64,000 bases of DNA from Methylicorpusculum sp. (GCF_030651835.1 NZ_JAUSBX010000087.1:62001-126000), one strand, 5' to 3'; positions 1 to 64,000 are shown, numbered from the stretch's first letter. Notes: generated by a model not told the origin, from the letters alone. Program-made: numbers and translations.

Positions 1-1787
1 AGCTTCCTTGAAATATCACGAACCAGACGCGGAAAACGCTGAAAAATAAAGGAGACCGGCATCATTCGAACTTGCATGATGGCGTCCTGCATTTCCTCTG
101 CAATACGATTGATAACCGCATACTGGGTTTTGATTTCACGAGCAATTTCACGCACCCCGTATTGGTTTTCGGCGCGACTGGCAAGGTAAGGCAAACTGTT
201 TTTTGCGACCACCATTTCTCCGATCAAACCCATCAAGCGGTCGATTTTAACCTGATCCACTTTAAGCGTTTTAGGGCCGGTATAAGCATCTTCAGCGCGG
301 CGCCCGAACTTTACTTCAGTATCTGTCTCGCTGATCCCGTTACCGACTGGCTCCAAAGATGAGGAGGGCAGTTCTATTTCAGCGATCTCTTCATGAACAT
401 CAGGAACCACCTTTTCCAAAGGTGACTCAAGGCTATCGAGCCAAGCCAAAAGCGGAGCGGCTTTATCGTCCTGTAAAGCAAGTGTTAATGCCTCATCCAG
501 TGACGGCAATACATCGGTTCGCCCCACTGATTTGTGTATTGCCGCAAGAGTCGCTGCTACCGAGCTTAATCGGCCCTGCAACCAAGCATCGCTATCGGGT
601 TGAGAAAGGATTTCCCGTTGAGCGTGCATGATGTCATTAAATGCTAAAAGATCACTCTCTGTAAACGCATTGTTTACAGTCGTTTCCTTTTGTTCGGCAA
701 CCGGGTCCGGGTCGTCCGGATTGTAAATGGTCAGCCAATCCGGTGGCGTCAGCGTTCTAAGCGATTCGACTAGAATCCTATGCGCCTGGCCATTGTCAGG
801 TTCTATTTCCAGCAGTAATAGCAACCACCGTAAAGCTGAGGACACCCATAAACTGGGTGAAGAGAGCTCAAGCATGGTCCGGGCAATGGCTTGCAAGGCA
901 GGGATATCGCCATTCTGCAACAAACCCAAGGCATCGGTAACAAAATCACCGTATACAGGTCCTCCGTTAGGATCACCTTGGGGTAAAACCAGCATCATGG
1001 CTGGCACTTTGACGATACGGATTTGTTCCGGTGTATAGCGAAACAATTCAAGTAATTCTTCTGATGTTGTCGTGGTCAGAACATGGAAAGCTAAATTACA
1101 ACGATAGGCGTCTAATTCAATTAAAGGTGACCAAGGTTCTCTTGATTGGACTGATTGCCAAAAAGCCTCAGGAATTTGCCTGATTTGAAAGAAAGGGTCT
1201 TCACCTTTATAAAAGCATTCTTCTTCCGGTGTATATTCTACTAACCACAGATGACCTCCTGTCACAGCATGACGGTAATGGTTCATCAGCAGTTCTTCGG
1301 GCAGTTCACCCAGACTATCAAACCCAGGAAATATCATGGGTTTAACGGCTACACTCGAATTGTCTTCAGAAATAGAGGCAGTCTCTGCTGATTCGCCCCC
1401 TTCGGAACCGATAAGCTGACGCAAGGAATCGGCGAATTGAACGGAGCTTTGTCCATGATTTATGCCGATGGAGCCATTGGCTTCAATTTCATCGATAAGC
1501 AATACAACAAAGTCCATGGCGTCCAGTAAGCGGTCCGCCATTAGCTGAGAAAAATTCAAGCGGCCATCGCGCACGGCATCGAGAAGATCTTCTCCCGCAT
1601 GCAGTACTCGGATCATGTCATAGAATTCAAACAGACCGGAATTGCCTTTCAGGGTATGTACCAACCGAAACAGCTCATTCATTGTCAGCGTGCTGTCTGG
1701 ATCTTTCTCCAATTGGAGGAGCTTCTCAGCGATACCCTGAAGTAATTCGCGCGCTTCCGAGAGAAATTGTTCCAATAGTGGGTTCAT
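1..1787 (-). CDS. cheA: CheA-type chemotaxis histidine kinase, C-terminus beyond window
   Basis: This is the N-terminal part (about 595 residues) of a CheA kinase, which passes phosphate from ATP through its HPt histidine to CheY/CheB. The ORF track misses it because the frame runs off base 1. The start ATG overlaps the cheY stop by 4 bases (ATGA). The HPt domain covers roughly residues 1-105 with the phospho-acceptor motif HTLKGNSG. A long middle region follows that is not a classical P2 domain; a stretch near GEDPFFQIRQIP resembles a degenerate second regulatory domain seen in some CheA proteins. The dimerisation helix starts near VDQVKIDRLMGLIGEMVV, and the sequence breaks off as the ATPase region begins (RMMPVSFIFQRFPRLV). 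ATPase and CheW-binding domains are not visible, so activity cannot be judged. It is the last visible gene of the mcp-cheW-cheB-HEAT-cheR-cheY operon. Confidence 0.93.
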   Translation of the reverse strand, partial: MNPLLEQFLSEARELLQGIAEKLLQLEKDPDSTLTMNELFRLVHTLKGNSGLFEFYDMIRVLHAGEDLLDAVRDGRLNFSQLMADRLLDAMDFVVLLIDEIEANGSIGINHGQSSVQFADSLRQLIGSEGGESAETASISEDNSSVAVKPMIFPGFDSLGELPEELLMNHYRHAVTGGHLWLVEYTPEEECFYKGEDPFFQIRQIPEAFWQSVQSREPWSPLIELDAYRCNLAFHVLTTTTSEELLELFRYTPEQIRIVKVPAMMLVLPQGDPNGGPVYGDFVTDALGLLQNGDIPALQAIARTMLELSSPSLWVSSALRWLLLLLEIEPDNGQAHRILVESLRTLTPPDWLTIYNPDDPDPVAEQKETTVNNAFTESDLLAFNDIMHAQREILSQPDSDAWLQGRLSSVAATLAAIHKSVGRTDVLPSLDEALTLALQDDKAAPLLAWLDSLESPLEKVVPDVHEEIAEIELPSSSLEPVGNGISETDTEVKFGRRAEDAYTGPKTLKVDQVKIDRLMGLIGEMVVAKNSLPYLASRAENQYGVREIAREIKTQYAVINRIAEEMQDAIMQVRMMPVSFIFQRFPRLVRDISRK

Positions 1788-2155
1788 GTTCCGGCCTCTC
1801 CCAGTAATAACCTGACATAAGACAGTAGTACTTCGGGTTTTACCGGTTTGACAAGATAGAGATTAGCCCCTGCACCAAAAGCCCTCTGACGATCGCTGGC
1901 TTCTGCCTCGGTAGAAACCATTAATGCCGGCGTCTGAGTGATTTCCTGGCTGCGCATTTGCTTAAGAAAGCCATAACCATCCAGTTTAGGCATGTTGATA
2001 TCGACAACATACAAATCGAAAGTGGTTTGTAAGGCCTTTTCCAAAGCTTCAATGCCATTGACAGCCTCCTCCACTCCATATCCCGCAGACTCGAGTATAT
2101 TGCGGTGGTACATACGAACCGTTGCGGCATCGTCGACGATGAGGATATGTTTCAT
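1784..2155 (-). CDS. cheY: CheY-like single-domain response regulator
   Basis: A 123-residue stand-alone receiver domain, the usual length of CheY. The acidic pair is D8-D9, the phospho-acceptor is D52 in VVDINMP, the switch residue is probably S82, and the conserved lysine is K104 in LVKPVKP. There is no output domain, so it should act by binding a partner. It overlaps cheR by 4 bases at its start and cheA by 4 bases at its end, so translation is probably coupled. Known family role: output of a CheA kinase. The target (flagellar switch, pilus, or something else) is not shown by the sequence; no flagellar switch gene is adjacent. Confidence 0.95.
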   Translation of the reverse strand: MKHILIVDDAATVRMYHRNILESAGYGVEEAVNGIEALEKALQTTFDLYVVDINMPKLDGYGFLKQMRSQEITQTPALMVSTEAEASDRQRAFGAGANLYLVKPVKPEVLLSYVRLLLGEAGT

Positions 2156-3003
2156 TTGTCCCCCAGGGGTTTTTGGTACACGATTGCTTCCGGAAACTTC
2201 CTGACCCGGAACAGCGAAGAAATTCGGCTCATCGATTCCGAGTGGCCGAGACAGACAAACCCGCCAGGATTTAAGGCGTCGAAAAATGTCTCTGCCGCTT
2301 GGCGGCGTGATAAGTCATCGAAATAGATCAGTAAGTTGCGGCAAAAAATGACGTCAAATTTGCGGTAAGCACGCACGTCTGCCGGTTCCATCAGATTCAC
2401 ACGAGTAAATTCAACCGCTTCGCGCAAGTCATCAATGAGCTGGTAACCACCTGCTTGGGGCTGAAAATATTTTTTAAGCAAGGCGGATGGTAAGTGTTGT
2501 ACCGAGCGAGGGGTATATTGGCCGCGGCGGGCACGCGCAATAATATCGGTATCGATATCAGACGAAATGATTTCCACATCCCACTTTTCGATACCCGGCC
2601 AATACTCCAGTAAGTAAATGACGATAGAGTAAGCTTCTTCGCCGGAGGACGATGGAATTGACCAGATGCGAATCGGAGTATTATCCTTTTTACGACGGGT
2701 GATATCGTTTAGCATTGAGTCTACTAAACACTTGAATTGATACTCCTCACGAAAAAAATACGTTTCGTTAACGGTCATCAGATTGACAAGTGCTTGTAAT
2801 TCCAGGCCGCTTGCTTCAAACCGCAGCATCATGAAGTAATTACGAAAATTCTCTGAGTGAGTCGCTTCGATACGCTCAACCAGCCGTTTATCAACAAAAT
2901 AGCGCTTGGTTTCCTCGAACTGAATACCGGTCTTGCGATAAAAAAATTCACGGAACTTTCTGAAATCTTCCTCACTGATAGTGATCTGTGCCATTCGATT
3001 CAA
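2152..3003 (-). CDS. cheR: CheR chemoreceptor methyltransferase
   Basis: A 283-residue CheR that uses S-adenosylmethionine to methylate glutamates on chemoreceptors. It has the helical N-terminal domain (about residues 1-80), then the SAM-binding domain. The motif IRIWSIPSSSGEEAYS replaces the usual AGCSTGEE with IPSSSGEE, a mild divergence. FCRNLLIYFD is a clear CheR signature. There is no C-terminal TPR extension, and the partner receptor lacks a tethering pentapeptide of the NWETF kind at its C-terminus. The start overlaps the HEAT gene stop by 4 bases. It acts in the cytoplasm against CheB within the same operon. Confidence 0.95.
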   Translation of the reverse strand: MNRMAQITISEEDFRKFREFFYRKTGIQFEETKRYFVDKRLVERIEATHSENFRNYFMMLRFEASGLELQALVNLMTVNETYFFREEYQFKCLVDSMLNDITRRKKDNTPIRIWSIPSSSGEEAYSIVIYLLEYWPGIEKWDVEIISSDIDTDIIARARRGQYTPRSVQHLPSALLKKYFQPQAGGYQLIDDLREAVEFTRVNLMEPADVRAYRKFDVIFCRNLLIYFDDLSRRQAAETFFDALNPGGFVCLGHSESMSRISSLFRVRKFPEAIVYQKPLGDK

Positions 3004-3623
3004 TCCTCGTTGATACGTTTCAGTGCTAAATCGGCGGCAAAACAGATATAGGGATCATCGGGGAACCGTGATTTAAGGCTTTTTAATGCCTCACGGGAAG
3101 ACGAAGAACCTACTTCGCCCAAAAGATCCACCGCAGTCGCGCAAACATTAATGTGCGAATCGTTTTGTATAACGCCGATCAACCAAGACTCAACCAAAGG
3201 GTGTCGCAACGATTCCAGGATATTGACAGCGAAAATGCGCACATCCGGATCAGTATCGGCCAACAATTCACCCATTATCGGAGCCACTTCCTCGGGTAAT
3301 TGCTTCATCGCTTCGATTACTTCATTTCGCAACGCAACATCTTCACTGCGAAGGCATTCCACCAGTCCGGCAACAGCGGCTTTATCACCCAGACAGGTGA
3401 GTGTTGTCAGGATCGCTTCTCGGACGCTGGAATCGTTTTCGCATTTGAGCCTCCCAACGAGTGCCAGCACGGAAGAGGGATGTTCTGACAAGTCTCGAGC
3501 CGCCCATCTTCTTGCTGCCGGATCTTCGGCTTCCAATTCTGCTATCAGTCCAGGCAAATCTCGTGATCGTTGACGTTCATCAACACTCGTTTGCTGGATT
3601 GGTTGTTGTTTGACAATAGCCAT
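3000..3623 (-). CDS. HEAT-repeat protein of the chemosensory operon
   Basis: A 207-residue soluble protein of helical HEAT-like (PBS lyase type) repeats from about residue 25 to 200, shown by the recurring pattern of DxDPxVRxxAxxxL (for example ADTDPDVRIFAVNIL). No catalytic motif is seen, so it is likely a scaffold or protein-binding partner. The first five codons, ATGGCTATTGTCAAA (MAIVK), are identical to those of the receptor gene in the same operon. It overlaps cheR by 4 bases and lies 20 bases after cheB. From memory, a HEAT-like protein (Cpc7) is encoded in the Che7 cluster of Myxococcus xanthus, so this gene class may mark a chemosensory type with a non-motility output. Function here is unknown. 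Confidence 0.85.
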   Translation of the reverse strand: MAIVKQQPIQQTSVDERQRSRDLPGLIAELEAEDPAARRWAARDLSEHPSSVLALVGRLKCENDSSVREAILTTLTCLGDKAAVAGLVECLRSEDVALRNEVIEAMKQLPEEVAPIMGELLADTDPDVRIFAVNILESLRHPLVESWLIGVIQNDSHINVCATAVDLLGEVGSSSSREALKSLKSRFPDDPYICFAADLALKRINED

Positions 3624-3643
3624 ATTCGCTCCTTAGCTGACCG

Positions 3644-4699
3644 TTATCGGGTCCAGTTGATTAGTTGGTTGGCAATTTTGTCCGAATCCAACACCACCGA
3701 TGCACCCCCGCGTTTTATCAATTCTGCCGGCATGCCGAAAACGACTGAAGATTGCTCAGACTCTGCGATCGTGCGTCCGCCTTTGAGCTTAATTTCATTA
3801 AAAGCATCGGCACCATCGTAGCCCATACCGGTCAGCATCACACCAATGACGCGCGTCAAGTCGCAATGTTCGATTACGGATCTCCCCATTAACTCAACCG
3901 ATGGATGCCAAAGATAACCAGCAGCTTCGGGGCGGGATAAAACGGTTAACTTACCGGCACGTTTAGCAACAGTCATATCTGCCCCCCCCTTGCCGACGAA
4001 AATCATGCCGGGCTCAAGCGGCATGGGATGGGAGGCCTCAACGACCTGTAACGAACAGAGATCATTCATCCTTTTAGCAAAAGCGAGTGTGAAACTCGCC
4101 GGCATATGTTGGGCAACCAGGACTGGCCAAGGGAAATCTGCCGGTAATAACGGCAAGATATCTTCCAGAGTCCTTGGGCCACCGGTAGAAACCCCGATGA
4201 TGACCAACCCTTCTCCGGTTATACCTCGTCTTACGGGTGTGGATGCGCGTTCGGACCGACTACGTTCTGCGCGGATACGGGAGGACAAACTATGCGCAGT
4301 TCTGAGTTTCGAGCGTGCGGCAGCTCTTACTTTTTCAACGATATCGCGTTTAATAACATCAATGGATAACGATATCGTGCCGCCGGGTTTGGGAATAAAA
4401 TCGACGGCGCCCAGAGCAAGTGCCTCAAAAGTGGCCAAGGCACCTTTTTCTGTTAGCGAAGACACCATAATCACGGCGACAGGCCGTTCTGCCATTAATA
4501 AGGATAGCGCTGTCAAGCCGTCCATTTCGGGCATGTTGATATCGAGTGTAATGACATCAGGTTTAAAGCGAATATTTTCCTCTACCGCTTCCTTACCATT
4601 TCTCGCTACTCTTATCTCGAAATCACCCTCAATTTCAAATAACGAGACTAGCTGACGCCGCATCAGCGCAGAGTCGTCAACAACCAGTAGTTTGATCAT
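3644..4699 (-). CDS. cheB: CheB chemoreceptor methylesterase/deamidase
   Basis: A 351-residue two-domain CheB, normal for the family. The receiver domain has D8-D9, phospho-acceptor D53 (TLDINMPEMDG) and the lysine in IPKPGG. After a basic, serine/arginine-rich linker (about 125-160) comes the esterase domain with the catalytic triad S171 (GVSTGG), H198 (AQHMP) and D295 (GMGYDGADA). It removes methyl groups from receptor glutamates when phosphorylated by CheA. It follows the triple-CheW gene by 13 bases and precedes the HEAT gene, so it is inside the operon. All key residues are present, so it should be active. Confidence 0.96.
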   Translation of the reverse strand: MIKLLVVDDSALMRRQLVSLFEIEGDFEIRVARNGKEAVEENIRFKPDVITLDINMPEMDGLTALSLLMAERPVAVIMVSSLTEKGALATFEALALGAVDFIPKPGGTISLSIDVIKRDIVEKVRAAARSKLRTAHSLSSRIRAERSRSERASTPVRRGITGEGLVIIGVSTGGPRTLEDILPLLPADFPWPVLVAQHMPASFTLAFAKRMNDLCSLQVVEASHPMPLEPGMIFVGKGGADMTVAKRAGKLTVLSRPEAAGYLWHPSVELMGRSVIEHCDLTRVIGVMLTGMGYDGADAFNEIKLKGGRTIAESEQSSVVFGMPAELIKRGGASVVLDSDKIANQLINWTR

Positions 4700-4712
4700 A
4701 AGCTGTGACCTA

Positions 4713-6299
4713 TTAAGTTGATGATTCCAATTCAGCCAAACTTTTAAGTTCTAAACTTTCAATAAGTTGCGACGGCTCTATCAATTGGATTATGCGTTTT
4801 TGCTTTTCCAGATTGGCTACCCGGCCAATAAGCTTAGCTTGCTCTCCTGAGAGGTGCGGCGCACTTTCAATGTCGACCTTTGGTATTTTAAGTACTTCGG
4901 TAACTGAATCGACGATAAAACCGGTACGAACACCACCCAATAAAAACACCATGATTCGTTGCCTGTCATTGCGCGGTGTAGTTGTCAGGCCCAAGCGCAA
5001 ACGCTGATCTATGACGGGTAATACAGCTCCGCGCAAGTTAATTACGCCTTCAACAAAAGCCGGTGCTTTAGGCACATGTGTCAATTGATCGGGGACTCGC
5101 ACAATTTCCTGGACGCTCTCAATGGGAACACCGAATTCCTCTTTATCCAGACGAAATACAACCACCTGCTCTTCATCTTCGGTAATTTCGTCATTTTCAG
5201 CGTGATCAGAAAATTGGCCGGATGTGTCTTTTCTTAAGTTGTCCACGGTATACAATGCCTCCTTAATAGCGGAATGACGGAACAGATTACCGACCGAAAT
5301 AATGGAAACCAGCCGCTTGCCCTCGTCCAGTCGACAAATCTCGGTAATATCGGATAGATCACCTTCACGAGCCAATAATCCCGGCATATTATCAACATGG
5401 ACTTTTGCAACGCGAAGAACCTCGTTCACACTGTCCATCACGACACCTACGGAGGCGCTGCCTAGAGCGACTACGACAATACGGCTATGTTCATTGGCGT
5501 CCTGTGGCGACAATCCGAACATACGGCGTAAGCTGACCAGAGGTAGGAGACGATTTCTGAGTGTCATAACGCCGAGGACATGCGCTTCTGAATGAGGAAC
5601 CTGAATGACGTGTTCGGGCATTTGAACAATTTCCTGGACGTCTTCAATTGAGATAGCATACTCCTGTCCGGCAACGGCAAAACTCACCAATTGTAATTCG
5701 TCACTTGTAGCCTCTTCTTCGTTTGCGCCCTCCTTGTTCTTTGCCCTCAGTAAATTATCGCCCCCGGACGATCTGGAGAGTGCAGCAATATCGGCAAATT
5801 CCTTTTCGATCAACTTTGCAAAATCCATCACCATGATCATATGGTGCCCACCGACATTCTTAAGCAAGCCGGATAATAAATCGCTGTCTATGGTTCCGCG
5901 AATGGATTCAACATCCTCAATTTTTGCCGGTTCAACGCCTACAACACTGGATACTTTGTCGACAACAAAACCCAGTGGTTGTCCCTGGTCAATAACGACG
6001 GCCCGAGTGGAATCATCATATTCACGCTCCTCGAAACCAAATATCCGCCGCAGTGAAATAATAGGCAGAACCTTACCTCGCAAGTTTGCCAAACCTTCCA
6101 GCGTATGAGGTGCAAGCGGAACTCTAACGACATCAGGAACCCGGATAATTTCCTGTACGGGTGCCATGTCTACTGCAAATACTTCGTCACCGACTATAAA
6201 AGTAACGAACTGCCGGATATCCGATTCCTGAATATCGATGGCTGAGTGTTCGACAACCGGGGCATTATTGCTCCGATGTTCCACGGTTTCGGTAGTCAT
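4713..6299 (-). CDS. cheW: Triple-CheW-domain coupling protein
   Basis: A 528-residue protein made of three consecutive CheW (SH3-like) domains, at about residues 28-165, 200-345 and 375-515. Each has the pattern FxVxxxxFxVxxxxVQEIxxxP followed by a conserved arginine turn: NLRGKVLPI, TLRNRLLPL and NLRGAVLPV. An acidic linker with DHAENDEITEDEEQ separates domains two and three. CheW normally has one domain (about 160 residues) and links receptors to CheA. Three in one chain could bridge several receptor or kinase sites. AGGAG precedes the ATG at 6299. It lies between the receptor and cheB genes in the same operon. Domain assignment is firm; why there are three is inference. Confidence 0.95.
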   Translation of the reverse strand: MTTETVEHRSNNAPVVEHSAIDIQESDIRQFVTFIVGDEVFAVDMAPVQEIIRVPDVVRVPLAPHTLEGLANLRGKVLPIISLRRIFGFEEREYDDSTRAVVIDQGQPLGFVVDKVSSVVGVEPAKIEDVESIRGTIDSDLLSGLLKNVGGHHMIMVMDFAKLIEKEFADIAALSRSSGGDNLLRAKNKEGANEEEATSDELQLVSFAVAGQEYAISIEDVQEIVQMPEHVIQVPHSEAHVLGVMTLRNRLLPLVSLRRMFGLSPQDANEHSRIVVVALGSASVGVVMDSVNEVLRVAKVHVDNMPGLLAREGDLSDITEICRLDEGKRLVSIISVGNLFRHSAIKEALYTVDNLRKDTSGQFSDHAENDEITEDEEQVVVFRLDKEEFGVPIESVQEIVRVPDQLTHVPKAPAFVEGVINLRGAVLPVIDQRLRLGLTTTPRNDRQRIMVFLLGGVRTGFIVDSVTEVLKIPKVDIESAPHLSGEQAKLIGRVANLEKQKRIIQLIEPSQLIESLELKSLAELESST

Positions 6300-6326
6300 A
6301 ATAAACTCCTAGGAATGGATGAGAAC

Positions 6327-8249
6327 TCAAGCGCTTTGCAGTTCATCGGCAAGGGAAGCTATTTCCTCAATTGCGGCAGCCAATTCATCGGCGCCCTGGG
6401 ATTGCTGGTTCGCTGCTGAGGCCGCCTCGGCGGCGGCTTTTTCTGCTTCTTGAGCTGCCGTTGCAATCTGATCTACACCGGTTTTAACTTGAGCGATAGC
6501 AGAAGCGATTTCGTTTGAGGCCGCCATAATTTCCGTATTACCCGTTTCTACAACAAGTATGTCAGTTTCGATCATGACCAGGTTATCCGTCGTCGCTTTG
6601 GCCTTATCCACTTCGCTCAGGGCAGTCGCCAGAATTTCCACCAAATCACGCCCGACGACGCTGATCTGATCCTGAACCGACTTAACCAAGTCCTTGATCC
6701 GATCAGCATTTTCAGCAGAATCATGCGCTAAATTACGAATATCGGTTGCCACTACAACAAAACCTTTACCAAATTCGCCGGCGCGGGCCGCCTCTATCGA
6801 TCCGTTGACAGCAAGCATGTTAGTTTGAATGGAAACGGTGGAAATTGCGTCCACAATCTTGTCAATACGGCGAGCGACCAGTTCCAGATCTTTAATTTGT
6901 TTGATGCTGCCCCGAGAGGATTCGGCGGTATTGGATATACCGTTTATCATGGTATCGACGGCGTTTTTGTTGGTTGCGAGCAATTTTTTGATGGTGATAA
7001 CTTTTTCGCCATTGTCGGTTGCTCGATTCAACGCGACTTCCAGTCCTTTTTCGATTTGAGCGATTGCAGCCGCTGACTCTTCGGTTCCGGCCGCTTGCAC
7101 TTCGGCACCTTTCCGAATTTGATCAATAGCCGCCATGATTTGAGCACCGGAACGGTTAATTTCCTGTACGGCAGAAGACAGTTCTTCAGCGGCAGAGGCG
7201 ACTTCTTCGGCGCTTTTGGCAACATCGGTGGAGTTTTTAAGATCTTCAGCCAGCTCTGACAAGTTTTGTGCGGCTTGTTCGCATTCGGCCAACGCCTGGG
7301 CCTGCTCTTCTACGGTTTTTGCAGTTTCTTCGGCTGCCGCAGATTGTTCTTCGGCGGCAGCTGCAATCGATTCCGATCCTTTTAGAGCCTGTTGAGCTGC
7401 AGACGCGGATTGCTGGGCGCCCGTGGCGATTTCTCTAATGCCCACCAATATTTGTGAAGAGTCCAGCCGGATTTGCTCTAATTGAGCCGTGATGGTCTTG
7501 CCATTTTCTATTTCGCCTTCAATGGTTTTGGCTGACAAATTAATGCTGTCTGCAATAACTTTGACTTCTTGCTGAATTTGACCCACCAGGGCTTGAATCT
7601 GTTGTGCGCTTTTTTCGGATGTTTCGGCAAGTGTTCGTACCTCATCGGCCACTACTGCAAAGCCTTTACCATGCTGGCCCGCTCTGGCGGCCTCGATTGC
7701 CGCATTAAGAGCCAGCAAGTTGGTCTGGTCGGCAATACGAGCAACAGCTTTAACGATGTCGCCAATGTTGGCTGACTGCTTTTCAAGCTCAATAACCATT
7801 TCCACCGAAACAGATTGACGTTGTGCGGCTATACCAACATTGTTAACAAGACTGTTCACCTCGGCACTGGTTTTAAGGACCAGCGTTTGTAAAACCTCAA
7901 CTTTTACCTGACCGATGTCTGAATTCTGCATTTGACGATTGATTGCTGCGCCAACTTGGTTGAAGGCTGCCAAAGACTCTTGCGCAGCCCCGGACGCTTC
8001 TTCAGCTCCCGTGGCAATCTGGTCGGAAGCCCTTTTTAGTTCTTCAGCTGCGGACGCCGCTTCGTTGATGCCGGAGGCAAGTTGCGCTGTAGCGGCTGCA
8101 ATTCGTTCAGCTGCCTGCTGTTGCTTGGCGAGAGTGCGCGCTTTTTTGCGCTGAGCTTCGGCATCGCGTGTGGAAATGGCTGATGACTTACTGCTCTCAG
8201 GGGCGGATGCGTATGTGTTACTGGCATTGGATTTTTTGACAATAGCCAT
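6327..8249 (-). CDS. Cytoplasmic chemoreceptor with two tandem MCP signalling tips
   Basis: The ORF opens at 8351, but the better start is the ATG at 8249 ([10 protein letters not shown]), preceded by AGGAG, giving 640 residues. No signal peptide, transmembrane segment, HAMP or recognisable ligand-binding domain is present; nearly the whole chain is alanine-rich coiled coil. Two signalling-tip motifs occur: [19 protein letters not shown] near residues 173-191 and [19 protein letters not shown] near 473-491, the second more divergent ([14 protein letters not shown] instead of [11 protein letters not shown]). Ordinary receptors have one. The protein should be soluble and may form a bipartite array. 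It is the first gene of the chemosensory operon. Ligand and output are unknown. Confidence 0.93.
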
Positions 8250-8719
8250 TAGTAAACTCCTAAAATTTGATAAATGACGAACGGAAATTGAGCGAGCAAC
8301 AACCTTGAAGTAGTTATTCGTTGGCAAACCGCCGGAAAAAATAGACGTCAATCGGATGATTTACTGCCAGCTGACGGTCATCGGAAAACTTCCAGGTCAA
8401 ACTTCCGACTGGATTCGGAGTTCATATTCCATTTTGGATATGATGGGATAAAGTGCCGCTTTATAAAAAGCGGATGAAATGGACTAACAAGTATTCTTTG
8501 AGTAAGAAAATAGGGTGGGCTGTGAGACTCGGCTAATATGAAAAATCAAGTGCGCTCATCCGGTTCATTCGTTTTAGCATTTATAAACAATACCTATTAC
8601 TCAGTTTTGAAAAAATCACTCAAAATGAAGTTTTGATTAAGGTGTTTACGGAAGTCTGGTTTTGAATGTTAAATCAGTTAATCGAATAAATACGTTTAAT
8701 CTTGTAGGATAAAAGTAGT

Positions 8720-8914
8720 CTATTTTTTAGAAAATTTCAATACGGCAGCATTCTTTTCCACACCAAAACGGGTGAGGAGATGATGCCCGCAAGCAAGCAG
8801 AAGCCTGGATAGTCGGGTAACTAATTTGCGAAAGCGTGTTTTAGGCATACCAATCAAACGGCAAAAAACGGCGATGAAAACAGCCAAATGCCAAGGCCAC
8901 CGAGCCCACTTGTC
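8720..8914 (-). pseudogene. Possible decayed gene C-terminus, 65 codons without a start
   Basis: On the minus strand a 65-codon open stretch ends with TAG at 8720 and is bounded upstream by another in-frame TAG at 8915. It reads KWARWPWHLAVFIAVFC then RLIGMPKTRFRKLVTRL and ends VLKFSKK. Composition (basic, with a hydrophobic patch) is protein-like and recalls the tail of a lost gene, but I do not recognise the family. No start codon or ribosome-binding site fits the whole stretch. It may be chance. Confidence 0.3.
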
Positions 8915-9023
8915 CTACTTGAAATAACTTAACCATAGCGTCTTCATTACCAACGTCCCAGCAGATGATTGGCCCCAGGAAGAATTAAGAACCCTGTACC
9001 GCTTGAGTTGACGGGTCGAGATG

Positions 9024-9111
9024 CCAAGCCTTCATTAACGTCACCGTAAAAGGCGAAGTGGCAGATGGGTAGGGTGGATAAGCGACAGCGCATCCACCTT
9101 TAAAGGCTTGG
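9024..9111. repeat. Nested inverted repeat (REP-like)
   Basis: An outer inverted repeat CCAAGCCTT (9024-9032) / AAGGCTTGG (9103-9111) encloses an inner one, GGTGGAT (9073-9079) / ATCCACC (9092-9098). The inner unit, with GGTGGATAAGCG and CGCATCCACC arms, looks like a small interspersed palindrome. No coding sequence is inside. Confidence 0.6.
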
Positions 9112-9161
9112 CGGATGAGGTAAAAAATACCCTTAAGTTATATCCATTTTAGGAGCAGGCC

Positions 9162-9196
9162 ATGCCCGCGAACTGAGGTGGTTCAATTGCGGGCAT
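9162..9196. repeat. Bulged hairpin palindrome
   Basis: ATGCCCGC-GAAC at 9162-9173 pairs with GTTC-(AATT)-GCGGGCAT at 9181-9196, a 12-base-pair stem with a four-base bulge and a 7-base loop. There is no T-run, so it is not a standard terminator. It lies 93 bases upstream of the peroxidase start, after the nested repeat. Confidence 0.6.
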
Positions 9197-9288
9197 AGCC
9201 CCCGCCTACTGAACGGCCTATCGTTCAAAGTGGCTGGCAACAGCGCTTTTTAGTATAAACTCGAGATTCAGCCACAGGAAAATTGACT

Positions 9289-10428
9289 ATGCCTAAACGC
9301 GTCATACTTATCTTGATAACCTGCATCCTTTACGCGTGCTCAGATCAACCCGAGCCCCCATTTGTCATGAGAATTTCGCCATCAGGTAACCCTTTATTGG
9401 GATTGCCGCCTTTGGCGATACCGGAGAACAATCCACAAACACCTGAAAAAGCAGCTCTGGGAAAACAGCTGTTTCAGGACAAGCGCTTTAGTGCCAATGA
9501 CAGCGTCAACTGCGCGCGCTGCCATGTTCCCGCCAACGCTTTTATTGACTCATTACCGGTCGCAGCAGGCATTAAAGATCAATTCGGCACCCGCAACAGC
9601 CCCAGCGTTATCAATGCTGCATTTTACGCGCATCAGTTTTGGGACGGCCGCAGAAACTCGTTAGAAGAACAGGCCAAAGACCCTTTTGTTAATGTCATAG
9701 AACACGGCCTCAACGATCACCGGAAAATCGTCGACATTGTCCGCACCGATCCGGACTACATCAAGCAATTCAGGCAGGTATTCGGCCTGGAGCCCGCACA
9801 CATTAAGATTGACCATGTCGTCATGGCTATCGCCGGCTTTGAACGCACTCTCATCGCTGGAGACAGTGCATTCGACCAGTATCGCTACGGTGGCAACAGA
9901 AACGCGCTTAGTGAAGCGGCCATTCGTGGACTGGCGGTATTTCAAGGAAACGGGCGGTGCGTCAGTTGCCATAAAATAGGAGAAACCAGCGCCCTCTTGA
10001 CTGATAACCGGTTCCATAATTTGGGTGTCGGTTTCGGCAAAATCGCAGGCAAACTGCCAGTTATCATTAACGAGTCAAAACAAGCTGAGACAAAAATGGA
10101 TGAAGCGGTGTTAACCAACGCCGAACTCTCGGAGTTGGGCCGTTATGCCGTTACGGGTGATGCAACCGACCTGGGCCGCTTTAAAACACCGACTTTACGC
10201 AACATTGTCCTGACTGCGCCTTATATGCATGGCGGCAGTTTGGCAAACCTCGCAGAAGTCATCGAATTTCACAATCGGGGCGGAAATGCCAATCCGTTTC
10301 TGGATGCCGAAATCCGCCCCTTGGGTTTGAATCAACAGGAAAAATCGGATCTGCTCGCCTTTATGGAAGCATTGACCAGCAGCCAATTTGCCGATGCCAA
10401 TTACTTTAAACAGACCTCGATGCAGTAG
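9289..10428 (+). CDS. Di-haem cytochrome c peroxidase / MauG-family lipoprotein
   Basis: The ORF track starts at a TTG (9283), but the ATG at 9289 has AGGAA eight bases upstream and is preferred (379 residues). A lipoprotein signal ends in ILYAC, with lipidated C17. Two haem c motifs are present, CARCH (C75-H79) and CVSCH (C224-H228), in the usual arrangement of the CcpA/MauG family. Family role: reduction of hydrogen peroxide using periplasmic cytochrome or cupredoxin electrons, or oxidation of protein partners. The lipobox implies membrane anchoring on the periplasmic side rather than a soluble enzyme. It stands alone between repeat-rich regions, so its regulation and electron donor are unknown. 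Peroxidase versus MauG-like activity cannot be settled from sequence alone. Confidence 0.9.
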   Translation: MPKRVILILITCILYACSDQPEPPFVMRISPSGNPLLGLPPLAIPENNPQTPEKAALGKQLFQDKRFSANDSVNCARCHVPANAFIDSLPVAAGIKDQFGTRNSPSVINAAFYAHQFWDGRRNSLEEQAKDPFVNVIEHGLNDHRKIVDIVRTDPDYIKQFRQVFGLEPAHIKIDHVVMAIAGFERTLIAGDSAFDQYRYGGNRNALSEAAIRGLAVFQGNGRCVSCHKIGETSALLTDNRFHNLGVGFGKIAGKLPVIINESKQAETKMDEAVLTNAELSELGRYAVTGDATDLGRFKTPTLRNIVLTAPYMHGGSLANLAEVIEFHNRGGNANPFLDAEIRPLGLNQQEKSDLLAFMEALTSSQFADANYFKQTSMQ

Positions 10429-10603
10429 GTTGATCGAGCCCATCTGTAGGTGCGATCCCTAGACCGCGAGATTCGAAGACCGCTTAGCCAAGCAAAGTCT
10501 TGAAGTACCGGCTTCGGAGCCTTTCATTACATATTCAGACGGGCCGGCTTCTCAACAAATTTCCTGATTATAAAGATCAATCAGCTCAGTCAAAAATCGT
10601 CAT

Positions 10604-10689
10604 CTCGGCAGGGATTGCCGAGATCCAGATGCCATGGATGGCGAGCGCCGAACACATCCTTGTGCTCTGGTTTCCGGCAATCCCTGCCG
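10604..10689. repeat. Interspersed palindrome with CGGCAGGGATTGCCG arms
   Basis: CGGCAGGGATTGCCG near 10605-10619 is repeated in inverted form as CGGCAATCCCTGCCG near 10671-10685. Each arm is itself a small palindrome (CTCGGCA...TGCCGAG and TTCCGGCA...TGCCGGAA). This two-hairpin layout is typical of paired REP elements. A related core, GCATTCC-GGCAG-GGAATGC, occurs near 16590. Confidence 0.6.
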
Positions 10690-10751
10690 GAAAGACGTTG
10701 TTGATGAAGCATCTATTTAATCAGGACAAATTTTAGAATTAGTTAGCGTCG

Positions 10752-10839
10752 GTAGGTTGGGTTAGGCGATAGCCAACCCAAGATTTCAAGGTCATGGCGT
10801 TAATTGTTGGGTTGCGAAAAGCATGCAAACCCAACCTAC
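10752..10839. repeat. Interspersed palindrome with GTAGGTTGGGTT ends
   Basis: GTAGGTTGGGTT (10752-10763) is matched by a perfect inverted copy, AACCCAACCTAC (10828-10839). Inside, GGGTTAGGCGATAGCCAACCC forms a further hairpin. The core TTAGGCGATAGCC recurs at 13701-13730, so this is one repeat family with two members in the window. Confidence 0.7.
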
Positions 10840-11063
10840 TTTGAATAAGGACAAAAAGTCTGAGTGACAAAATTTGTCACTTTAGGACACGATAACGCAA
10901 CCCTCACCGTACTAGTTTCCATTAATCGAATAAATCGCCTGTCGATTTATTTTTTCTTTAGCCCGGCATAGACCTCAACACTTGCACGCCACATCAATAA
11001 ATTCGCAGAATTGCCGACAGGCAAGCCCTGATTAGCGCAAAAGTTTTTATTAACTATTTACTT

Positions 11064-11079
11064 TGGCATACCTAATGCT
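11064..11079 (+). promoter_or_regulatory. Probable sigma54 promoter of pilA
   Basis: TTGGCATACCTAATGCT has GG (11065-11066) and GC (11077-11078) exactly ten bases apart, the -24/-12 layout of RpoN promoters. It is about 50 bases upstream of the pilA ATG, leaving a leader of some 35 bases. pilA is RpoN/PilR-controlled in Pseudomonas, so the assignment fits known biology. Confidence 0.75.
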
Positions 11080-11126
11080 TTAGTCATCTCGAAACGAATT
11101 GACTCCCCCAACGAAGGAATTTAACT

Positions 11127-11573
11127 ATGAAAATTCAAATGCAAAAAGTACAACAAGGTTTTACGTTAATCGAGTTAATGATCGTGGTCGCGATCATCGG
11201 TATCTTGGCGGCTGTAGCGATTCCGGCTTATCAAGATTATGTGGCAAGATCTCAAGTCACTGAAGCATTGAGCTTGGCATCGGGACCCAAGACGGCAATA
11301 TCTGAATATTGGAGTGCCAAAGGAGAAATGCCAGATTCAAATAGTACCGCAGGCATTGCAGACACAATACAAGGCACCTATGTGAATTCTGTAGTAATTG
11401 GAGCAACTGGAACAATTACTGCGACTATGAAAGGAACCGGTGTGGCCTCCGGTATAGCGAATGCGACCTTAGTCTTAAGCCCCGCAACAACAGCCGGATC
11501 AATTCAATGGGTTTGTAGATCTGGCACAACAGATGGTCTAGCGCCTAAATATCTACCCTCATCATGCAGATAA
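11127..11573 (+). CDS. pilA: Type IVa major pilin PilA
   Basis: A 148-residue prepilin with a short positively charged leader ([11 protein letters not shown]) cut before phenylalanine by PilD, then the class IVa segment [20 protein letters not shown] containing Glu5 of the mature protein. The C-terminus carries a likely disulphide pair, VCRSG and SSC, as in pseudomonad-type pilins. It should assemble into the pilus fibre across the inner membrane. It has a sigma54-type promoter upstream and a strong terminator downstream, so it is largely a single-gene transcript made at high level. The next gene is a GT-C-like membrane protein, an arrangement seen for pilin glycosyltransferases such as TfpW and TfpO. 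Confidence 0.96.
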
Positions 11574-11596
11574 TCAGATAATTACCCTTATCTATA

Positions 11597-11633
11597 AACC
11601 GGCTTGTGTTGATAAATGCAAGTCGGTTTTTTT
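11597..11633 (+). terminator. Intrinsic terminator after pilA
   Basis: AACCGGCTTG and CAAGTCGGTT form a ten-position stem (one G-T pair) with a 12-base loop, followed by a run of seven T. It ends only 13 bases before the start of the next gene, so that gene is expressed by readthrough or from a promoter within the pilA region. Confidence 0.85.
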
Positions 11634-11645
11634 ATATAAAGATGA

Positions 11646-13583
11646 ATGAAAAATCTAAACAAGTACAAAAATTGGTTGATCTTTATTTTAATTTACCTAC
11701 TGATTTACTTACCCGGTCTAAATGGTCCATTTTTATTTGATGATTTTGCTAATCTCAACAAACTAGGTGATTTCAACGGCATCAGAAACCTCGATACTTT
11801 TTTTAAATACCTAGCCAGCGGCATTGCTGGTCCTACCGGCCGCCCCATCAGCCTACTCAGTTTTTTAGTCAACGCCACCAACTGGCCGGCCGACCCTTTT
11901 CCATTCAAATTAACTAATGTCCTGTTACACGGCTTGAATGGTTTTTTTCTTTTTTTGCTTTGCCGTATTCTTTCTTTAAGCCTAAACGCTCAACCCAAAA
12001 AAGCAGCAACTATTGCATTAGTCGCAACCAGTTTTTGGTTGTTACATCCTTTCTTTGTGTCCACCGTGCTTTATGTTGTCCAACGCATGGCGATGTTAAG
12101 CACTTTCTTTTCGATTGCGGGTCTCTGGCTTTATTGCAAAGGTCGCTTGCTTATTCCCGTTGATATTAAGCGCGGCTACAGTTACATGAGTTTAGGTATA
12201 GGCTTGGGGACGCTGCTTGCTTTATTGAGTAAAGAAAACGGTATTCTTCTTCCTCTATTAGCCGCTTGTGTGGAATTGTGTATTTTCAGGCATCCCAGCA
12301 ATCAGGCCACGCCTTTAAACCGCTATTGGGCCTTTGTCTTTCTCTTGTTGCCAAGCCTGTTAGTCTTGGGCTACCTGCTTTATGTGATTAACCCCTACAC
12401 ATTTTCGCATCCTTTCGGCAATCGCAATTTCACATTACCTGAACGTTTATTAACCGAATCCCGAATAGTCACCGGTTATCTTTATAATTTGCTCATTCCC
12501 AAAATGTCTTATCCCGGCATCCTGAATGAAAACATTCAATTATCTAAAAATTTATGGGAACCGATACAGACCCTTTATAGCGTTGTATTTATTCTGCTGT
12601 TACCTGTTGTTGCTTTATTTTTACGCAGGCAATTGCCTTATGTGTCATTGGCCATTTTATTTTTCTTGGCGGGGCATTTGCTGGAATCGACCACGATAGG
12701 ACTTGAACTTTATTTCGAACATCGAAACTATTTGCCTGCAATTTTTCTCTTCATGCCAGTGGGACAACTTTTTGTCAGTGCCGACTCTAAACTGATCAAA
12801 GCATTTGTCATCCTGATGCTATTTGTTAGCGCCCTGTTTACCCAGCAACTGAGCAAACTTTGGGGCAATGAACTGGAATTGACGCTGTATTGGGCAAAGC
12901 AAAATCCGGATTCCGCGCGCGCGCAAAGAACCGCAGCAATGGCTCTAGAACAGGCAGGACAAGCTTCCGCAGCATTAAACATGCTTACCCATGCGAAACA
13001 AACTATCCCTGATAATCTTGACATTTATTGGCATTGGTTAATTTTAAAATGCCATCAAACCCCTATCAGCGCAGTTGAATTTAATGAAATCCTGCACGCA
13101 TCTGAACACCTGATATTTGACAGCCGTCATTTCAATATTTTACAAGCCACAGTAGAAACCATGCTTACCGGCGAATGCCAGGGTCTTGATACTGAAAATG
13201 CGCTAAATTTTTTAGACGTTCTAATGAAAAACCCAGGTTTAAAAAGCAATCCTCGTTTGCAATTTCAGCTGCATCATTTAAAAGGAATTGTTTATAGCCG
13301 ATCTCATAGGCCAAAGCAGGCATTTACCGAGTTTGAAACAGTTCTGTCCCTGATGGGTAATGTTGAACACGGTTTGGTACAAATTGGCATTCTTGCTTCG
13401 CAAGGTTATTTCAAAGAAGCCCTGCTTCACTTACAAAGTATCGAAAATATTCTCGCTCAAAAAACCGTAACAAACACTGCCCTAATGAACGCCAAACCAG
13501 ATTATCAAGCTGAAATTAAGCAGATAAAACAAAACATGTTAGACGATCTTGCAAAAACAGCAAATACCGCCCCCAAGAATTAG
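11646..13583 (+). CDS. GT-C type multi-pass glycosyltransferase with C-terminal TPR region (candidate pilin glycosyltransferase)
   Basis: A 645-residue membrane protein. The N-terminal two thirds has about ten hydrophobic segments, starting WLIFILIYLLIYLPGL. The first extracytoplasmic loop carries LFDDFANL followed by GRPISLLSFLVNA and KLTNVLLHGLNG, features shared with TMTC/DUF1736-type GT-C transferases that take sugars from polyprenyl phosphate. The last 230 or so residues are soluble and TPR-like (QNPDSARAQRTAAMALEQAG). It starts 13 bases after the pilA terminator without a clear ribosome-binding site. Position behind pilA and before a polyprenyl-phosphate type GT2 suggests pilin glycosylation, similar in idea to TfpW. 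This is inference; an O-antigen or other surface role is possible. Confidence 0.75.
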   Translation: MKNLNKYKNWLIFILIYLLIYLPGLNGPFLFDDFANLNKLGDFNGIRNLDTFFKYLASGIAGPTGRPISLLSFLVNATNWPADPFPFKLTNVLLHGLNGFFLFLLCRILSLSLNAQPKKAATIALVATSFWLLHPFFVSTVLYVVQRMAMLSTFFSIAGLWLYCKGRLLIPVDIKRGYSYMSLGIGLGTLLALLSKENGILLPLLAACVELCIFRHPSNQATPLNRYWAFVFLLLPSLLVLGYLLYVINPYTFSHPFGNRNFTLPERLLTESRIVTGYLYNLLIPKMSYPGILNENIQLSKNLWEPIQTLYSVVFILLLPVVALFLRRQLPYVSLAILFFLAGHLLESTTIGLELYFEHRNYLPAIFLFMPVGQLFVSADSKLIKAFVILMLFVSALFTQQLSKLWGNELELTLYWAKQNPDSARAQRTAAMALEQAGQASAALNMLTHAKQTIPDNLDIYWHWLILKCHQTPISAVEFNEILHASEHLIFDSRHFNILQATVETMLTGECQGLDTENALNFLDVLMKNPGLKSNPRLQFQLHHLKGIVYSRSHRPKQAFTEFETVLSLMGNVEHGLVQIGILASQGYFKEALLHLQSIENILAQKTVTNTALMNAKPDYQAEIKQIKQNMLDDLAKTANTAPKN

Positions 13584-13700
13584 CCAATATCAATCTTGTC
13601 CACTCTACAGCTATCGTCTGCATGTGCCGATTTTGCACCTAATCAAGTTGAACCAAAGTTCACCTGCATTTCCGGGTTCTGCTAAACTTCAGTCCCGAAG

Positions 13701-13730
13701 ATTGGATTAGGCGATAGCCTTAATCCAATC
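13701..13730. repeat. Short palindrome sharing the TTAGGCGATAGCC core
   Basis: ATTGGATTA-GGC and GCC-TTAATCCAAT form a near-perfect hairpin in the 184-base gap before the GT2 gene. The centre GGCGATAGCC is the same as in the repeat at 10752-10839. It lies within the putative glycosylation gene run and lacks a T-run. Confidence 0.6.
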
Positions 13731-13767
13731 TAATTAAACTTCAGACCCATCTTCATCTGACTGCCTT

Positions 13768-14661
13768 GTGAATTCAAAAATACAACTCAGCATTGTGCTC
13801 CCGGCTAAAAACGAAGCGGCTAATTTGCCGGAATTGTTAACTCAATTGAAGGCGATCGTACCGGATGCTGAATTTTTGGTGATTAATGACGGTTCTACCG
13901 ATAACACGGCTCAAATTGCTCAACAGGCCGGCGCCAGGGTCATTAGCCACCCTTACAGCCAAGGCAATGGGGCATCGATCAAAACCGGCGCCAGAAATGC
14001 GCGGGGTGGAATACTGATTTTCATGGATGCCGACGGCCAGCATAATCCGCAAAACATTCCGGCACTATTGGCCAAACTGAATGAAGGTTATGACATGGTG
14101 GTGGGCGCCAGACACGTCAGTACTCAAGCCTCCTGGTTCAGAAAAATTGGCAATTCATTTTATAACCGGCTGGCTTCGTTAATGACAGGCCATAAGATTG
14201 AAGATCTTACCTGCGGTTTTCGGGCGGTCAAAGCGAATAAATTCAGAAAATTTCTTTACCTTTTGCCCAACGGTTTTTCTTATCCGACCACCAGCACCAT
14301 GGCTTTTTTTCGCTCCGGGTTTCCGGTCGCCTATGTGCCTATCCATGCCGGAAAACGGGAAGGCAAAAGCCATATCCGCCTGCTGCGTGACGGGGTTCGA
14401 TTTTTTATCATCATCCTGCGAATTGGGGCACTTTTTTCACCTATGCGCTTATTTTTACCGATCAGCGGTTCGGTATTTTTAATAGGCATCAGCTACTACG
14501 CCTATACCTATTTTACTAGCGGCCGGTTTACCAACATGAGCGCCTTGCTCATTCTGTCGTCCTTAATCATCTTTTTGATAGGCATTCTTTCCGAACAAAT
14601 TTCATCCCTTCATTATCGCGATGCAGAACGTAATGAAAAAGATCCTGCTGGTAACCCGTAA
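13768..14661 (+). CDS. GT2 family polyprenyl-phosphate glycosyltransferase (DPM1/GtrB-like)
   Basis: A 297-residue protein with a GTG start. The GT-A fold is shown by LSIVLPAKNEAANLPEL, the nucleotide-binding VINDGSTDNTA, and the metal-binding DADGQHNP. Two hydrophobic segments close the chain (about 225-245 and 255-275). This is the layout of dolichyl/undecaprenyl-phosphate sugar transferases, which move a sugar from a nucleotide to a lipid carrier on the cytoplasmic face. Such a lipid-linked sugar is the donor expected for the GT-C protein encoded just upstream. The end overlaps the next gene. The sugar is not predictable. Confidence 0.85.
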   Translation: MNSKIQLSIVLPAKNEAANLPELLTQLKAIVPDAEFLVINDGSTDNTAQIAQQAGARVISHPYSQGNGASIKTGARNARGGILIFMDADGQHNPQNIPALLAKLNEGYDMVVGARHVSTQASWFRKIGNSFYNRLASLMTGHKIEDLTCGFRAVKANKFRKFLYLLPNGFSYPTTSTMAFFRSGFPVAYVPIHAGKREGKSHIRLLRDGVRFFIIILRIGALFSPMRLFLPISGSVFLIGISYYAYTYFTSGRFTNMSALLILSSLIIFLIGILSEQISSLHYRDAERNEKDPAGNP

Positions 14662-15805
14662 CTTTCCTCCACTCAGAGGTGGAATGGAGCGTCTTAATCA
14701 TCATATTTATCTGGAATTAAACAAGACTTTCGATGTGGTGGTCGCGGGCCCTGCTGACATTCTTTTATATTTAAGCCCATCAACTCGCTATTGTGAATTT
14801 CCGCACAGGCCTTTACCCGTATTCTTCTGGTTTTCATTTTGGTCAACACTGCGTCTGGCAATCAAAGAAAAACCCGCACTTATCATTTCCGGAAGTGGCA
14901 TCACTGCCTTATCGGCCCGTTTAATAGGCTACTTGTGCCAAGCCAAAGTAATTACTTTTATCCATGGCTTGGATGTTGTTATGCCCCACCCTGTTTATCA
15001 AAGGCTATTTCTCCCCGCCATACGCGCATGTGATGCTATTTGGGTCAATAGTCAAAACACGGCCAATTTGGCGATTAATAAGGGGGTTTGTTCCAATAAA
15101 ATAAAAACCGTTTACCCAGGCGTTGTTATCCCGGAAAACAACACTTTATCCCAATATTCAACTGATTTTAGAAGCGAATTGGGGTTGACCCAAGATCTAA
15201 AGATTCTGTTAAGCGTTGGCCGTTTGACTGAACGTAAAGGTCTGGTTGAATTTATACTTTACTCCTTACCTGATATCGTCAAAGCCTGCCCGGACTGCAT
15301 TCTTATTATTATTGGCGATGAACCCAACAATGCCTTGCATCATAAAACCGGCGCAAAGGAAAAAATCACTCAAGCTGCAAAAGACAAGGGGCTTGAAAAG
15401 CATGTCATTTTTTTGGGTCATGTTAGCGAATTTCAACTTGAAGCGGCTTATCAGAGCAGCCAACTGCACATTTTTCCTGTGCTTGATCTGCCGGGCGACA
15501 TAGAAGGATTCGGCATGGTGGCTATTGAAGCCGCCGTTTACGGTCTGCCTACGGTAGCCTTTGCGGTTGGCGGCGTTCCTGAAGCGGTAAGCCACCATAA
15601 ATCGGGCTGGTTAATTGAACCCGGAAACTATCCGGCAATGACTGAAACGGTGATAAACAGCCTTGCCAACCTCAACTCATCACACCAAACAGTGACCCCT
15701 GACAGTTGCCGCCAACATGGAGCAGAATTTTCATGGGACATTTTCGGCGACAGAATAAAGCAGCTTTGCTGGGAATTAATTACTCAAAATGAGCAAAACC
15801 AATGA
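14633..15805 (+). CDS. GT4 family glycosyltransferase
   Basis: The ORF opens at 14621, but MKKILLVTRNFPP at 14633 is the natural start (390 residues). The GT-B fold is seen from the N-terminal RNFPPLRGGMERL loop, SVGRLTERKG at the start of the second domain, and the donor-binding EGFGMVAIEAAVYGLPTVA with the family glutamates. It is a cytoplasmic retaining transferase, probably building a glycan or glycolipid from nucleotide sugars. It overlaps the GT2 gene by about 29 bases and the methyltransferase gene by 4, so the three are probably co-translated. Acceptor and sugar are unknown. Confidence 0.9.
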   Translation: MKKILLVTRNFPPLRGGMERLNHHIYLELNKTFDVVVAGPADILLYLSPSTRYCEFPHRPLPVFFWFSFWSTLRLAIKEKPALIISGSGITALSARLIGYLCQAKVITFIHGLDVVMPHPVYQRLFLPAIRACDAIWVNSQNTANLAINKGVCSNKIKTVYPGVVIPENNTLSQYSTDFRSELGLTQDLKILLSVGRLTERKGLVEFILYSLPDIVKACPDCILIIIGDEPNNALHHKTGAKEKITQAAKDKGLEKHVIFLGHVSEFQLEAAYQSSQLHIFPVLDLPGDIEGFGMVAIEAAVYGLPTVAFAVGGVPEAVSHHKSGWLIEPGNYPAMTETVINSLANLNSSHQTVTPDSCRQHGAEFSWDIFGDRIKQLCWELITQNEQNQ

Positions 15806-16509
15806 ACAAGAATGACTATCAAGCCGTCGAAAAATTTTATGATACTGTTTACTACTCTGCAGCAAGTCAGGCAAAGAAGCCCAGTTTTCATTTACGTACA
15901 TTAGCGAAAAAAATCAATATTAAACCAGGTGAACAACTGCTGGACATTGCCTGTGGAACTGGGGCCTGGCTTGAGGCTGCCAGTAAATCGGGCGCTCAAG
16001 TAAACGGGATTGACATTTCCACACGAGCCATTGAGGTATGTCATGAAAGATTACCCGATAGTCATGTTGAAGTTGGTATTGCTGAAAGCCTACCTTTCCC
16101 TGACGCCTTTTTTGACGTAATCACCTGCCTCGGTTCACTGGAACATTTTTTAGATCAACCGAAGGCTGTTGAAGAAATGGTCCGAGTCGCGAAACCTGAT
16201 GCACGCTTTTTAATTCTGGTTCCCAATGCGGGGTTTCTTACTTATCGTTTGAGTTTATTTAAAGGCACACAACAACAAGCGATCAAAGAAACCATTAGAT
16301 GTCTCGATGACTGGGAGGCCCTATTTTCTCGTTCCGGGCTAACTGTGGAAAGTCGATGGGCTGATTACCATATTCTGTCAAAAGAATGGATTTTACGCCG
16401 ACCTTATAGAATGCTTCTACCACGGCTCATACAGGCAATTATCTTATTGGTTTGGCCCTTAAATTGGCAATATCAGGTTTATCATTTATGTTACAAATCC
16501 CCTCAATGA
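15802..16509 (+). CDS. Class I SAM-dependent methyltransferase
   Basis: A 235-residue methyltransferase of the Methyltransf_11 type. Motif I is LLDIACGTGAWLEAA, the acidic residue after strand 2 is in GIDIST, and motif IV is near DVITCLGSLEHFLD. The ATGA overlap with the GT4 gene puts it in the same transcript, so it may methylate the glycan or lipid built by the neighbouring transferases. It could also be an unrelated small-molecule enzyme. It is the last gene of the run; palindromic repeats follow. Confidence 0.85.
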   Translation: MNKNDYQAVEKFYDTVYYSAASQAKKPSFHLRTLAKKINIKPGEQLLDIACGTGAWLEAASKSGAQVNGIDISTRAIEVCHERLPDSHVEVGIAESLPFPDAFFDVITCLGSLEHFLDQPKAVEEMVRVAKPDARFLILVPNAGFLTYRLSLFKGTQQQAIKETIRCLDDWEALFSRSGLTVESRWADYHILSKEWILRRPYRMLLPRLIQAIILLVWPLNWQYQVYHLCYKSPQ

Positions 16510-16587
16510 TAAATCCAGCATTGACGAATAGGGAACCTAATGCCCCATCCGTTTGGCTTAGCCCAGCCTACGGAGAACCAGCATTCC

Positions 16588-16682
16588 GGCAGGGAATGCC
16601 ATAATCCGGAAGTAGGATGTGCTGAACAACGTGAAGCGCATCGGTCGCGATTGATGCGCCTCCTGGCGTCGGCACATCCTAC
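16588..16682. repeat. REP-like repeat cluster between convergent genes
   Basis: Two units sit in the gap between the methyltransferase and ssb genes. GCATTCC-GGCAG-GGAATGC near 16591-16609 is a small hairpin. Then GTAGGATGTGC (16612-16622) is matched by GCACATCCTAC (16672-16682), 11 perfect bases, enclosing GCGCATC (16636-16642) / GATGCGC (16653-16659). The ORF 16540-16803 reads through these repeats and is not a gene. Confidence 0.75.
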
Positions 16683-16755
16683 GGGCTCTGAGAGTCCCTT
16701 CGGCATAAGCCCATTTGTTGGTATTTTTTATTTGATTGTCTCTATCAGGTGTTCA

Positions 16756-17238
16756 TCAAAACGGAATATCGTCATCAAAATCGTCAAACTGGGCGGGCGC
16801 TGAAGCGGGTGGATTAGAGGGGCTATTGCCTGAACCTGAGGGCCTTGATGGTTGTTCTGATGGAGCATACCCGCCTCCCCCACTTTCCGCATAATTGGCC
16901 GTGCCTCCGCTACGGCTATCCAGCATGTGCATTTCTTCTGCAACAATTTCTGTGGTGTAGCGGTCTTGTCCGTCCTGGCCCTGCCATTTCTGGGTTCGAA
17001 TGCGCCCTTCCACGTAGACTTGACTGCCTTTTTTTAAATACTCACCAGCAATTTCCGCTAACCGCGCAAAAAAAACGACCCTGTGCCATTCTGTCTCTTC
17101 TTTACGTTCGTTGGTTTGTTTATCCCGCCAGCGTCTTGATGTAGCAAGGCGAATGGTGGTGACTGCGCCGCCGCTAGGCATATAACGAACTTCGGGATCC
17201 ACGCCCAATCGTCCGATTAAAGTAACTTTATTTAGCAT
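16756..17238 (-). CDS. ssb: Single-stranded DNA-binding protein
   Basis: A 160-residue SSB. The OB fold spans about residues 1-110, starting [19 protein letters not shown] with the typical TSRRWRDK and WHRVVFF segments. A flexible glycine/proline/serine-rich linker follows, and the chain ends in the acidic tip DFDDDIPF, which recruits repair and replication partners. The protein acts as a tetramer on single-stranded DNA. GGAGAA precedes the ATG. It lies 44 bases downstream of the YajR-like transporter gene in the same direction, a frequent arrangement in gammaproteobacteria. Confidence 0.97.
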
Positions 17239-17282
17239 AGGTTCTCCAGAAAAATAGTGGTCTGATCAAAAGACTTGTCGTG

Positions 17283-18674
17283 TTAAGCAGGCATGGCCTG
17301 GGTAATCAACTGTTGTAATTGCTGTTTGTCCAATAACTGGCTGTCGACCTTGAGATAGGCAACGCCTTCGTCATAATGCAGCGTGACATCTTCTATTCCT
17401 TTTAGCGTCAGCATTTGATTAACCAGCTGATCAGCTTCATCGGATGAAATCATGTCCACGGCAATCAGCAGATTGGCCAAATGACGAGGCGGTTTCATCC
17501 CTAATGAAACCAGAAACCAGCTTAGGCCTGCCGCCGCACAAAAAATAAACACTGCGTTGGCACCGTATTCGCCGTAACACCATCCGCCCAACACGCCGCC
17601 AATAGCCAAGCCCAAAAACTGCGAGCTTGAATAAGCCCCCATCGCGGTTCCTTTTAAATCACCGGGAGCGGTTTTGGAAATAAGCGAGGGCAACGTCGCT
17701 TCCAGCAAGTTGAACCCGCAAAAAAATAGGCCCAGAAAAGCGATGATGCCTATCTGATTGTCATGAAATTGAGCCAAGCCTATTTGTGCTACTGAAACCA
17801 CCGCAATGGCGCCTAGAAAAACGCTTTTCATTTTCCGTTTTTTTTCGGCGACTATAACAAAAGGCACTGCCAACGCCATCGATATGACAAAGATCGGTAA
17901 ATAAATCTGCCAGTGCTGTCCGCCCGCCATACCGGTATCGCGAAGCAACAAGGGAATCACAACAAAGCTGGCGGTAAGCATCATGTGCAATACAAAAATA
18001 CCGTAATCCAGTCTCAGGAGATCCGGGCTTCGAAGTACATGCATCATTTCTGACGGAACGAATTCGGCGTCCCGGTGCAGCTTGGATTGCTTAGGATCAG
18101 GCACGACGTAAATGATGGTCAAGACGGCTATCAACGTAAGTACGGCAGTCAGCCAGAATAATCCGGGAACACCAAACCAATGAGAGAAAACAGGGCCAGC
18201 AATCAGGCCTATCCCAAAAGAACCCCCAATACTCAAGCCTATGATTGCCATCGCCTTGGTTCTATGGACTTCTTGAGTCAAATCGGCGACCAAAGCCATA
18301 ACGGCTGCCGAAATGGCGCCGGCACCTTGTAAGGTTCTTCCTATCAACACACCGTAAATGGTTGTGGAAACGGCAGCCACTACACTACCCAGTGCAAATA
18401 TCAGCAACCCGAAAACGATAATTTTTTTCCGCCCGTACCGGTCCGACAAAAGCCCGAAGGGTATTTGTAAGAGCACTTGAGAAAATCCGTAGATACTCAT
18501 TGCCAAGCCCATTAATGAGGGGGTGGCACCATCCAATTGTTCAGCATACAAAGACAAAACCGGCAAAATCATAAACAGACCCAGCATTCGCAGCGCATAA
18601 ATCGCCGCCAAAGACCAGGTTGCTTTTTTTTCCAGCAACGTCATTGGACTCGTAATATCCTGTACCTGTGTCAA
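17283..18674 (-). CDS. yajR: MFS transporter with C-terminal YAM-like domain (YajR-like)
   Basis: A 463-residue 12-helix major facilitator protein with the loop 2-3 signature GLLSDRYGRKK. After the last helix a cytoplasmic tail of about 65 residues has a ferredoxin-like pattern (MLTLKGIEDVTLHYDEG) but no CxxC metal motif. This matches the YAM domain of E. coli YajR. The start is a TTG at 18674 with AAGGAG nine bases upstream; an internal ATG at 18644 is the alternative. Family members are proton-driven drug or metabolite exporters; the substrate is not known. ssb follows. Confidence 0.85.
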   Translation of the reverse strand: MTQVQDITSPMTLLEKKATWSLAAIYALRMLGLFMILPVLSLYAEQLDGATPSLMGLAMSIYGFSQVLLQIPFGLLSDRYGRKKIIVFGLLIFALGSVVAAVSTTIYGVLIGRTLQGAGAISAAVMALVADLTQEVHRTKAMAIIGLSIGGSFGIGLIAGPVFSHWFGVPGLFWLTAVLTLIAVLTIIYVVPDPKQSKLHRDAEFVPSEMMHVLRSPDLLRLDYGIFVLHMMLTASFVVIPLLLRDTGMAGGQHWQIYLPIFVISMALAVPFVIVAEKKRKMKSVFLGAIAVVSVAQIGLAQFHDNQIGIIAFLGLFFCGFNLLEATLPSLISKTAPGDLKGTAMGAYSSSQFLGLAIGGVLGGWCYGEYGANAVFIFCAAAGLSWFLVSLGMKPPRHLANLLIAVDMISSDEADQLVNQMLTLKGIEDVTLHYDEGVAYLKVDSQLLDKQQLQQLITQAMPA

Positions 18675-18928
18675 AACACTTTTCTCCTTCTTTAAATCAA
18701 ATCTGAGGCAAACCCTGGCAACGCCCTGCTGAAATCTATGTATTCCCTACAACCGTCATTGACTGTCATTCTCTAAATAAGCCAGCAGCATTACACGTTC
18801 TTAATCCGGGCTAAGCAAGTGGCGTATTGTATAACAAGCTTGAGTGACTGTGACGTTTGAAATGTTCCCCTTATCCTAAAAAGAATAATTGAAAGGCTCA
18901 GAACCGTGCTAGCGAAGGAGGTATGCGG

Positions 18929-21760
18929 TTACAGTGTCAAAGGACTTGAGAAGGAAAGGCTAGCCGATTGGTTATCAACCCGCTCATCGAAAAAACTACC
19001 CCGGGCATACTCGACACCCATTTGTTCAACCAATGCGAGAACACGGTCGCTCTCCACATCGTCAACAATGACCTTCTTGCCGAAGGCGTGGATAACATCG
19101 ACTAAAGCCCGCACATACATATTATCTTCTTTATGTTGATCCATTCGCTTTATAAAAGAGCCATCAATGCGGACGTAATCAATGGGCAATTGTTTCAAAT
19201 AAAAAAATGAAGAAAATTCCACTCCGAAATCACTCAAACAAAACTCACAGCCAAGCAACTTGATTTCGTTAATAAAATTGTGCGATTGAGTCAAGTGCCC
19301 AAGCACATAGCGCTCGTTTAAATCAAAAATGATTTGCCTGGGATCAATTTGGTAATTTTTCAGTAGCGAACCGATCAATTCAATACTATCAACCTGTGTC
19401 ACTGAGGAGCCAGAGAGCGCCAGACTGAGTTTGACTTTTTTATTGCTCCGTTTCATTTTCGCAATAATTTCAAAAGCTCTGACTATCGATACGCGGTCCA
19501 ATTGTTCAGCTAACTCGAGTTGCTCAATGACCTGACCATATTCCCTGGATAGGGGGATATCGCCGTTTGGCGAGGCTAAGCAAATTGAACATTGATAAAA
19601 GCCGACCTGTCTTAGATGGACATCAAAAACCGGTGTAAAACTTAATACCCCGTCATCGTTTTCCAACAGTTGCTGTATCTGCCGGATAGTGTTCTGATTC
19701 AGATTAGCTTCGTACTTATTTGTAAGCGTCTGCTCATAAACATAATAAAAGTTTTTCCCATTCAGTTTGGCATAGTTCATTGCCCGTTCTGCATTCGCGA
19801 CCAAGTGATCCGGACTATCTGCATGCAGAGGATAGAAAGCGATGCCGATGTTGGTGGCTATTTCTCCGTACTGGCTGCCCAAGATTAATTTCAACGAACT
19901 GATCCGTTTGATCATCTTCTGTGCCAGGGACACTACCCCCTGTGTCTGAGCATCCGGCAAAATCAGGACAAGCTGGCTTTCGCCGATCCGACACAGCAAA
20001 TCGGTTTCGCGCATGAACTGCTTTAAATGACTCGCCACTTTCACCATGACTCTTTTATCAACTGCCTGAGCGACTGCCTCCTGAGCCAAGTCAAGGTGCT
20101 GCATATCAAAATAAAGCAGTGCCACTGCATGTCCGTAACGTTTTGCTATATTCAAAGCTTGCGGCAGTTCTCGTTGAAATCGCTGCCGATTGCCCAGTCC
20201 GGTTGCCGGATCAAAAGACGCCATTTTCAACATTTTCTGTTCGGTCTGTTTTTCAGCGCTAATATCCATTCCCAGCGAGAGAACTATCGGTTCACTGCCT
20301 TGCCGGTTTGAATTAAAAAGCGTATGAATCCAAAAAACATGTAGAAAACTTCCGGTGCTGCTTATGAAGCCGCCCTCTATCTGAACCGGGTGCGTTGATT
20401 TGGATAAACGTAACTGGTCCAGCTGATTCAGATGGTGCGCTTCTGCCGGTGGCAGATACAGATCGAAAAGTCGCCCAATTACCTTATTTTTTTCTTCACC
20501 AAAGACCTTCACACCCTCTTGATTGATAGTCAATATTTGCCCGTTGACTTTTTGCGTCAGCATGATGACTGGCGCAGAATTGACTAACTCCTGGATAGAA
20601 TCGCGTTCAGAGGCTAATTCCTGACTTTTTTCTAAAATTTGCAGCGTATTTTTGCGGACTATGTGTTCTAAATTTTCCAGCTGCAGGGCTAGGGTCAAAA
20701 CTGTATCATTCAGTTTATCGACTTCATCGAAACCCAAACTCAACCATTTTTTTTGAACGAGCTCTTTCCTGAATTGATTGTACTCATGCGTTGCCAAAAG
20801 AGGCAGCGCCTTGGCAAGGTGAGCAATACGCCGTAAAAAAAACCATGACACAAGGACTAATACCGCTAACGAGCAAAGTAAGCTCATCACACCCTGTATC
20901 CAGACTTTTTCCAATTGAATATCCAGCAGGCGAATATTTCCGGTAATTTCCTCGGCAATCAGTAAAAACGGCGCCTGAGTCGAACTATCCAGTCTCAACG
21001 GTCGAATTCTTACTTCATAAACCTGATCATTAACCGTTAAGGTTCCGCTCTTGTTTAATAACTGCTCGAATGTGTAGCGTTCGGTCAGGTAAGCGAACAA
21101 ATCAAAATCCAATCCCGCAAAAGTCTTGGCTGAAAGCGCGTAGGGCCAGCCGTTGGTTAACTTTTTAGGAGAATCCATCAAAACACCCACATCGACGCGA
21201 GTGGCCTCTTTGAATTTGATGACGGTATCGGCGAACGTTCTAGCCATACTGAATGCGCCGACCAGAGTGCCTTTACCCATTACCGGCACAATCACTTGTT
21301 GATAACAGGACGTTTGCGAACAAATGATGGTATGAACAGGCGATTCCGATTGCAGCATCTGATCGATAAGCGCACGATCGGTATTAATTTTTCTTCCTCT
21401 GGATTTTATTTTTAAGCCGGTGGCGTCAAAGACCGTGATATTTTCCAAGCCCCAGATAAACTCCCATTGTTCCCAATTACGGTCAAAAACACTGAGCATT
21501 TTTTGATCGGAATTATGATTGAACTCTTGAGCATTCAGGACGAACAGCTCTGCTAACTGTTCCAGATTCTGGAATGAATCCTCAGATAACATTTTCGCCA
21601 GATTATCCTGTTTATTGCGCAACAACATCCGCTCTTCGCTGAATCCTTGTTTCGCATCAGAATAAGCAAAATAGGCAAACAGACAGTTTAATAGAATAAA
21701 AATACCGCCGAACAGTAAGGCTAACTTCCATCGTAAACTGAGAAAAAAGGAGGTTTCCAT
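18929..21760 (-). CDS. Membrane sensor with PAS and degenerate GGDEF and EAL domains
   Basis: A 943-residue protein: helix at about 10-28, periplasmic sensor domain to about 288, second helix (about 290-312), coiled coil, PAS (about 385-505), GGDEF-like (about 515-670) and EAL-like (about 685-930). The GGDEF loop reads RIGESQLVL, so the catalytic glycines and acids are lost. In the EAL domain the EAL tripeptide is replaced (QCSICL), DDFG has become SDFG, and the EGVE motif has become DDVE. It is probably neither a cyclase nor a phosphodiesterase, and may act as a c-di-GMP or protein-binding receptor like LapD or CsrD. It starts 4 bases after the porin-like gene, so the two are likely co-transcribed. 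Confidence 0.9.
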   Translation of the reverse strand: METSFFLSLRWKLALLFGGIFILLNCLFAYFAYSDAKQGFSEERMLLRNKQDNLAKMLSEDSFQNLEQLAELFVLNAQEFNHNSDQKMLSVFDRNWEQWEFIWGLENITVFDATGLKIKSRGRKINTDRALIDQMLQSESPVHTIICSQTSCYQQVIVPVMGKGTLVGAFSMARTFADTVIKFKEATRVDVGVLMDSPKKLTNGWPYALSAKTFAGLDFDLFAYLTERYTFEQLLNKSGTLTVNDQVYEVRIRPLRLDSSTQAPFLLIAEEITGNIRLLDIQLEKVWIQGVMSLLCSLAVLVLVSWFFLRRIAHLAKALPLLATHEYNQFRKELVQKKWLSLGFDEVDKLNDTVLTLALQLENLEHIVRKNTLQILEKSQELASERDSIQELVNSAPVIMLTQKVNGQILTINQEGVKVFGEEKNKVIGRLFDLYLPPAEAHHLNQLDQLRLSKSTHPVQIEGGFISSTGSFLHVFWIHTLFNSNRQGSEPIVLSLGMDISAEKQTEQKMLKMASFDPATGLGNRQRFQRELPQALNIAKRYGHAVALLYFDMQHLDLAQEAVAQAVDKRVMVKVASHLKQFMRETDLLCRIGESQLVLILPDAQTQGVVSLAQKMIKRISSLKLILGSQYGEIATNIGIAFYPLHADSPDHLVANAERAMNYAKLNGKNFYYVYEQTLTNKYEANLNQNTIRQIQQLLENDDGVLSFTPVFDVHLRQVGFYQCSICLASPNGDIPLSREYGQVIEQLELAEQLDRVSIVRAFEIIAKMKRSNKKVKLSLALSGSSVTQVDSIELIGSLLKNYQIDPRQIIFDLNERYVLGHLTQSHNFINEIKLLGCEFCLSDFGVEFSSFFYLKQLPIDYVRIDGSFIKRMDQHKEDNMYVRALVDVIHAFGKKVIVDDVESDRVLALVEQMGVEYARGSFFDERVDNQSASLSFSSPLTL

Positions 21761-21764
21761 CCCG

Positions 21765-22979
21765 CTAAAACCGGTAAGAAAGCTGCAAACCGGACAAATC
21801 CCAATACTTTTGCGAGCTGTTAGGATCAGGATTATCGGCTGATGGTATCCAGGCGGTTCCTTCTATACGATGATACTCAGCCCTGAGCATCCAGTAATAG
21901 GTCACATCCCAACGCAGGCTAACCATCCAGTCTTTGGCATAGATCACATGATCAGGCACACCTAGACGCTCCACCCTATCACCTTGTTTGTCATTGTTAT
22001 CCAGGTACAAAACATTATATCTAATTGCGCCTTGCAACTGAGGTATGAAGCGGTAGGTGCTTTCAACATACCAGCTTTGTGTCACGGATTCTTTATCCGG
22101 AAATGAACGACCAAAACCGCTAAAACGATTCCATTGATATAAGTATTCACCGGTCAAACCGAACTTCTCCCCATTGAATTGAGCGGAAAATACCAAAGGG
22201 CGAAAAGAAAGATAGCCCGCTCCGATACTGTCACCTTTAACGGGGTCATATTGCAATTCAAGATCGACATAGCTAACGGCAAAAACATACCGACCACCCA
22301 TCATTTCATAATTCAGTTGGGTAGCAAACCCCGGCTTACCGTCCAACTCCCCTTGAGAAAAAGGCCCAAGCACTGCGATCATGATTTCCTTGTCTGTTTG
22401 CGGCATGCCGAAAACCAGCTTATAGGACAAATCACCCCATTCATCGGTGTGATCAAAATAAAGTGCCCCGCCATCCATGGACACGAATAATGAACGTGAT
22501 CTGTCAAAATAAATACCTTGCGCCAGCAAAACTCCCGGATGAGTAAATGAGACATCCCGGGTCTCGTTATACAATCCATAGGGGACTTTTACTCTTCCTC
22601 CACGCAGCCCTACTCTTAGATCGTCAATATCAAGTATCGATAAATCGACTAAGCCATAGTCCAACCTGAACGATCCGGGATCAACATCCCCTGCACGACG
22701 ATACAAGCCTTGAGCTGCGACTGTAAGCCTGTCCATGGGTCGGTATGACAGATTTAAACCGATTTCGGTCAGCCCAGGCGACAAGCCATCATCACTCTTT
22801 CCATACATATTATTATCTGAAGAATGAAAAATGCCCTGCGTCAAAAAACCATGCATTTGCAAGCTATCAGGCAGCAGATCCTGAAATGCAAAATCTGACG
22901 CACTGAAATCCGAAGCCGCACAAAAAGAAGCGAAGCAGCAAACGATCAGACAAAAGCATTGTTTTGAGGTCACTTTCAA
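21765..22979 (-). CDS. Outer-membrane beta-barrel (porin-like) protein
   Basis: A 404-residue exported protein with a signal peptide (FCLIVCCFASFCAASDF). The mature part is rich in alternating aromatic/polar strands, for example RLTVAAQGLYRRAG and YVFAVSYVDLELQYD, and ends in a C-terminal phenylalanine (LQLSYRF), the usual signal for outer-membrane insertion by BAM. I cannot name the family; a porin or outer-membrane sensor partner is likely. Its tight coupling (4 bases) to the degenerate GGDEF-EAL membrane protein suggests a working link across the envelope. No regulatory site was picked out upstream. Confidence 0.8.
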   Translation of the reverse strand: MKVTSKQCFCLIVCCFASFCAASDFSASDFAFQDLLPDSLQMHGFLTQGIFHSSDNNMYGKSDDGLSPGLTEIGLNLSYRPMDRLTVAAQGLYRRAGDVDPGSFRLDYGLVDLSILDIDDLRVGLRGGRVKVPYGLYNETRDVSFTHPGVLLAQGIYFDRSRSLFVSMDGGALYFDHTDEWGDLSYKLVFGMPQTDKEIMIAVLGPFSQGELDGKPGFATQLNYEMMGGRYVFAVSYVDLELQYDPVKGDSIGAGYLSFRPLVFSAQFNGEKFGLTGEYLYQWNRFSGFGRSFPDKESVTQSWYVESTYRFIPQLQGAIRYNVLYLDNNDKQGDRVERLGVPDHVIYAKDWMVSLRWDVTYYWMLRAEYHRIEGTAWIPSADNPDPNSSQKYWDLSGLQLSYRF

Positions 22980-23633
22980 CAGCTATCAACACAGCTCTGA
23001 AATAGCAAGCCTGCTATCATCTGATCAGTTTTCATTCTAAAAGTCCTGTTGTTAATAGGCTGGGTTCAAATCAAGGATCAATGTCCGGAATTCATCCGAC
23101 AGAAAAGATGGCTAAAGACGGCTAAGGAGCATTTGAAATTTTATTACGGCATGATGCCGTCACTGATAATAAACACAGAATGAGTCAATGAGCGACCGTA
23201 GTCCTGATTGTCTTTTATACAAGAACTTTCAATTTCATAACCGATAATGTTCCAAATTTGGGACATTGCGCACAAAAAAAGAGCTTGAAGTATGGGACGA
23301 AAAACCAATAATACGGGCTGTCATTAACGCAGGCACTCATGCCGGACAGCATAAGAGCATGATTACGAATCCCGTATTTTAAATCTGGCAAAGTTGAAGT
23401 CTATACCCCGAAAAAACCGACACCTCGCCTGTCGGCACTAACGTTTAAACCACTTCATTCAGTCTCAATGCGATTTAAAGCCGCCATTACTGATTTAATT
23501 TATTGCGTGGCTTCGGTGCGAACGGGTAAAACCAATTACAAGCGCCGGTCTCAGGAAGAACGAGGTATAAATGCTATGCCCACTTCAGCTTAATCCAATA
23601 GTTTCAGCGGTTGAAAAAGAAATCAGGTAAAAA
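22980..23633. other. Intergenic region without recognised gene
   Basis: About 650 bases with no reading frame of interest. The only structure seen is a nested fold at 23310-23378: AATACGGG pairs with CCCGTATT outside, CTGTC with GACAG inside, and GGCA-CTCA-TGCC at the tip. It could be a small RNA or a decayed palindrome. The promoter of the porin operon should lie within the left part. Confidence 0.45.
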
Positions 23634-24137
23634 TCAGTGCCAGCCGCCGTATTGTTTAGTTGGATCGCCTTTAAATCCGGCGGATGTCGATTTGCCACTG
23701 GCTTTTTTATTTTGACGTATCGCGTTAATCGCCGCTTGTGCCATATTGGCCTTGGTTATGCCGCCAATATCTCTGGCTGATTGAACCACTAAACTGGACA
23801 TGGTCGAAATATCAAGCTGAGCCGGCATAGGGTCCAATACCACAGCCTCAAGAACACTATCACCCGCTGTCACTTCCAACACGACGGGATATTGAGCGCT
23901 GGCTGGAAGCGTAATCGCAAATTTTGAGTCGTTTGTGACATCCGAAGTAGCAACGGTTTTACCACCCGCATCTTTCGCTAAAATTTTGCCCTGCGTCACG
24001 GGTTCGTCTCTATCAGTCACTACACCTTCTATATGGGCGGCGGATACAGCTGGCTGACTTTTATTATCTGAATTTTCACCGCAGCCAAAAAGCAACAAAC
24101 AAACCGACGCAGCGATAAGGTATTTAGAATAGTTCAT
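23634..24137 (-). CDS. Small lipoprotein with a carboxypeptidase-regulatory-like beta domain
   Basis: A 167-residue lipoprotein with lipobox LLFGC (C19). Residues 35-105 look like a carboxypeptidase regulatory-like (transthyretin-type) beta domain: HIEGVVTDRDEPVTQGKILAK is the start of such a fold. The C-terminal part is helical and basic, ending in DPTKQYGGWH, where the histidine and tryptophan tip is unusual. I do not recognise a specific family. It lies 171 bases downstream of copA on the same strand, so a link to copper handling is possible but unproven. Confidence 0.7.
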   Translation of the reverse strand: MNYSKYLIAASVCLLLFGCGENSDNKSQPAVSAAHIEGVVTDRDEPVTQGKILAKDAGGKTVATSDVTNDSKFAITLPASAQYPVVLEVTAGDSVLEAVVLDPMPAQLDISTMSSLVVQSARDIGGITKANMAQAAINAIRQNKKASGKSTSAGFKGDPTKQYGGWH

Positions 24138-24308
24138 AACATTCTCTTTATCTTAAGAATAATCATTTGATCCACGAAAAACACTAAAAGCACGAATGCA
24201 GTTAACGAGACACCTCATTCAAGCACGACATTCCTAAAGATGAATGGGCTACTTGCTGATTTTCAAGTGTCTTTCGGACATTCAGTGAATTAACAGCCGT
24301 TTTTAAGT

Positions 24309-26552
24309 TTAAAGTTTAATCCAGCGAAGACGATTCGCATTGGTCACGACGGTCACAGATGACATCGCCATCGCCGCACCTGCAATCATAGGATTGAGCA
24401 GTACGCCGAATAAAGGATAGAGCAATCCGGCAGCCACCGGAATACTGACGGTATTGTAAAAGAAAGCACCCACCAGGTTTTGCTTGATGTTGATAACAGT
24501 CATTTTAGATAAGGCCATCGCCTCGGATACCTTTAATAAAGAACCTTGTAAAATGACAATGTCAGCACTTTCAATTGCCACATCGGTACCTGTACCTATG
24601 GCAAAACCGACATTAGCCTGTGCCAAAGCAGGCGCATCATTGATACCGTCACCCACCATACCCACCGTTTCACCGGCATCCTGAAGTTGTTTGACCACTT
24701 TCGCTTTATCTTGCGGCAGGACCTGAGCCCGGACTTCAGTAATACCTGCCTGATCGGCAATCGCTTTGGCTGTAACCGGATTATCGCCGGTCACCATAAT
24801 GATCCGAACACCTTGTTCCTTCAATTTGGAAATAGCAGCCGCCGAATCTTTTTTGATCGGATCGGTTACGCCTATTATTCCGGCTATCTGTCCGTCTACT
24901 GCCAGTAATACGGGCGTCTGGCCTAACGCGGAAAGCGCCTCAAGCGTAGACTTATGCTCGCCATGCTCTACACCTTTGACTGCCATTAAAGCCGCGTTTC
25001 CAAAATAAACGGAGCGGCCTTGAATTTCAGCACAAACGCCATGACCTGCAACTGCTTCAAAATGCTGAGACTTGCTTAAATTTATCTGCTTGACTTCGGC
25101 GGCTGAAAGAATCGCCCCCGCCAAAGGATGTTCAGAACCTGACTCAATACTGGCCGCTAATTCAAGCACTGTTTCTTCAGAAAAATCACCTACAGCTTTA
25201 ATAGAGGCAACAGTGGGCTTACCCTCCGTTACCGTTCCTGTTTTATCCAGAATGATGGCCGTTAGTTTTCCAGCGGTCTGAAGCGCCTCGCCTTTACGAA
25301 TCAGAATACCGGCCTGTGCGGCTCTTCCTACTGCAACCATCACGGAAATGGGTGTCGCCAGACCCAGCGCACAGGGACAGGCAATCACCAGTACCGTCAT
25401 GGAGGTAACAAAGGCATAACCCAGCGAAGGCTCCGGCCCAAAGGTATACCAAACAATGAAGGTAAACAGGGAAATCAGCACCACGCCGGGCACAAAAACA
25501 CTTGAGATTTTATCGGCCAAACGCGCAATCTCGGGCTTGCTGCTTTGCGCCTGCCTGACACTTTTGATGATCTGAGCCAACGCCGTATCACGTCCGATAC
25601 GAGTCGCCTGGAACATGAAGCTGCCTTTTTGATTCATCGTACCGGCTACAACCTGAGCGCCTTTAATTTTTTCTACTGGGATCGGCTCACCGGTCAACAT
25701 CGATTCATCAATCGTCGAATGACCTTCCGTTACAGTGCCGTCGACAGGAATCTTTTCTCCCGGCCTGACGCGCAAAATATCGCCAAGGCCAACATCCTCA
25801 ATTGCAATATCCTGCTCTATCCCTTCCCTGACAACCCGAGCCGTTCGGGGCTGCAAACCAATCAATTGGCGAATCGCACTCGAGGTTTTGCCTCTGGCCA
25901 GTGTTTCCAGTCCGGACCCCAAATTGATGAAGGCGAGAATGACTACGGCGGCCTCAAAATACGCATGTTTTGCCAATGAGGGCAAATTAGCCGAATAATC
26001 AATGACAATACACGAGAACAACCAGGCTGAACCTGTGCCTAAGGCAATCAGCGTATCCATATTGGCTTGTTTTAATGTCAGCGCTTTGACTGCACCGCTG
26101 TAAAAATGCCAGCCGGAATAAATCAATACGCCCAAGGTAATCAACGCCAGCTGTGGCCAGAACCACTGTCCGTTGGCCGAGCCAATTTCAGGAAACCATT
26201 CAAAATGCTCGCCCAGCATCAAAAAGACACCCAGGACACCGGCAACGCCCGCTTTTTTCATCAAATCCTGATAGCGCTTCGTCTCTAATGCTTCCTGGGC
26301 CGACGGATCTTCCAATCCTTCCATGATTGCAGCATCAAAGCCTGCTGAAATAATTGCCTGTTTCAATAAATCAGGATCCGCATCGCCTTTGACATAAGCC
26401 GAGTGGTCCGCAAAATTGACCGTTACCTCCAATACACCCGGAACCTCTTTGAGCGCTCCTTCAACAGCACTGACACAACCCGCGCAGCGCATACCCAAAA
26501 TGGATAACCGGAGAGCATTATTTGTCGTGTCGTTTTGAATTGCCGCACTCAT
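24309..26552 (-). CDS. copA: Copper-exporting P1B-type ATPase CopA
   Basis: A 747-residue copper ATPase. One N-terminal metal-binding domain carries GMRCAGC (C23, C26). The eight-helix membrane core contains the CPC motif (VIACPCALG), the phosphorylation site DKTGT, the SEHPLA histidine motif, the actuator TGEPIPVEK and the hinge [10 protein letters not shown], all intact. It pumps Cu(I) from cytoplasm to periplasm using ATP. copZ is 48 bases upstream on the same strand, so the two probably form a copper-efflux operon. A single N-terminal metal-binding domain is within the family range. Length is normal. Confidence 0.97.
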
Positions 26553-26600
26553 AAGATTGCCTTTTAGCCGTATTTACAAAAAAATTATCAAGGACTTAGT

Positions 26601-26813
26601 CTATTCTTCCACCAAAAAACCAGCCTCAGAAATAACGCTTTTTATCGCGTCCAGATCGATTTTGGCAGCATCATATTCCACAGAGACTTGATTTTCCTTG
26701 AATGAAGCACTGGTTGAGAGCACGCCTTCCAATGCCTCCAACTTGCCGTTGACGTTTGCTTCGCAACCGCCACATTTCATTCCCTTGACTGTTAACGTTA
26801 CCTTTTCCGACAT
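26601..26813 (-). CDS. copZ: Copper chaperone CopZ (HMA domain)
   Basis: The ORF opens at 26831, but the ATG at 26813 (MSEKVTLTVKG) has GGAGA just upstream, giving 70 residues, the usual CopZ length. It is a single ferredoxin-like HMA domain with the copper motif GMKCGGC. It carries Cu(I) to the N-terminal domain of CopA, encoded directly downstream. Its promoter lies in the 140-base gap shared with the divergent EAL-HDOD gene. Confidence 0.93.
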   Translation of the reverse strand: MSEKVTLTVKGMKCGGCEANVNGKLEALEGVLSTSASFKENQVSVEYDAAKIDLDAIKSVISEAGFLVEE

Positions 26814-26953
26814 ACATTGTCTCCAAAACACAAGTTAGTAATAGAATTCAGACGCCCTCGACTTAACAAGAGCAATCATGCTATAAATCGTGAGTATTCT
26901 CAAATTTATATGATTCTCACAGCTTACCGGGCAGTTATTGATCTGACAACTGA
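26814..26953. promoter_or_regulatory. Divergent promoter region of copZA and the EAL-HDOD gene
   Basis: This 140-base gap must hold promoters in both directions. ATTCTCA occurs at about 26896 and ATTCTCAC at about 26913, a direct repeat of ATTCTCA at 17-base spacing, part of GTGAGTATTCTCA. It could be an operator, but it does not match the usual CueR box, and I could not find that box here. Confidence 0.4.
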
Positions 26954-28153
26954 ATGAAAGATTTCCTTATAGCTCGCCAAGAGATATTCAATCGAAATTT
27001 AGAGATTTCCGCTTATGAAATTCTATTCAGGGGGAAAGACTTTGATCTGAGCCAGGATAATCAGGCCAGTCAAGCAACCCACCAAGTTATCACCGACACC
27101 ATTCTTGAGATAGGCATCAACCGCCTGGTGGGCAACCATAAAGCCTTTATCAATTTCACTACCGGCAATATTCTCGACAAAACACCTCTTGCCCTGCCCA
27201 AAGACCGTGTTGTGATCGAGATTCTCGAAAATACCGTCATCGATCAACGAATCATAGAAAATTTACAGGAATTATCGGAGTCAGGTTACACAATTGCCTT
27301 GGATGATTTCATCTTTTTACCCGAATGGGAACCTTTAGTAAAACTGGCCGACATCATCAAGTTGGACGTCTTGGCCATGGATACCAAGGAGTTAAATCTC
27401 ACCATCGACAGGCTTTCATCCTACAAAGCCCAATTGCTGGCCGAAAAAATTGAAACCCGCCAACAGTTTGAAATGCTGCGTGATCGCGGCTGTCATTACT
27501 TCCAGGGCTTTTTCCTCAGCAAACCCAACATTGTTGAAGGAAAACGCTTAGGCATTGACCAAACCGCCTTGATCAAGTTGTTAGCTACCATCAACAAGCC
27601 TGAAATGGTATTCGATGAGGTCAGCCGTATCATATCGCTGGATGCCACGCTGAGCTTCAAGTTACTTCACTACATCAATTCCGCATTTTTTGCAATTCCA
27701 AACAAGATTTCTTCCATCAAGCAGGCAATCAGCTATCTTGGCCTGATAGAGATAAAACGCTGGACCAACATTATTGCACTCAGTTCTTTATCCAACAAAC
27801 CAAAAGCAATACTGCAAACCACCCTCATCAGAGGCAAAATGTGTGAACAAATTGCCCATTATCTCGGGAAAGATGCTGAATTGTTTTTTTTAATTGGTTT
27901 GTTTTCCAACCTTGATAACCTGATGGATATACCCATAGAGGAAGCTTTGGCGCAATTACCTCTGAGCCGCGATGTCAGCCAGGCCATAATCAACCATGAA
28001 GGGTTCGGTGGAGAATTGTTACTTTACGTTAAATCCTATGAGCAAGGCCTTCCGCAACTGGATACTTTTCAGAATTTGGAAGCCCATTTAATCAACTCCG
28101 CTTTCCTGGACAGCATCACCTGGGCTCAAAGCACTTTGGACAACTTATCATGA
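26954..28153 (+). CDS. EAL-HDOD (YuxH-type) signalling protein
   Basis: A 399-residue cytoplasmic protein with an EAL-like domain (about 1-200) and an HDOD domain (about 205-390). The EAL domain starts with IARQEIFNRNLEISAYEILFRG and contains ALDDF and a QGFFLSKP end, but it lacks several metal-binding acids of true phosphodiesterases, as is usual in the YuxH group. The HDOD half (FKLLHYINSAFF) lacks the HD catalytic residues and is a protein-interaction module. The role is probably regulatory. The end overlaps the rhodanese gene by 4 bases. Confidence 0.9.
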   Translation: MKDFLIARQEIFNRNLEISAYEILFRGKDFDLSQDNQASQATHQVITDTILEIGINRLVGNHKAFINFTTGNILDKTPLALPKDRVVIEILENTVIDQRIIENLQELSESGYTIALDDFIFLPEWEPLVKLADIIKLDVLAMDTKELNLTIDRLSSYKAQLLAEKIETRQQFEMLRDRGCHYFQGFFLSKPNIVEGKRLGIDQTALIKLLATINKPEMVFDEVSRIISLDATLSFKLLHYINSAFFAIPNKISSIKQAISYLGLIEIKRWTNIIALSSLSNKPKAILQTTLIRGKMCEQIAHYLGKDAELFFLIGLFSNLDNLMDIPIEEALAQLPLSRDVSQAIINHEGFGGELLLYVKSYEQGLPQLDTFQNLEAHLINSAFLDSITWAQSTLDNLS

Positions 28154-28602
28154 TAAAACTTAGAAACGTCATCACCCCGCTACTTTTATTATTCAGTCTG
28201 CTACCGTCATTATTGCCGGCGGATGAATTAAATCAGGTAGACATTGCACAATTGATAGACTTAAGGGACCAGCAAAATGCGTTGATTATCGACATTCGCA
28301 CGCCTCAAGAATGGGCGGCATCCGGACTGATTCCCCAAAGTTATCCGCTGACTTTTTTCGATGCCGATGGCCGTTTTGATATTGACCAATGGCAAGCCAA
28401 ACTGGCTAAATTGCGCACGACTCCGGATCAAGCCGTAGTTTTAGTTTGCAAAAGCGGCAATCGAAGCGCTAAAGCGGGTCAAATACTGACCCAAACCCAG
28501 CAAATGAAAAATCTATATCACTTACAAAAAGGTATAGTGGGCTGGGTTACGGCAGGCAATCCTGTCGCCAGAAACTGTCCCAATCAACTCGCCTGCAGGT
28601 AA
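28150..28602 (+). CDS. Exported rhodanese-domain protein
   Basis: A 150-residue protein with a signal peptide (LLLLFSLLPSLLPADE) and one rhodanese domain. The active-site loop is CKSGNRS with the catalytic cysteine, matching single-domain thiosulphate sulphurtransferases. It probably acts in the periplasm on sulphane sulphur or as a redox or sulphur carrier; the acceptor is unknown. It overlaps the EAL-HDOD gene by 4 bases and hflD follows 8 bases later, so it is in a transcript of mixed functions. Confidence 0.88.
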   Translation: MIKLRNVITPLLLLFSLLPSLLPADELNQVDIAQLIDLRDQQNALIIDIRTPQEWAASGLIPQSYPLTFFDADGRFDIDQWQAKLAKLRTTPDQAVVLVCKSGNRSAKAGQILTQTQQMKNLYHLQKGIVGWVTAGNPVARNCPNQLACR

Positions 28603-28610
28603 CACTATCC

Positions 28611-29234
28611 ATGCATCTGAATACCATTAAAAATCAAGCCATCGCTTTAGCCGGAGTTGCTCAATCGGCAGCTTTGGTGCAACAACTTGCAACCCAGGGA
28701 AAAACCGACCAATCCGCATTAGAAAACAGCGTTGCCAGTATTTTGAAAATAGAGTCTGACTCCGTCGAGGCTATTTTCAATGGCTTGAGCGGTATCAAGC
28801 TGGGCCTGGAACAACTGAATCAACAACTGAACGGCTTTCAAATTTCCAATCCTGAACAAGCCCGCTATGCGGCTTCGCTGGTCTTTCTGGAAAAGCAATT
28901 GTCTAAACGGCCGGATTTATTGAAAACCATCAGCCAAGGCATAGAAAAAGCACAGCAACAGCGCGATCATTTCGGTTTACTGCATGAAAATGTGTTTGCC
29001 AATTTAGGCGACACCTATCACAACACGATCAGTACCCTGCAACCCCGCATCATGGTGAACGGCGAACAGAACTATTTAAGTCAGCCTGAAATCGTCAACA
29101 AAATCCGTACACTTCTGCTGGCAGGTATCCGTGCAGCAATGTTGTGGCGACAATGTGGCGGCACCCGCTGGAAATTTCTTTTTTACCGCAAAAAATTACA
29201 AGCAGAAATTGAAAATCTGTTGAAACAAATTTAG
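28611..29234 (+). CDS. hflD: HflD-family protein
   Basis: A 207-residue all-helical protein matching HflD (high frequency of lysogenisation protein D), from NQAIALAGVAQSAALVQQLA at the N-terminus to the basic, membrane-facing tail. In E. coli HflD is peripheral to the inner membrane and binds lambda CII; its housekeeping role is not settled. It normally sits between mnmA and purB, but here it lies between a rhodanese gene and an ABC transporter, so the usual neighbours are missing. Confidence 0.88.
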   Translation: MHLNTIKNQAIALAGVAQSAALVQQLATQGKTDQSALENSVASILKIESDSVEAIFNGLSGIKLGLEQLNQQLNGFQISNPEQARYAASLVFLEKQLSKRPDLLKTISQGIEKAQQQRDHFGLLHENVFANLGDTYHNTISTLQPRIMVNGEQNYLSQPEIVNKIRTLLLAGIRAAMLWRQCGGTRWKFLFYRKKLQAEIENLLKQI

Positions 29235-29245
29235 TCCATTACTTC

Positions 29246-30199
29246 ATGAAGCTGATAGAAGCTGAAAATCTATACCGTTATTACGGCAAACACTGTGCTG
29301 TTCATGATCTCAGCTTTTCATTAGCCCGAGGGGATGTCCTGGGTTTTCTGGGACCTAACGGCGCGGGCAAAACAACGACGATGCAGATGTTGTGCGGCAA
29401 TCTGGCCCCCAGTGCCGGCAGAATCATCATCAATGGCCACGACCTGCTGGACTCACCGGTAGCCGCTAAACGCAACATCGGCTATTTGCCAGACACGCCG
29501 CCGCTTTACCGCGAATTGACGGTGGATGAATTTCTAAGCTATTGCGCACAACTGCATCAGGTTCCACGCGATCAAATCAAACCGGCAACGACAACGGCCA
29601 AGGAGAAATGCGGTCTGACCAGCGTATCCGACCGACTGATCGCACATTTATCGAAGGGATACCAGCAGCGGGTAGGCATTGCTCAGGCGATTTTACATAG
29701 CCCCGACATCATTATTCTGGACGAACCGACTGTCGGACTTGATCCTATCCAAATCAGGGAAATTCGTAGTTTAATTCGCGAACTGGGCCAGGCTCATGGC
29801 GTAATCTTATCCACACACATTTTGAGCGAAGTTCAGGAATCATGTACGCATGTGCAAATTATTCAGGAAGGCCGGTTGATCCTGCATGAAACGATAAAAG
29901 GTCTCGAACAGCATATGAAAATGGCGACGGTTGAATTGACAACGCGAATTCCTGTCAATGCTGATTTATTAAAATCCTTGTCAGGCGTGTTATCAATTGA
30001 AATTCTGGCACCTTGCAAAATACAGGTACATTACGACAGCAGCCACGACCCGTCAGAGCAAATTGCATCGTTGACGATAGCTCAAGGCTGGGGCTTGCAG
30101 GAAATAAGTCCGATTAAACGCAGCATGGAAGATATATTTATTGCCCTCACCCAGGCGGCATCAGACAACAGTGCAAACACCAGGGATTCCCTGCCATGA
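29246..30199 (+). CDS. ABC transporter ATPase, Gld type
   Basis: A 317-residue ABC ATPase with Walker A GPNGAGKTT, the signature LSKGYQQRVG, Walker B IIILDEPTVGLD and a switch histidine in STHILSEV, all intact. The C-terminal extension of about 80 residues is typical of the GldA/CcmA-like export group. It works with the permease and the auxiliary protein encoded directly downstream; its stop overlaps the permease start by 4 bases. Substrate unknown. In gliding Bacteroidetes GldAFG is needed for motility, but in gammaproteobacteria the role is not defined. Confidence 0.92.
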   Translation: MKLIEAENLYRYYGKHCAVHDLSFSLARGDVLGFLGPNGAGKTTTMQMLCGNLAPSAGRIIINGHDLLDSPVAAKRNIGYLPDTPPLYRELTVDEFLSYCAQLHQVPRDQIKPATTTAKEKCGLTSVSDRLIAHLSKGYQQRVGIAQAILHSPDIIILDEPTVGLDPIQIREIRSLIRELGQAHGVILSTHILSEVQESCTHVQIIQEGRLILHETIKGLEQHMKMATVELTTRIPVNADLLKSLSGVLSIEILAPCKIQVHYDSSHDPSEQIASLTIAQGWGLQEISPIKRSMEDIFIALTQAASDNSANTRDSLP

Positions 30200-30942
30200 T
30201 TCGCACGATTGCCCTAAGGGAATTTAAAACACTGTTTTTATCGCCGCTGGCCTGGACAATACTGGCAATTATCCAGTTCATTCTGGCCTATCTGTTTTTG
30301 ACTCAGGTTGAAACATTCATCAGGGTTCAACCTGAGCTGGCAACGATAGAAAACGCCCCTGGCTTGACCGATATTGTCGTGACACCGCTTTACAGTAATG
30401 CTGCGATCATATTGATGCTGGTCACACCTTTATTGACCATGCGTCTGATTTGTGAAGAACGCCGGAATAAAACGCTGCCTCTTTTGCTGTCCGCACCGGT
30501 ATCGAATACACAAATCATTCTCGGCAAATATCTGGGCATTATGGGGCTATTTTTTATAATGACCCTGCTGATCAGTCTGATGCCTTTATCCTTGTTAACC
30601 GGCGGCACGCTGGATTACGGAAAATGCCTGGCCAACCTGCTCGCCTTGTTTTTGTTGCTGTCGGCATTTACCTCGACCGGACTGTATATGTCCTGTATTG
30701 CCGGGCACCCGATCATTGCGGCTTTAGGCGCATTTGGTTTGCTGCTGCTGTTGTGGATAATGGATTTATCGACTGGCATCAAAGATCAACACAGCGAATT
30801 ATTTGAGTACTTATCGCTGCTAAAGCATTTTCAAATGATACAAACAGGGCTGATCCGGAGCGTAGATCTAATTTACTTCGCGATTTTTATCCTGCTGTTT
30901 TTGATACTCAGCATCCGCAATCTGGATAACGAGCGCCTGTAA
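30196..30942 (+). CDS. ABC-2 type permease, GldF-like
   Basis: A 248-residue permease with six hydrophobic segments. It starts IRTIALREFKTLFLSPLAW, the usual opening of the ABC-2 family, with a large first periplasmic loop (TQVETFIRVQPELATIENAP). It pairs with the ATPase upstream (ATGA overlap) and is followed 2 bases later by the GldG-like gene. Together they form a single exporter module. Confidence 0.9.
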   Translation: MIRTIALREFKTLFLSPLAWTILAIIQFILAYLFLTQVETFIRVQPELATIENAPGLTDIVVTPLYSNAAIILMLVTPLLTMRLICEERRNKTLPLLLSAPVSNTQIILGKYLGIMGLFFIMTLLISLMPLSLLTGGTLDYGKCLANLLALFLLLSAFTSTGLYMSCIAGHPIIAALGAFGLLLLLWIMDLSTGIKDQHSELFEYLSLLKHFQMIQTGLIRSVDLIYFAIFILLFLILSIRNLDNERL

Positions 30943-30944
30943 AC

Positions 30945-32291
30945 ATGAAACTGAGCCGCTCTATCCACCGCAAATTACGCATCAAAAACAGTCTGATCAC
31001 GTGTCTGCTGATTTCACTGCTGGCTGGTTTGGCCTGGTTCAGCACCCAGTTTAATGCGCAGTGGGACATCACCGTCAATGCTGTCAACACGCTGTCGCCC
31101 GCCACGCAAAATGTGCTGAATTCATTGCACAGCCCTGTCAAAATAAGCGCTTATATCAAAAGAGATCCTTCGCTGCGCGCTCAGATCGCCCAACTTGTCG
31201 CGCGTTATACCGATTATAAACCGGACCTGACGCTCAGCTTCATTGACCCGGATTCCAATCCGAACCAAGCGCGTGAATTAAACATTGCATCGACCGGCAC
31301 GCTGTTTGTCGACTATCAAGATCGACGCGAACGCATTAACTATCTTGATGAATCAACCTTAACCAATGCACTCACGCAACTGGCCTATGGCAATGATCGC
31401 TGGATCAGCGTTTTAACCGGTCATGGCGAGCGCGCCATAGACGGCCGTGCCAATTTCGATTGGGGTCAATTCGGGCAAGAACTGACCAAGCGCAACATCA
31501 AAGCACAGACATTGAATCTGGCTGAAATGCCAGCCATCCCCGATAACGCTCAATTGCTCATCTTGGCCAGTCCTACCGTCAAGCTGTTGCCCGGTGAAAT
31601 CAACATTATCAAGCAGTTTCTCGATCAAGGCGGCCATTTTCTCTGGTTATATGATCCTGACAGCGCCGGCCAACCCGAATTGGAAAGCTATCTGGGAATC
31701 ACCCGACTGCCCGGCACCGTCATGGACACCCAAGCGTTGCTCTATGGAGTCAACGATGCTTCATTTGTCCTGATTGGCCGCTATCCGCCTCATCCACTGA
31801 CGCAAAACTTTCAGTTAATGACCCTTTTTCCTCAAAGCGCAGCGCTGGAGAGTCAAAATTCCACTGTATTTGATACTCAGGCATGGCTACAAAGTTCTGA
31901 AAAGTCATGGACAGAAACCGGTAGCCTGAGTGCCGATGCTGTTTTCAACGCGGGAGATCTTGAAAAACTGGGCCCCTTGGCAATTGCCTATGCCTTGAAA
32001 CGTGAAATAGAAGGCCGTAAAGAACAACGCATTCTGGTGATGGGTGATGGCGATTTTATTGCCAATGCTTTTATCGGCAATGTCGGCAATGCTGACCTGG
32101 GCCTTAGGATCATCAACTGGTTAACCGGCGATGACCGCATGGTCGCCATCCCTATCAAAAAAGCACCGGATAAAGAACTGCTGTTGCCTCCGGTTGCCGT
32201 CGCCGTGATGGGTTTTGGCTTTTTGCTGATCATTCCGGCCGTATTGATCATTAGCGGTCTACTGATCTGGCGTAAGCGTAAACGCCGCTAA
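30945..32291 (+). CDS. GldG-like ABC auxiliary protein
   Basis: A 448-residue protein anchored by one N-terminal helix (about 18-36) and one C-terminal helix (about 418-442), with a long periplasmic ABC_transp_aux domain between. Typical segments are KISAYIKRDPSLRAQI and VLTGHGERAIDGRANFD. It completes the Gld-type ABC module as the third gene, 2 bases after the permease. The large domain is thought to take part in substrate handling; no catalytic residues are recognised. Confidence 0.9.
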   Translation: MKLSRSIHRKLRIKNSLITCLLISLLAGLAWFSTQFNAQWDITVNAVNTLSPATQNVLNSLHSPVKISAYIKRDPSLRAQIAQLVARYTDYKPDLTLSFIDPDSNPNQARELNIASTGTLFVDYQDRRERINYLDESTLTNALTQLAYGNDRWISVLTGHGERAIDGRANFDWGQFGQELTKRNIKAQTLNLAEMPAIPDNAQLLILASPTVKLLPGEINIIKQFLDQGGHFLWLYDPDSAGQPELESYLGITRLPGTVMDTQALLYGVNDASFVLIGRYPPHPLTQNFQLMTLFPQSAALESQNSTVFDTQAWLQSSEKSWTETGSLSADAVFNAGDLEKLGPLAIAYALKREIEGRKEQRILVMGDGDFIANAFIGNVGNADLGLRIINWLTGDDRMVAIPIKKAPDKELLLPPVAVAVMGFGFLLIIPAVLIISGLLIWRKRKRR

Positions 32292-32346
32292 CGGATTGTT
32301 TACTACTCACTCCCCATTTTATTGTTCCTCAAAAAAAGACCTTGCC

Positions 32347-33162
32347 ATGCCTGAATTACCGGAAGTTGAAACAACACGACGTGGAATCCAATCCCATTTG
32401 GAAGGCAACGTCATTCAATCGGTTTGCGTCAGAGAATCACGTTTTCGCTGGCCGGTCACCGATGATCTACAACACATTTTGCCGGGACTGACCATCACGC
32501 ATATAGCCAGAAGAGGCAAATACCTGCTGCTGAACACGGCATCGGGAACCTTGATCATTCATCTGGGCATGTCAGGCAGCCTGAGAATTGTGACGAACGG
32601 CATACCGCCCCAAAAACATGACCATATCGATTTTATATTCGCAGGCAACCTGCTGCTAAGGTTTAATGACCCGCGCCGGTTTGGGGCTGTGTTATGGACC
32701 GAGAAACCGGTTAATGAACATCCCTTGTTAAAAGATCTGGGGCCGGAACCGCTGGAAAGTGAATTTAACGGCGAACATCTTTATCATCAGTCGAAAAATA
32801 AAAGTCTGGCGGCAAAATCCTTCATCATGGACAGCCATACCGTCGTCGGGGTCGGAAATATTTACGCGAATGAGGCATTATTCATGGCCGGCATAAAGCC
32901 TACCCGCGCCGCGGGAAAGATCAGCCTGACCCGCTACCGCCACTTGGCCGATTGCATTCGGCTGGTACTGCAAAATGCTATTTCGCAGGGCGGCACCACC
33001 TTGAGAGACTTTGTCAATGAGGACGGAAAACCGGGCTATTTCAAGCAGCAGTTGAAAGTTTACGGACGGGGTGGTGAACCTTGCACGCTGTGTTTAAGTC
33101 CGCTCACCGAGATAAGAATCAGTAATCGAACCACTGTCTTCTGCAGTCATTGCCAGACATAA
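32347..33162 (+). CDS. mutM: Formamidopyrimidine-DNA glycosylase (Fpg/MutM)
   Basis: The ORF opens at 32296, but mature Fpg must begin MPELPEVE, since the proline after Met is the catalytic nucleophile, so the start is the ATG at 32347 (271 residues). It removes oxidised purines such as 8-oxoguanine and cuts at the abasic site. The conserved lysine region (RRGKYLLL), the helix-two-turn-helix (VGVGNIYANEALF) and the C-terminal zinc finger (CTLC and CSHC) are all present. It may be read from the Gld transcript, which ends 55 bases upstream. The gene is convergent with rsfS. Confidence 0.96.
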   Translation: MPELPEVETTRRGIQSHLEGNVIQSVCVRESRFRWPVTDDLQHILPGLTITHIARRGKYLLLNTASGTLIIHLGMSGSLRIVTNGIPPQKHDHIDFIFAGNLLLRFNDPRRFGAVLWTEKPVNEHPLLKDLGPEPLESEFNGEHLYHQSKNKSLAAKSFIMDSHTVVGVGNIYANEALFMAGIKPTRAAGKISLTRYRHLADCIRLVLQNAISQGGTTLRDFVNEDGKPGYFKQQLKVYGRGGEPCTLCLSPLTEIRISNRTTVFCSHCQT

Positions 33163-33259
33163 GCGGCTTTTCGATGTCAACTGAGAACTTCCCGAAACGC
33201 CGAGTTTATACCCGGCACCGGGAACTTGTATGGCTTATTGGTTAAAGCGTTGGATCCAA

Positions 33260-33616
33260 TCAATCCTGCAAGGCATTAACCGCTTCTGCTTTATGCTCAA
33301 TTGACCATAATTTTTCCAATTGATAGAACTGTCTAGCTTGATCGGTCATGACGTGCACGATCACATCTCCCAAATCCAGCAAGACCCAGTCCGACCCCAA
33401 TCCGCCTTCCTGGCCCAACGGTTTATAGCCTTTTTCATTCAATTCGGCCACGACATAATCGACCAGAGATTTCAGGTGTCGATCGGAGGTACCGGTGGCC
33501 AAGACCATATAATCGGTGACAGAGGTTTTGCCTCGCACATCGATTACGGTAATGTTGTGTCCTTTGCGTTCATCCAAAACTTTCTGGACGATCTGTAATA
33601 TTTCTTCTGGTTGCAT
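33260..33616 (-). CDS. rsfS: Ribosomal silencing factor RsfS
   Basis: A 118-residue protein of the RsfS/Iojap family, with the core VIDVRGKTSVTDYMVLATGTSDRH. It binds ribosomal protein uL14 and prevents subunit joining in starved cells. nadD lies 25 bases upstream on the same strand, the standard pairing of these genes, so the operon reads proA-nadD-rsfS. Length is normal. Confidence 0.96.
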   Translation of the reverse strand: MQPEEILQIVQKVLDERKGHNITVIDVRGKTSVTDYMVLATGTSDRHLKSLVDYVVAELNEKGYKPLGQEGGLGSDWVLLDLGDVIVHVMTDQARQFYQLEKLWSIEHKAEAVNALQD

Positions 33617-33641
33617 TCAATTTCCTATGAGAGTGCGCTGA

Positions 33642-34265
33642 TTAGCGCCGATAAAGTTGATTTTGATCAATATAGTTTATGACGGCGTCGGGTAATAAAA
33701 ATCCCGGATTGCGCCCTTCGGCTACCATCTGCCTGATCGCTGTCGCTGAAATATCAAGTAGTGTGACACGCTGGAAAAATAAAGATCCGCAGGCCGTGTC
33801 TTTTAGTTTTTGTATCGAGTCGGTGTAACGCTGTTTTAAAACCTCATTCAGCTCGGCGTAACCCGAGCCAGGTCGGGTCATTACGACCACATGGGCATAA
33901 TCAAACAATGCCTGCCAACGGTACCATTGACAAAGGTGCTCAAAAGCATCGCTACCTATAAAAAGCAGTAACGGCCTGTCCGCAGCCAGCGTCTCACGCA
34001 AAGAGGCCAGCGTGTCGACCATATAAGAAGGCCCGCCTCGGTCGATTTCGCGGGTATCGACCGTCATTCCGGACTGCCCTGCCAATGCGAGTTCCAGCAT
34101 TCTGACCCGCATGTCCGCGGCCACGGAAGGCTCATCACGGTGCGCAGGAATAAAACAGGGAATCAGACGAATTTCATCCAGTTTGAATAGCTCTTTAACT
34201 TCCAGGGCTGTCCGCAAATGGCCGAAATGCACGGGATCAAATGTCCCGCCGTAAACACCTAACAT
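33642..34265 (-). CDS. nadD: Nicotinate-nucleotide adenylyltransferase
   Basis: A 207-residue NadD that joins nicotinate mononucleotide with ATP to give NaAD in NAD synthesis. The nucleotidyltransferase motif GGTFDPVHFGHL and the C-terminal ISATAIR are both intact. Its ATG lies directly against the proA stop with no gap, so translation is coupled, and rsfS follows. Length is normal for the family. Confidence 0.97.
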   Translation of the reverse strand: MLGVYGGTFDPVHFGHLRTALEVKELFKLDEIRLIPCFIPAHRDEPSVAADMRVRMLELALAGQSGMTVDTREIDRGGPSYMVDTLASLRETLAADRPLLLFIGSDAFEHLCQWYRWQALFDYAHVVVMTRPGSGYAELNEVLKQRYTDSIQKLKDTACGSLFFQRVTLLDISATAIRQMVAEGRNPGFLLPDAVINYIDQNQLYRR

Positions 34266-35531
34266 CTATTCGCGTATATGACCATCACCCAGAACAACGT
34301 ATTTGAGTGTCGTCAGGCCTTTAAGCCCAACCGGGCCCCGGGCATGTAATTTGTCGGTACTGATACCGATCTCAGCGCCCAAGCCGTATTCAAACCCATC
34401 GGCAAAACGCGTGGACGCGTTGACCATTACGGAGCTTGAATCGACTTCGCGTAAAAAACGTCGGGCCAGCGTATAATTTTCGGTGACGATAGCATCCGTG
34501 TGGGCCGAACCGTAGCGATGAATATGGTCAATCGCATCATCGATATCCGCCACCACCTTGATTGACAAAATTGGCGCCAGGTATTCGGTAGACCAATCTT
34601 CTTCGGTCGCTCTTAAACAGGGTGTAATAATCGAGCAGGTTTTAAGACAGCCGCGTAACTCCACGCCTTTTTCCCGGTAAATGGCGGCTAGCTTAGGCAA
34701 TAAAGTAACGGCAATACCTTTTGCAATCAGCAAGGTTTCCATTGCATTACAAACGCCATAACGGTGAGTTTTTGCGTTGACGGCAATAGCCAAAGCCTTT
34801 TCATGATCAGCGGTATTGTCGATGTAGACATGGCAAATGCCGTCCAGATGCTTGATAACCGGAATCGTCGCTTCTTTGGTAATGCGTTCGATCAAACTTT
34901 TACCGCCACGAGGCACGATGACATCAACAAAGTCGGACATCGTGATCAATTCGCCCACAGCAGCCCTATCGATGGTTTCCACCACCTGCACCGCAGTAGC
35001 AGGCAGACCGGCAGCCTCCAATCCTTTGCTGATACACGAGGAGATGGCTTTATTGGAATGAATAGATTCGGAACCGCCTCTTAGAATGCATGCATTACCG
35101 GATTTGAGGCACAACGCGGCGGCATCGACCGTCACATTGGGGCGAGATTCATAAACGATGCCGATTACCCCCAAAGGCACCCGCATTTGTCCCACCTGAA
35201 TACCACTGGGTCTGTAGGTCAGATCGGTGATTTCTCCGACAGGATCCGCCAACGCGGCCACTTGCTTTAACCCTTCGACCATTGACTTAATCCCTGAAGC
35301 CTTGAATTCCAGCCTGTCCAGCAAAGCCGAATCCAGTCCGCTATCCCTGCCTTTTTGTACGTCTTTGAGATTTTCCTCAATCAGCCAATCAGCATGCGTT
35401 TCGAGCATCTCTGCAATCTTCAACAAAGCCTCATTCTTCTTACCGCTGTCGGCGCGACTGATTTCTCTACCCGCTTTTCTGGCCTCACGCCCAAGGTTAA
35501 GCATGTATTCTTTGGTATTCACGTCGCTCAC
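34266..35531 (-). CDS. proA: Glutamate-5-semialdehyde dehydrogenase
   Basis: A 421-residue ProA that reduces gamma-glutamyl phosphate to glutamate-5-semialdehyde with NADPH in proline synthesis. The aldehyde dehydrogenase fold is clear: [17 protein letters not shown] for cofactor binding and the catalytic cysteine in [13 protein letters not shown]. proB is not adjacent, so the first step is encoded elsewhere. It is the first gene of the proA-nadD-rsfS run. Confidence 0.97.
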
Positions 35532-35599
35532 TCTTATACTTAAATAGTCGCGGCATTATATCGGCAGAAGGCAATCTTTAACAGCACAAGACGCTGAAC

Positions 35600-35751
35600 C
35601 AGCAGCAATTCTCAATTTGAAAGGAAAAAAGGCTGGGGGAAGTTTTTCGAGGATGTCGGCAGCAGGGATGCAGCAGACAAGCCCCCTGGAAGGGTTTACG
35701 GCGATCCTCGAAAGGCTTTTTCCAGCCCAAAAGGAGCTGGAATTGCTGCTG
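35600..35751. repeat. Imperfect palindromic element, copy 1 (about 152 bp)
   Basis: Ends are CAGCAGCAATTC (35600-35611) and its inverted copy GAATTGCTGCTG (35740-35751). Inside, a second imperfect inverted repeat pairs AAGGCTGGGGGAAG...TTCGAGGAT with GATCCTCGAAAGGC...CCAGCCC. The interior contains GTCGGCAGCAGGGATG and GGGTTTACGGCG. A second copy is at 47972-48132. No transposase is encoded; the ORF 35556-35792 simply crosses the element. Confidence 0.85.
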
Positions 35752-35799
35752 AACCAGGATCTATCCCCGTTATTCATTAAAACTTGAGTCAAGCACCCT

Positions 35800-36237
35800 A
35801 TGAAAAAACTGATTTACCTCGCGGTTCTTGCCGCCCTGATATTCGGCGCCCTGGAACAAAAAGGCAGCTTTATCCCCAACAGTGCGATGGAATCGCTCAA
35901 TGGCGACAACATCGAGCTTGAAAGCGCGTTCTCAAACAGGCAAAGCAATATTCAAGTTCAAGGAGAAGGTCTGGTAACCCGACTCTTGCCTGACGACCTT
36001 AAGGGTTCAAGACACCAGCGTTTCATTCTGCAGATCAATGATCACCAAACCCTCTTGATAGCGCACAATATCGATCTTGCACCCAAAATCCATGATTTAA
36101 AAGAAGGGGATACCGTAGCGTTTTACGGCGAATACGAATGGAATTCAAAAGGGGGCGTCCTTCACTGGACGCACCATGACCCAAGAGGCCGGCACAGCTC
36201 GGGATGGTTAAAACACCAGGGACAGACTTATCAATGA
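35800..36237 (+). CDS. DUF3465 family protein
   Basis: A 145-residue protein with an N-terminal hydrophobic segment (LIYLAVLAALIFGALEQ) serving as signal or anchor, then a DUF3465 domain. Matching segments are GEGLVTRLLPDDLKGSRHQRFILQ and the histidine-rich end LHWTHHDPRGRHSSGWL. The fold resembles OB-like nucleotide-binding proteins, but function is unknown. It stands between a palindromic element and the UbiB-family gene. Confidence 0.8.
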   Translation: MKKLIYLAVLAALIFGALEQKGSFIPNSAMESLNGDNIELESAFSNRQSNIQVQGEGLVTRLLPDDLKGSRHQRFILQINDHQTLLIAHNIDLAPKIHDLKEGDTVAFYGEYEWNSKGGVLHWTHHDPRGRHSSGWLKHQGQTYQ

Positions 36238-36391
36238 TGCAGACTCAGTCATCATTTGAATCTCGTAACTACTCGCATGCGCCTATTAGAAGTTAAAACT
36301 AGGAATTGCAGTCTCTGTCTATCGATACAGGACCCATAGCTATTAAAACGTTATAATCCGGTTATCGTGAATTCATCGAGAACGCTAAACA

Positions 36392-38053
36392 ATGTTATTG
36401 GAAACTTTATCTGTCGCTAGGGATTTTGGCCGTGTGCATGAAATTACTTCAATTCTGATCCGTTATGGTTTCGGGGATTTGGTACAAAGGCTGGGCATCG
36501 CAGGTATCGTAGAACGCGCGGGACATGTGCTGCATTGGCACGAAATCGATGAATTAACCACTATGGAGCCGCCCGAGCGGGTGCGTCGGGTTCTGGAAGA
36601 AATGGGGCCGACTTTTGTAAAACTGGGACAAATTTTTGCCACCCGTCCCGACCTGTTTTCCCCTCCCTGGATTGCCGAATTTGAAAAACTTCAGGATCAG
36701 GCACGCCCCGCACCCATTGATAAAATCATGGCGCAACTCAGGGAAGACCTGGGCGCCGACCCCGAAACCGTTTTTGCGCTTTTTGACAAAACACCACTGG
36801 CTGCCGCCTCCATCGGCCAGGTCCACAAAGCTTTTTTAGAAGACGGCACACCCGTCATTGTTAAAATTCGCCGCCCCGGCATTCGAGCTGTCGTAGAAGC
36901 CGATTTACGCCTGCTGAATCAGTTAGCCGAAATCGCCGCCAAAGAGCTTAAAGATCTTCGCCGCTATAGTCCGCAGGATATTGTGCGTCAATTTACGCTG
37001 TCCATGAGGCGAGAACTGGACCTGGCGATAGAAGGCCGCAATTCCGAGCGAATGCGGACTAATTTCCGAAACCATCGGACCATCGTCATACCAAAAGTCT
37101 ATTGGGAATGGACGTCTGAGCGCGTCAATGTTCAGGAGTTTATTGTCGGCATATCCGGCCATGACATGAAAGCATTAGATCAGGCCCGCCTGGACCGGAA
37201 AAAACTGGCCAAAGCCGGTGCGGATGCTGTGCTGAAAATGATACTGGAAGACGGCTTTTTTCATGCAGACCCGCACCCTGGCAACTGTTTTTTCCTGGAA
37301 CAAAACCGGATTGCCTTTATCGATTTCGGCATGGTCGGCAGACTGTCGGAGGAACGCCGCAATCAAGTGATCAACTTGCTGCACGGACTGGTTGAACGAG
37401 ATTCCGATCTGGTCGTAAAAATACTGCTGCGCTGGGCTGACAAGTCGTCCAATCATTACGACAATCTGATTATGGAAATCGATAACTTTATCGACCAGTA
37501 CCATGATGTGCCGCTTAAAGACCTGAACATGGGCGAATTACTGATTAATCTGACGACGCTGTTACGGGATCACCAGCTGAATTTACCGGCAGACTTAACG
37601 CTGTTAATCAAAGCCTTTATCACGTTGGAAGGACTCGGCCGCCAACTCGATCCCAATTTTAATTTGGTCGTTGCTGCAACGCCGTTACTCAAACGGGCCT
37701 TTTTGCAGCGCTACAGCCCCGAATTTATAACTCGTAAAGGGCTAAAATCAGTGGCCACTCTGCTGGAAATGCTATCGGGTCTCCCGCAGGATCTGCATCG
37801 TATACTGGAAGATTTAAGACGAGGCGCAGTCAGTGTGCGTTTGGATATCACCCGACCGGATTGGCTGGGCAAAGAACTTGATCGCCTGGTCAACCGCCTG
37901 TCGGTGAGTCTGGTCACCGCTTCCATGATCATCGGAAGTTCCATCGTCTCAACCGTAGAAGGCGGAACGTCTTCTTTTATCGGCTTGACCGCTTTTATAG
38001 GCGCGCTGTTCGGCGGGCTTTGGCTGCTTTTTTCAATCTGGCGCAGCGGATAA
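36392..38053 (+). CDS. UbiB/ABC1-family atypical kinase
   Basis: A 553-residue membrane-associated member of the UbiB (ABC1/ADCK) family. The KxGQ motif (FVKLGQIFATRPDL), the alanine-rich loop (PLAAASIGQVHKA), the VAIK-like lysine (VKIRRPG), the catalytic-loop motif HADPHPGN and IDFGMVG are all present. Two C-terminal helices (about 500-550) anchor it. The family supports ubiquinone synthesis through ATPase/kinase activity. No other ubi gene is nearby, so this could be a paralogue of the main UbiB. It is convergent with fliK across a shared terminator. Confidence 0.9.
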   Translation: MLLETLSVARDFGRVHEITSILIRYGFGDLVQRLGIAGIVERAGHVLHWHEIDELTTMEPPERVRRVLEEMGPTFVKLGQIFATRPDLFSPPWIAEFEKLQDQARPAPIDKIMAQLREDLGADPETVFALFDKTPLAAASIGQVHKAFLEDGTPVIVKIRRPGIRAVVEADLRLLNQLAEIAAKELKDLRRYSPQDIVRQFTLSMRRELDLAIEGRNSERMRTNFRNHRTIVIPKVYWEWTSERVNVQEFIVGISGHDMKALDQARLDRKKLAKAGADAVLKMILEDGFFHADPHPGNCFFLEQNRIAFIDFGMVGRLSEERRNQVINLLHGLVERDSDLVVKILLRWADKSSNHYDNLIMEIDNFIDQYHDVPLKDLNMGELLINLTTLLRDHQLNLPADLTLLIKAFITLEGLGRQLDPNFNLVVAATPLLKRAFLQRYSPEFITRKGLKSVATLLEMLSGLPQDLHRILEDLRRGAVSVRLDITRPDWLGKELDRLVNRLSVSLVTASMIIGSSIVSTVEGGTSSFIGLTAFIGALFGGLWLLFSIWRSG

Positions 38054-38056
38054 GCG

Positions 38057-38093
38057 GTTCTGCCTACAGCCGAAAATAGGCCGCAGGCAGAAC
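38057..38093. terminator. Hairpin between convergent ubiB-like and fliK genes
   Basis: GTTCTGCCT (38057-38065) pairs perfectly with AGGCAGAAC (38085-38093), with further G-C pairing inward. It fills the 45-base gap between two convergent genes and has no strong T-run on either side, so it may be a two-way, weak terminator. Confidence 0.6.
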
Positions 38094-38098
38094 AAGCA

Positions 38099-39337
38099 TC
38101 AAGCAAAAATACTCAGCAATCCCTGGCTTGCCGAAGCTCTTCCTTGATTTAAGGCCTCAGTTAAATCCAATCCGCCTTCTGCTTGTTCCGGCCGGCTGTC
38201 TGTTTCGCCATAAAGATTGGAGGGATCTTTGTCACCGCCTTGCATCATTTGACCGAAACCGGCCGAACGCCCTTGATCGTCCTGTGATTGCTGGGATACA
38301 GTCACATCGGCCAGATTTAGCTGTTGACCGCTCATCATTTCTCTCAATCTGGGGATGGCCGCCTCCAGCGCTTCTCTGACTGAGGCGTGTTGCGCTGAAA
38401 AAGTGATAGTCGCCTGGTCCTGATTCATGTCGATCCGAATACGCACAGGGCCTAAGTGCTGAGGATTAAGATTGAGTTCAGCCGCCGATAAGGAGCGATT
38501 ATTCATCCAGACAATACGATCACCCAATTCACTGGACCATTCAGGATCAGCAAAGTTTTTAGACATGGCGGGCACATCGGTCTTAAGAATATTGGGGGTT
38601 TTATTATCAATTGAAAATTGCCTGTGTAAATGTGCAGTATCGATGGGCGATTTGGGTACGGTTTTTTCATTTCCGGCACCGTCACTGTCGCTCATTTTTT
38701 TATCAGTGGCCTCTGCACTTAATGCTGTCTTTGTCTCAGCTGCCGCCTTATCTTCGGCGGTTGCTGCATCAGCCGAAGAAAGCTTCAGATTCCCGGTCAG
38801 CACAGGCGCTTCGGTTTCTGTTTTAACCGGAGCGGCATCAATCATTTGACGCAGAGCAGGTAATTCAGGGTTATTCAGAACCGGATTCATTTGAGGCGTG
38901 ACTTCCAGCAGGGGGCCGGCGAGATTATAAGGCTCAGCGTCTGTTTCATCGAGAACCTGATTCAGATCAGACGCCTCGATCAGAGCTTCGGATTTTTCCG
39001 TCATTGCCGTTGCCGCCTGTATATGTTCAAGGACTTCTTTTAGCGCTGAAAGGGTTTCTTCCAGATTGATTTCGCTTTCCGGTGCCTCGGCAAGCGACCC
39101 AAGCGGCAATTGATTTCCCGGCAAACCGGCAAATTCTTGCACAGTCTGACCGGCAGCCAATTCTTCAGGCGTCAGGGTCGACGCGTTAATGGCCTGCGTC
39201 AGCTTGCTCAGTTCAGCCATCAGAGAATCGGCAAAGGCGCTGCCTGTTAATCCTGAATCAGCAAGCGCTTGATCCAAGGTCGCAAACCCTAGATCGGCCG
39301 GCACCTGAGGGGTGAGTGGTATATTCTGAATATTCAT
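38099..39337 (-). CDS. fliK: Flagellar hook-length control protein FliK
   Basis: The ORF opens at 39409, but MNIQNIPLTPQV at 39337 is preceded by AGGAG and is the better start (412 residues). The long, acidic and low-complexity N-terminal part acts as the ruler region. The C-terminal Flg_hook domain is clear (LNLNPQHLGPVRIRIDMNQDQA), which switches export specificity from hook to filament. It lies at the downstream end of the fliEFGHIJK group, 169 bases after fliJ. Confidence 0.93.
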   Translation of the reverse strand: MNIQNIPLTPQVPADLGFATLDQALADSGLTGSAFADSLMAELSKLTQAINASTLTPEELAAGQTVQEFAGLPGNQLPLGSLAEAPESEINLEETLSALKEVLEHIQAATAMTEKSEALIEASDLNQVLDETDAEPYNLAGPLLEVTPQMNPVLNNPELPALRQMIDAAPVKTETEAPVLTGNLKLSSADAATAEDKAAAETKTALSAEATDKKMSDSDGAGNEKTVPKSPIDTAHLHRQFSIDNKTPNILKTDVPAMSKNFADPEWSSELGDRIVWMNNRSLSAAELNLNPQHLGPVRIRIDMNQDQATITFSAQHASVREALEAAIPRLREMMSGQQLNLADVTVSQQSQDDQGRSAGFGQMMQGGDKDPSNLYGETDSRPEQAEGGLDLTEALNQGRASASQGLLSIFA

Positions 39338-39505
39338 TTTCTTAACTCCTGATTCGCCTGTTGACGCCGCATTGATTCTATCAACACCCTCAACAGTACA
39401 GTACATCAATCCCTAGACATTATTAATGACGAACAGGCAACAGACCGCCTTTATCATTGATTTCAGCTGAAAAATCCAAAGGATTTTCAGCTTTTCCATC
39501 ATACT

Positions 39506-39955
39506 CTAAGCATTTCTTGTGCCACCGCGCCGCCCGCTTGACACTCTATCATCCTGCTCAAGTTGCTCACGCTTATCCTCTTCCTTTGATTCCATTTTTA
39601 ACGCTTTATCACTGATTTTCTCAAGGTTTTCAGTCCGATTATGCAGATTAAGCCAGTTATGCCTTGCTCTGGAAACCTCGACCTCCAGTTGCGTGAGCGC
39701 TTGCTCCTGACCCTGAATTGCCTTGTCCAGCTTTTCAATAAAACTTCTAAACTCCAGCATTTGGCCTATCCTGGCCCCGGTTGAACAATGAAGATCAAAC
39801 TTTGCTATGGTTTCCAACCTGTAATTTTTAAGCCCATCAATCTGCTCCTGCAATACAATTTGTTTTTGCTGAATGCGGCCAAATGCTTCCAGGGCTTTTT
39901 TTTCCTGATCCGCATTCAGATCAACGATAAGTTTTAAGCGGTCGGATTTTTTCAC
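39506..39955 (-). CDS. fliJ: Flagellar export chaperone FliJ
   Basis: A 149-residue coiled-coil protein of typical FliJ length, rich in charged residues from end to end (GLKNYRLETIAKFDLHCSTG and SDKALKMESKEEDKREQLEQ). It links the export ATPase ring to FlhA and FliH. It is 14 bases downstream of fliI. The C-terminus is very basic and glycine-rich (SSGRRGGTRNA). Confidence 0.92.
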   Translation of the reverse strand: MKKSDRLKLIVDLNADQEKKALEAFGRIQQKQIVLQEQIDGLKNYRLETIAKFDLHCSTGARIGQMLEFRSFIEKLDKAIQGQEQALTQLEVEVSRARHNWLNLHNRTENLEKISDKALKMESKEEDKREQLEQDDRVSSGRRGGTRNA

Positions 39956-39969
39956 GGTTATCCACCTGT

Positions 39970-41319
39970 TTATTGATCAGCCAGTAACTGAGCCAATTGC
40001 TGAATACTGGCATTCACATCAACAGGCTCATCAATTCCTTGTTGAAGAAAGTCCAAAATAGCCGGCATTTTTTGTATCGCTCTGTCTATCTTTGGATTTG
40101 AACCGGGTTTATAAGCGCCGACATTGACCAAATCTCTGTTTTGTTGATAGGTCGAATACAAGCTGCGTAATTCCCGCACCATTTTCAAATGGTCGTCGTC
40201 GACAATGTCGGTCAGCACCCGGCTGACCGACGCTTCAATATCGATGGCTGGAAAATGCCCGGCATCAGCCAATGCCCGGGTCAGAACAATATGACCATCC
40301 AAAACGCCCCGCGCCGAATCCGCCACCGGATCGTTATGATCATCGCCCTCGGTGAGCACGGTATAAAAGGCGGTAATGGAACCACCCCCCTCATCACCGT
40401 TACCGGCTCTCTCCACTAAACGCGGAAGTTTGGCAAACACCGAAGGAGGATAACCCTTGGTTGCCGGCGGCTCATCGATAGCCAGCGCTATTTCCCGGTG
40501 CGCTTGCGCATATCGGGTCAATGAATCCATTAACAGCAGGACATCAAGCCCCTGGTCACGAAAATATTCAGCTATGCTGGTCGCCAGCAGCGCGCCATTG
40601 GTCCGCATCAAGGGCGGGTAATCGGCCGGTGTTGCGACAACAACGGCGCGTTTCAAGCCATCTTCACCCAAAATTTTCTGGACGAATTCATTTACCTCAC
40701 GGCCCCGCTCACCAATCAGCCCCACTACAACAACATCGGCCGTCGTGAATTTTGTCATCATGCCCAGCAGTACGCTTTTTCCGACCCCCGTGCCTGCGAA
40801 TAAGCCCATCCTTTGCCCCCGACCAACGCATAACAGCGCATTGATAGCCCGGATGCCGACATCCAAAGGCTCTCTAATCGGTTTTCTGCTGAGCGGATTG
40901 ATAGGGATTCCCGTTAAAGAGACGCGTGCCTCGGTGATTAACGGCCCTTTATTATCCAGCGGATTGCCTGATCCATCCAGAACCCGACCCAGCAAATCGA
41001 AGCCTACTTTAGCCAATGATTCAACACCCAAGGGAATAACTCGGCAATCGGGTTCCAGACCATGAGGATCGCCAATCGGCATAAGAAATATTTTCTCTCC
41101 GGCAAAACCCACAACCTCGGACGGTATCATGCGCCCGCTTTTTGTCTCGACCATACAACGTGAACCAATAGGCGCTCTGCATCCAACCGCTTCCAGGGTT
41201 AAGCCCACCATCCGGGAAAGCTTCCCTTCAACAATCAGTTCGGGATGCTCCTGCAACCTTTCGCGATAAGGTTTTAAACGGTCCAACCAAATTTCGGAAC
41301 GGTCTTCAAACAAGCTCAT
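39970..41319 (-). CDS. fliI: Flagellum-specific ATPase FliI
   Basis: A 449-residue F1-beta-like ATPase that powers flagellar type III export. Walker A is GLFAGTGVGKS, the Walker B aspartate is in DVLLLMDSLTRYA, and the catalytic glutamate is in GLIGERGREV. The stop of fliH overlaps its ATG by 4 bases. It acts at the cytoplasmic base of the export gate with FliH and FliJ, both encoded beside it. Confidence 0.97.
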   Translation of the reverse strand: MSLFEDRSEIWLDRLKPYRERLQEHPELIVEGKLSRMVGLTLEAVGCRAPIGSRCMVETKSGRMIPSEVVGFAGEKIFLMPIGDPHGLEPDCRVIPLGVESLAKVGFDLLGRVLDGSGNPLDNKGPLITEARVSLTGIPINPLSRKPIREPLDVGIRAINALLCVGRGQRMGLFAGTGVGKSVLLGMMTKFTTADVVVVGLIGERGREVNEFVQKILGEDGLKRAVVVATPADYPPLMRTNGALLATSIAEYFRDQGLDVLLLMDSLTRYAQAHREIALAIDEPPATKGYPPSVFAKLPRLVERAGNGDEGGGSITAFYTVLTEGDDHNDPVADSARGVLDGHIVLTRALADAGHFPAIDIEASVSRVLTDIVDDDHLKMVRELRSLYSTYQQNRDLVNVGAYKPGSNPKIDRAIQKMPAILDFLQQGIDEPVDVNASIQQLAQLLADQ

Positions 41320-42038
41320 GACTCTTCATCTCCGCTACGACCACCCCCCAGCACTTTGGCGACAACCGCCGAAACCCGCGATTCTATGGTCGCATCGACC
41401 CGCGACATTTCGGTATCAACTTTACAACCGCCCCGGGTGATCAGGGGATCTTCAATTAAAACCCAGGGTGGAGAGATTTCATCCAGCACTAATACAGTAC
41501 GAACCAATTCCGCATCTGCGGGATGCAAGGTCAGTGTGATTTTCTGAGAGGCAACAGGCAAAATACCAACAGCCTCTCTGACCGCTGCAACAATTTGACC
41601 TGGGTCCATCTTGATTTCCCGGCGAATGATCTGAGTAGCCATGGTAATCGCCAACTTGACCAGCTCGTTTTCTACCGCCTCATCCAGATTTTTCAACGGT
41701 TCACTGAGCAGTTCCATCACTTTGAATAATTCAGCAGCTTGATTGCTCAGAAGCTGAAAATTTTCTTCATAACCTTTCTTCAGCCCTTCTTCGTAGCCTT
41801 TTTCTTGTCCCTCTTGATGGCCTTGAGCAAAGCCCTCTTCGTGTCCTTTGGCAAAAGCCTCTTCTTGAGCTTTTTCCTGCATTTGCTCAATTTCGCTGAC
41901 CGTCATTAACGGCGATCGGCTGCTCTCCTGCTCTGCCTGCGGGTGTTCGTTCTCGCCTTCTGAAACATTGGGTAAGGCCCAAAGGCTCAGTAACTCGAGT
42001 TCTTCCTCAGAAAAACGGCCGCCGCTAGACAAGCTCAT
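41316..42038 (-). CDS. fliH: Flagellar export regulator FliH
   Basis: A 240-residue FliH counted from the ATG at 42038; the track uses a GTG one codon upstream. The N-terminal half is glutamate/glutamine-rich and contains a run of GxxxG-type repeats (KGHEEGFAQGHQEGQEKGYE) that make long helices in FliH. The C-terminal part (AITMATQIIRREIKMDPGQ) is the E-like domain that binds FliI. The start lies inside the fliG end and the stop overlaps fliI. Confidence 0.94.
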   Translation of the reverse strand: MSLSSGGRFSEEELELLSLWALPNVSEGENEHPQAEQESSRSPLMTVSEIEQMQEKAQEEAFAKGHEEGFAQGHQEGQEKGYEEGLKKGYEENFQLLSNQAAELFKVMELLSEPLKNLDEAVENELVKLAITMATQIIRREIKMDPGQIVAAVREAVGILPVASQKITLTLHPADAELVRTVLVLDEISPPWVLIEDPLITRGGCKVDTEMSRVDATIESRVSAVVAKVLGGGRSGDEES

Positions 42039-43029
42039 CACTGCCGCCGCCTAGCATAATCTCGCCTGAGTCGGCCAGCTTTCTGGCAATAGCGAGAATT
42101 TCTTTTTGGGCCAATTCGACGTCGCTCAGCTTACTGGGCGGAGCGGCTTCAAGATCATCACGGAGCATTTCGGCCGCACGTTTGGACATATTGCCGAATA
42201 TTTTGTTTTTAAGCTTGTCATCGACGCCACGCAAGGCCAGCAATAGCTGATCAGTGGATACTTCGCGCAGCAATGTCTGAATGCCTCGGTCATCAACCTC
42301 CACCAAATCAGCAAAAACAAACATTTTGTCCTGGATTTGTTGAGCAAGATCAGCGCTGTTTTGGCCAATATCCTCCATGACTGTTTCACTGATTCCGCCA
42401 TCCAAAAAGTTAAGGATATTAGCCACTGCATCGATACCGCCGATGGCTGAAAGCTTCATAGCATCATTACCGGTCAGTTGTTTTTCCATGATTTCATCCA
42501 GTTCTCGAAGTGCGGCAGGTTGAATACCTTCCATCGTGGCTATTCTCATCAATATATCGGAACGCGTATTTTCAGGCAGCAGGCTTAAAACATCCGCTGC
42601 CAGATCGCTTTCCAGCAAAGTCAAAATAATGGCGATAATCTGAGGATGCTCCAGGCGAATCAAATCTGCAATTGAACGGGTATCCATCCATTTCAACTGT
42701 TCGATACCTTTACTGTTGGCTCCGAGTAAAATTCTGTCGATAATGTTGCCGGCCTTATCGGCACCGAGTGCACCGGTCAACATATTCCGAATGTACTCAT
42801 CCGAATTCAAGCCCAAACCGGTCTGACGCTTGACGGTGGTAATAAATTCTTCAAGAACCCCATCAACCATTTCCGGTGTAATTTCACTGAGGCCAGCCAT
42901 GGTCGCGCCGATAATTTGAACTTCCTTGGGCCCCATATGCTTCAATACCGCGGCCGCCCTGTCCTCTCCAACTGCAAGTAATAGCAGGGATGCCCGTTGA
43001 GCATAGTTTAATGCGTTACTCTCAGCCAT
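42025..43029 (-). CDS. fliG: Flagellar motor switch protein FliG
   Basis: A 334-residue FliG, the torque-bearing rotor protein. The N-terminal domain binds FliF, the middle carries an EHPQ-like motif (RLEHPQIIAIILTLL), and the C-terminal domain holds the charged torque helix (LKNKIFGNMSKRAAEMLRDD). It overlaps fliF by 8 bases and fliH by about 14. Length is normal. Confidence 0.97.
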   Translation of the reverse strand: MAESNALNYAQRASLLLLAVGEDRAAAVLKHMGPKEVQIIGATMAGLSEITPEMVDGVLEEFITTVKRQTGLGLNSDEYIRNMLTGALGADKAGNIIDRILLGANSKGIEQLKWMDTRSIADLIRLEHPQIIAIILTLLESDLAADVLSLLPENTRSDILMRIATMEGIQPAALRELDEIMEKQLTGNDAMKLSAIGGIDAVANILNFLDGGISETVMEDIGQNSADLAQQIQDKMFVFADLVEVDDRGIQTLLREVSTDQLLLALRGVDDKLKNKIFGNMSKRAAEMLRDDLEAAPPSKLSDVELAQKEILAIARKLADSGEIMLGGGSDELV

Positions 43030-44785
43030 CTTGTTTAATCCATACCTTAATGATTTGCGCTACCAGCATAGGATCTTCATCAACCAGTTTCTTGATATAT
43101 TCCAGGCGTTTTTCATAACTTTGCGGCGCTTCCAGCAGCAACAAATCTTCGGTTTCGTCTGTTAATGCCCGCTGCTGCTGACTGTTTTCTTCACCGGCTG
43201 GAACCGCATAAGGAACACCGTTCTCATCAAAGGCCACCGTACCGCCCATCGCCTCAGCTTCAGCTCTTGCCATTGCCAGTGCTGCAGCTCTTTGTTCCTC
43301 TTCGGTTCTGGACACCAAGCCTCTCATTGTCGGTCTAAGTACAGCAAAGACCAGAAACAGGATCACTGCGACTGCGGCCAATTGTTTCATCAAGTCAATA
43401 AACCAAGGCTCATCCCATAAGTTGACAGCCGGTAAATCCTCGATTTCGTCAGGCGCTCTGAAGGCAACATTGGAAACGGTCACCTGATCTCCGCGGCTGG
43501 TGTCAAATCCTACAGCCTGCTTGATCAGATCATTGAAGCGATTAATTTCTTCTTGCGAATAAGGTTGTGAAACCGGCTTTCCGTCTTCACCGCTAATGTA
43601 ACGGTCATCGACGACCACGGCAACCGACAATCTTTTTAATTGAGCCGTTGCCAAGCGCGTATGCGTGATGGTTTTATCCAGCTCAAAATTTCGCGTTGCA
43701 CTTTTGCTGGATGAAGATGGTTTTGAGGCACCGGATTCTGCTCCTGAACCTTCTGTCGCAATTTCAGGAGCAACACCAGTCGGGGGAGGCTGATTCGATA
43801 ATGCACCAGGCACGCCTTGAACCGAATTGGTGGAATTCTCATCTTCACGCGTTTGTTCGCTGCGCAACGCGGGTAAATCAGGATTAAACATCTCCTGCGT
43901 TTTTTCAGTAACAGTGAAATCCACATCCGCTGAAATTTGGGTCCTGAAGCCGTTGGTGCCAACCAAGGGTGTCAAAATATTTTGAATTCGCTCCATCAAA
44001 TGATCTTCAATGTCCTTCTTGTATTCAAATTGTTTTGAGTTGAGGGAATTATCCGAATCCGATGCCAGAGTGTTCAATAAACGGCCTTTCTGATCCACAA
44101 CGGTAATTTGACCGGGCTCCATCATCGGAACGCTGGATGCTACTAAATGAATAATAGATTCTATTTGCCCTTTATCCAAGGTGCGCCCCTGATACAGATT
44201 AACCATGACAGACGCACTGGGCTTTTTTTGTTTTCTGACAAATACGGACTGTTTAGGCAATGCCAGAATGACTCGAGCAGACTTGACATTCTGAATAGCC
44301 ATTATGGTACGGGCAATTTCGCCTTCCAATGCCCTTTGAAAGCGGATCTGCTCAACATTTTTGCTGGTTCCATAGCTTTGCTCCTGATCCAACAGTTCGT
44401 AGCCTAAACTGGTACTCCTGGGCAATCCCAACGCAGCCAGTTTGAGTTTGAGTTCACGGATATCGGCAGTAGGCACCATAATTGCACCTGAACCGTTTTC
44501 CACCTTGAATTTGATGCCTTCCTTATCCAACACTTCAATAATTTCAGAAGCGTCTTTTTCGGCAATATCAGCAAATAACAGACTGTAAGAGGTCTCTTGT
44601 GACCAAAGAACAACGGCGATCGAAATAGCGATACTGAAAGCAAAACCCAATATCAAACCAATTTGACGAGGCATGCTTAAACCGGCAAAGCCCTTGATAA
44701 GCGGGTTAGCCTGTGTATTTGCGTTAGCTTCGCCAGTTTCCATGCTGGAGGCATTCACTATATTATTTCCGTTATCTTCGCTCAT
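43022..44785 (-). CDS. fliF: Flagellar MS-ring protein FliF
   Basis: A 587-residue MS-ring protein with two transmembrane helices, at about 33-55 (PRQIGLILGFAFSIAISIAV) and near 470 (LAAVAVILFLVFAVL). Between them are ring-building domains, with YSLLFADIAEKDASEI at the start. The C-terminal tail binds FliG. A low-complexity linker rich in S, G and P lies near residues 315-355. fliE is 17 bases upstream and fliG overlaps the end. Confidence 0.97.
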   Translation of the reverse strand: MSEDNGNNIVNASSMETGEANANTQANPLIKGFAGLSMPRQIGLILGFAFSIAISIAVVLWSQETSYSLLFADIAEKDASEIIEVLDKEGIKFKVENGSGAIMVPTADIRELKLKLAALGLPRSTSLGYELLDQEQSYGTSKNVEQIRFQRALEGEIARTIMAIQNVKSARVILALPKQSVFVRKQKKPSASVMVNLYQGRTLDKGQIESIIHLVASSVPMMEPGQITVVDQKGRLLNTLASDSDNSLNSKQFEYKKDIEDHLMERIQNILTPLVGTNGFRTQISADVDFTVTEKTQEMFNPDLPALRSEQTREDENSTNSVQGVPGALSNQPPPTGVAPEIATEGSGAESGASKPSSSSKSATRNFELDKTITHTRLATAQLKRLSVAVVVDDRYISGEDGKPVSQPYSQEEINRFNDLIKQAVGFDTSRGDQVTVSNVAFRAPDEIEDLPAVNLWDEPWFIDLMKQLAAVAVILFLVFAVLRPTMRGLVSRTEEEQRAAALAMARAEAEAMGGTVAFDENGVPYAVPAGEENSQQQRALTDETEDLLLLEAPQSYEKRLEYIKKLVDEDPMLVAQIIKVWIKQDG

Positions 44786-44802
44786 GGCCTTTTAATCGCT
44801 AT

Positions 44803-45120
44803 TTACATCGGCATATTCATAACGTCTTTATAAGCATCGACCAGTTTGTTTCTGACCTGGACCATGGCTTGAAAAGAGACGCTGGCCTTTTGCATTGAAA
44901 TCATGACTTCCGCTAGGCTGGCATCGGATTCACCGGTTTCAAAAGCAGTTGCCATTTTGTTTGAGGTGGATTGAGCATCATTGACCGAGTCAATTGACTG
45001 TTTCAGTAGCGATGCAAAATCAGGTTGATCCGTTTTTTGGATTTCACTGGGCTTGTTTCCGGCCTCGATTGACATGGACCGCATCTGGGCCAGTACTTGT
45101 GTGATATTCATATCGCTCAT
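44803..45120 (-). CDS. fliE: Flagellar hook-basal body protein FliE
   Basis: The ORF opens at a GTG (45132), but that GTGAGG provides the ribosome-binding site for the ATG at 45120 (MSDMNITQVL), giving 105 residues. It is a small rod-junction protein with the typical C-terminal segment EVMISMQKASVSFQAMVQVRNK. It joins the MS ring to the rod. A sigma54-type promoter lies just upstream, so fliE is probably the first gene of the fliEFGHIJ(K) transcript. Confidence 0.95.
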   Translation of the reverse strand: MSDMNITQVLAQMRSMSIEAGNKPSEIQKTDQPDFASLLKQSIDSVNDAQSTSNKMATAFETGESDASLAEVMISMQKASVSFQAMVQVRNKLVDAYKDVMNMPM

Positions 45121-45155
45121 GGGAGACCTCACTTGTTTTTGACACTATAGATCAA

Positions 45156-45171
45156 AGCAATTACCAAGCCA
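45156..45171 (-). promoter_or_regulatory. Sigma54 promoter of the fliE operon
   Basis: Read on the minus strand, TGGCTTGGTAATTGCT has GG and GC ten bases apart and matches the RpoN consensus well at both -24 and -12. It sits in the 40-odd bases between the fleR stop and fliE. FleR is a sigma54 activator encoded directly upstream, which fits the known control of fliE operons in Pseudomonas. Confidence 0.85.
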
Positions 45172-45174
45172 GTC

Positions 45175-46551
45175 TCAACAAGGAATAACGACACCGGATT
45201 CTTTCATCCTCGCCAATTTATAGCGCAAGGTTCTTGGGCTGATACCCAGTTTTTCAGCGGTGTTTTTCCGGCTGCCTTGCTCGTTCTGCAAGGTATTGAG
45301 TATCACTTTTTCTTCGGTGGATCTGACTTCATCATCCAATCCGCCTGAAGAACGCAACTCCGCATCATCAAGCGACGATGCCCGAAGAGGCTCTCTGGCA
45401 GGCCTGTCTGGGTTAAACGCATGGCCCTCCTCGAACATCAAATCGTCAACTTTGATCGATTCGCCAGATTTTAATATCAACGCGCGCTGCACGACATTTT
45501 CCAGCTCCCTTACATTTCCCGGCCAGGAATACGCTTGTAATTTGGCGGCGGCTGCTGCATCAAAATCCGGCAAATTGCCTGATTGGCCGCCATGACGGCG
45601 CAATAATTCTATTGCCAGCGGCAAAATATCGCCGGGACGTTCTCTTAACGCCGGAATTTTTATTGGAAAAACACTGAGGCGATAATATAAATCTTCGCGA
45701 AACTCGCCTTGCTCGACTTTTTGTTTCAGGGTTTGATTAGTCGCCGCCAAAAATCTGACAGTCAGCGGTATTTTCTTTTGACTGCCTATCCGTTCGACTT
45801 CTTTTTCCTGGAGTACGCGTAATAATTTCGCCTGCAGGCCGATATCCATCTCGGCAATCTCATCCAGCAACAATGTGCCGTTTTGAGCTTGTTCGAATTT
45901 GCCAGGCATCGATTGCAAAGCGCCGGTAAACGCTCCTTTTTCATAACCGAACAGCATGGCTTCCAGCATGGATTCCGGGATGGCCGCACAGTTTATGGCA
46001 ACAAAAGGTCCTTGATTATAAAGGGAATGATCATGAATATAACGCGCAATGACTTCCTTACCTACGCCGCTCTCCCCTTGCAGCAATACGGTTACATCCG
46101 ATTTGGAAACCCGGGTGATTAATTCATAAAGTTTTGCCATGCCCTGATCCTGAACAATCTGGTCATTGGCTGCCGCAGGATTTGCAGCAACGAATTCTTT
46201 GACTTTATTGACCAGACTCAAGGCATCGAATGGCTTGATCAGATAATCCACCGCGCCCGCCTGAATCGCAGCCACCGCTTTTGGTATCGTGCCGTATGCC
46301 GTCATCAGGACCAACGGAGTACCTTTATGCTTGACCTGCATATTTTGTAATAATTGAAAGCCGTCCATCACAGGCATCTGCACGTCACTGACCACTAAAT
46401 GAAAGCGGTTTTCAGCAAGTTTGGCCATCGCATCCGTCCCATTACCGGCCGCCAAAACAGAATAACCTTCGATTTCCAGCGTGTCGCACAAAGCTTCGCA
46501 TAACGCTTTGTCATCTTCTACGATTAAAACATCATACGAATTCATACCCAT
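45175..46551 (-). CDS. fleR: Sigma54-dependent flagellar response regulator FleR/FlrC
   Basis: A 458-residue NtrC-type regulator. The receiver (about 5-120) has the phospho-acceptor in LVVSDVQMPVMDG. The AAA+ domain has Walker A GESGVGKE, the sigma54-contact loop GAFTGA, and Walker B LLLDEIAEM. A C-terminal Fis-type helix-turn-helix ends the chain (TAEKLGISPRTLRYKLARM). It is phosphorylated by FleS and activates mid-class flagellar operons such as fliE. The start overlaps the fleS end by 10 bases. Confidence 0.96.
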   Translation of the reverse strand: MGMNSYDVLIVEDDKALCEALCDTLEIEGYSVLAAGNGTDAMAKLAENRFHLVVSDVQMPVMDGFQLLQNMQVKHKGTPLVLMTAYGTIPKAVAAIQAGAVDYLIKPFDALSLVNKVKEFVAANPAAANDQIVQDQGMAKLYELITRVSKSDVTVLLQGESGVGKEVIARYIHDHSLYNQGPFVAINCAAIPESMLEAMLFGYEKGAFTGALQSMPGKFEQAQNGTLLLDEIAEMDIGLQAKLLRVLQEKEVERIGSQKKIPLTVRFLAATNQTLKQKVEQGEFREDLYYRLSVFPIKIPALRERPGDILPLAIELLRRHGGQSGNLPDFDAAAAAKLQAYSWPGNVRELENVVQRALILKSGESIKVDDLMFEEGHAFNPDRPAREPLRASSLDDAELRSSGGLDDEVRSTEEKVILNTLQNEQGSRKNTAEKLGISPRTLRYKLARMKESGVVIPC

Positions 46552-47768
46552 TCTCCTGACTGAACTTCGGCTTCAAAAAAACCACTGGGCAATATTGACC
46601 AGCGCTCGGCATGGACCGGTATAGAGAACGCAAAGCGAGACCCTTCACCAAGTACCGATTGACAATCCACCGAACCGCCATGAGCTTTGGCCACCGTTTC
46701 AACAACAGCCAGGCCCAATCCGGTACCGCTTATTTTTGTCGTATAAAAAGGCTCAAAAACTCTCTTTCGATGCTCTTCGGTCATACCCGCCCCATCGTCC
46801 GTTACGGTAAAACAAACAAAATCAGCTTCATTCATTGACACATCCAGACTGATATTGCCTTCTGAACCGCAGACCTCTATTGCATTATTCAATAAATTAA
46901 CGACAGCACCTCGCAGCGCATCTTCGTTGCCTTTGATGGTTTCCACGTCCACCTGATGAGTCAGTTTGAAATTAATGGCTGAGGAGAGGGACTTTTCTCG
47001 CAGTGTCTCTTCAACTTGCGCCAAAAAATCGCTTAAACAGAACGTCTCCATCGTCAGACGGCCTTCTTTCGCATACATCAACATATCGCTGATCTGCCTG
47101 TCCAAATAATGCAACCTTTCCACCAGGGTATTAGAAAATCGTTGCCGCTTGCTTTCATCCAGAGTGGGTTTAGTCAGGTGGGATGCATACAGAACTGCGG
47201 TCGATAAAGGCGTGCGTAATTGATGAGCCATACGCGCAACCATTTCCCCCATGGCCGACAAATGCTTTTGTTGATTAACAGTGTCCTGTAAACCACGCAT
47301 TTCGGTCACATCGGACAGCAAAATAAGTTGACCGGAATTATTGTTCAATTGACTCTGGCTAAGACTGACGCGCCTTCCGTCTGGTAATTGAAGCTCGTGA
47401 GGATTGTCGAATAACGCTAAAAGCCGTTGCTTCAGGATTTCGTTCCATGTCCGGCCCAGCAAGGGTTCTCCCAAAAAACTCAACGCCACCGCGTTGAAAT
47501 CGACAATACGCCCGTTTGAATCCAGTACGATGATTCCGGCCGGGAGCGCCGCGAGAATCTGCTGCAGCCGATCCGCAATTTTTTCGTTTTCAATCAGCGT
47601 CTTTAGCCGGTCACTTCTGGCCTGAACGAGTTCTGTCCGCAGCTTTTCGACCTGCTTTTCCAGGCTTTGATAGGAATCAGCCAGATTTTCCGATAGCTCA
47701 TTAAAGATTCTAAAGGCATCTGCCAGCTGTTCGGTTTTATGTGATGAAAGATTTGATGAGGTTTGCAT
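46542..47768 (-). CDS. fleS: Flagellar sensor histidine kinase FleS/FlrB
   Basis: A 408-residue soluble histidine kinase without membrane segments. A PAS domain (about 65-170, GIIVLDSNGRIVDFNAVALS) is followed by HisKA with the phospho-histidine in MAHQLRTPL and an HATPase_c domain (DDGAGMTEEHRKR and GTGLGLAVV). It passes phosphate to FleR, encoded immediately downstream with overlap. The cytoplasmic signal is not known. A candidate sigma54 promoter precedes it. Confidence 0.96.
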   Translation of the reverse strand: MQTSSNLSSHKTEQLADAFRIFNELSENLADSYQSLEKQVEKLRTELVQARSDRLKTLIENEKIADRLQQILAALPAGIIVLDSNGRIVDFNAVALSFLGEPLLGRTWNEILKQRLLALFDNPHELQLPDGRRVSLSQSQLNNNSGQLILLSDVTEMRGLQDTVNQQKHLSAMGEMVARMAHQLRTPLSTAVLYASHLTKPTLDESKRQRFSNTLVERLHYLDRQISDMLMYAKEGRLTMETFCLSDFLAQVEETLREKSLSSAINFKLTHQVDVETIKGNEDALRGAVVNLLNNAIEVCGSEGNISLDVSMNEADFVCFTVTDDGAGMTEEHRKRVFEPFYTTKISGTGLGLAVVETVAKAHGGSVDCQSVLGEGSRFAFSIPVHAERWSILPSGFFEAEVQSGEWV

Positions 47769-47801
47769 ATCCGATCGTCCGTAAAATGACGATCAAAGAT
47801 C

Positions 47802-47819
47802 ATGCGAATTTAATACCAA
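47802..47819 (-). promoter_or_regulatory. Candidate sigma54 promoter of fleSR
   Basis: On the minus strand TTGGTATTAAATTCGCAT has GG-N10-GC spacing, but the -12 element reads TCGC rather than TTGC, so the match is weaker than at fliE. It lies about 35 bases before the fleS ATG. FleQ-driven sigma54 control of fleSR is known in Pseudomonas. Confidence 0.5.
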
Positions 47820-47971
47820 GTGCTATTTAAGCTATAAAAGACAAGCAATTGAGGGAATGTAACCCGGTGGTAAGCGTCAAGAATTTGTTACTGAAGTTTC
47901 CCACTAATTTCAAAAACGGACTGTCATTATGCTTGAGCCACATGAATTATCGATAGGGTATGTGCGTAAAC

Positions 47972-48132
47972 GCAGCAATTCTCAATTTGAAGGAAAAAAG
48001 GGCTGGGAAGCTTTTCGAGAATGTCGGCAGCAGGGATGCTGCCGTCAAGACCCCAATGAGGGGTTTACGGCGTTCCTCGAAAGGCTTTTCCCAGCCCAAA
48101 GTGACGCTGAAAATATCAAACTGGGAATTGCT
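47972..48132. repeat. Imperfect palindromic element, copy 2 (about 160 bp)
   Basis: This matches copy 1 at 35600-35751 over nearly its whole length: GCAGCAATTCTCAATTTGAA, GGCTGGGA, TTCGAGAATGTCGGCAGCAG, GGGTTTACGGCG and TCCTCGAAAGGC all recur. Its central hairpin GGCAGCA-GGGA-TGCTGCC is perfect, while copy 1 has lost it. It sits in the 411-base gap between fleQ and fleS. Track ORFs 47929-48147 and 47960-48166 only cross it. Confidence 0.88.
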
Positions 48133-48179
48133 GGGGTATTACTTTGATTTGATTAAAAAGGCCTGATTATGACTAAGTA

Positions 48180-49643
48180 TTACCGCTGTAAATCATACTT
48201 GCGTAATTTTTCAACCAATGTCGTTCTTTGCATTTTCAATAACTTGGCGGCATGGGCGACGACACCGTTAGATTCGGCAAGCGCTTGTCGTATCAAATCG
48301 CTTTCCATATCGTTGAGGTATTCTTTCAGGTCAATTCCCTCTTCCGGCAAATTCACCGATCCTGAGCCCGACATCACTGGCACTGCGGACTTGGCTGCTT
48401 CTAAAATCGGGGTAACTTCCAGCAATGAAAATCTAAAGTTCTCAGGTACTTCGTATTGCTGAAATTTTTCGGGTAGATCGGAAGCATCAACCAACCCCTT
48501 AGGAAAAATGATCGCCATTCGCTCTATCAGATTTGCAAGTTCTCTTACGTTACCAGGCCAATCATGCTGCATCAAAACGGCCAACGCAGCGTCGGTCAAG
48601 CGAACTGATCCCCGGCCATCATTTTCCAGGCGATGGATTAGATCTTTTACCAAAATGGGGATATCTTCTTTGCGTTCTCTTAATGCGGGCACTTCAATGG
48701 GGAAGACATTAAGCCGGTAAAATAAATCTTCACGAAAGCGGTTTGATGCAATTTCTCCCTCAAGCTTTCGATGCGTGGCCGCAATAATTCTGACATCACA
48801 TTGAATGGTCCTATTGCTGCCGACTCTTTCAAATGACCGCTCTTGCAAGACACGTAAAAGCTTGACCTGCATAGGCATGGGCATATCGCCGATTTCATCG
48901 AGGAACAAGCTACCGCCTTCGGCCAATTCAAATCGGCCTTGGCGAGAACTTAACGCGCCGGTAAAAGCACCTTTTTCGTGACCAAACAACTCACTTTCCA
49001 GTAATTCTCCTGGAATGGCTCCGCAATTAACCGGCACAAAAGGGCGATTCGCTCTGGCGGATGAATCATGCAGGGTTCTTGCTACCACTTCCTTGCCGGT
49101 ACCGGATTCTCCCAGAATTAATACGGTTGCATCAGAATCAGCGACCTGACTGATCAGCTTGGAGACTTGAATGATGCCGGAACTGTTGCCTCTAAGACGC
49201 GGTTTGTTGGTTAATCTTCTATCATAGACTCGACGGTCCAGTTGATGCCTTCTAGCGACCTGTTGTTCCTGCGTCAACGGCAACCTGTCGAGTACCCGCT
49301 TAAAATCAGGATAAATCAACGGCCAATCCAGCGTCTGATTAACCATCGTGTCCACACTTGAGGACAGATTGACCGGCTCCCCTGCCTTTTTAAGCAGAAT
49401 GATGATTTTTTTCTCATTCTTATCGATGATGGATCTGATCACCAGGGCCTGCTTATCAATACCGTTGCCAATAAAAACAGCGGCACAATCATAAACTTTT
49501 TGATCCAGGACTTCGGAAAAATCTCCGGACGAAGAAACGCAAACTTCAAACTCCATAAACGTAAGTATTGTTATGAATTCTTGAATCCTGGAATGCTCAT
49601 CATCAATTAACCAAATGCAAGGCCAAGCCATAGATTTACTCAT
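48180..49643 (-). CDS. fleQ: Flagellar master regulator FleQ/FlrA
   Basis: A 487-residue sigma54-dependent activator. The N-terminal domain (about 1-125) is a receiver-like FleQ domain without the normal phosphorylation site. The AAA+ domain has Walker A GESGTGKE, the sigma54 loop GAFTGA and LFLDEIGDM. The C-terminal Fis-type helix-turn-helix is [20 protein letters not shown]. FleQ heads the flagellar cascade and, in Pseudomonas, binds c-di-GMP to switch between motility and matrix genes. It is on the same strand as fleSR but separated from it by the repeat element. Confidence 0.95.
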
Positions 49644-50191
49644 TACTTAAATTGTTAAAATCCAAAATCAATGTATTCCTCTGCAAGTACTTTATATGAA
49701 TTCGATCATCGTGCCGCCGCCCTTGAAAACGCTGTTACCCAGCACGCTGATCATTAACTTACTTCTGCCGGCTTGGCAAAGGCTTGCAGACCCATCGATA
49801 CAGCTCGATTTAATGCTTAGAGATTAGACTAATTTGATAAAAAGTCTTTTTTTTGCGCTTTTACTAAACCCGTAAAATTTGTTCAATTTTTTTAAATTGA
49901 TGGGCATGATTATCAGCCAAGAGCAGCATTTCTTTGTTAAGGACCACCCTTATCATGTCTCTTTCTTTAATGCCTATTATTTATTTCAAACAAGTCTGGC
50001 AAGCAAGCCTTGAATCTATCGCGATCAACACAACCCAGGTATTTAGCTATCCCGGATTTACGAATACTTAATACCGCCTCCTTGACACGGGCAGAAACAT
50101 TGAATAAATAACGGAAAAACGGGTTATGAGCTTGACAAAATCCTTGTATTGGGGAAACTAAGCTATCTCAATTGGATAGAGTAATTTTGTT
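49644..50191. other. Intergenic region between fleQ and the CNNM gene
   Basis: A divergent gap of about 550 bases. A possible -35 box TTGACA is at 50132-50137, with a poor -10 box 17 bases later, ahead of the CNNM gene. Two overlapping small frames (49900-50013, 37 codons, and 49955-50071, 38 codons) exist on the plus strand without a convincing ribosome-binding site. The fleQ promoter should lie on the left, but was not identified. Confidence 0.45.
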
Positions 50192-51448
50192 TTGAACGAT
50201 ATTCCCCTCAGTTTACTTTTTGGTGCACTTGCATTATTGCTCCTTCTTTCAGCTTTTTTCTCAGGGTCCGAGACTGCTCTGATGACCTTGAACAGATACC
50301 GGCTGCAACATCTTGTCAAGCACCATCACAGAGGAGCAATCAAAGCACAAAAACTGCTGCAAAGACCTGATCGGCTGATCGGCATGATACTTCTTGGCAA
50401 TAACTTTGTTAATATTCTCGCTTCATCCATAGCGACAATCATTGCCATCCGAGTGGGCGGTGAATCAAGCATTGCTCTCGGTGCCGGCATTCTGACCGTC
50501 GTCATTCTTATCTTTGCTGAGGTCACACCAAAAACACTGGCAGCCATCAAACCTGAACTTTTAGCGTTCCCCTCGGCATGGATTTATATTCCGATGCTGA
50601 AAGTTTTCTATCCTTTCGTGGCCACCATCAATTTTTTCTGTAACCTGCTGCTTAGATTGTTTGGTATCCATGTCACAAAAAATAAAAAAGAAACCATCAG
50701 TAAGGAAGAGCTGAAAAGCATCGTATCCGAAGCAGAAAGCTTGATGCCCAAGCGTTATCAAAACATCTTGCTGGGCATACTTGATCTTGAGAGCGCTACT
50801 GTAGAAGACATCATGACTCCTCGCCAGGAAATAGTCGGCATAGACATTGATGATCCGATTGAAAACATTATTGAAATCATCAAAAACAGCCCACATACCC
50901 GTTTACCGGTGTTTAAAAAGAGCATTGATCGCGTCGTTGGATTCCTGCACTTACGCAGCGTATTAACTCATCTTAATCACGTAACTTTTGATAAAAACGA
51001 TATATTGGAAACATTGATCAAACCCTATTTCATTCCGGAAAACACGCCATTACACAATCAGTTACAACATTTTAAATCCGAACGGTTACGCATCGGTCTT
51101 GTCGTTGACGAATACGGAGACGTTCAGGGCCTGGTTACGCTTGAAGATTTACTGCAGGAAATTGTCGGTGAATTAGTCAGCGATGAACAAGGCGTAAGCA
51201 AACTTACTGACGGGGGGTATCTGGTAGACGCTTCTGTAACAATCCGCGAATTGAACAGAATCACCGGCTGGAAATTACCGACTGAAGGACCTAAAACCAT
51301 CAATGGCTTGATTATTGAGTTCATGGAGACCATTCCTGAACCGGGCACCAGTGTCAGATTACATGGACATCCTTTGGAAATTATCAAACGAACAAAAAAC
51401 TCGGTCACTCAAGTCAAATTCTATCCAAATCAAGGCATACCGGACTAA
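50192..51448 (+). CDS. CNNM/CorC-type transporter-associated protein (HlyC/CorC family)
   Basis: A 418-residue membrane protein with a TTG start. The DUF21/CNNM domain (about 1-180) has four hydrophobic segments, starting LSLLFGALALLLLLSAFFSG followed by SETALMTLNRYRL. Two CBS domains follow (about 200-320, VEDIMTPRQEIVGID), then a CorC_HlyC domain (about 330-415, YLVDASVTIRELNRI). Family members handle magnesium or cobalt efflux, with ATP binding to the CBS pair. The length and domain order match YfjD-like proteins. FHA and PilZ genes follow, but 227 bases later. Confidence 0.93.
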   Translation: MNDIPLSLLFGALALLLLLSAFFSGSETALMTLNRYRLQHLVKHHHRGAIKAQKLLQRPDRLIGMILLGNNFVNILASSIATIIAIRVGGESSIALGAGILTVVILIFAEVTPKTLAAIKPELLAFPSAWIYIPMLKVFYPFVATINFFCNLLLRLFGIHVTKNKKETISKEELKSIVSEAESLMPKRYQNILLGILDLESATVEDIMTPRQEIVGIDIDDPIENIIEIIKNSPHTRLPVFKKSIDRVVGFLHLRSVLTHLNHVTFDKNDILETLIKPYFIPENTPLHNQLQHFKSERLRIGLVVDEYGDVQGLVTLEDLLQEIVGELVSDEQGVSKLTDGGYLVDASVTIRELNRITGWKLPTEGPKTINGLIIEFMETIPEPGTSVRLHGHPLEIIKRTKNSVTQVKFYPNQGIPD

Positions 51449-51551
51449 TGCCTATTCAGTAAGCCAAATAAATTTTCTGTTAATCAATACCGGATTTTCT
51501 GGACCACAAAAACTCGGTTGTGTTTTATATAAAAAAATCAAATATTTATTA

Positions 51552-51580
51552 AACATCAAGATGAACTGCCTCTTGATGTT
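51552..51580 (+). repeat. Perfect hairpin upstream of the FHA gene
   Basis: AACATCAAG pairs with CTTGATGTT (nine perfect bases, 11-base loop), 104 bases after the CNNM gene. No T-run follows on the plus strand, so it is a weak terminator candidate or a regulatory hairpin for the FHA-PilZ pair. Confidence 0.5.
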
Positions 51581-51675
51581 GATGTAGACAGTGGATTTAA
51601 TCATCACCTGCTTAAGCAGCAGCAACAAATACGGTCTATACTTTCAGCTCTAACAGTAGGTAACCTGCAACCAGA

Positions 51676-52305
51676 ATGGCAAAATTTACGGTTTTCTTTA
51701 AAGATAAAGTTATCAGCTCTTCCCTATTCGATAGCGGAGTGGTGCATATTGGTCGCGATGAAACCAACACTATCCAGTTAGACAGCCTTGCTGTGGCTCC
51801 TGCTCATGCAGCCGTGATTATCCGGGAAACTGGCGATATCATAAAACAACTCAATGATGAGTTTCCGCTAATCATCAATAACGCGAAAGTTAAAGAAGCC
51901 GTTCTTAAGAACAATGATAAAATCTTACTCGGCAAACACACCCTCATTTTCAACACCTCCGAGTCGGCTCAAGCCACTATTTCTCTCCCCGATAGTGACG
52001 TTGAGTTACTTAACCAGGAAATCCAAAACGACATCCAATTACCCGAAGCCAATCTTCAAATCATAGACGGTAAACACATTGGGAGAGTGCTGCCGCTTAA
52101 GAAAGCCATGACGCGTTTGGGAAGAAACGGAAATGGCGTTATCGTCATTGCCCGTAGAAAAGAAGGGTATTTCGTTTCGGCTTTGGAAACAAATAACTCG
52201 CTAAAACTGAATAAACAGATCTTGGGCGATCAATCTTTAAAACTCAATACTCTAGATGTCATTGAAATCGAAAACACCTCACTTCAATTTTTTCAAGTCA
52301 GTTAA
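51676..52305 (+). CDS. Tandem FHA-domain protein
   Basis: A 209-residue soluble protein with two FHA-like domains. The first (about 1-100) has the phosphopeptide-binding pattern IGRDETNTIQLDSLAVAPAHA. The second (about 125-205) has LGRNGNGVIVIARRKEGY but lacks the serine-x-x-histidine loop, so it may not bind phosphothreonine. There is no enzyme domain. It is followed 6 bases later by a PilZ gene, so the pair could link phospho-protein and c-di-GMP signals. No Ser/Thr kinase gene is in the window. Confidence 0.85.
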   Translation: MAKFTVFFKDKVISSSLFDSGVVHIGRDETNTIQLDSLAVAPAHAAVIIRETGDIIKQLNDEFPLIINNAKVKEAVLKNNDKILLGKHTLIFNTSESAQATISLPDSDVELLNQEIQNDIQLPEANLQIIDGKHIGRVLPLKKAMTRLGRNGNGVIVIARRKEGYFVSALETNNSLKLNKQILGDQSLKLNTLDVIEIENTSLQFFQVS

Positions 52306-52311
52306 TACTTT

Positions 52312-52698
52312 ATGAACTCAGAAACCTCAACAGACAAGCGCAAATTTCAACGGATTTTTTATAACGCGCAGGCAGAATTGAGCAATGGAGAATCTACGTG
52401 GAAATGTCAAATTCGTGATCTTTCACTGAAAGGCTGTTTGTTAAATTTTTGCGAGGCTTGGCAGGGCGAAATTGATAGCCTTTATACCCTATCGTTCGAC
52501 TTATCCAATGACATCAGCATTACCATGTCAGTCTCGGTATCCCATGTAATCGGGGATAATGCGGGGTTTAAATGCGAGCATATCGATATAGAAAGCATCA
52601 CCGCACTTAGACGCCTGGTCGAACTCAACCTGGGAAACAGCGAATTGCTGGAAAGAGATTTGGCCTCGCTGGCCGAATACAGCAAACCCGATGCTTAA
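52312..52698 (+). CDS. PilZ-domain c-di-GMP receptor
   Basis: A 128-residue single PilZ domain. Both c-di-GMP motifs are present: RxxxR in RKFQR, and D/NxSxxG in DLSLKG. The C-terminal helix is longer than in minimal PilZ proteins. It should bind c-di-GMP and act on a partner. The FHA protein encoded 6 bases upstream is the most likely candidate by position. The gene converges on radA across 39 bases without an obvious terminator. Confidence 0.93.
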   Translation: MNSETSTDKRKFQRIFYNAQAELSNGESTWKCQIRDLSLKGCLLNFCEAWQGEIDSLYTLSFDLSNDISITMSVSVSHVIGDNAGFKCEHIDIESITALRRLVELNLGNSELLERDLASLAEYSKPDA

Positions 52699-52737
52699 TA
52701 CCCTGAAATATACCGCAAGACAATTCAATTCTGGATT

Positions 52738-54114
52738 TTAAAGTTCCGATAATACCGTTAACGCATCTGACAATGTCGCAACAGGATAGATCTTTAGATC
52801 GGCAATCGGCTTTTTAGGCGCGTTAGCTTTGGGAATGACTGCCGCTTTAAATCCGTGTTTGGCTGCATCATTGAGCCGTGCATAGCCATTGGCTACCGGT
52901 CTTATCTCACCATTTAAACCCAACTCACCAAAGAACAGCATGTTATGGGGGATTATTTTATCCCTGAGACTCGACACAATGCTGATCACAATGGCTAAAT
53001 CAGAACTGGTCTCGGTCACTTTTATGCCACCAACGACATTGGCATAAATCTCATCAGTTGCCGTAACAATACCGCCATGCCGCGACAAAATCGCCAGCAG
53101 CATCGCCAGTCGGTTTTGGTCGAAGCCCACAGCCAAGCGCCTGGGATTTCCGTATTGACAATCAGTCACAAGGGCTTGTATTTCAACCAGCAAAGGACGA
53201 GTGCCTTCCCATAAAACAGTAACAACACTGCCTGATGAAGGTTTTTCAGCGCGGTTTAAAAACATGGCAGATGGATTTTTTACTTCTTTAAGCCCTGTGC
53301 TGTCCATTGCAAAAAAACCTAATTCACCAATACTGCCAAACCGGTTTTTATCGGCTCGCAACACTCGAAAACGGGCATCGTCTGTTGATGACAACACCAC
53401 TTGTGTATCCACAATATGACTGAGCGTCATAGGCCCGGCCAAAGACTGATCCTTGGTAACATGACCCACTAAAAAAATCGAAACATTGTGCCGTTTGGCA
53501 TACTGGGTCAAATAACTGGCTGATTCCCTCACCTGAGATACAGCACCGGGTGCGGATTCGGTAGATTCGTTGAACATGACTTGAATTGAATCGATTACGA
53601 CGACCTGAGGTTTTATTTCATCGAGTATTTCGCAGATCTGCTGCACCGACGTTTCTGCCAGCATTTTAATTTTATTGGCCGCCAACCCAAGCCGATGGGC
53701 TCTTTCCGCTATTTGTTGCAAGGACTCTTCGCCTGACACATAAAGCACGCTGATTTCTCTTTGCGCAATGTTGGCAATAGCTTGCAATAGAATCGTACTT
53801 TTTCCTGCTCCCGGAGCGCCACCTATCAAAATGACGCTCCCTTTAACTACCCCTCCTCCCAACACACGGTCAAATTCAGCAATTCCGGTAGAGAGCCGTT
53901 CAGCTTGGGCCAAATCAACATCCGATAACCACTTTACCGTGGATTTGCTGCCTGCATAACCTTCATTTGCGCCTGCTCTATCATTTTTACCGCTACCCAA
54001 CCGCACTTCCTTAATGGTGTTCCACGCACCACACACCGTGCACTGTCCATTCCAGCGCGGATAATCAGCCCCACAATCATCACAGACAAACCCGGTTTTA
54101 ATTTTTTTAGTCAT
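52738..54114 (-). CDS. radA: DNA repair protein RadA
   Basis: A 458-residue RadA/Sms that promotes branch migration in recombination. The zinc finger CDDCGADYPRWNGQC opens the chain; Walker A is GGAPGAGKST; the RadA-specific motif KNRFG is present; and a Lon-like domain closes it (FFGELGLNGEIRPV). Length is typical. It stands apart from the upstream regulator gene across a 630-base gap. Confidence 0.97.
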   Translation of the reverse strand: MTKKIKTGFVCDDCGADYPRWNGQCTVCGAWNTIKEVRLGSGKNDRAGANEGYAGSKSTVKWLSDVDLAQAERLSTGIAEFDRVLGGGVVKGSVILIGGAPGAGKSTILLQAIANIAQREISVLYVSGEESLQQIAERAHRLGLAANKIKMLAETSVQQICEILDEIKPQVVVIDSIQVMFNESTESAPGAVSQVRESASYLTQYAKRHNVSIFLVGHVTKDQSLAGPMTLSHIVDTQVVLSSTDDARFRVLRADKNRFGSIGELGFFAMDSTGLKEVKNPSAMFLNRAEKPSSGSVVTVLWEGTRPLLVEIQALVTDCQYGNPRRLAVGFDQNRLAMLLAILSRHGGIVTATDEIYANVVGGIKVTETSSDLAIVISIVSSLRDKIIPHNMLFFGELGLNGEIRPVANGYARLNDAAKHGFKAAVIPKANAPKKPIADLKIYPVATLSDALTVLSEL

Positions 54115-54748
54115 ATCCGTCTTTTAATGTTTCTTTTATTATTCTGAAAAAGCCGGTCATTTTTATACAAAATTAAGGCCAGGCCATTGAAACTTACCGG
54201 ATATTAGCGATATCCGGCCGATTGCAGTACAAAAGCTACAATAAAGGTAAAAGGTATCTGTTCACTCCTGCTATTTTATTGGGTGCAGGTGGTTGATTGA
54301 AAAGGCTTCTGCAACAGGGATGTTGCAGAGAGCTACATGAACGTATTGATGCGTCCTTTGAAATAGGGTATCTGTTTAATCAAAATACCCAGCGAAATTT
54401 ATTTTCCCTGATTCTAAAAGCTAAACTTGAACTAAACTAAGCGCATTGACCTGAATGTTATCGCTTCAGCTGGAATCTTTCCTTGATTTAGCAATTTAAG
54501 ACAGTGCATAGTAACTACGCTAAACCAATCTACATAAAATAATTGAATTTCAACTATGGCGAATTCAACCTATAAATTCAATTACCTTTTAATTTTAAAT
54601 TTATGCAACAAACCGTTATTCAGCATCACGAAAACAAAGCATGAAACGACCCATAAGAAATACATCCTATTTCTCAACAATGGTAGGGCTGCTTGACCCA
54701 CTATTTTCGTTTTGAAGCATTCATGCTGTCGGCAAAAACTTATTAAAA
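54115..54748. other. Intergenic region with a decayed repeat remnant
   Basis: A divergent gap with no gene recognised. The central part carries CTGCAACA-GGGA-TGTTGCAG (54309-54328), a perfect hairpin similar to the heart of the 150-160 bp element, with faint flanking similarity. The rest is A+T-rich and should hold the promoters of radA and the LuxR-type gene; none stood out. Confidence 0.5.
54291..54390. repeat. Possible decayed third copy of the palindromic element
   Basis: The hairpin CTGCAACAGGGATGTTGCAG matches the core of copies 1 and 2 (GGCAGCAGGGATGCTGCC) in form and spacing, and GCGTCCTTTGAAA to its right recalls GCGTTCCTCGAAA. The ends of the element are not clear. Similarity is partial. 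Confidence 0.35.
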
Positions 54749-55420
54749 ATGGCTAACTTATCTAAAGTAATCATTTGCACCCATGACCCCTTGCTCGCCA
54801 GCAGATGGGAGGCACAAGTTCAAACAAAATTTACCGTATGCCAAGTATCGGAATTAGAGAACCTGACTTCGTATTTAACACCTGATACTCAAACGGTTTT
54901 GATGATACATGGCGAGCCTTTCAAAAATAGCCTGAGAAGCCTGAATAATGTCTTCCAACCTCAACTTAAAATACTGATTCTTGGTCAGCATTGGCCGGAA
55001 AACTTGCAGATTGAAGCACTCATAAACGGTTGTTCCGGCTACTGTGATGTCAACTCAAACGAAACATTGCTTATCAAGGCCATTGATTGTTTATCGAAAG
55101 GTGACACCTGGATACCGCGTCATCTGGTCCCTCGAGTCATCTCGGAACTGACAAAATTCAAACAAAATCATCACTCAGCTGAGCTAACCAAAACAGTTGA
55201 TGCGAGCCATCCACTCAATGTGCTGACAGCACGAGAAATGGAGGTTGCACAATTGATTGCGAAAGGTGAAAACAATAAACGCATTGCGGCTATGCTCAAT
55301 ATCTCGGAAAGAACGGTCAAAGCCCACCTGACGTCTATTTTTAGTAAATTGAAAATTCTGGACAGACTGCACTTGGCTTTGTATATAAAAGAAGTTACCG
55401 ACAAACAATCTTCTAATTAA
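54749..55420 (+). CDS. LuxR-type transcription regulator with pseudo-receiver domain
   Basis: A 223-residue NarL-like regulator. The C-terminal helix-turn-helix is classical (LTAREMEVAQLIAKGENNKRIA, ISERTVKAHLTSIFSKL). The N-terminal domain has a receiver shape, but the phospho-acceptor position after strand 3 reads TVLMIHGEPF with no aspartate, and the strand 5 lysine is also missing. Control by phosphorylation is therefore unlikely, and ligand or protein binding is more probable. The gene stops inside the convergent spermidine synthase-like gene with a 4-base overlap. No partner kinase is nearby. Confidence 0.9.
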   Translation: MANLSKVIICTHDPLLASRWEAQVQTKFTVCQVSELENLTSYLTPDTQTVLMIHGEPFKNSLRSLNNVFQPQLKILILGQHWPENLQIEALINGCSGYCDVNSNETLLIKAIDCLSKGDTWIPRHLVPRVISELTKFKQNHHSAELTKTVDASHPLNVLTAREMEVAQLIAKGENNKRIAAMLNISERTVKAHLTSIFSKLKILDRLHLALYIKEVTDKQSSN

Positions 55421-57831
55421 TCCCCGCGTCCTGTTAAGGCCTCGTATTTTAACATTTCATCTTGAGCAGCATTTAAACGCCCTTCATACTTAAAAACTTC
55501 TGCGCTATGCCGATGCAAACCAGCCCTGGGGTAGCTTTTTAAATGTTCCGGTATCTGCGATAAATAGGCATCCTGCCCATTATTCAGTTTCTGCATAACG
55601 TCGATTAATTCGACTCCCACCAGCCAATGCTCCTTCCCGGACTTGATCAGGCGCTGACGGATGGGCGCTGCAAACTCAATAAGCGGATGATCGTCACTGT
55701 TGATAGCCACCTTTGACAGGTCGTTTTTAATACTAGACAAATCGCCGACGTAATAGTGCAGGAGGTGTTCTTTATCATGCTGAAAAAGTTGAGCCGAGCT
55801 TGATAACGATTGGGACGTTTTGTGCCCCAATAAGCCGATAACCGGCCTCAACGCCGAAAAATCAGCCCGCCATACCGTCACTTGTGGAAAGACAACCTGC
55901 AGGGTACGCGCAATCACTTCAAAGTCAGTACGGCTTAATTGATAGGCCGGTAACCATTGCATAAACAAGCCATTATCATCAAGGCGCCCGGCAACAGCCT
56001 GATAATGTTCAACGGCATATAAGCTGCCCGTTCCTGCTTCCCAGGGCACAAACAAATCGCTGATAATCACATCAAACTTTTTAGAAGTTGCCCTTAAAAA
56101 ATGCCGTCCATCTTCATTCAGAATTTGCACACGAGGATCGTAAAACAGATTTTGTGTATAGGGACCAAAAAAACTATCCGCTGCCTGGATAACACCGCTC
56201 AACAGTTCTGTCACAATCAGACTGCGTAGTGGATAATTTAAAGTACCGCCGGCGCTGATACCGGTTCCCAAGCCCAGCATATAAATATCGCGAGGTTGTT
56301 CATGCAGGTACAAAGGCATGTAGCCCAAAAACTGCTCCAAGGGCATCGAAGCAGTTCCGCCTAATGTGTAGTGATTATTAACCTTAAGCTTTAACTGTTC
56401 GCCCTGTTTCACCACCGCCACGGTTCCTGCGCTACTCTCCCAATAAGCCATCAGACTTTCATCTTCATTGATTGGATCGACACTGACCACAGGCAGTTTT
56501 GCTGTATCAAACACCGATACCGTCAACGCTATTGCCGCCAACGTGAATAACTGGACGAAATGATGTTCTATCTTCAGTCGCTGATACCAATAAAGCCCCA
56601 TCAGTAAATATACAACCGCACAAAAACGAATACTTGCCCATAAGCCCATTAAATCAAGCATGACAAACCCGGCCAATAAAGAACCGGCTATCGCCCCCAC
56701 TGTATTACTGCTGACCAGCCGCCCAATCAATTGACTGGATTGTTTCTCACCGCCGGCCATGCCCATCAGCAAAGGGAAAACAATGCCTACTATCAAAACC
56801 GGAGGACCCATCACCACCAGAGCCAGTTCAGCTACGCGCCAAACGTAGCCGCCCCAGCCAAAATCGGAACTGATGTATCTCAATTGATCGGTCCACATCA
56901 TAAATACAAATGGCGTAGCGCTGACCCATAGGCCTCCGGCGAGTAATGCAGACAACAGAGAAAAACCAGGATCGAACCTCGATTTCAACAACTGTCTTGC
57001 TATAAATCCGCCTAAGGCAAGACAAAAAAGAAAAACCATCAACACAATTGAAAATGTATAAACCGAATTCTGCAAAACTTGAGAAAACATCCGGCCCCAT
57101 AGAACCTGTAATCCCAGTAACAAAAAGCCGGATAGAAACGCAAATTGAGTGAATGTACTGAAGTGAAGCACTTCGTGAAGTGAATGTGTCTTTGCAGAGC
57201 CGGGCAGGTTAAAATGCCGATGTTTGGACAAGGCCAGAGCAATCAATCCTACGCCCACAGAAATCAGCATTGCCAGCGCATAACACCACCGATAGCCGAT
57301 CAACGGCGGCAAATAAAATCCGGCGAGTAAAACACCAACAACCGCGCCCAGCGTGTTGATGCCATACAAAAAAGCGACATGACTTTTAAAGCCGAAATCA
57401 GAGGCGATCACCGAAGTGATGACAGGTAAAGTGCCCCCCATAAAAAAGGCAGGAGGCGTCAGAATAAGTATTGCCAAAATAAACTTCAGGCCTAGAAATA
57501 ATGCGGCTGATTGTCCGCAACATTCAAATAGGATGGGATAAATCCAGGTGTAGATTTTTAACAGTACAAAATAGCCTAAGGCAAAGAACGCAATGCCCAA
57601 CTCCAAGCCGGCATAGGATTTTAGCGAACTGTGAAATTGACCGGCCCGTTGCCCCCAAAACTTTGCACCCAGGGCTAATCCCAAAAAAAATGCAGTCAGA
57701 GTTGCCGCCATCGCTTGGCTGGTATTGCCGAAAAGTAAACCCAGCTCTTTAAGCCATAAGACTTCATAAATCAGTGCAGCGGTTCCCGACAGAAAAAAAA
57801 GCAGCGTGAGTGCACTGTTCCTTAACATCAA
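55417..57831 (-). CDS. Multi-pass membrane protein with spermidine synthase-like domain
   Basis: An 804-residue fusion. The N-terminal part (about 1-440) has 12 or more hydrophobic segments like an MFS or SpeE-associated membrane module (FLSGTAALIYEVLWLKELG, a common start in this family). From about 480 a class I methyltransferase-like spermidine synthase domain follows, with MLGLGTGISAGGTLNYP and DVIISDLFVPWEAG. The C-terminal 80 residues are soluble and helical. Family members occur widely, but their product is rarely proven; polyamine synthesis is not assured because key active-site residues are hard to judge. It overlaps the convergent LuxR gene by 4 bases. Confidence 0.85.
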   Translation of the reverse strand: MMLRNSALTLLFFLSGTAALIYEVLWLKELGLLFGNTSQAMAATLTAFFLGLALGAKFWGQRAGQFHSSLKSYAGLELGIAFFALGYFVLLKIYTWIYPILFECCGQSAALFLGLKFILAILILTPPAFFMGGTLPVITSVIASDFGFKSHVAFLYGINTLGAVVGVLLAGFYLPPLIGYRWCYALAMLISVGVGLIALALSKHRHFNLPGSAKTHSLHEVLHFSTFTQFAFLSGFLLLGLQVLWGRMFSQVLQNSVYTFSIVLMVFLFCLALGGFIARQLLKSRFDPGFSLLSALLAGGLWVSATPFVFMMWTDQLRYISSDFGWGGYVWRVAELALVVMGPPVLIVGIVFPLLMGMAGGEKQSSQLIGRLVSSNTVGAIAGSLLAGFVMLDLMGLWASIRFCAVVYLLMGLYWYQRLKIEHHFVQLFTLAAIALTVSVFDTAKLPVVSVDPINEDESLMAYWESSAGTVAVVKQGEQLKLKVNNHYTLGGTASMPLEQFLGYMPLYLHEQPRDIYMLGLGTGISAGGTLNYPLRSLIVTELLSGVIQAADSFFGPYTQNLFYDPRVQILNEDGRHFLRATSKKFDVIISDLFVPWEAGTGSLYAVEHYQAVAGRLDDNGLFMQWLPAYQLSRTDFEVIARTLQVVFPQVTVWRADFSALRPVIGLLGHKTSQSLSSSAQLFQHDKEHLLHYYVGDLSSIKNDLSKVAINSDDHPLIEFAAPIRQRLIKSGKEHWLVGVELIDVMQKLNNGQDAYLSQIPEHLKSYPRAGLHRHSAEVFKYEGRLNAAQDEMLKYEALTGRGD

Positions 57832-57880
57832 GAACTCACCACGAATAGCCTAATCGCATTGAATAATTGAATTTTATGAT

Positions 57881-58954
57881 CTAAACCGGCAAGGACTCAA
57901 ATGAATCCAGCTCTTCCATCGCAATAACACTTCGCCGGATCAGCTCAAGATTGATCGCTTTATCCATCATCCCGCCGACCGCTAAGGTTACGACCATGGC
58001 TTCGAAAGGATAGACCAGATGAGCCCGGTAGCGATTGAGTAATTGATTAAAATTCATCGAAATACCGCCTTGTTCTTGAAGGACCTGATAATAACAAAAC
58101 AACAGTGACGCTTCATGGCGACGTCTAATCTTGGGCTCCAGAGCGGTCGCGAGAAAATAGGCAATATCACTGACCCCCTCGCCTATTCGAACTAATTGCC
58201 AATCTAAAAAACCGGGAAAAGTTTGGTGCCAAAATAAATTACCGGGATGGCAGTCATGATGAATGAGAGTTTGAGGCCCTTGATTAAGAAACTTCATGAT
58301 TTTACGCCGGTTTTTAGCGTAGTTAAGCGCCAAAGGATGGCAATGGGGAGGCACAACATCAGCTGCCAACCTTAAACCACGCTTCATTAAAGGCACTGCC
58401 AGCGCAGAGCCAAGCCAGTCCTCCAATCGTCTTACCGAACCGGCCAGCCATCGGTAACCATGAGGATTAACATTGATTTTATTGTGAAAATGTGCATGAA
58501 AATGAGCCAGTTGTTTAACCACTAATTCGGCTTGTTCAGGGCTTAAAGTATCTTCGGGATTCCCTGGAATAGATCCGGCTTCAGTCACATCCGTTAAAAC
58601 CAGAGTTGCACCTTTACCGGGTTTACTCTGTCCGGCCAAAACACAGGGACGATTAACCGGTAGCGTATGAGCAATTTCTTTGTAAAAGCGGACTTCTGTT
58701 TGTAATAACTGGGGTAACGCTGTAATGAGTCGTGCTCGCCAATTTAAAGAAGGAAACTTAACAAACCAAAGCCTCGGAAAAGATTCAGGGCCATTATGAT
58801 CCACAGCAACTCGCATGCGAGTGGTGGTCCCTGTTTCTACCGAAACAACCTTAACGTCATTCACCTCTCTGTTTTGATGATGCTTGTTAAGTATCGTTTG
58901 AGCCCAAGCAACGGTTAAATCGCTGGGATTACGAAGAATGATATCTTTTTCCAT
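57881..58954 (-). CDS. Aminoglycoside phosphotransferase/ecdysteroid kinase-like protein
   Basis: A 357-residue kinase-fold protein. The catalytic loop is IHHDCHPGNLFW (HxDxxxxN) and the metal-binding motif FLDWQ follows, so it should be active. The N-lobe lysine is likely in LWFVKFPSLNW. It resembles the EcKinase/DUF1679 group more than true aminoglycoside kinases, and the substrate could be a small alcohol or amine. It is encoded 49 bases upstream of the spermidine synthase-like gene on the same strand. Confidence 0.85.
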   Translation of the reverse strand: MEKDIILRNPSDLTVAWAQTILNKHHQNREVNDVKVVSVETGTTTRMRVAVDHNGPESFPRLWFVKFPSLNWRARLITALPQLLQTEVRFYKEIAHTLPVNRPCVLAGQSKPGKGATLVLTDVTEAGSIPGNPEDTLSPEQAELVVKQLAHFHAHFHNKINVNPHGYRWLAGSVRRLEDWLGSALAVPLMKRGLRLAADVVPPHCHPLALNYAKNRRKIMKFLNQGPQTLIHHDCHPGNLFWHQTFPGFLDWQLVRIGEGVSDIAYFLATALEPKIRRRHEASLLFCYYQVLQEQGGISMNFNQLLNRYRAHLVYPFEAMVVTLAVGGMMDKAINLELIRRSVIAMEELDSFESLPV

Positions 58955-59095
58955 GATGATTAATTATTTTTCTTATTGACGAAATGTATTTGGGGGTAAA
59001 ACGTTGTAACTTGATTTCAAGAATAAAAAGTATATTTGAATAGCATTATTTTTCTGAAAACCAGAAAAAAACTTGGATGTTTCGTGATGCTATTC

Positions 59096-59124
59096 AAAAA
59101 AACAAAGGGATGTTGGCATCCTTT
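59096..59124 (-). terminator. Intrinsic terminator downstream of def
   Basis: On the minus strand AAAGGATG-CCAA-CATCCCTTT forms a stem with one bulged base, followed by GTTTTTTT. It lies about 40 bases after the def stop and should end the ppk-def transcript. Confidence 0.75.
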
Positions 59125-59163
59125 AGGCAAAATGCTTGTAAGGAATTGCGTTTAGAATAAAAG

Positions 59164-59697
59164 CTAAGCCATCAGCTTGAGGTACTCCTGTTCGCTATAA
59201 ATATCGCGATTGTTCTCAACACGGTCAAGATAGACCGTCCCGTTCAAATGATCATATTCATGTTGAAAAACGCGCGCAACAAAATGGTCCAGGTTCATTA
59301 TTTTCCGGCAACCCTGATCATCAAGAAAGCGAACGGTTAAACTCAAATGGCGAGGTACTTGGGCCCGAATACCGGGGATGCTTAAACACCCTTCCCAACC
59401 TTTTTCCATTTCATCAGAGCAATCAGTGACTTCCGGATTGATCATGACTGTGGGCTCCATATCCGGCGCATTTGGATAGCGTGGTGTTGGCCGCGAAGCT
59501 ATTATAACCACTCTCAACGGCTCGCCGATTTGCGGTGCAGCAAGTCCCACCCCCTGTGTGGAAGCCAGGGTACAGAGCATCTGATCAATCAATCTTTTAA
59601 CATTGGGATCGGAGACATTGTCCACAGGTGCTGCAATTTCGCGCAACACCGGCGCACCCAATTGAACAATCTCTCTGATCTGGACTGCGGTTTTCAT
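59164..59697 (-). CDS. def: Peptide deformylase
   Basis: A 177-residue PDF that removes the formyl group from nascent peptides. The three family motifs are present: GVGLAAPQIG, EGCLSIPG with the metal cysteine, and QHEYDHLNG with the HExxH metal site. It lies 13 bases after ppk. The usual neighbour fmt is missing, so this may be an extra copy. A terminator lies downstream. Confidence 0.96.
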   Translation of the reverse strand: MKTAVQIREIVQLGAPVLREIAAPVDNVSDPNVKRLIDQMLCTLASTQGVGLAAPQIGEPLRVVIIASRPTPRYPNAPDMEPTVMINPEVTDCSDEMEKGWEGCLSIPGIRAQVPRHLSLTVRFLDDQGCRKIMNLDHFVARVFQHEYDHLNGTVYLDRVENNRDIYSEQEYLKLMA

Positions 59698-59710
59698 TCT
59701 TTATCCCTCG

Positions 59711-61807
59711 TTAATGTTGCAAGGTATGCAAAAGTTCACTTTGTGCCCGAACTTCTTCTTGACCATCACCGGGGGCCAATTGGACATAATGCCCATCCGA
59801 TTGGAGTTGCCAGGCTTGGGAATTATCGCTTAAATAAAGTGCCAAATCGTTACGAATACGCTGATGCAGTTTTTTATTTTCAATTGGGAAACAAGCTTCA
59901 ACCCGGCGGAACATGTTGCGATTCATAATATCGGCACTGGATACGAAAATTTCCTGATTGCCGTCATTTTCAAACGCGTAAACCCGGGCATGCTCCAGAA
60001 ACCGGCCGATAATCGAACGAACCTCAATATTATCCGAGACACCGGGTATGCCCGGACGCAGGCAACAAATACCACGAACGATCAATTGCACTTTGACACC
60101 GGCTTGAGAGGCGCGATAGAGCGCCTTGATCAGTTGCTCTTCTACGACGGCATTAACCTTAATGATGATGCCGCTTGCCTTGCCTTTATTGGCATGATGA
60201 ATTTCCCGTTCAATTTTTTCCATCAAGCCACTGTGCAGCGTAAAAGGCGACTGCAATAGTTTATTGAGTTTAGTGACTTTACCCAAACTGGTTAATTGCG
60301 CAAAGATGCGTCTGACATCTTCACCCAACTCTTTATCGCAGGAAAACAAACCGTAATCGGTATAAAGCAACGCGGTTTTAGGATGGTAATTGCCGCTGCC
60401 CAAATGGACATAATTACGCAGTTTTTTTCCTTCCTTTCTCAGTACCAAACACATTTTTGCATGTGTTTTGTAACCCACCACACCATAAACAACATGAACG
60501 GCGGCTTCCTGAAGCTTTGAAGCCAAATTGATATTGGCTTTTTCATCAAACCGGGCCATTAGTTCAATAACCACCGTCACTTCTTTTCCAGCTCTGGCCG
60601 CCTTTACCAACGCACCGACGATCGGCGAATCAACTCCGGTACGGTATAGCGTTTGTTTGATCGCCAACACATCTGGGTCAGTGGCTGCCTGCCTGATAAA
60701 TTCGACTACCGGTAAAAAGGATTCAAACGGATGGTGAAGTAAAATGTCATTTTTATCAATCGCACTGAATATTTCTTTGTTTCTGGCCAATTGCGGCGGA
60801 ACAGACGGTTTGAATGGCGTAAATTTAAGCTCCGGCCTTTCGACAAGATCGATAATTTCACGCAAGCGGTTAAGATTTACCGGACCATCGACCAGATACA
60901 AGCGATCGCGAGTCAGCTCGAATCGAGCCATCAGAAAATTAACAGTTTCCTCAGGACAATTGGCATCAATTTCAAGCCTCACTTCATCGCCGTAATTGCG
61001 CATGGCCAGTTCACCTTCAACGGCCAATAACAGATCATCGATGGCGTCATCGTCCACAAAAAAATCACTGTTACGCGTCACTCTGAATTGGTAACACCCT
61101 TTGACATTCATGCCATTGAACAAATGCTCGACAAACGCATGAATAATCGACGACAAAAAAACGAATTCGTGCTGTCCGCTGTCCGTTTCCGGAGGAAACT
61201 GAATTATGCGCGGCAACGCTCGGGGTGCCTGCAGAATTGCCCTGCCGCTGTTTCTACCGAAGGCATCTTTCCCGGTTAATGAAATAATAAAATTTAAACT
61301 TTTATTCAAAATGCGCGGAAAAGGATGCGCCGAGTCCAGACCGACCGGAGTCAAAATAGGCAATAATTCTTCATTAAAATAATTTTCCAGCCACTTGTGC
61401 TGTTTGGACGTCCAATCCTTGCGGCGGATAAAACGAATATTTTCATCTTTTAGTGCAGGAATCAGAATTTCGTTGAGCACACGGTATTGCTCGTCAACCA
61501 GTTGATGGGCTTTTACCGATATACGATCCAACTGCTCATGCGGTGTCACGCCGTCCAACCCGATAGCCTTAGGATTCATACCGGTCATTTCCAGCAAGCT
61601 AGCGACCCGTACTTCAAAAAATTCATCCAGATTCGAACAGGAAATACACAAGTAATTTAAGCGCTCAAGCAAGGGAACCCGTTCATCTTTTGCCTGCGCT
61701 AATACCCGGACATTGAATTCAAGCAGACTCGATTCGCGGTTGATGTACAACTCATACGCATCAAGATTGACAGGGGTCTGAGTCTCGCTAACTTTTTCGT
61801 GTTCCAT
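59711..61807 (-). CDS. ppk: Polyphosphate kinase 1
   Basis: A 698-residue PPK1 that makes polyphosphate from ATP. The catalytic histidines are seen in GYKTHAKMCLV and in FLEHARVYAFEN, within phospholipase D-like folds. The N-terminal domain starts at YINRESSLLEFNVRVLAQA. The size is typical. def is 13 bases downstream, and a methyltransferase gene lies 23 bases upstream on the same strand. Confidence 0.97.
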   Translation of the reverse strand: MEHEKVSETQTPVNLDAYELYINRESSLLEFNVRVLAQAKDERVPLLERLNYLCISCSNLDEFFEVRVASLLEMTGMNPKAIGLDGVTPHEQLDRISVKAHQLVDEQYRVLNEILIPALKDENIRFIRRKDWTSKQHKWLENYFNEELLPILTPVGLDSAHPFPRILNKSLNFIISLTGKDAFGRNSGRAILQAPRALPRIIQFPPETDSGQHEFVFLSSIIHAFVEHLFNGMNVKGCYQFRVTRNSDFFVDDDAIDDLLLAVEGELAMRNYGDEVRLEIDANCPEETVNFLMARFELTRDRLYLVDGPVNLNRLREIIDLVERPELKFTPFKPSVPPQLARNKEIFSAIDKNDILLHHPFESFLPVVEFIRQAATDPDVLAIKQTLYRTGVDSPIVGALVKAARAGKEVTVVIELMARFDEKANINLASKLQEAAVHVVYGVVGYKTHAKMCLVLRKEGKKLRNYVHLGSGNYHPKTALLYTDYGLFSCDKELGEDVRRIFAQLTSLGKVTKLNKLLQSPFTLHSGLMEKIEREIHHANKGKASGIIIKVNAVVEEQLIKALYRASQAGVKVQLIVRGICCLRPGIPGVSDNIEVRSIIGRFLEHARVYAFENDGNQEIFVSSADIMNRNMFRRVEACFPIENKKLHQRIRNDLALYLSDNSQAWQLQSDGHYVQLAPGDGQEEVRAQSELLHTLQH

Positions 61808-61830
61808 TTTTTTTCTCTTTATGCAAACGG

Positions 61831-62490
61831 TCAGGCAACAAGGCCGGAAATAAACACATGTCGATCGCTGACGAGCTCGATATTTAAATTCAATCGCGCT
61901 TGTTTCAGTTGTTCTTCTATTTCTTCAAGGGTAAATGCGGCCAATAAAGAATGATAAAAATCATGTTTCAGAATAGCAGGTTCGTCCGCAGAATAGTGTT
62001 CAACTAATTCAGATGCCGCCATTTGACTGGCTGGTCTGACCAGATCCATGACGGCCACCTGCGTTCCGGGCCGAGAGTAATCTTTAATGACACGCCAAAG
62101 CGCTTGAGGTTCCGGCAAATGATGTAAAAGACTGTTACTAAATATTAGATCGTAATACGGACAAGGCAGTGAAACCCGGGGCAATTTTGCCTGAATAAAT
62201 TCAATACGGCTTAATACTTCGGCAGGTAAATGATGCGCTGCAAAGCTCAGCATTGGAAGCGACCCATCAACCGCATGCAGACTCGCATGTTGAAAGGCTT
62301 TTACGAAACGGACGGCAATATCGCCGGGACCACAGCCTAAATCCAGCGCCATTCCGCAAAATGATTCAGCTGAAACCCGTTGTTGCAACAGTTCGATAAA
62401 CCGATTGTGAGGGATCGAAAAGTCGGCCAATGCATAAGCTTCCACTTGCGCTGGATCCAGCATCAATTCCGGTTCAGTTTGTCGTAGCAT
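61831..62490 (-). CDS. Class I SAM-dependent methyltransferase
   Basis: The track ORF opens at 62538, but family similarity begins with LRQTEPELMLDPAQVEAYALADFS, so the ATG at 62490 is preferred (219 residues), overlapping the upstream gene by about 17 bases. Motif I is ALDLGCGPGDIAVR, and the loop SNSLLHHLPEP is typical of Methyltransf_25. A small molecule or protein could be the substrate; none is indicated. It is translationally coupled to the D-cysteine desulfhydrase-like gene. Confidence 0.88.
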   Translation of the reverse strand: MLRQTEPELMLDPAQVEAYALADFSIPHNRFIELLQQRVSAESFCGMALDLGCGPGDIAVRFVKAFQHASLHAVDGSLPMLSFAAHHLPAEVLSRIEFIQAKLPRVSLPCPYYDLIFSNSLLHHLPEPQALWRVIKDYSRPGTQVAVMDLVRPASQMAASELVEHYSADEPAILKHDFYHSLLAAFTLEEIEEQLKQARLNLNIELVSDRHVFISGLVA

Positions 62491-63388
62491 CAACTGTAAA
62501 TCCTCTGTTCCCTTGTATTCCGCCGGTATGAATGGCAATAATTATTTGACCGGGAGGAATGTTACGCTTTTTTATCAAATCATAAAGACCAAATAGCATT
62601 TTCGCCGTGTAAACCCGATCCAGCTCAATGCCATTTGTTTTAGTAAAAGCCGACATAAAATCAGTCAGCTCCTGCGTCGTTTTAGCAAAACCACCAAAAT
62701 GGTAATCAGTGTTGACACGCCAATTCGAGCGTGGGACTGACAGCCGCTTTGTAACATCATTAACTAAAAAATGACCGCCCTTCAAGGCTGAAAAGCCTAG
62801 GATTTGAGACGTCAAGGGTGCCGATTCAATTACCCCTGCCAACGTTGTTCCGGTTCCGCAGGGCACACAAATCATGTCATAGGCCTGATCAATTTCGGCA
62901 ACCGATTCAGCCACCCCTTGCAACGCCCATTTTAAAGCCCCGCCCTCAGGCAACCAATATTCACCTTGTTTCAAGCCAGGTAACGCATTCCATTCAGCAT
63001 AATTCCTAAGCTCTCGGTAATCTGACCTTGATATGAAGGTCAGTTTCATACCCCAGTCCGTCAGATCGTCCAGCGTAGGATTGGCATGAGGCTCCCCTCT
63101 TATGAAACCTTCGGTTGCCAAACCCAATTTTTTTCCAACATACGCCAAAGCATGAAGATGATTGGAAAAAGGACCGCCCATACTGATGATTTTTTGAACG
63201 TCTAAAGAAAGCGCATGATTCAGAATATATTTGAGCTTACGCCATTTATTACCGGAAATAACTGAATGCAGTAAATCGTCACGCTTTAAAAACAACTGGA
63301 TGTCATGAGCAGCCAGAAAAGGATCATTAACTTGAGTCAAAACTGAACGGTTAAAACTACTTTCTAATTCCAGTAACTGCTTGTGCAT
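62474..63388 (-). CDS. PLP-dependent ACC deaminase/D-cysteine desulfhydrase family enzyme
   Basis: A 304-residue fold-type II PLP enzyme. The PLP lysine is in SGNKWRKLKYIL, SMGGPFSNHLHAL holds the asparagine and serine positions of the family, and VPCGTGTTLAGV binds the cofactor phosphate. It cleaves D-cysteine to pyruvate, sulphide and ammonia, or ACC in some members; which one is not clear. It is the first gene of a run that reads methyltransferase, ppk, def. Confidence 0.88.
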   Translation of the reverse strand: MHKQLLELESSFNRSVLTQVNDPFLAAHDIQLFLKRDDLLHSVISGNKWRKLKYILNHALSLDVQKIISMGGPFSNHLHALAYVGKKLGLATEGFIRGEPHANPTLDDLTDWGMKLTFISRSDYRELRNYAEWNALPGLKQGEYWLPEGGALKWALQGVAESVAEIDQAYDMICVPCGTGTTLAGVIESAPLTSQILGFSALKGGHFLVNDVTKRLSVPRSNWRVNTDYHFGGFAKTTQELTDFMSAFTKTNGIELDRVYTAKMLFGLYDLIKKRNIPPGQIIIAIHTGGIQGNRGFTVDATTN

Positions 63389-63635
63389 GTTAAAGCTGCT
63401 TGATCCTAAAAACCGAAATGAACAAAAACATAAATCTGTAAGGCATGTGTTCTTTGAGCCAAGCCATGATTTTACCCTCTATGGAATAACTGCGTAGTTT
63501 GGATTGTTTGCTTTTTAAATCCGGCAATTACCGGCATGACATTGAATATTGGCTAACTATCGCCAAGAATAACATCCTCTTTACAAAAGGGAGATTGACG
63601 GCAATCCCGTTAAAAGTTAAGCGTATTTTATAGGA

Positions 63636-64000
63636 TCAAGCCACCATTTGCCGGAGACTCTGCTGCATAGCGGCTTTAAATGCAGGATCGTTGGTTCGCC
63701 GTTTATACAACTCTAGTCCATTGCGTTGACTCTTAAGCATCACGTCTTCAAATTTCTTCTCAAAAGCCAATATCCGGGTATGAACATCGGGGTTCTTTTG
63801 GTATTTTTCCGGGAAATCAGGATGCGCTTTAATGCCGTCTGCAATAGTGATGAACTTGATACGCTGCTCTTCCGGCGTTGCCCCCCAATCCTGGAACCAG
63901 CGTTCGTTAAAACTGAGGATGATCTCATTCAATGGGGCATGCTCCTCGTTGCCGCCATACGCACTACACGGATTGGGGTTTTGCGGCTCCAGTTCAGTTT
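63636..64000 (-). CDS. hsdR: Type I restriction enzyme HsdR, C-terminal part (cut by window edge)
   Basis: The track reports 98 residues from a TTG at 63932, but the frame stays open to the end of the window (at least 121 codons), so this is the tail of a longer protein. It matches the C-terminal helical domain of HsdR in pattern: a LxEII-xFNE segment (LNEIILSFNERW), an alpha-helical middle, and a final FxxxMxxSLRxMV-type helix (AFKAAMQQSLRQMV). The nuclease and helicase domains lie beyond the window. HsdR translocates and cuts DNA lacking the HsdM modification. hsdM and hsdS are expected in the unseen DNA to the right. Confidence 0.75.
   Translation of the reverse strand, partial: TELEPQNPNPCSAYGGNEEHAPLNEIILSFNERWFQDWGATPEEQRIKFITIADGIKAHPDFPEKYQKNPDVHTRILAFEKKFEDVMLKSQRNGLELYKRRTNDPAFKAAMQQSLRQMVA

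Follow-up and report, generated by a model that had tools for sequence, protein, structure and literature searches.

A putative pilin O-glycosylation cassette encoded behind pilA in Methylicorpusculum sp., built around a GT-C protein with a TPR tail

In several glycosylation pathways, including those of ArnC/ArnT, GtrB and Dpm1/PMT, a GT2 enzyme makes a polyprenyl-phosphate-linked monosaccharide and a GT-C-type enzyme uses it, the acceptors being lipid A, O-antigen or eukaryotic proteins. Enzymes that modify type IV pilins and related proteins have been described in other terms: the genes of TfpO/PilO, TfpM and PglS adjoin that of the pilin-type protein which each of these enzymes specifically modifies (PMC12645811), and these enzymes, as well as PglL, carry a Wzy_C/WaaL-type ligase domain and employ an oligosaccharide donor. 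According to the summary given in PMC11841053, which cites Kus et al. 2008, TfpW is a D-arabinofuranosyltransferase of the GT-C type that is encoded behind pilA in Pseudomonas aeruginosa group IV and adds its sugar to the associated pilin. In animals, TMTC1-4 are O-mannosyltransferases in which a GT-C membrane domain is followed by TPRs, and uncharacterised prokaryotic homologues have been mentioned (PMC7801869). Glycosylation of pilins reportedly changes susceptibility to phages, and a part in immune evasion has been suggested for it (PMC11841053).

The window analysed here is a stretch of 64,000 nucleotides from Methylicorpusculum sp. (GCF_030651835.1 NZ_JAUSBX010000087.1:62001-126000). A preliminary description, made from the sequence of this stretch, had noted a GT-C membrane protein, a GT2, a GT4 and a methyltransferase following pilA in the same direction, and had proposed a pilin or surface glycosylation cassette. 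All of these genes were found where it had placed them, on the + strand, in the order pilA, terminator, GT-C with TPR tail, GT2, GT4 and methyltransferase (positions 11127-16509), as follows:

11127..11573, + strand: pilA, major type IV pilin and proposed acceptor (PF00114, 2.7e-26; prepilin motif QQG/FTLIEL)
11596..11629, + strand: strong intrinsic terminator in the gap that separates pilA from the GT-C gene (15-pair stem, T run after)
11646..13583, + strand: GT-C glycosyltransferase with predicted periplasmic TPR tail, proposed pilin glycosyltransferase (645 aa; AlphaFold model, fold search, alignment)
11739..11744, + strand: codons of the invariant Asp32-Asp33, predicted catalytic or metal site in the first periplasmic loop (36/36 aligned sequences)
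12870..13568, + strand: TPR solenoid, residues 409-641 of the GT-C protein (helical repeats in the AlphaFold model)
13707..13719, + strand: REP-like repeat TTAGGCGATAGCC in the gap between the GT-C and GT2 genes (second copy at 10762-10774)
13768..14661, + strand: GT2 of the polyprenyl-phosphate-sugar synthase type, proposed dedicated donor synthase (PF00535)
14633..15805, + strand: GT4 glycosyltransferase, accessory (PF00534/PF13439)
15802..16509, + strand: class I SAM methyltransferase, accessory (PF08241)

Apart from pilA, no PF00114 gene was detected in the genome to which the window belongs. The GT4 and methyltransferase genes overlap by 4 bases and the GT2 and GT4 genes also overlap, while the GT-C and GT2 genes are separated by 184 bp that contain the REP-like repeat, for which two matches were found and 0.11 expected. 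The first ATG of the GT4 gene, at 14621, is its listed start, and 14633 is the more likely one. The cassette region yielded no Rfam matches, and a promoter scan returned no more sites than shuffled sequences. No published description of this gene set was found in the searchable literature, which covers few subscription journals and preprints; the author of the preliminary description likewise did not recognise this exact set as a described system.

The GT-C protein matches no Pfam or NCBIfam model at 1e-3, and its membrane domain is covered by no such model; TPR Pfam matches are weak in the protein of the window and clear in its relatives. Its AlphaFold model (pLDDT 91) consists of a helical membrane bundle followed by a TPR solenoid, and helix hydropathy on the model suggests that the membrane helices number about 11; were the N-terminus cytoplasmic, the TPR tail would lie in the periplasm. 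A structure search with the whole protein retrieved TPR proteins and, among membrane proteins, Pmt4, AglB and STT3, while the membrane domain alone, searched against the PDB, gave AglB, STT3, Pmt4, ArnT and PglB as top matches. All PDB matches of this domain with a probability of at least 0.85 are GT-C-related, including a GPI-T subunit, and all others stand at or below 0.15; since E-values exceed 0.001 and TM-scores are moderate (0.34-0.52, depending on the query), these matches support the fold class and not a close relationship. At the level of sequence, matches to solved structures were confined to weak TPR matches for the single protein, with none for the membrane-domain profile. The acidic motif that GT-C_A enzymes carry in the first external loop is present as D32-D33 in 36/36 sequences, and the assignment of the modelled membrane domain to the GT-C_A fold, of the PglB/AglB/PMT/ArnT type, is thus supported.

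Residues invariant in the 36-sequence alignment include DD32-33, RP66-67, KE196-197 and EHRN358-361. Their order resembles that published for TMTC proteins (DD in loop 1, RP ending the same loop, KE and E..YLP; PMC7801869), and the two share the GT-C-then-TPR build, whereas the TMTC motif ERxxY corresponds to EHRNY in the cassette protein, with a shifted arginine, in a comparison made with the published motif list only; the proposed substrate here is also a different one, namely a bacterial pilin. TMTC (DUF1736) and PMT_2 Pfam domains were absent at E 0.1 from the families listed for the 36 members (the first 25 of 34). Unlike TfpO/PilO, TfpM, PglS and PglL, the cassette protein has no Wzy_C domain, nor does one occur among those listed families, and its predicted donor is a polyprenyl-phosphate sugar rather than an oligosaccharide. 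TfpW appears to be its nearest functional analogue, being a GT-C-type enzyme with a gene beside pilA that acts on the associated pilin, although TfpW uses D-Araf, in a comparison made with the summary description of TfpW. TfpW is not known to have a TPR tail.

The association of this GT-C with pilin genes is conserved well beyond the window. Homologues occur in 55/151 Methylococcales genomes (two of them weak), and 36 of the 38 evaluable loci, down to ~30% identity, have a same-strand major-pilin gene as the immediate upstream neighbour of the GT-C gene; at the two unlinked loci the GT-C is a supplementary paralogue, its genome carrying a pilin-linked copy as well. A wider scan of named genomes revealed at least 577 relatives, of which the best 80, mainly from Gamma- and Betaproteobacteria, were examined. 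Seventy of these, outside Methylococcales, had enough flank to evaluate, and a pilin adjoins the GT-C gene in 52, while seven others are next to a pil cluster or within one. One locus (L142) has a pilin that is cut at its start and another (L121) has divergently oriented pilins, and at five Woeseiaceae loci, exceptions in appearance only, the GT-C gene sits inside a pilB-pilC-pilD-coaE/zapD cluster; in about 11/71 evaluable wider loci, a pilus gene is absent from the stretch examined. In a class-wide sample of Gammaproteobacteria, 109/369 genomes and 87/272 genera carry the GT-C, and a pilin lies within ~1.5 kb in 19/27 evaluable loci, these being the best-scoring ones. Copy numbers also correspond, with two or more GT-Cs in 16/17 two-pilin loci vs 10/35 one-pilin loci (p 1e-5, with phylogenetic non-independence). 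Conservation of the pilA-GT-C pair in relatives, a check that the preliminary description had put forward, is therefore borne out in both the Methylococcales and the wider counts, and the GT-C gene is clearly not found away from pilA in most relatives. Several of the class-wide loci that have no near pilin are downstream tandem GT-C copies. No GT-C was detected on phages or plasmids in the collections searched.

Genomes without the window-type GT-C may have other genes in the slot behind pilA. In G117, which has neither the GT-C nor the GT2 and belongs to the same genus (g5) as several GT-C carriers, a Wzy_C ligase-type protein is encoded there, in what is a TfpO-type arrangement; in two other genomes (G054 and G088) the slot holds a divergent GT-C with clear TPRs, and in two more (G074 and G140) PAP2/spermine-synthase-like fusions. 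Furthermore, a hairpin followed by a T-run separates the pilin and GT-C genes in 65/72 loci, vs 10-16 in base-shuffled sequences. A terminator between the major pilin and an accessory gene is probably a common means to control expression of the latter (PMC11841053), and the layout seen here, in which a terminator sets the major pilin gene apart from the same-strand gene that comes next, matches that of pilin accessory genes as described in the same work, and is counted for the pilin-glycosylation reading.

Acceptor signatures were also sought in the pilins themselves. Ser/Thr content did not differ clearly between GT-C-linked pilins and controls (p 0.058), and no acceptor residue or motif that cleanly separates linked from unlinked pilins was found. 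A C-terminal serine is not discriminating, since it occurs also in 10/36 linked Methylococcales pilins, and the enrichment of candidate motifs (GS[IV]xW and others) was weak, marginal or lost within Methylococcales, and confounded by phylogeny. The suggestion, made in the preliminary description, that the TPR tail recognises the pilin gained no support from co-divergence (partial correlation 0.06, Mantel p 0.11, with TPR distances near saturation), while the GT-C membrane domain does track pilin divergence (partial correlation 0.34, p 0.0005).

A rival explanation is that the GT-C/GT2 pair has a different target, be it a minor pilin, some other protein of the envelope or, in the way that ArnC/ArnT act on lipid A, a lipid, and that it lies beside pilA only on account of a role of its product in the pilus. 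The empty motif search would fit such a target, as would the few loci without a pilin nearby, the proximity of the GT2 to ArnC among solved structures and the match of the GT-C domain to ArnT. This explanation is nevertheless unlikely, given that the pilin directly adjoins the GT-C gene across many families, that pilin and GT-C copy numbers match, and that a Wzy_C ligase-type protein replaces the GT-C in the slot of G117; in addition, ArnT is not known to have a TPR tail.

Reading the pair as a pilin glycosylation system also requires a donor, which the GT2 would make. Its domain (PF00535, 6.4e-32), its C-terminal membrane helices and its nearest solved relatives, ArnC (1.9e-25), DPMS (4.3e-14) and GtrB (GtrB/Sll0501; 7.2e-14), place it in the class of polyprenyl-phosphate-sugar synthases of the ArnC/DPMS/GtrB type. 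Among the 151 Methylococcales genomes, 52 carry both GT-C and GT2, 1 the GT-C alone, 4 the GT2 alone and 94 neither, the two weak GT-C matches being scored as absent (Fisher 1.6e-34); among the 369 Gammaproteobacteria the counts are 92, 17, 3 and 257 (Fisher 7.8e-65), both statistics ignoring phylogeny. The second set is nearly independent of the first, as only few genomes are common to both, and it includes nine strong GT-C genomes without a GT2 match at the threshold used. In several genomes (G040 and G116, for example) the GT2 gene lies hundreds of kilobases from that of the GT-C, so that physical linkage does not explain the association, and in other taxa it directly follows the GT-C gene, often overlapping it. 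From its distribution and gene order, the GT2 is best read as the dedicated donor synthase of the GT-C, and the proposal that the two form a functional unit draws support from their near-obligate genome-wide co-occurrence. Of the Gammaproteobacteria genera sampled, roughly one in three has this GT-C/GT2 pair behind pilus genes. Chance co-location of the cassette genes was considered and is ruled out by the pilin-linkage and co-occurrence counts; the arrangement is far beyond chance.

The GT4 has orthologues in 15/151 Methylococcales genomes, all GT2-positive and 14 GT-C-positive, mostly beside the GT2 gene, and the methyltransferase is present in 7/151, all GT2-positive; in three further genomes (G033, G063 and G001) GT2, GT4 and methyltransferase are contiguous, as in the window. 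The two genes are optional additions to the GT2 module, and may serve to extend or methylate the glycan. That GT2, GT4 and methyltransferase instead serve a pathway of their own, for a glycolipid or a surface polysaccharide, and are no more than neighbours of pilA-GT-C here, as the 184 bp gap with its repeat, the unlinked GT2 of many relatives and the minority occurrence of GT4 and methyltransferase might indicate, is quite improbable: the GT2 occurs without the GT-C in only 4/56 and 3/95 GT2-positive genomes of the two sets, its gene elsewhere often overlaps or directly follows that of the GT-C, and GT4 and methyltransferase are limited to GT2-positive genomes, usually beside the GT2.

The invariance of DD, KE and EHRN, together with the near-obligate co-occurrence with a donor synthase, points to a GT-C protein that is catalytic, and not merely accessory. 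The same evidence makes it highly improbable that the protein resembles TfpY in being a pilus accessory factor without catalytic activity, its TPR tail helping pilin assembly, even though gene position and terminator layout are those of TfpY (PMC11841053) and the tail resembles PilF/PilW-type TPRs.

Pilin adjacency, GT2/GT-C co-occurrence, matched copy numbers, the swap of the slot in G117 and the GT-C fold with its DD motif together favour the pilin-glycosylation reading. With good confidence, on comparative grounds, we regard the cassette as a dedicated O-glycosylation system for the major type IV pilin, dependent on a polyprenyl-phosphate-linked sugar and distinct from TfpO/TfpM/PglL; pilA-GT-C linkage and GT2/GT-C co-occurrence support the cassette proposed in the preliminary description, read as a glycosylation unit for the pilin or the pilus system. 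In the model that we infer, from donor chemistry and topology to the acceptor, the order of steps and the function of GT4 and methyltransferase, the GT2, working on the cytoplasmic side of the membrane, would use a nucleotide sugar to charge polyprenyl phosphate with a monosaccharide, and the lipid-linked sugar would be flipped into the periplasm. There the GT-C, through an Asp-Asp site in its first periplasmic loop, would attach the sugar to a hydroxyl-bearing residue of PilA while the pilin is anchored in the membrane, either ahead of pilus assembly or in the course of it; the TPR tail of the enzyme would lie in the periplasm. GT4 and methyltransferase would act as optional modifiers of the glycan or of its lipid-linked precursor, and the terminator behind pilA would hold the GT-C enzyme low relative to the pilin. 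This division of labour is the one seen in ArnC/ArnT, GtrB and Dpm1/PMT.

The GT-C family described here is so far unnamed and widely distributed, and would add to the known pilin glycosyltransferases encoded behind pilA. On balance, we lean towards a broader proposal, in which a wide TMTC-like (GT-C plus TPR) family of bacterial protein O-glycosylation enzymes, with its own polyprenyl-phosphate-sugar synthase, would act on the major pilin in roughly one Gammaproteobacteria genus in three, as well as in some Betaproteobacteria, and would be interchangeable with TfpO-like ligases in the slot behind pilA. The pilin-specific enzymes known to date (TfpO, TfpM, TfpW) stem from few genera; if the cassette is indeed a pilin glycosylation system, pilin glycosylation would be far commoner than annotated, as judged from the genomes and genera sampled, through an enzyme that escapes all Pfam and NCBIfam models, and experiments could turn to a bacterial enzyme built like the TMTCs.

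Divergent forms of the membrane glycosyltransferase with a TPR tail (GT-C), as well as other proteins, occupy the position directly behind the major-pilin gene in several relatives, as listed below in the coordinates of each locus.

L154:3136-4899, immediately after pilA, divergent GT-C with clear TPR repeats
L158:4333-6030, immediately after pilA, divergent GT-C with clear TPR repeats
L163:3761-5185 (genome G117), behind the pilin at 5340-5867, Wzy_C O-antigen-ligase-type protein
L155:5096-8767 and L172:1015-4782 (two genera), immediately after pilA, very large PAP2 and spermine-synthase-like fusion proteins

The genomes carrying the two divergent genes gave no detection when searched with the GT-C of the window. 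In G117, both GT-C and the proposed donor-sugar synthase (GT2) are absent and the Wzy_C protein fills the slot, whereas several other genomes of the same genus (g5) possess GT-C. In Woeseiaceae (L083, L084, L085, L095, L097), GT-C lies on the opposite strand between coaE, which comes after pilB-pilC-pilD, and zapD; this placement keeps it within the pilus cluster although it is not adjacent to pilA.

Within one genus, several genomes carry a large gene after GT-C (L051:3457-6897, encoding an SbcC/SMC-like protein of 1146 aa; comparable size in L053, L054, and L064). In the window, the methyltransferase (15802-16509) is matched by the PADLOC model mad2 (75 bits), a score probably due only to the general methyltransferase fold. 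Two copies of TTAGGCGATAGCC (0.11 expected in the window), shortly upstream of pilA (10762-10774) and within the GT-C/GT2 gap (13707-13719), look like a dispersed REP-type element.

Beyond Methylococcales, tandem GT-C genes accompany tandem pilin genes (for example in L096, L114, L132, L133, L139, L143, and L144), and this pairing suggests that each pilin, or each site, is served by its own transferase.
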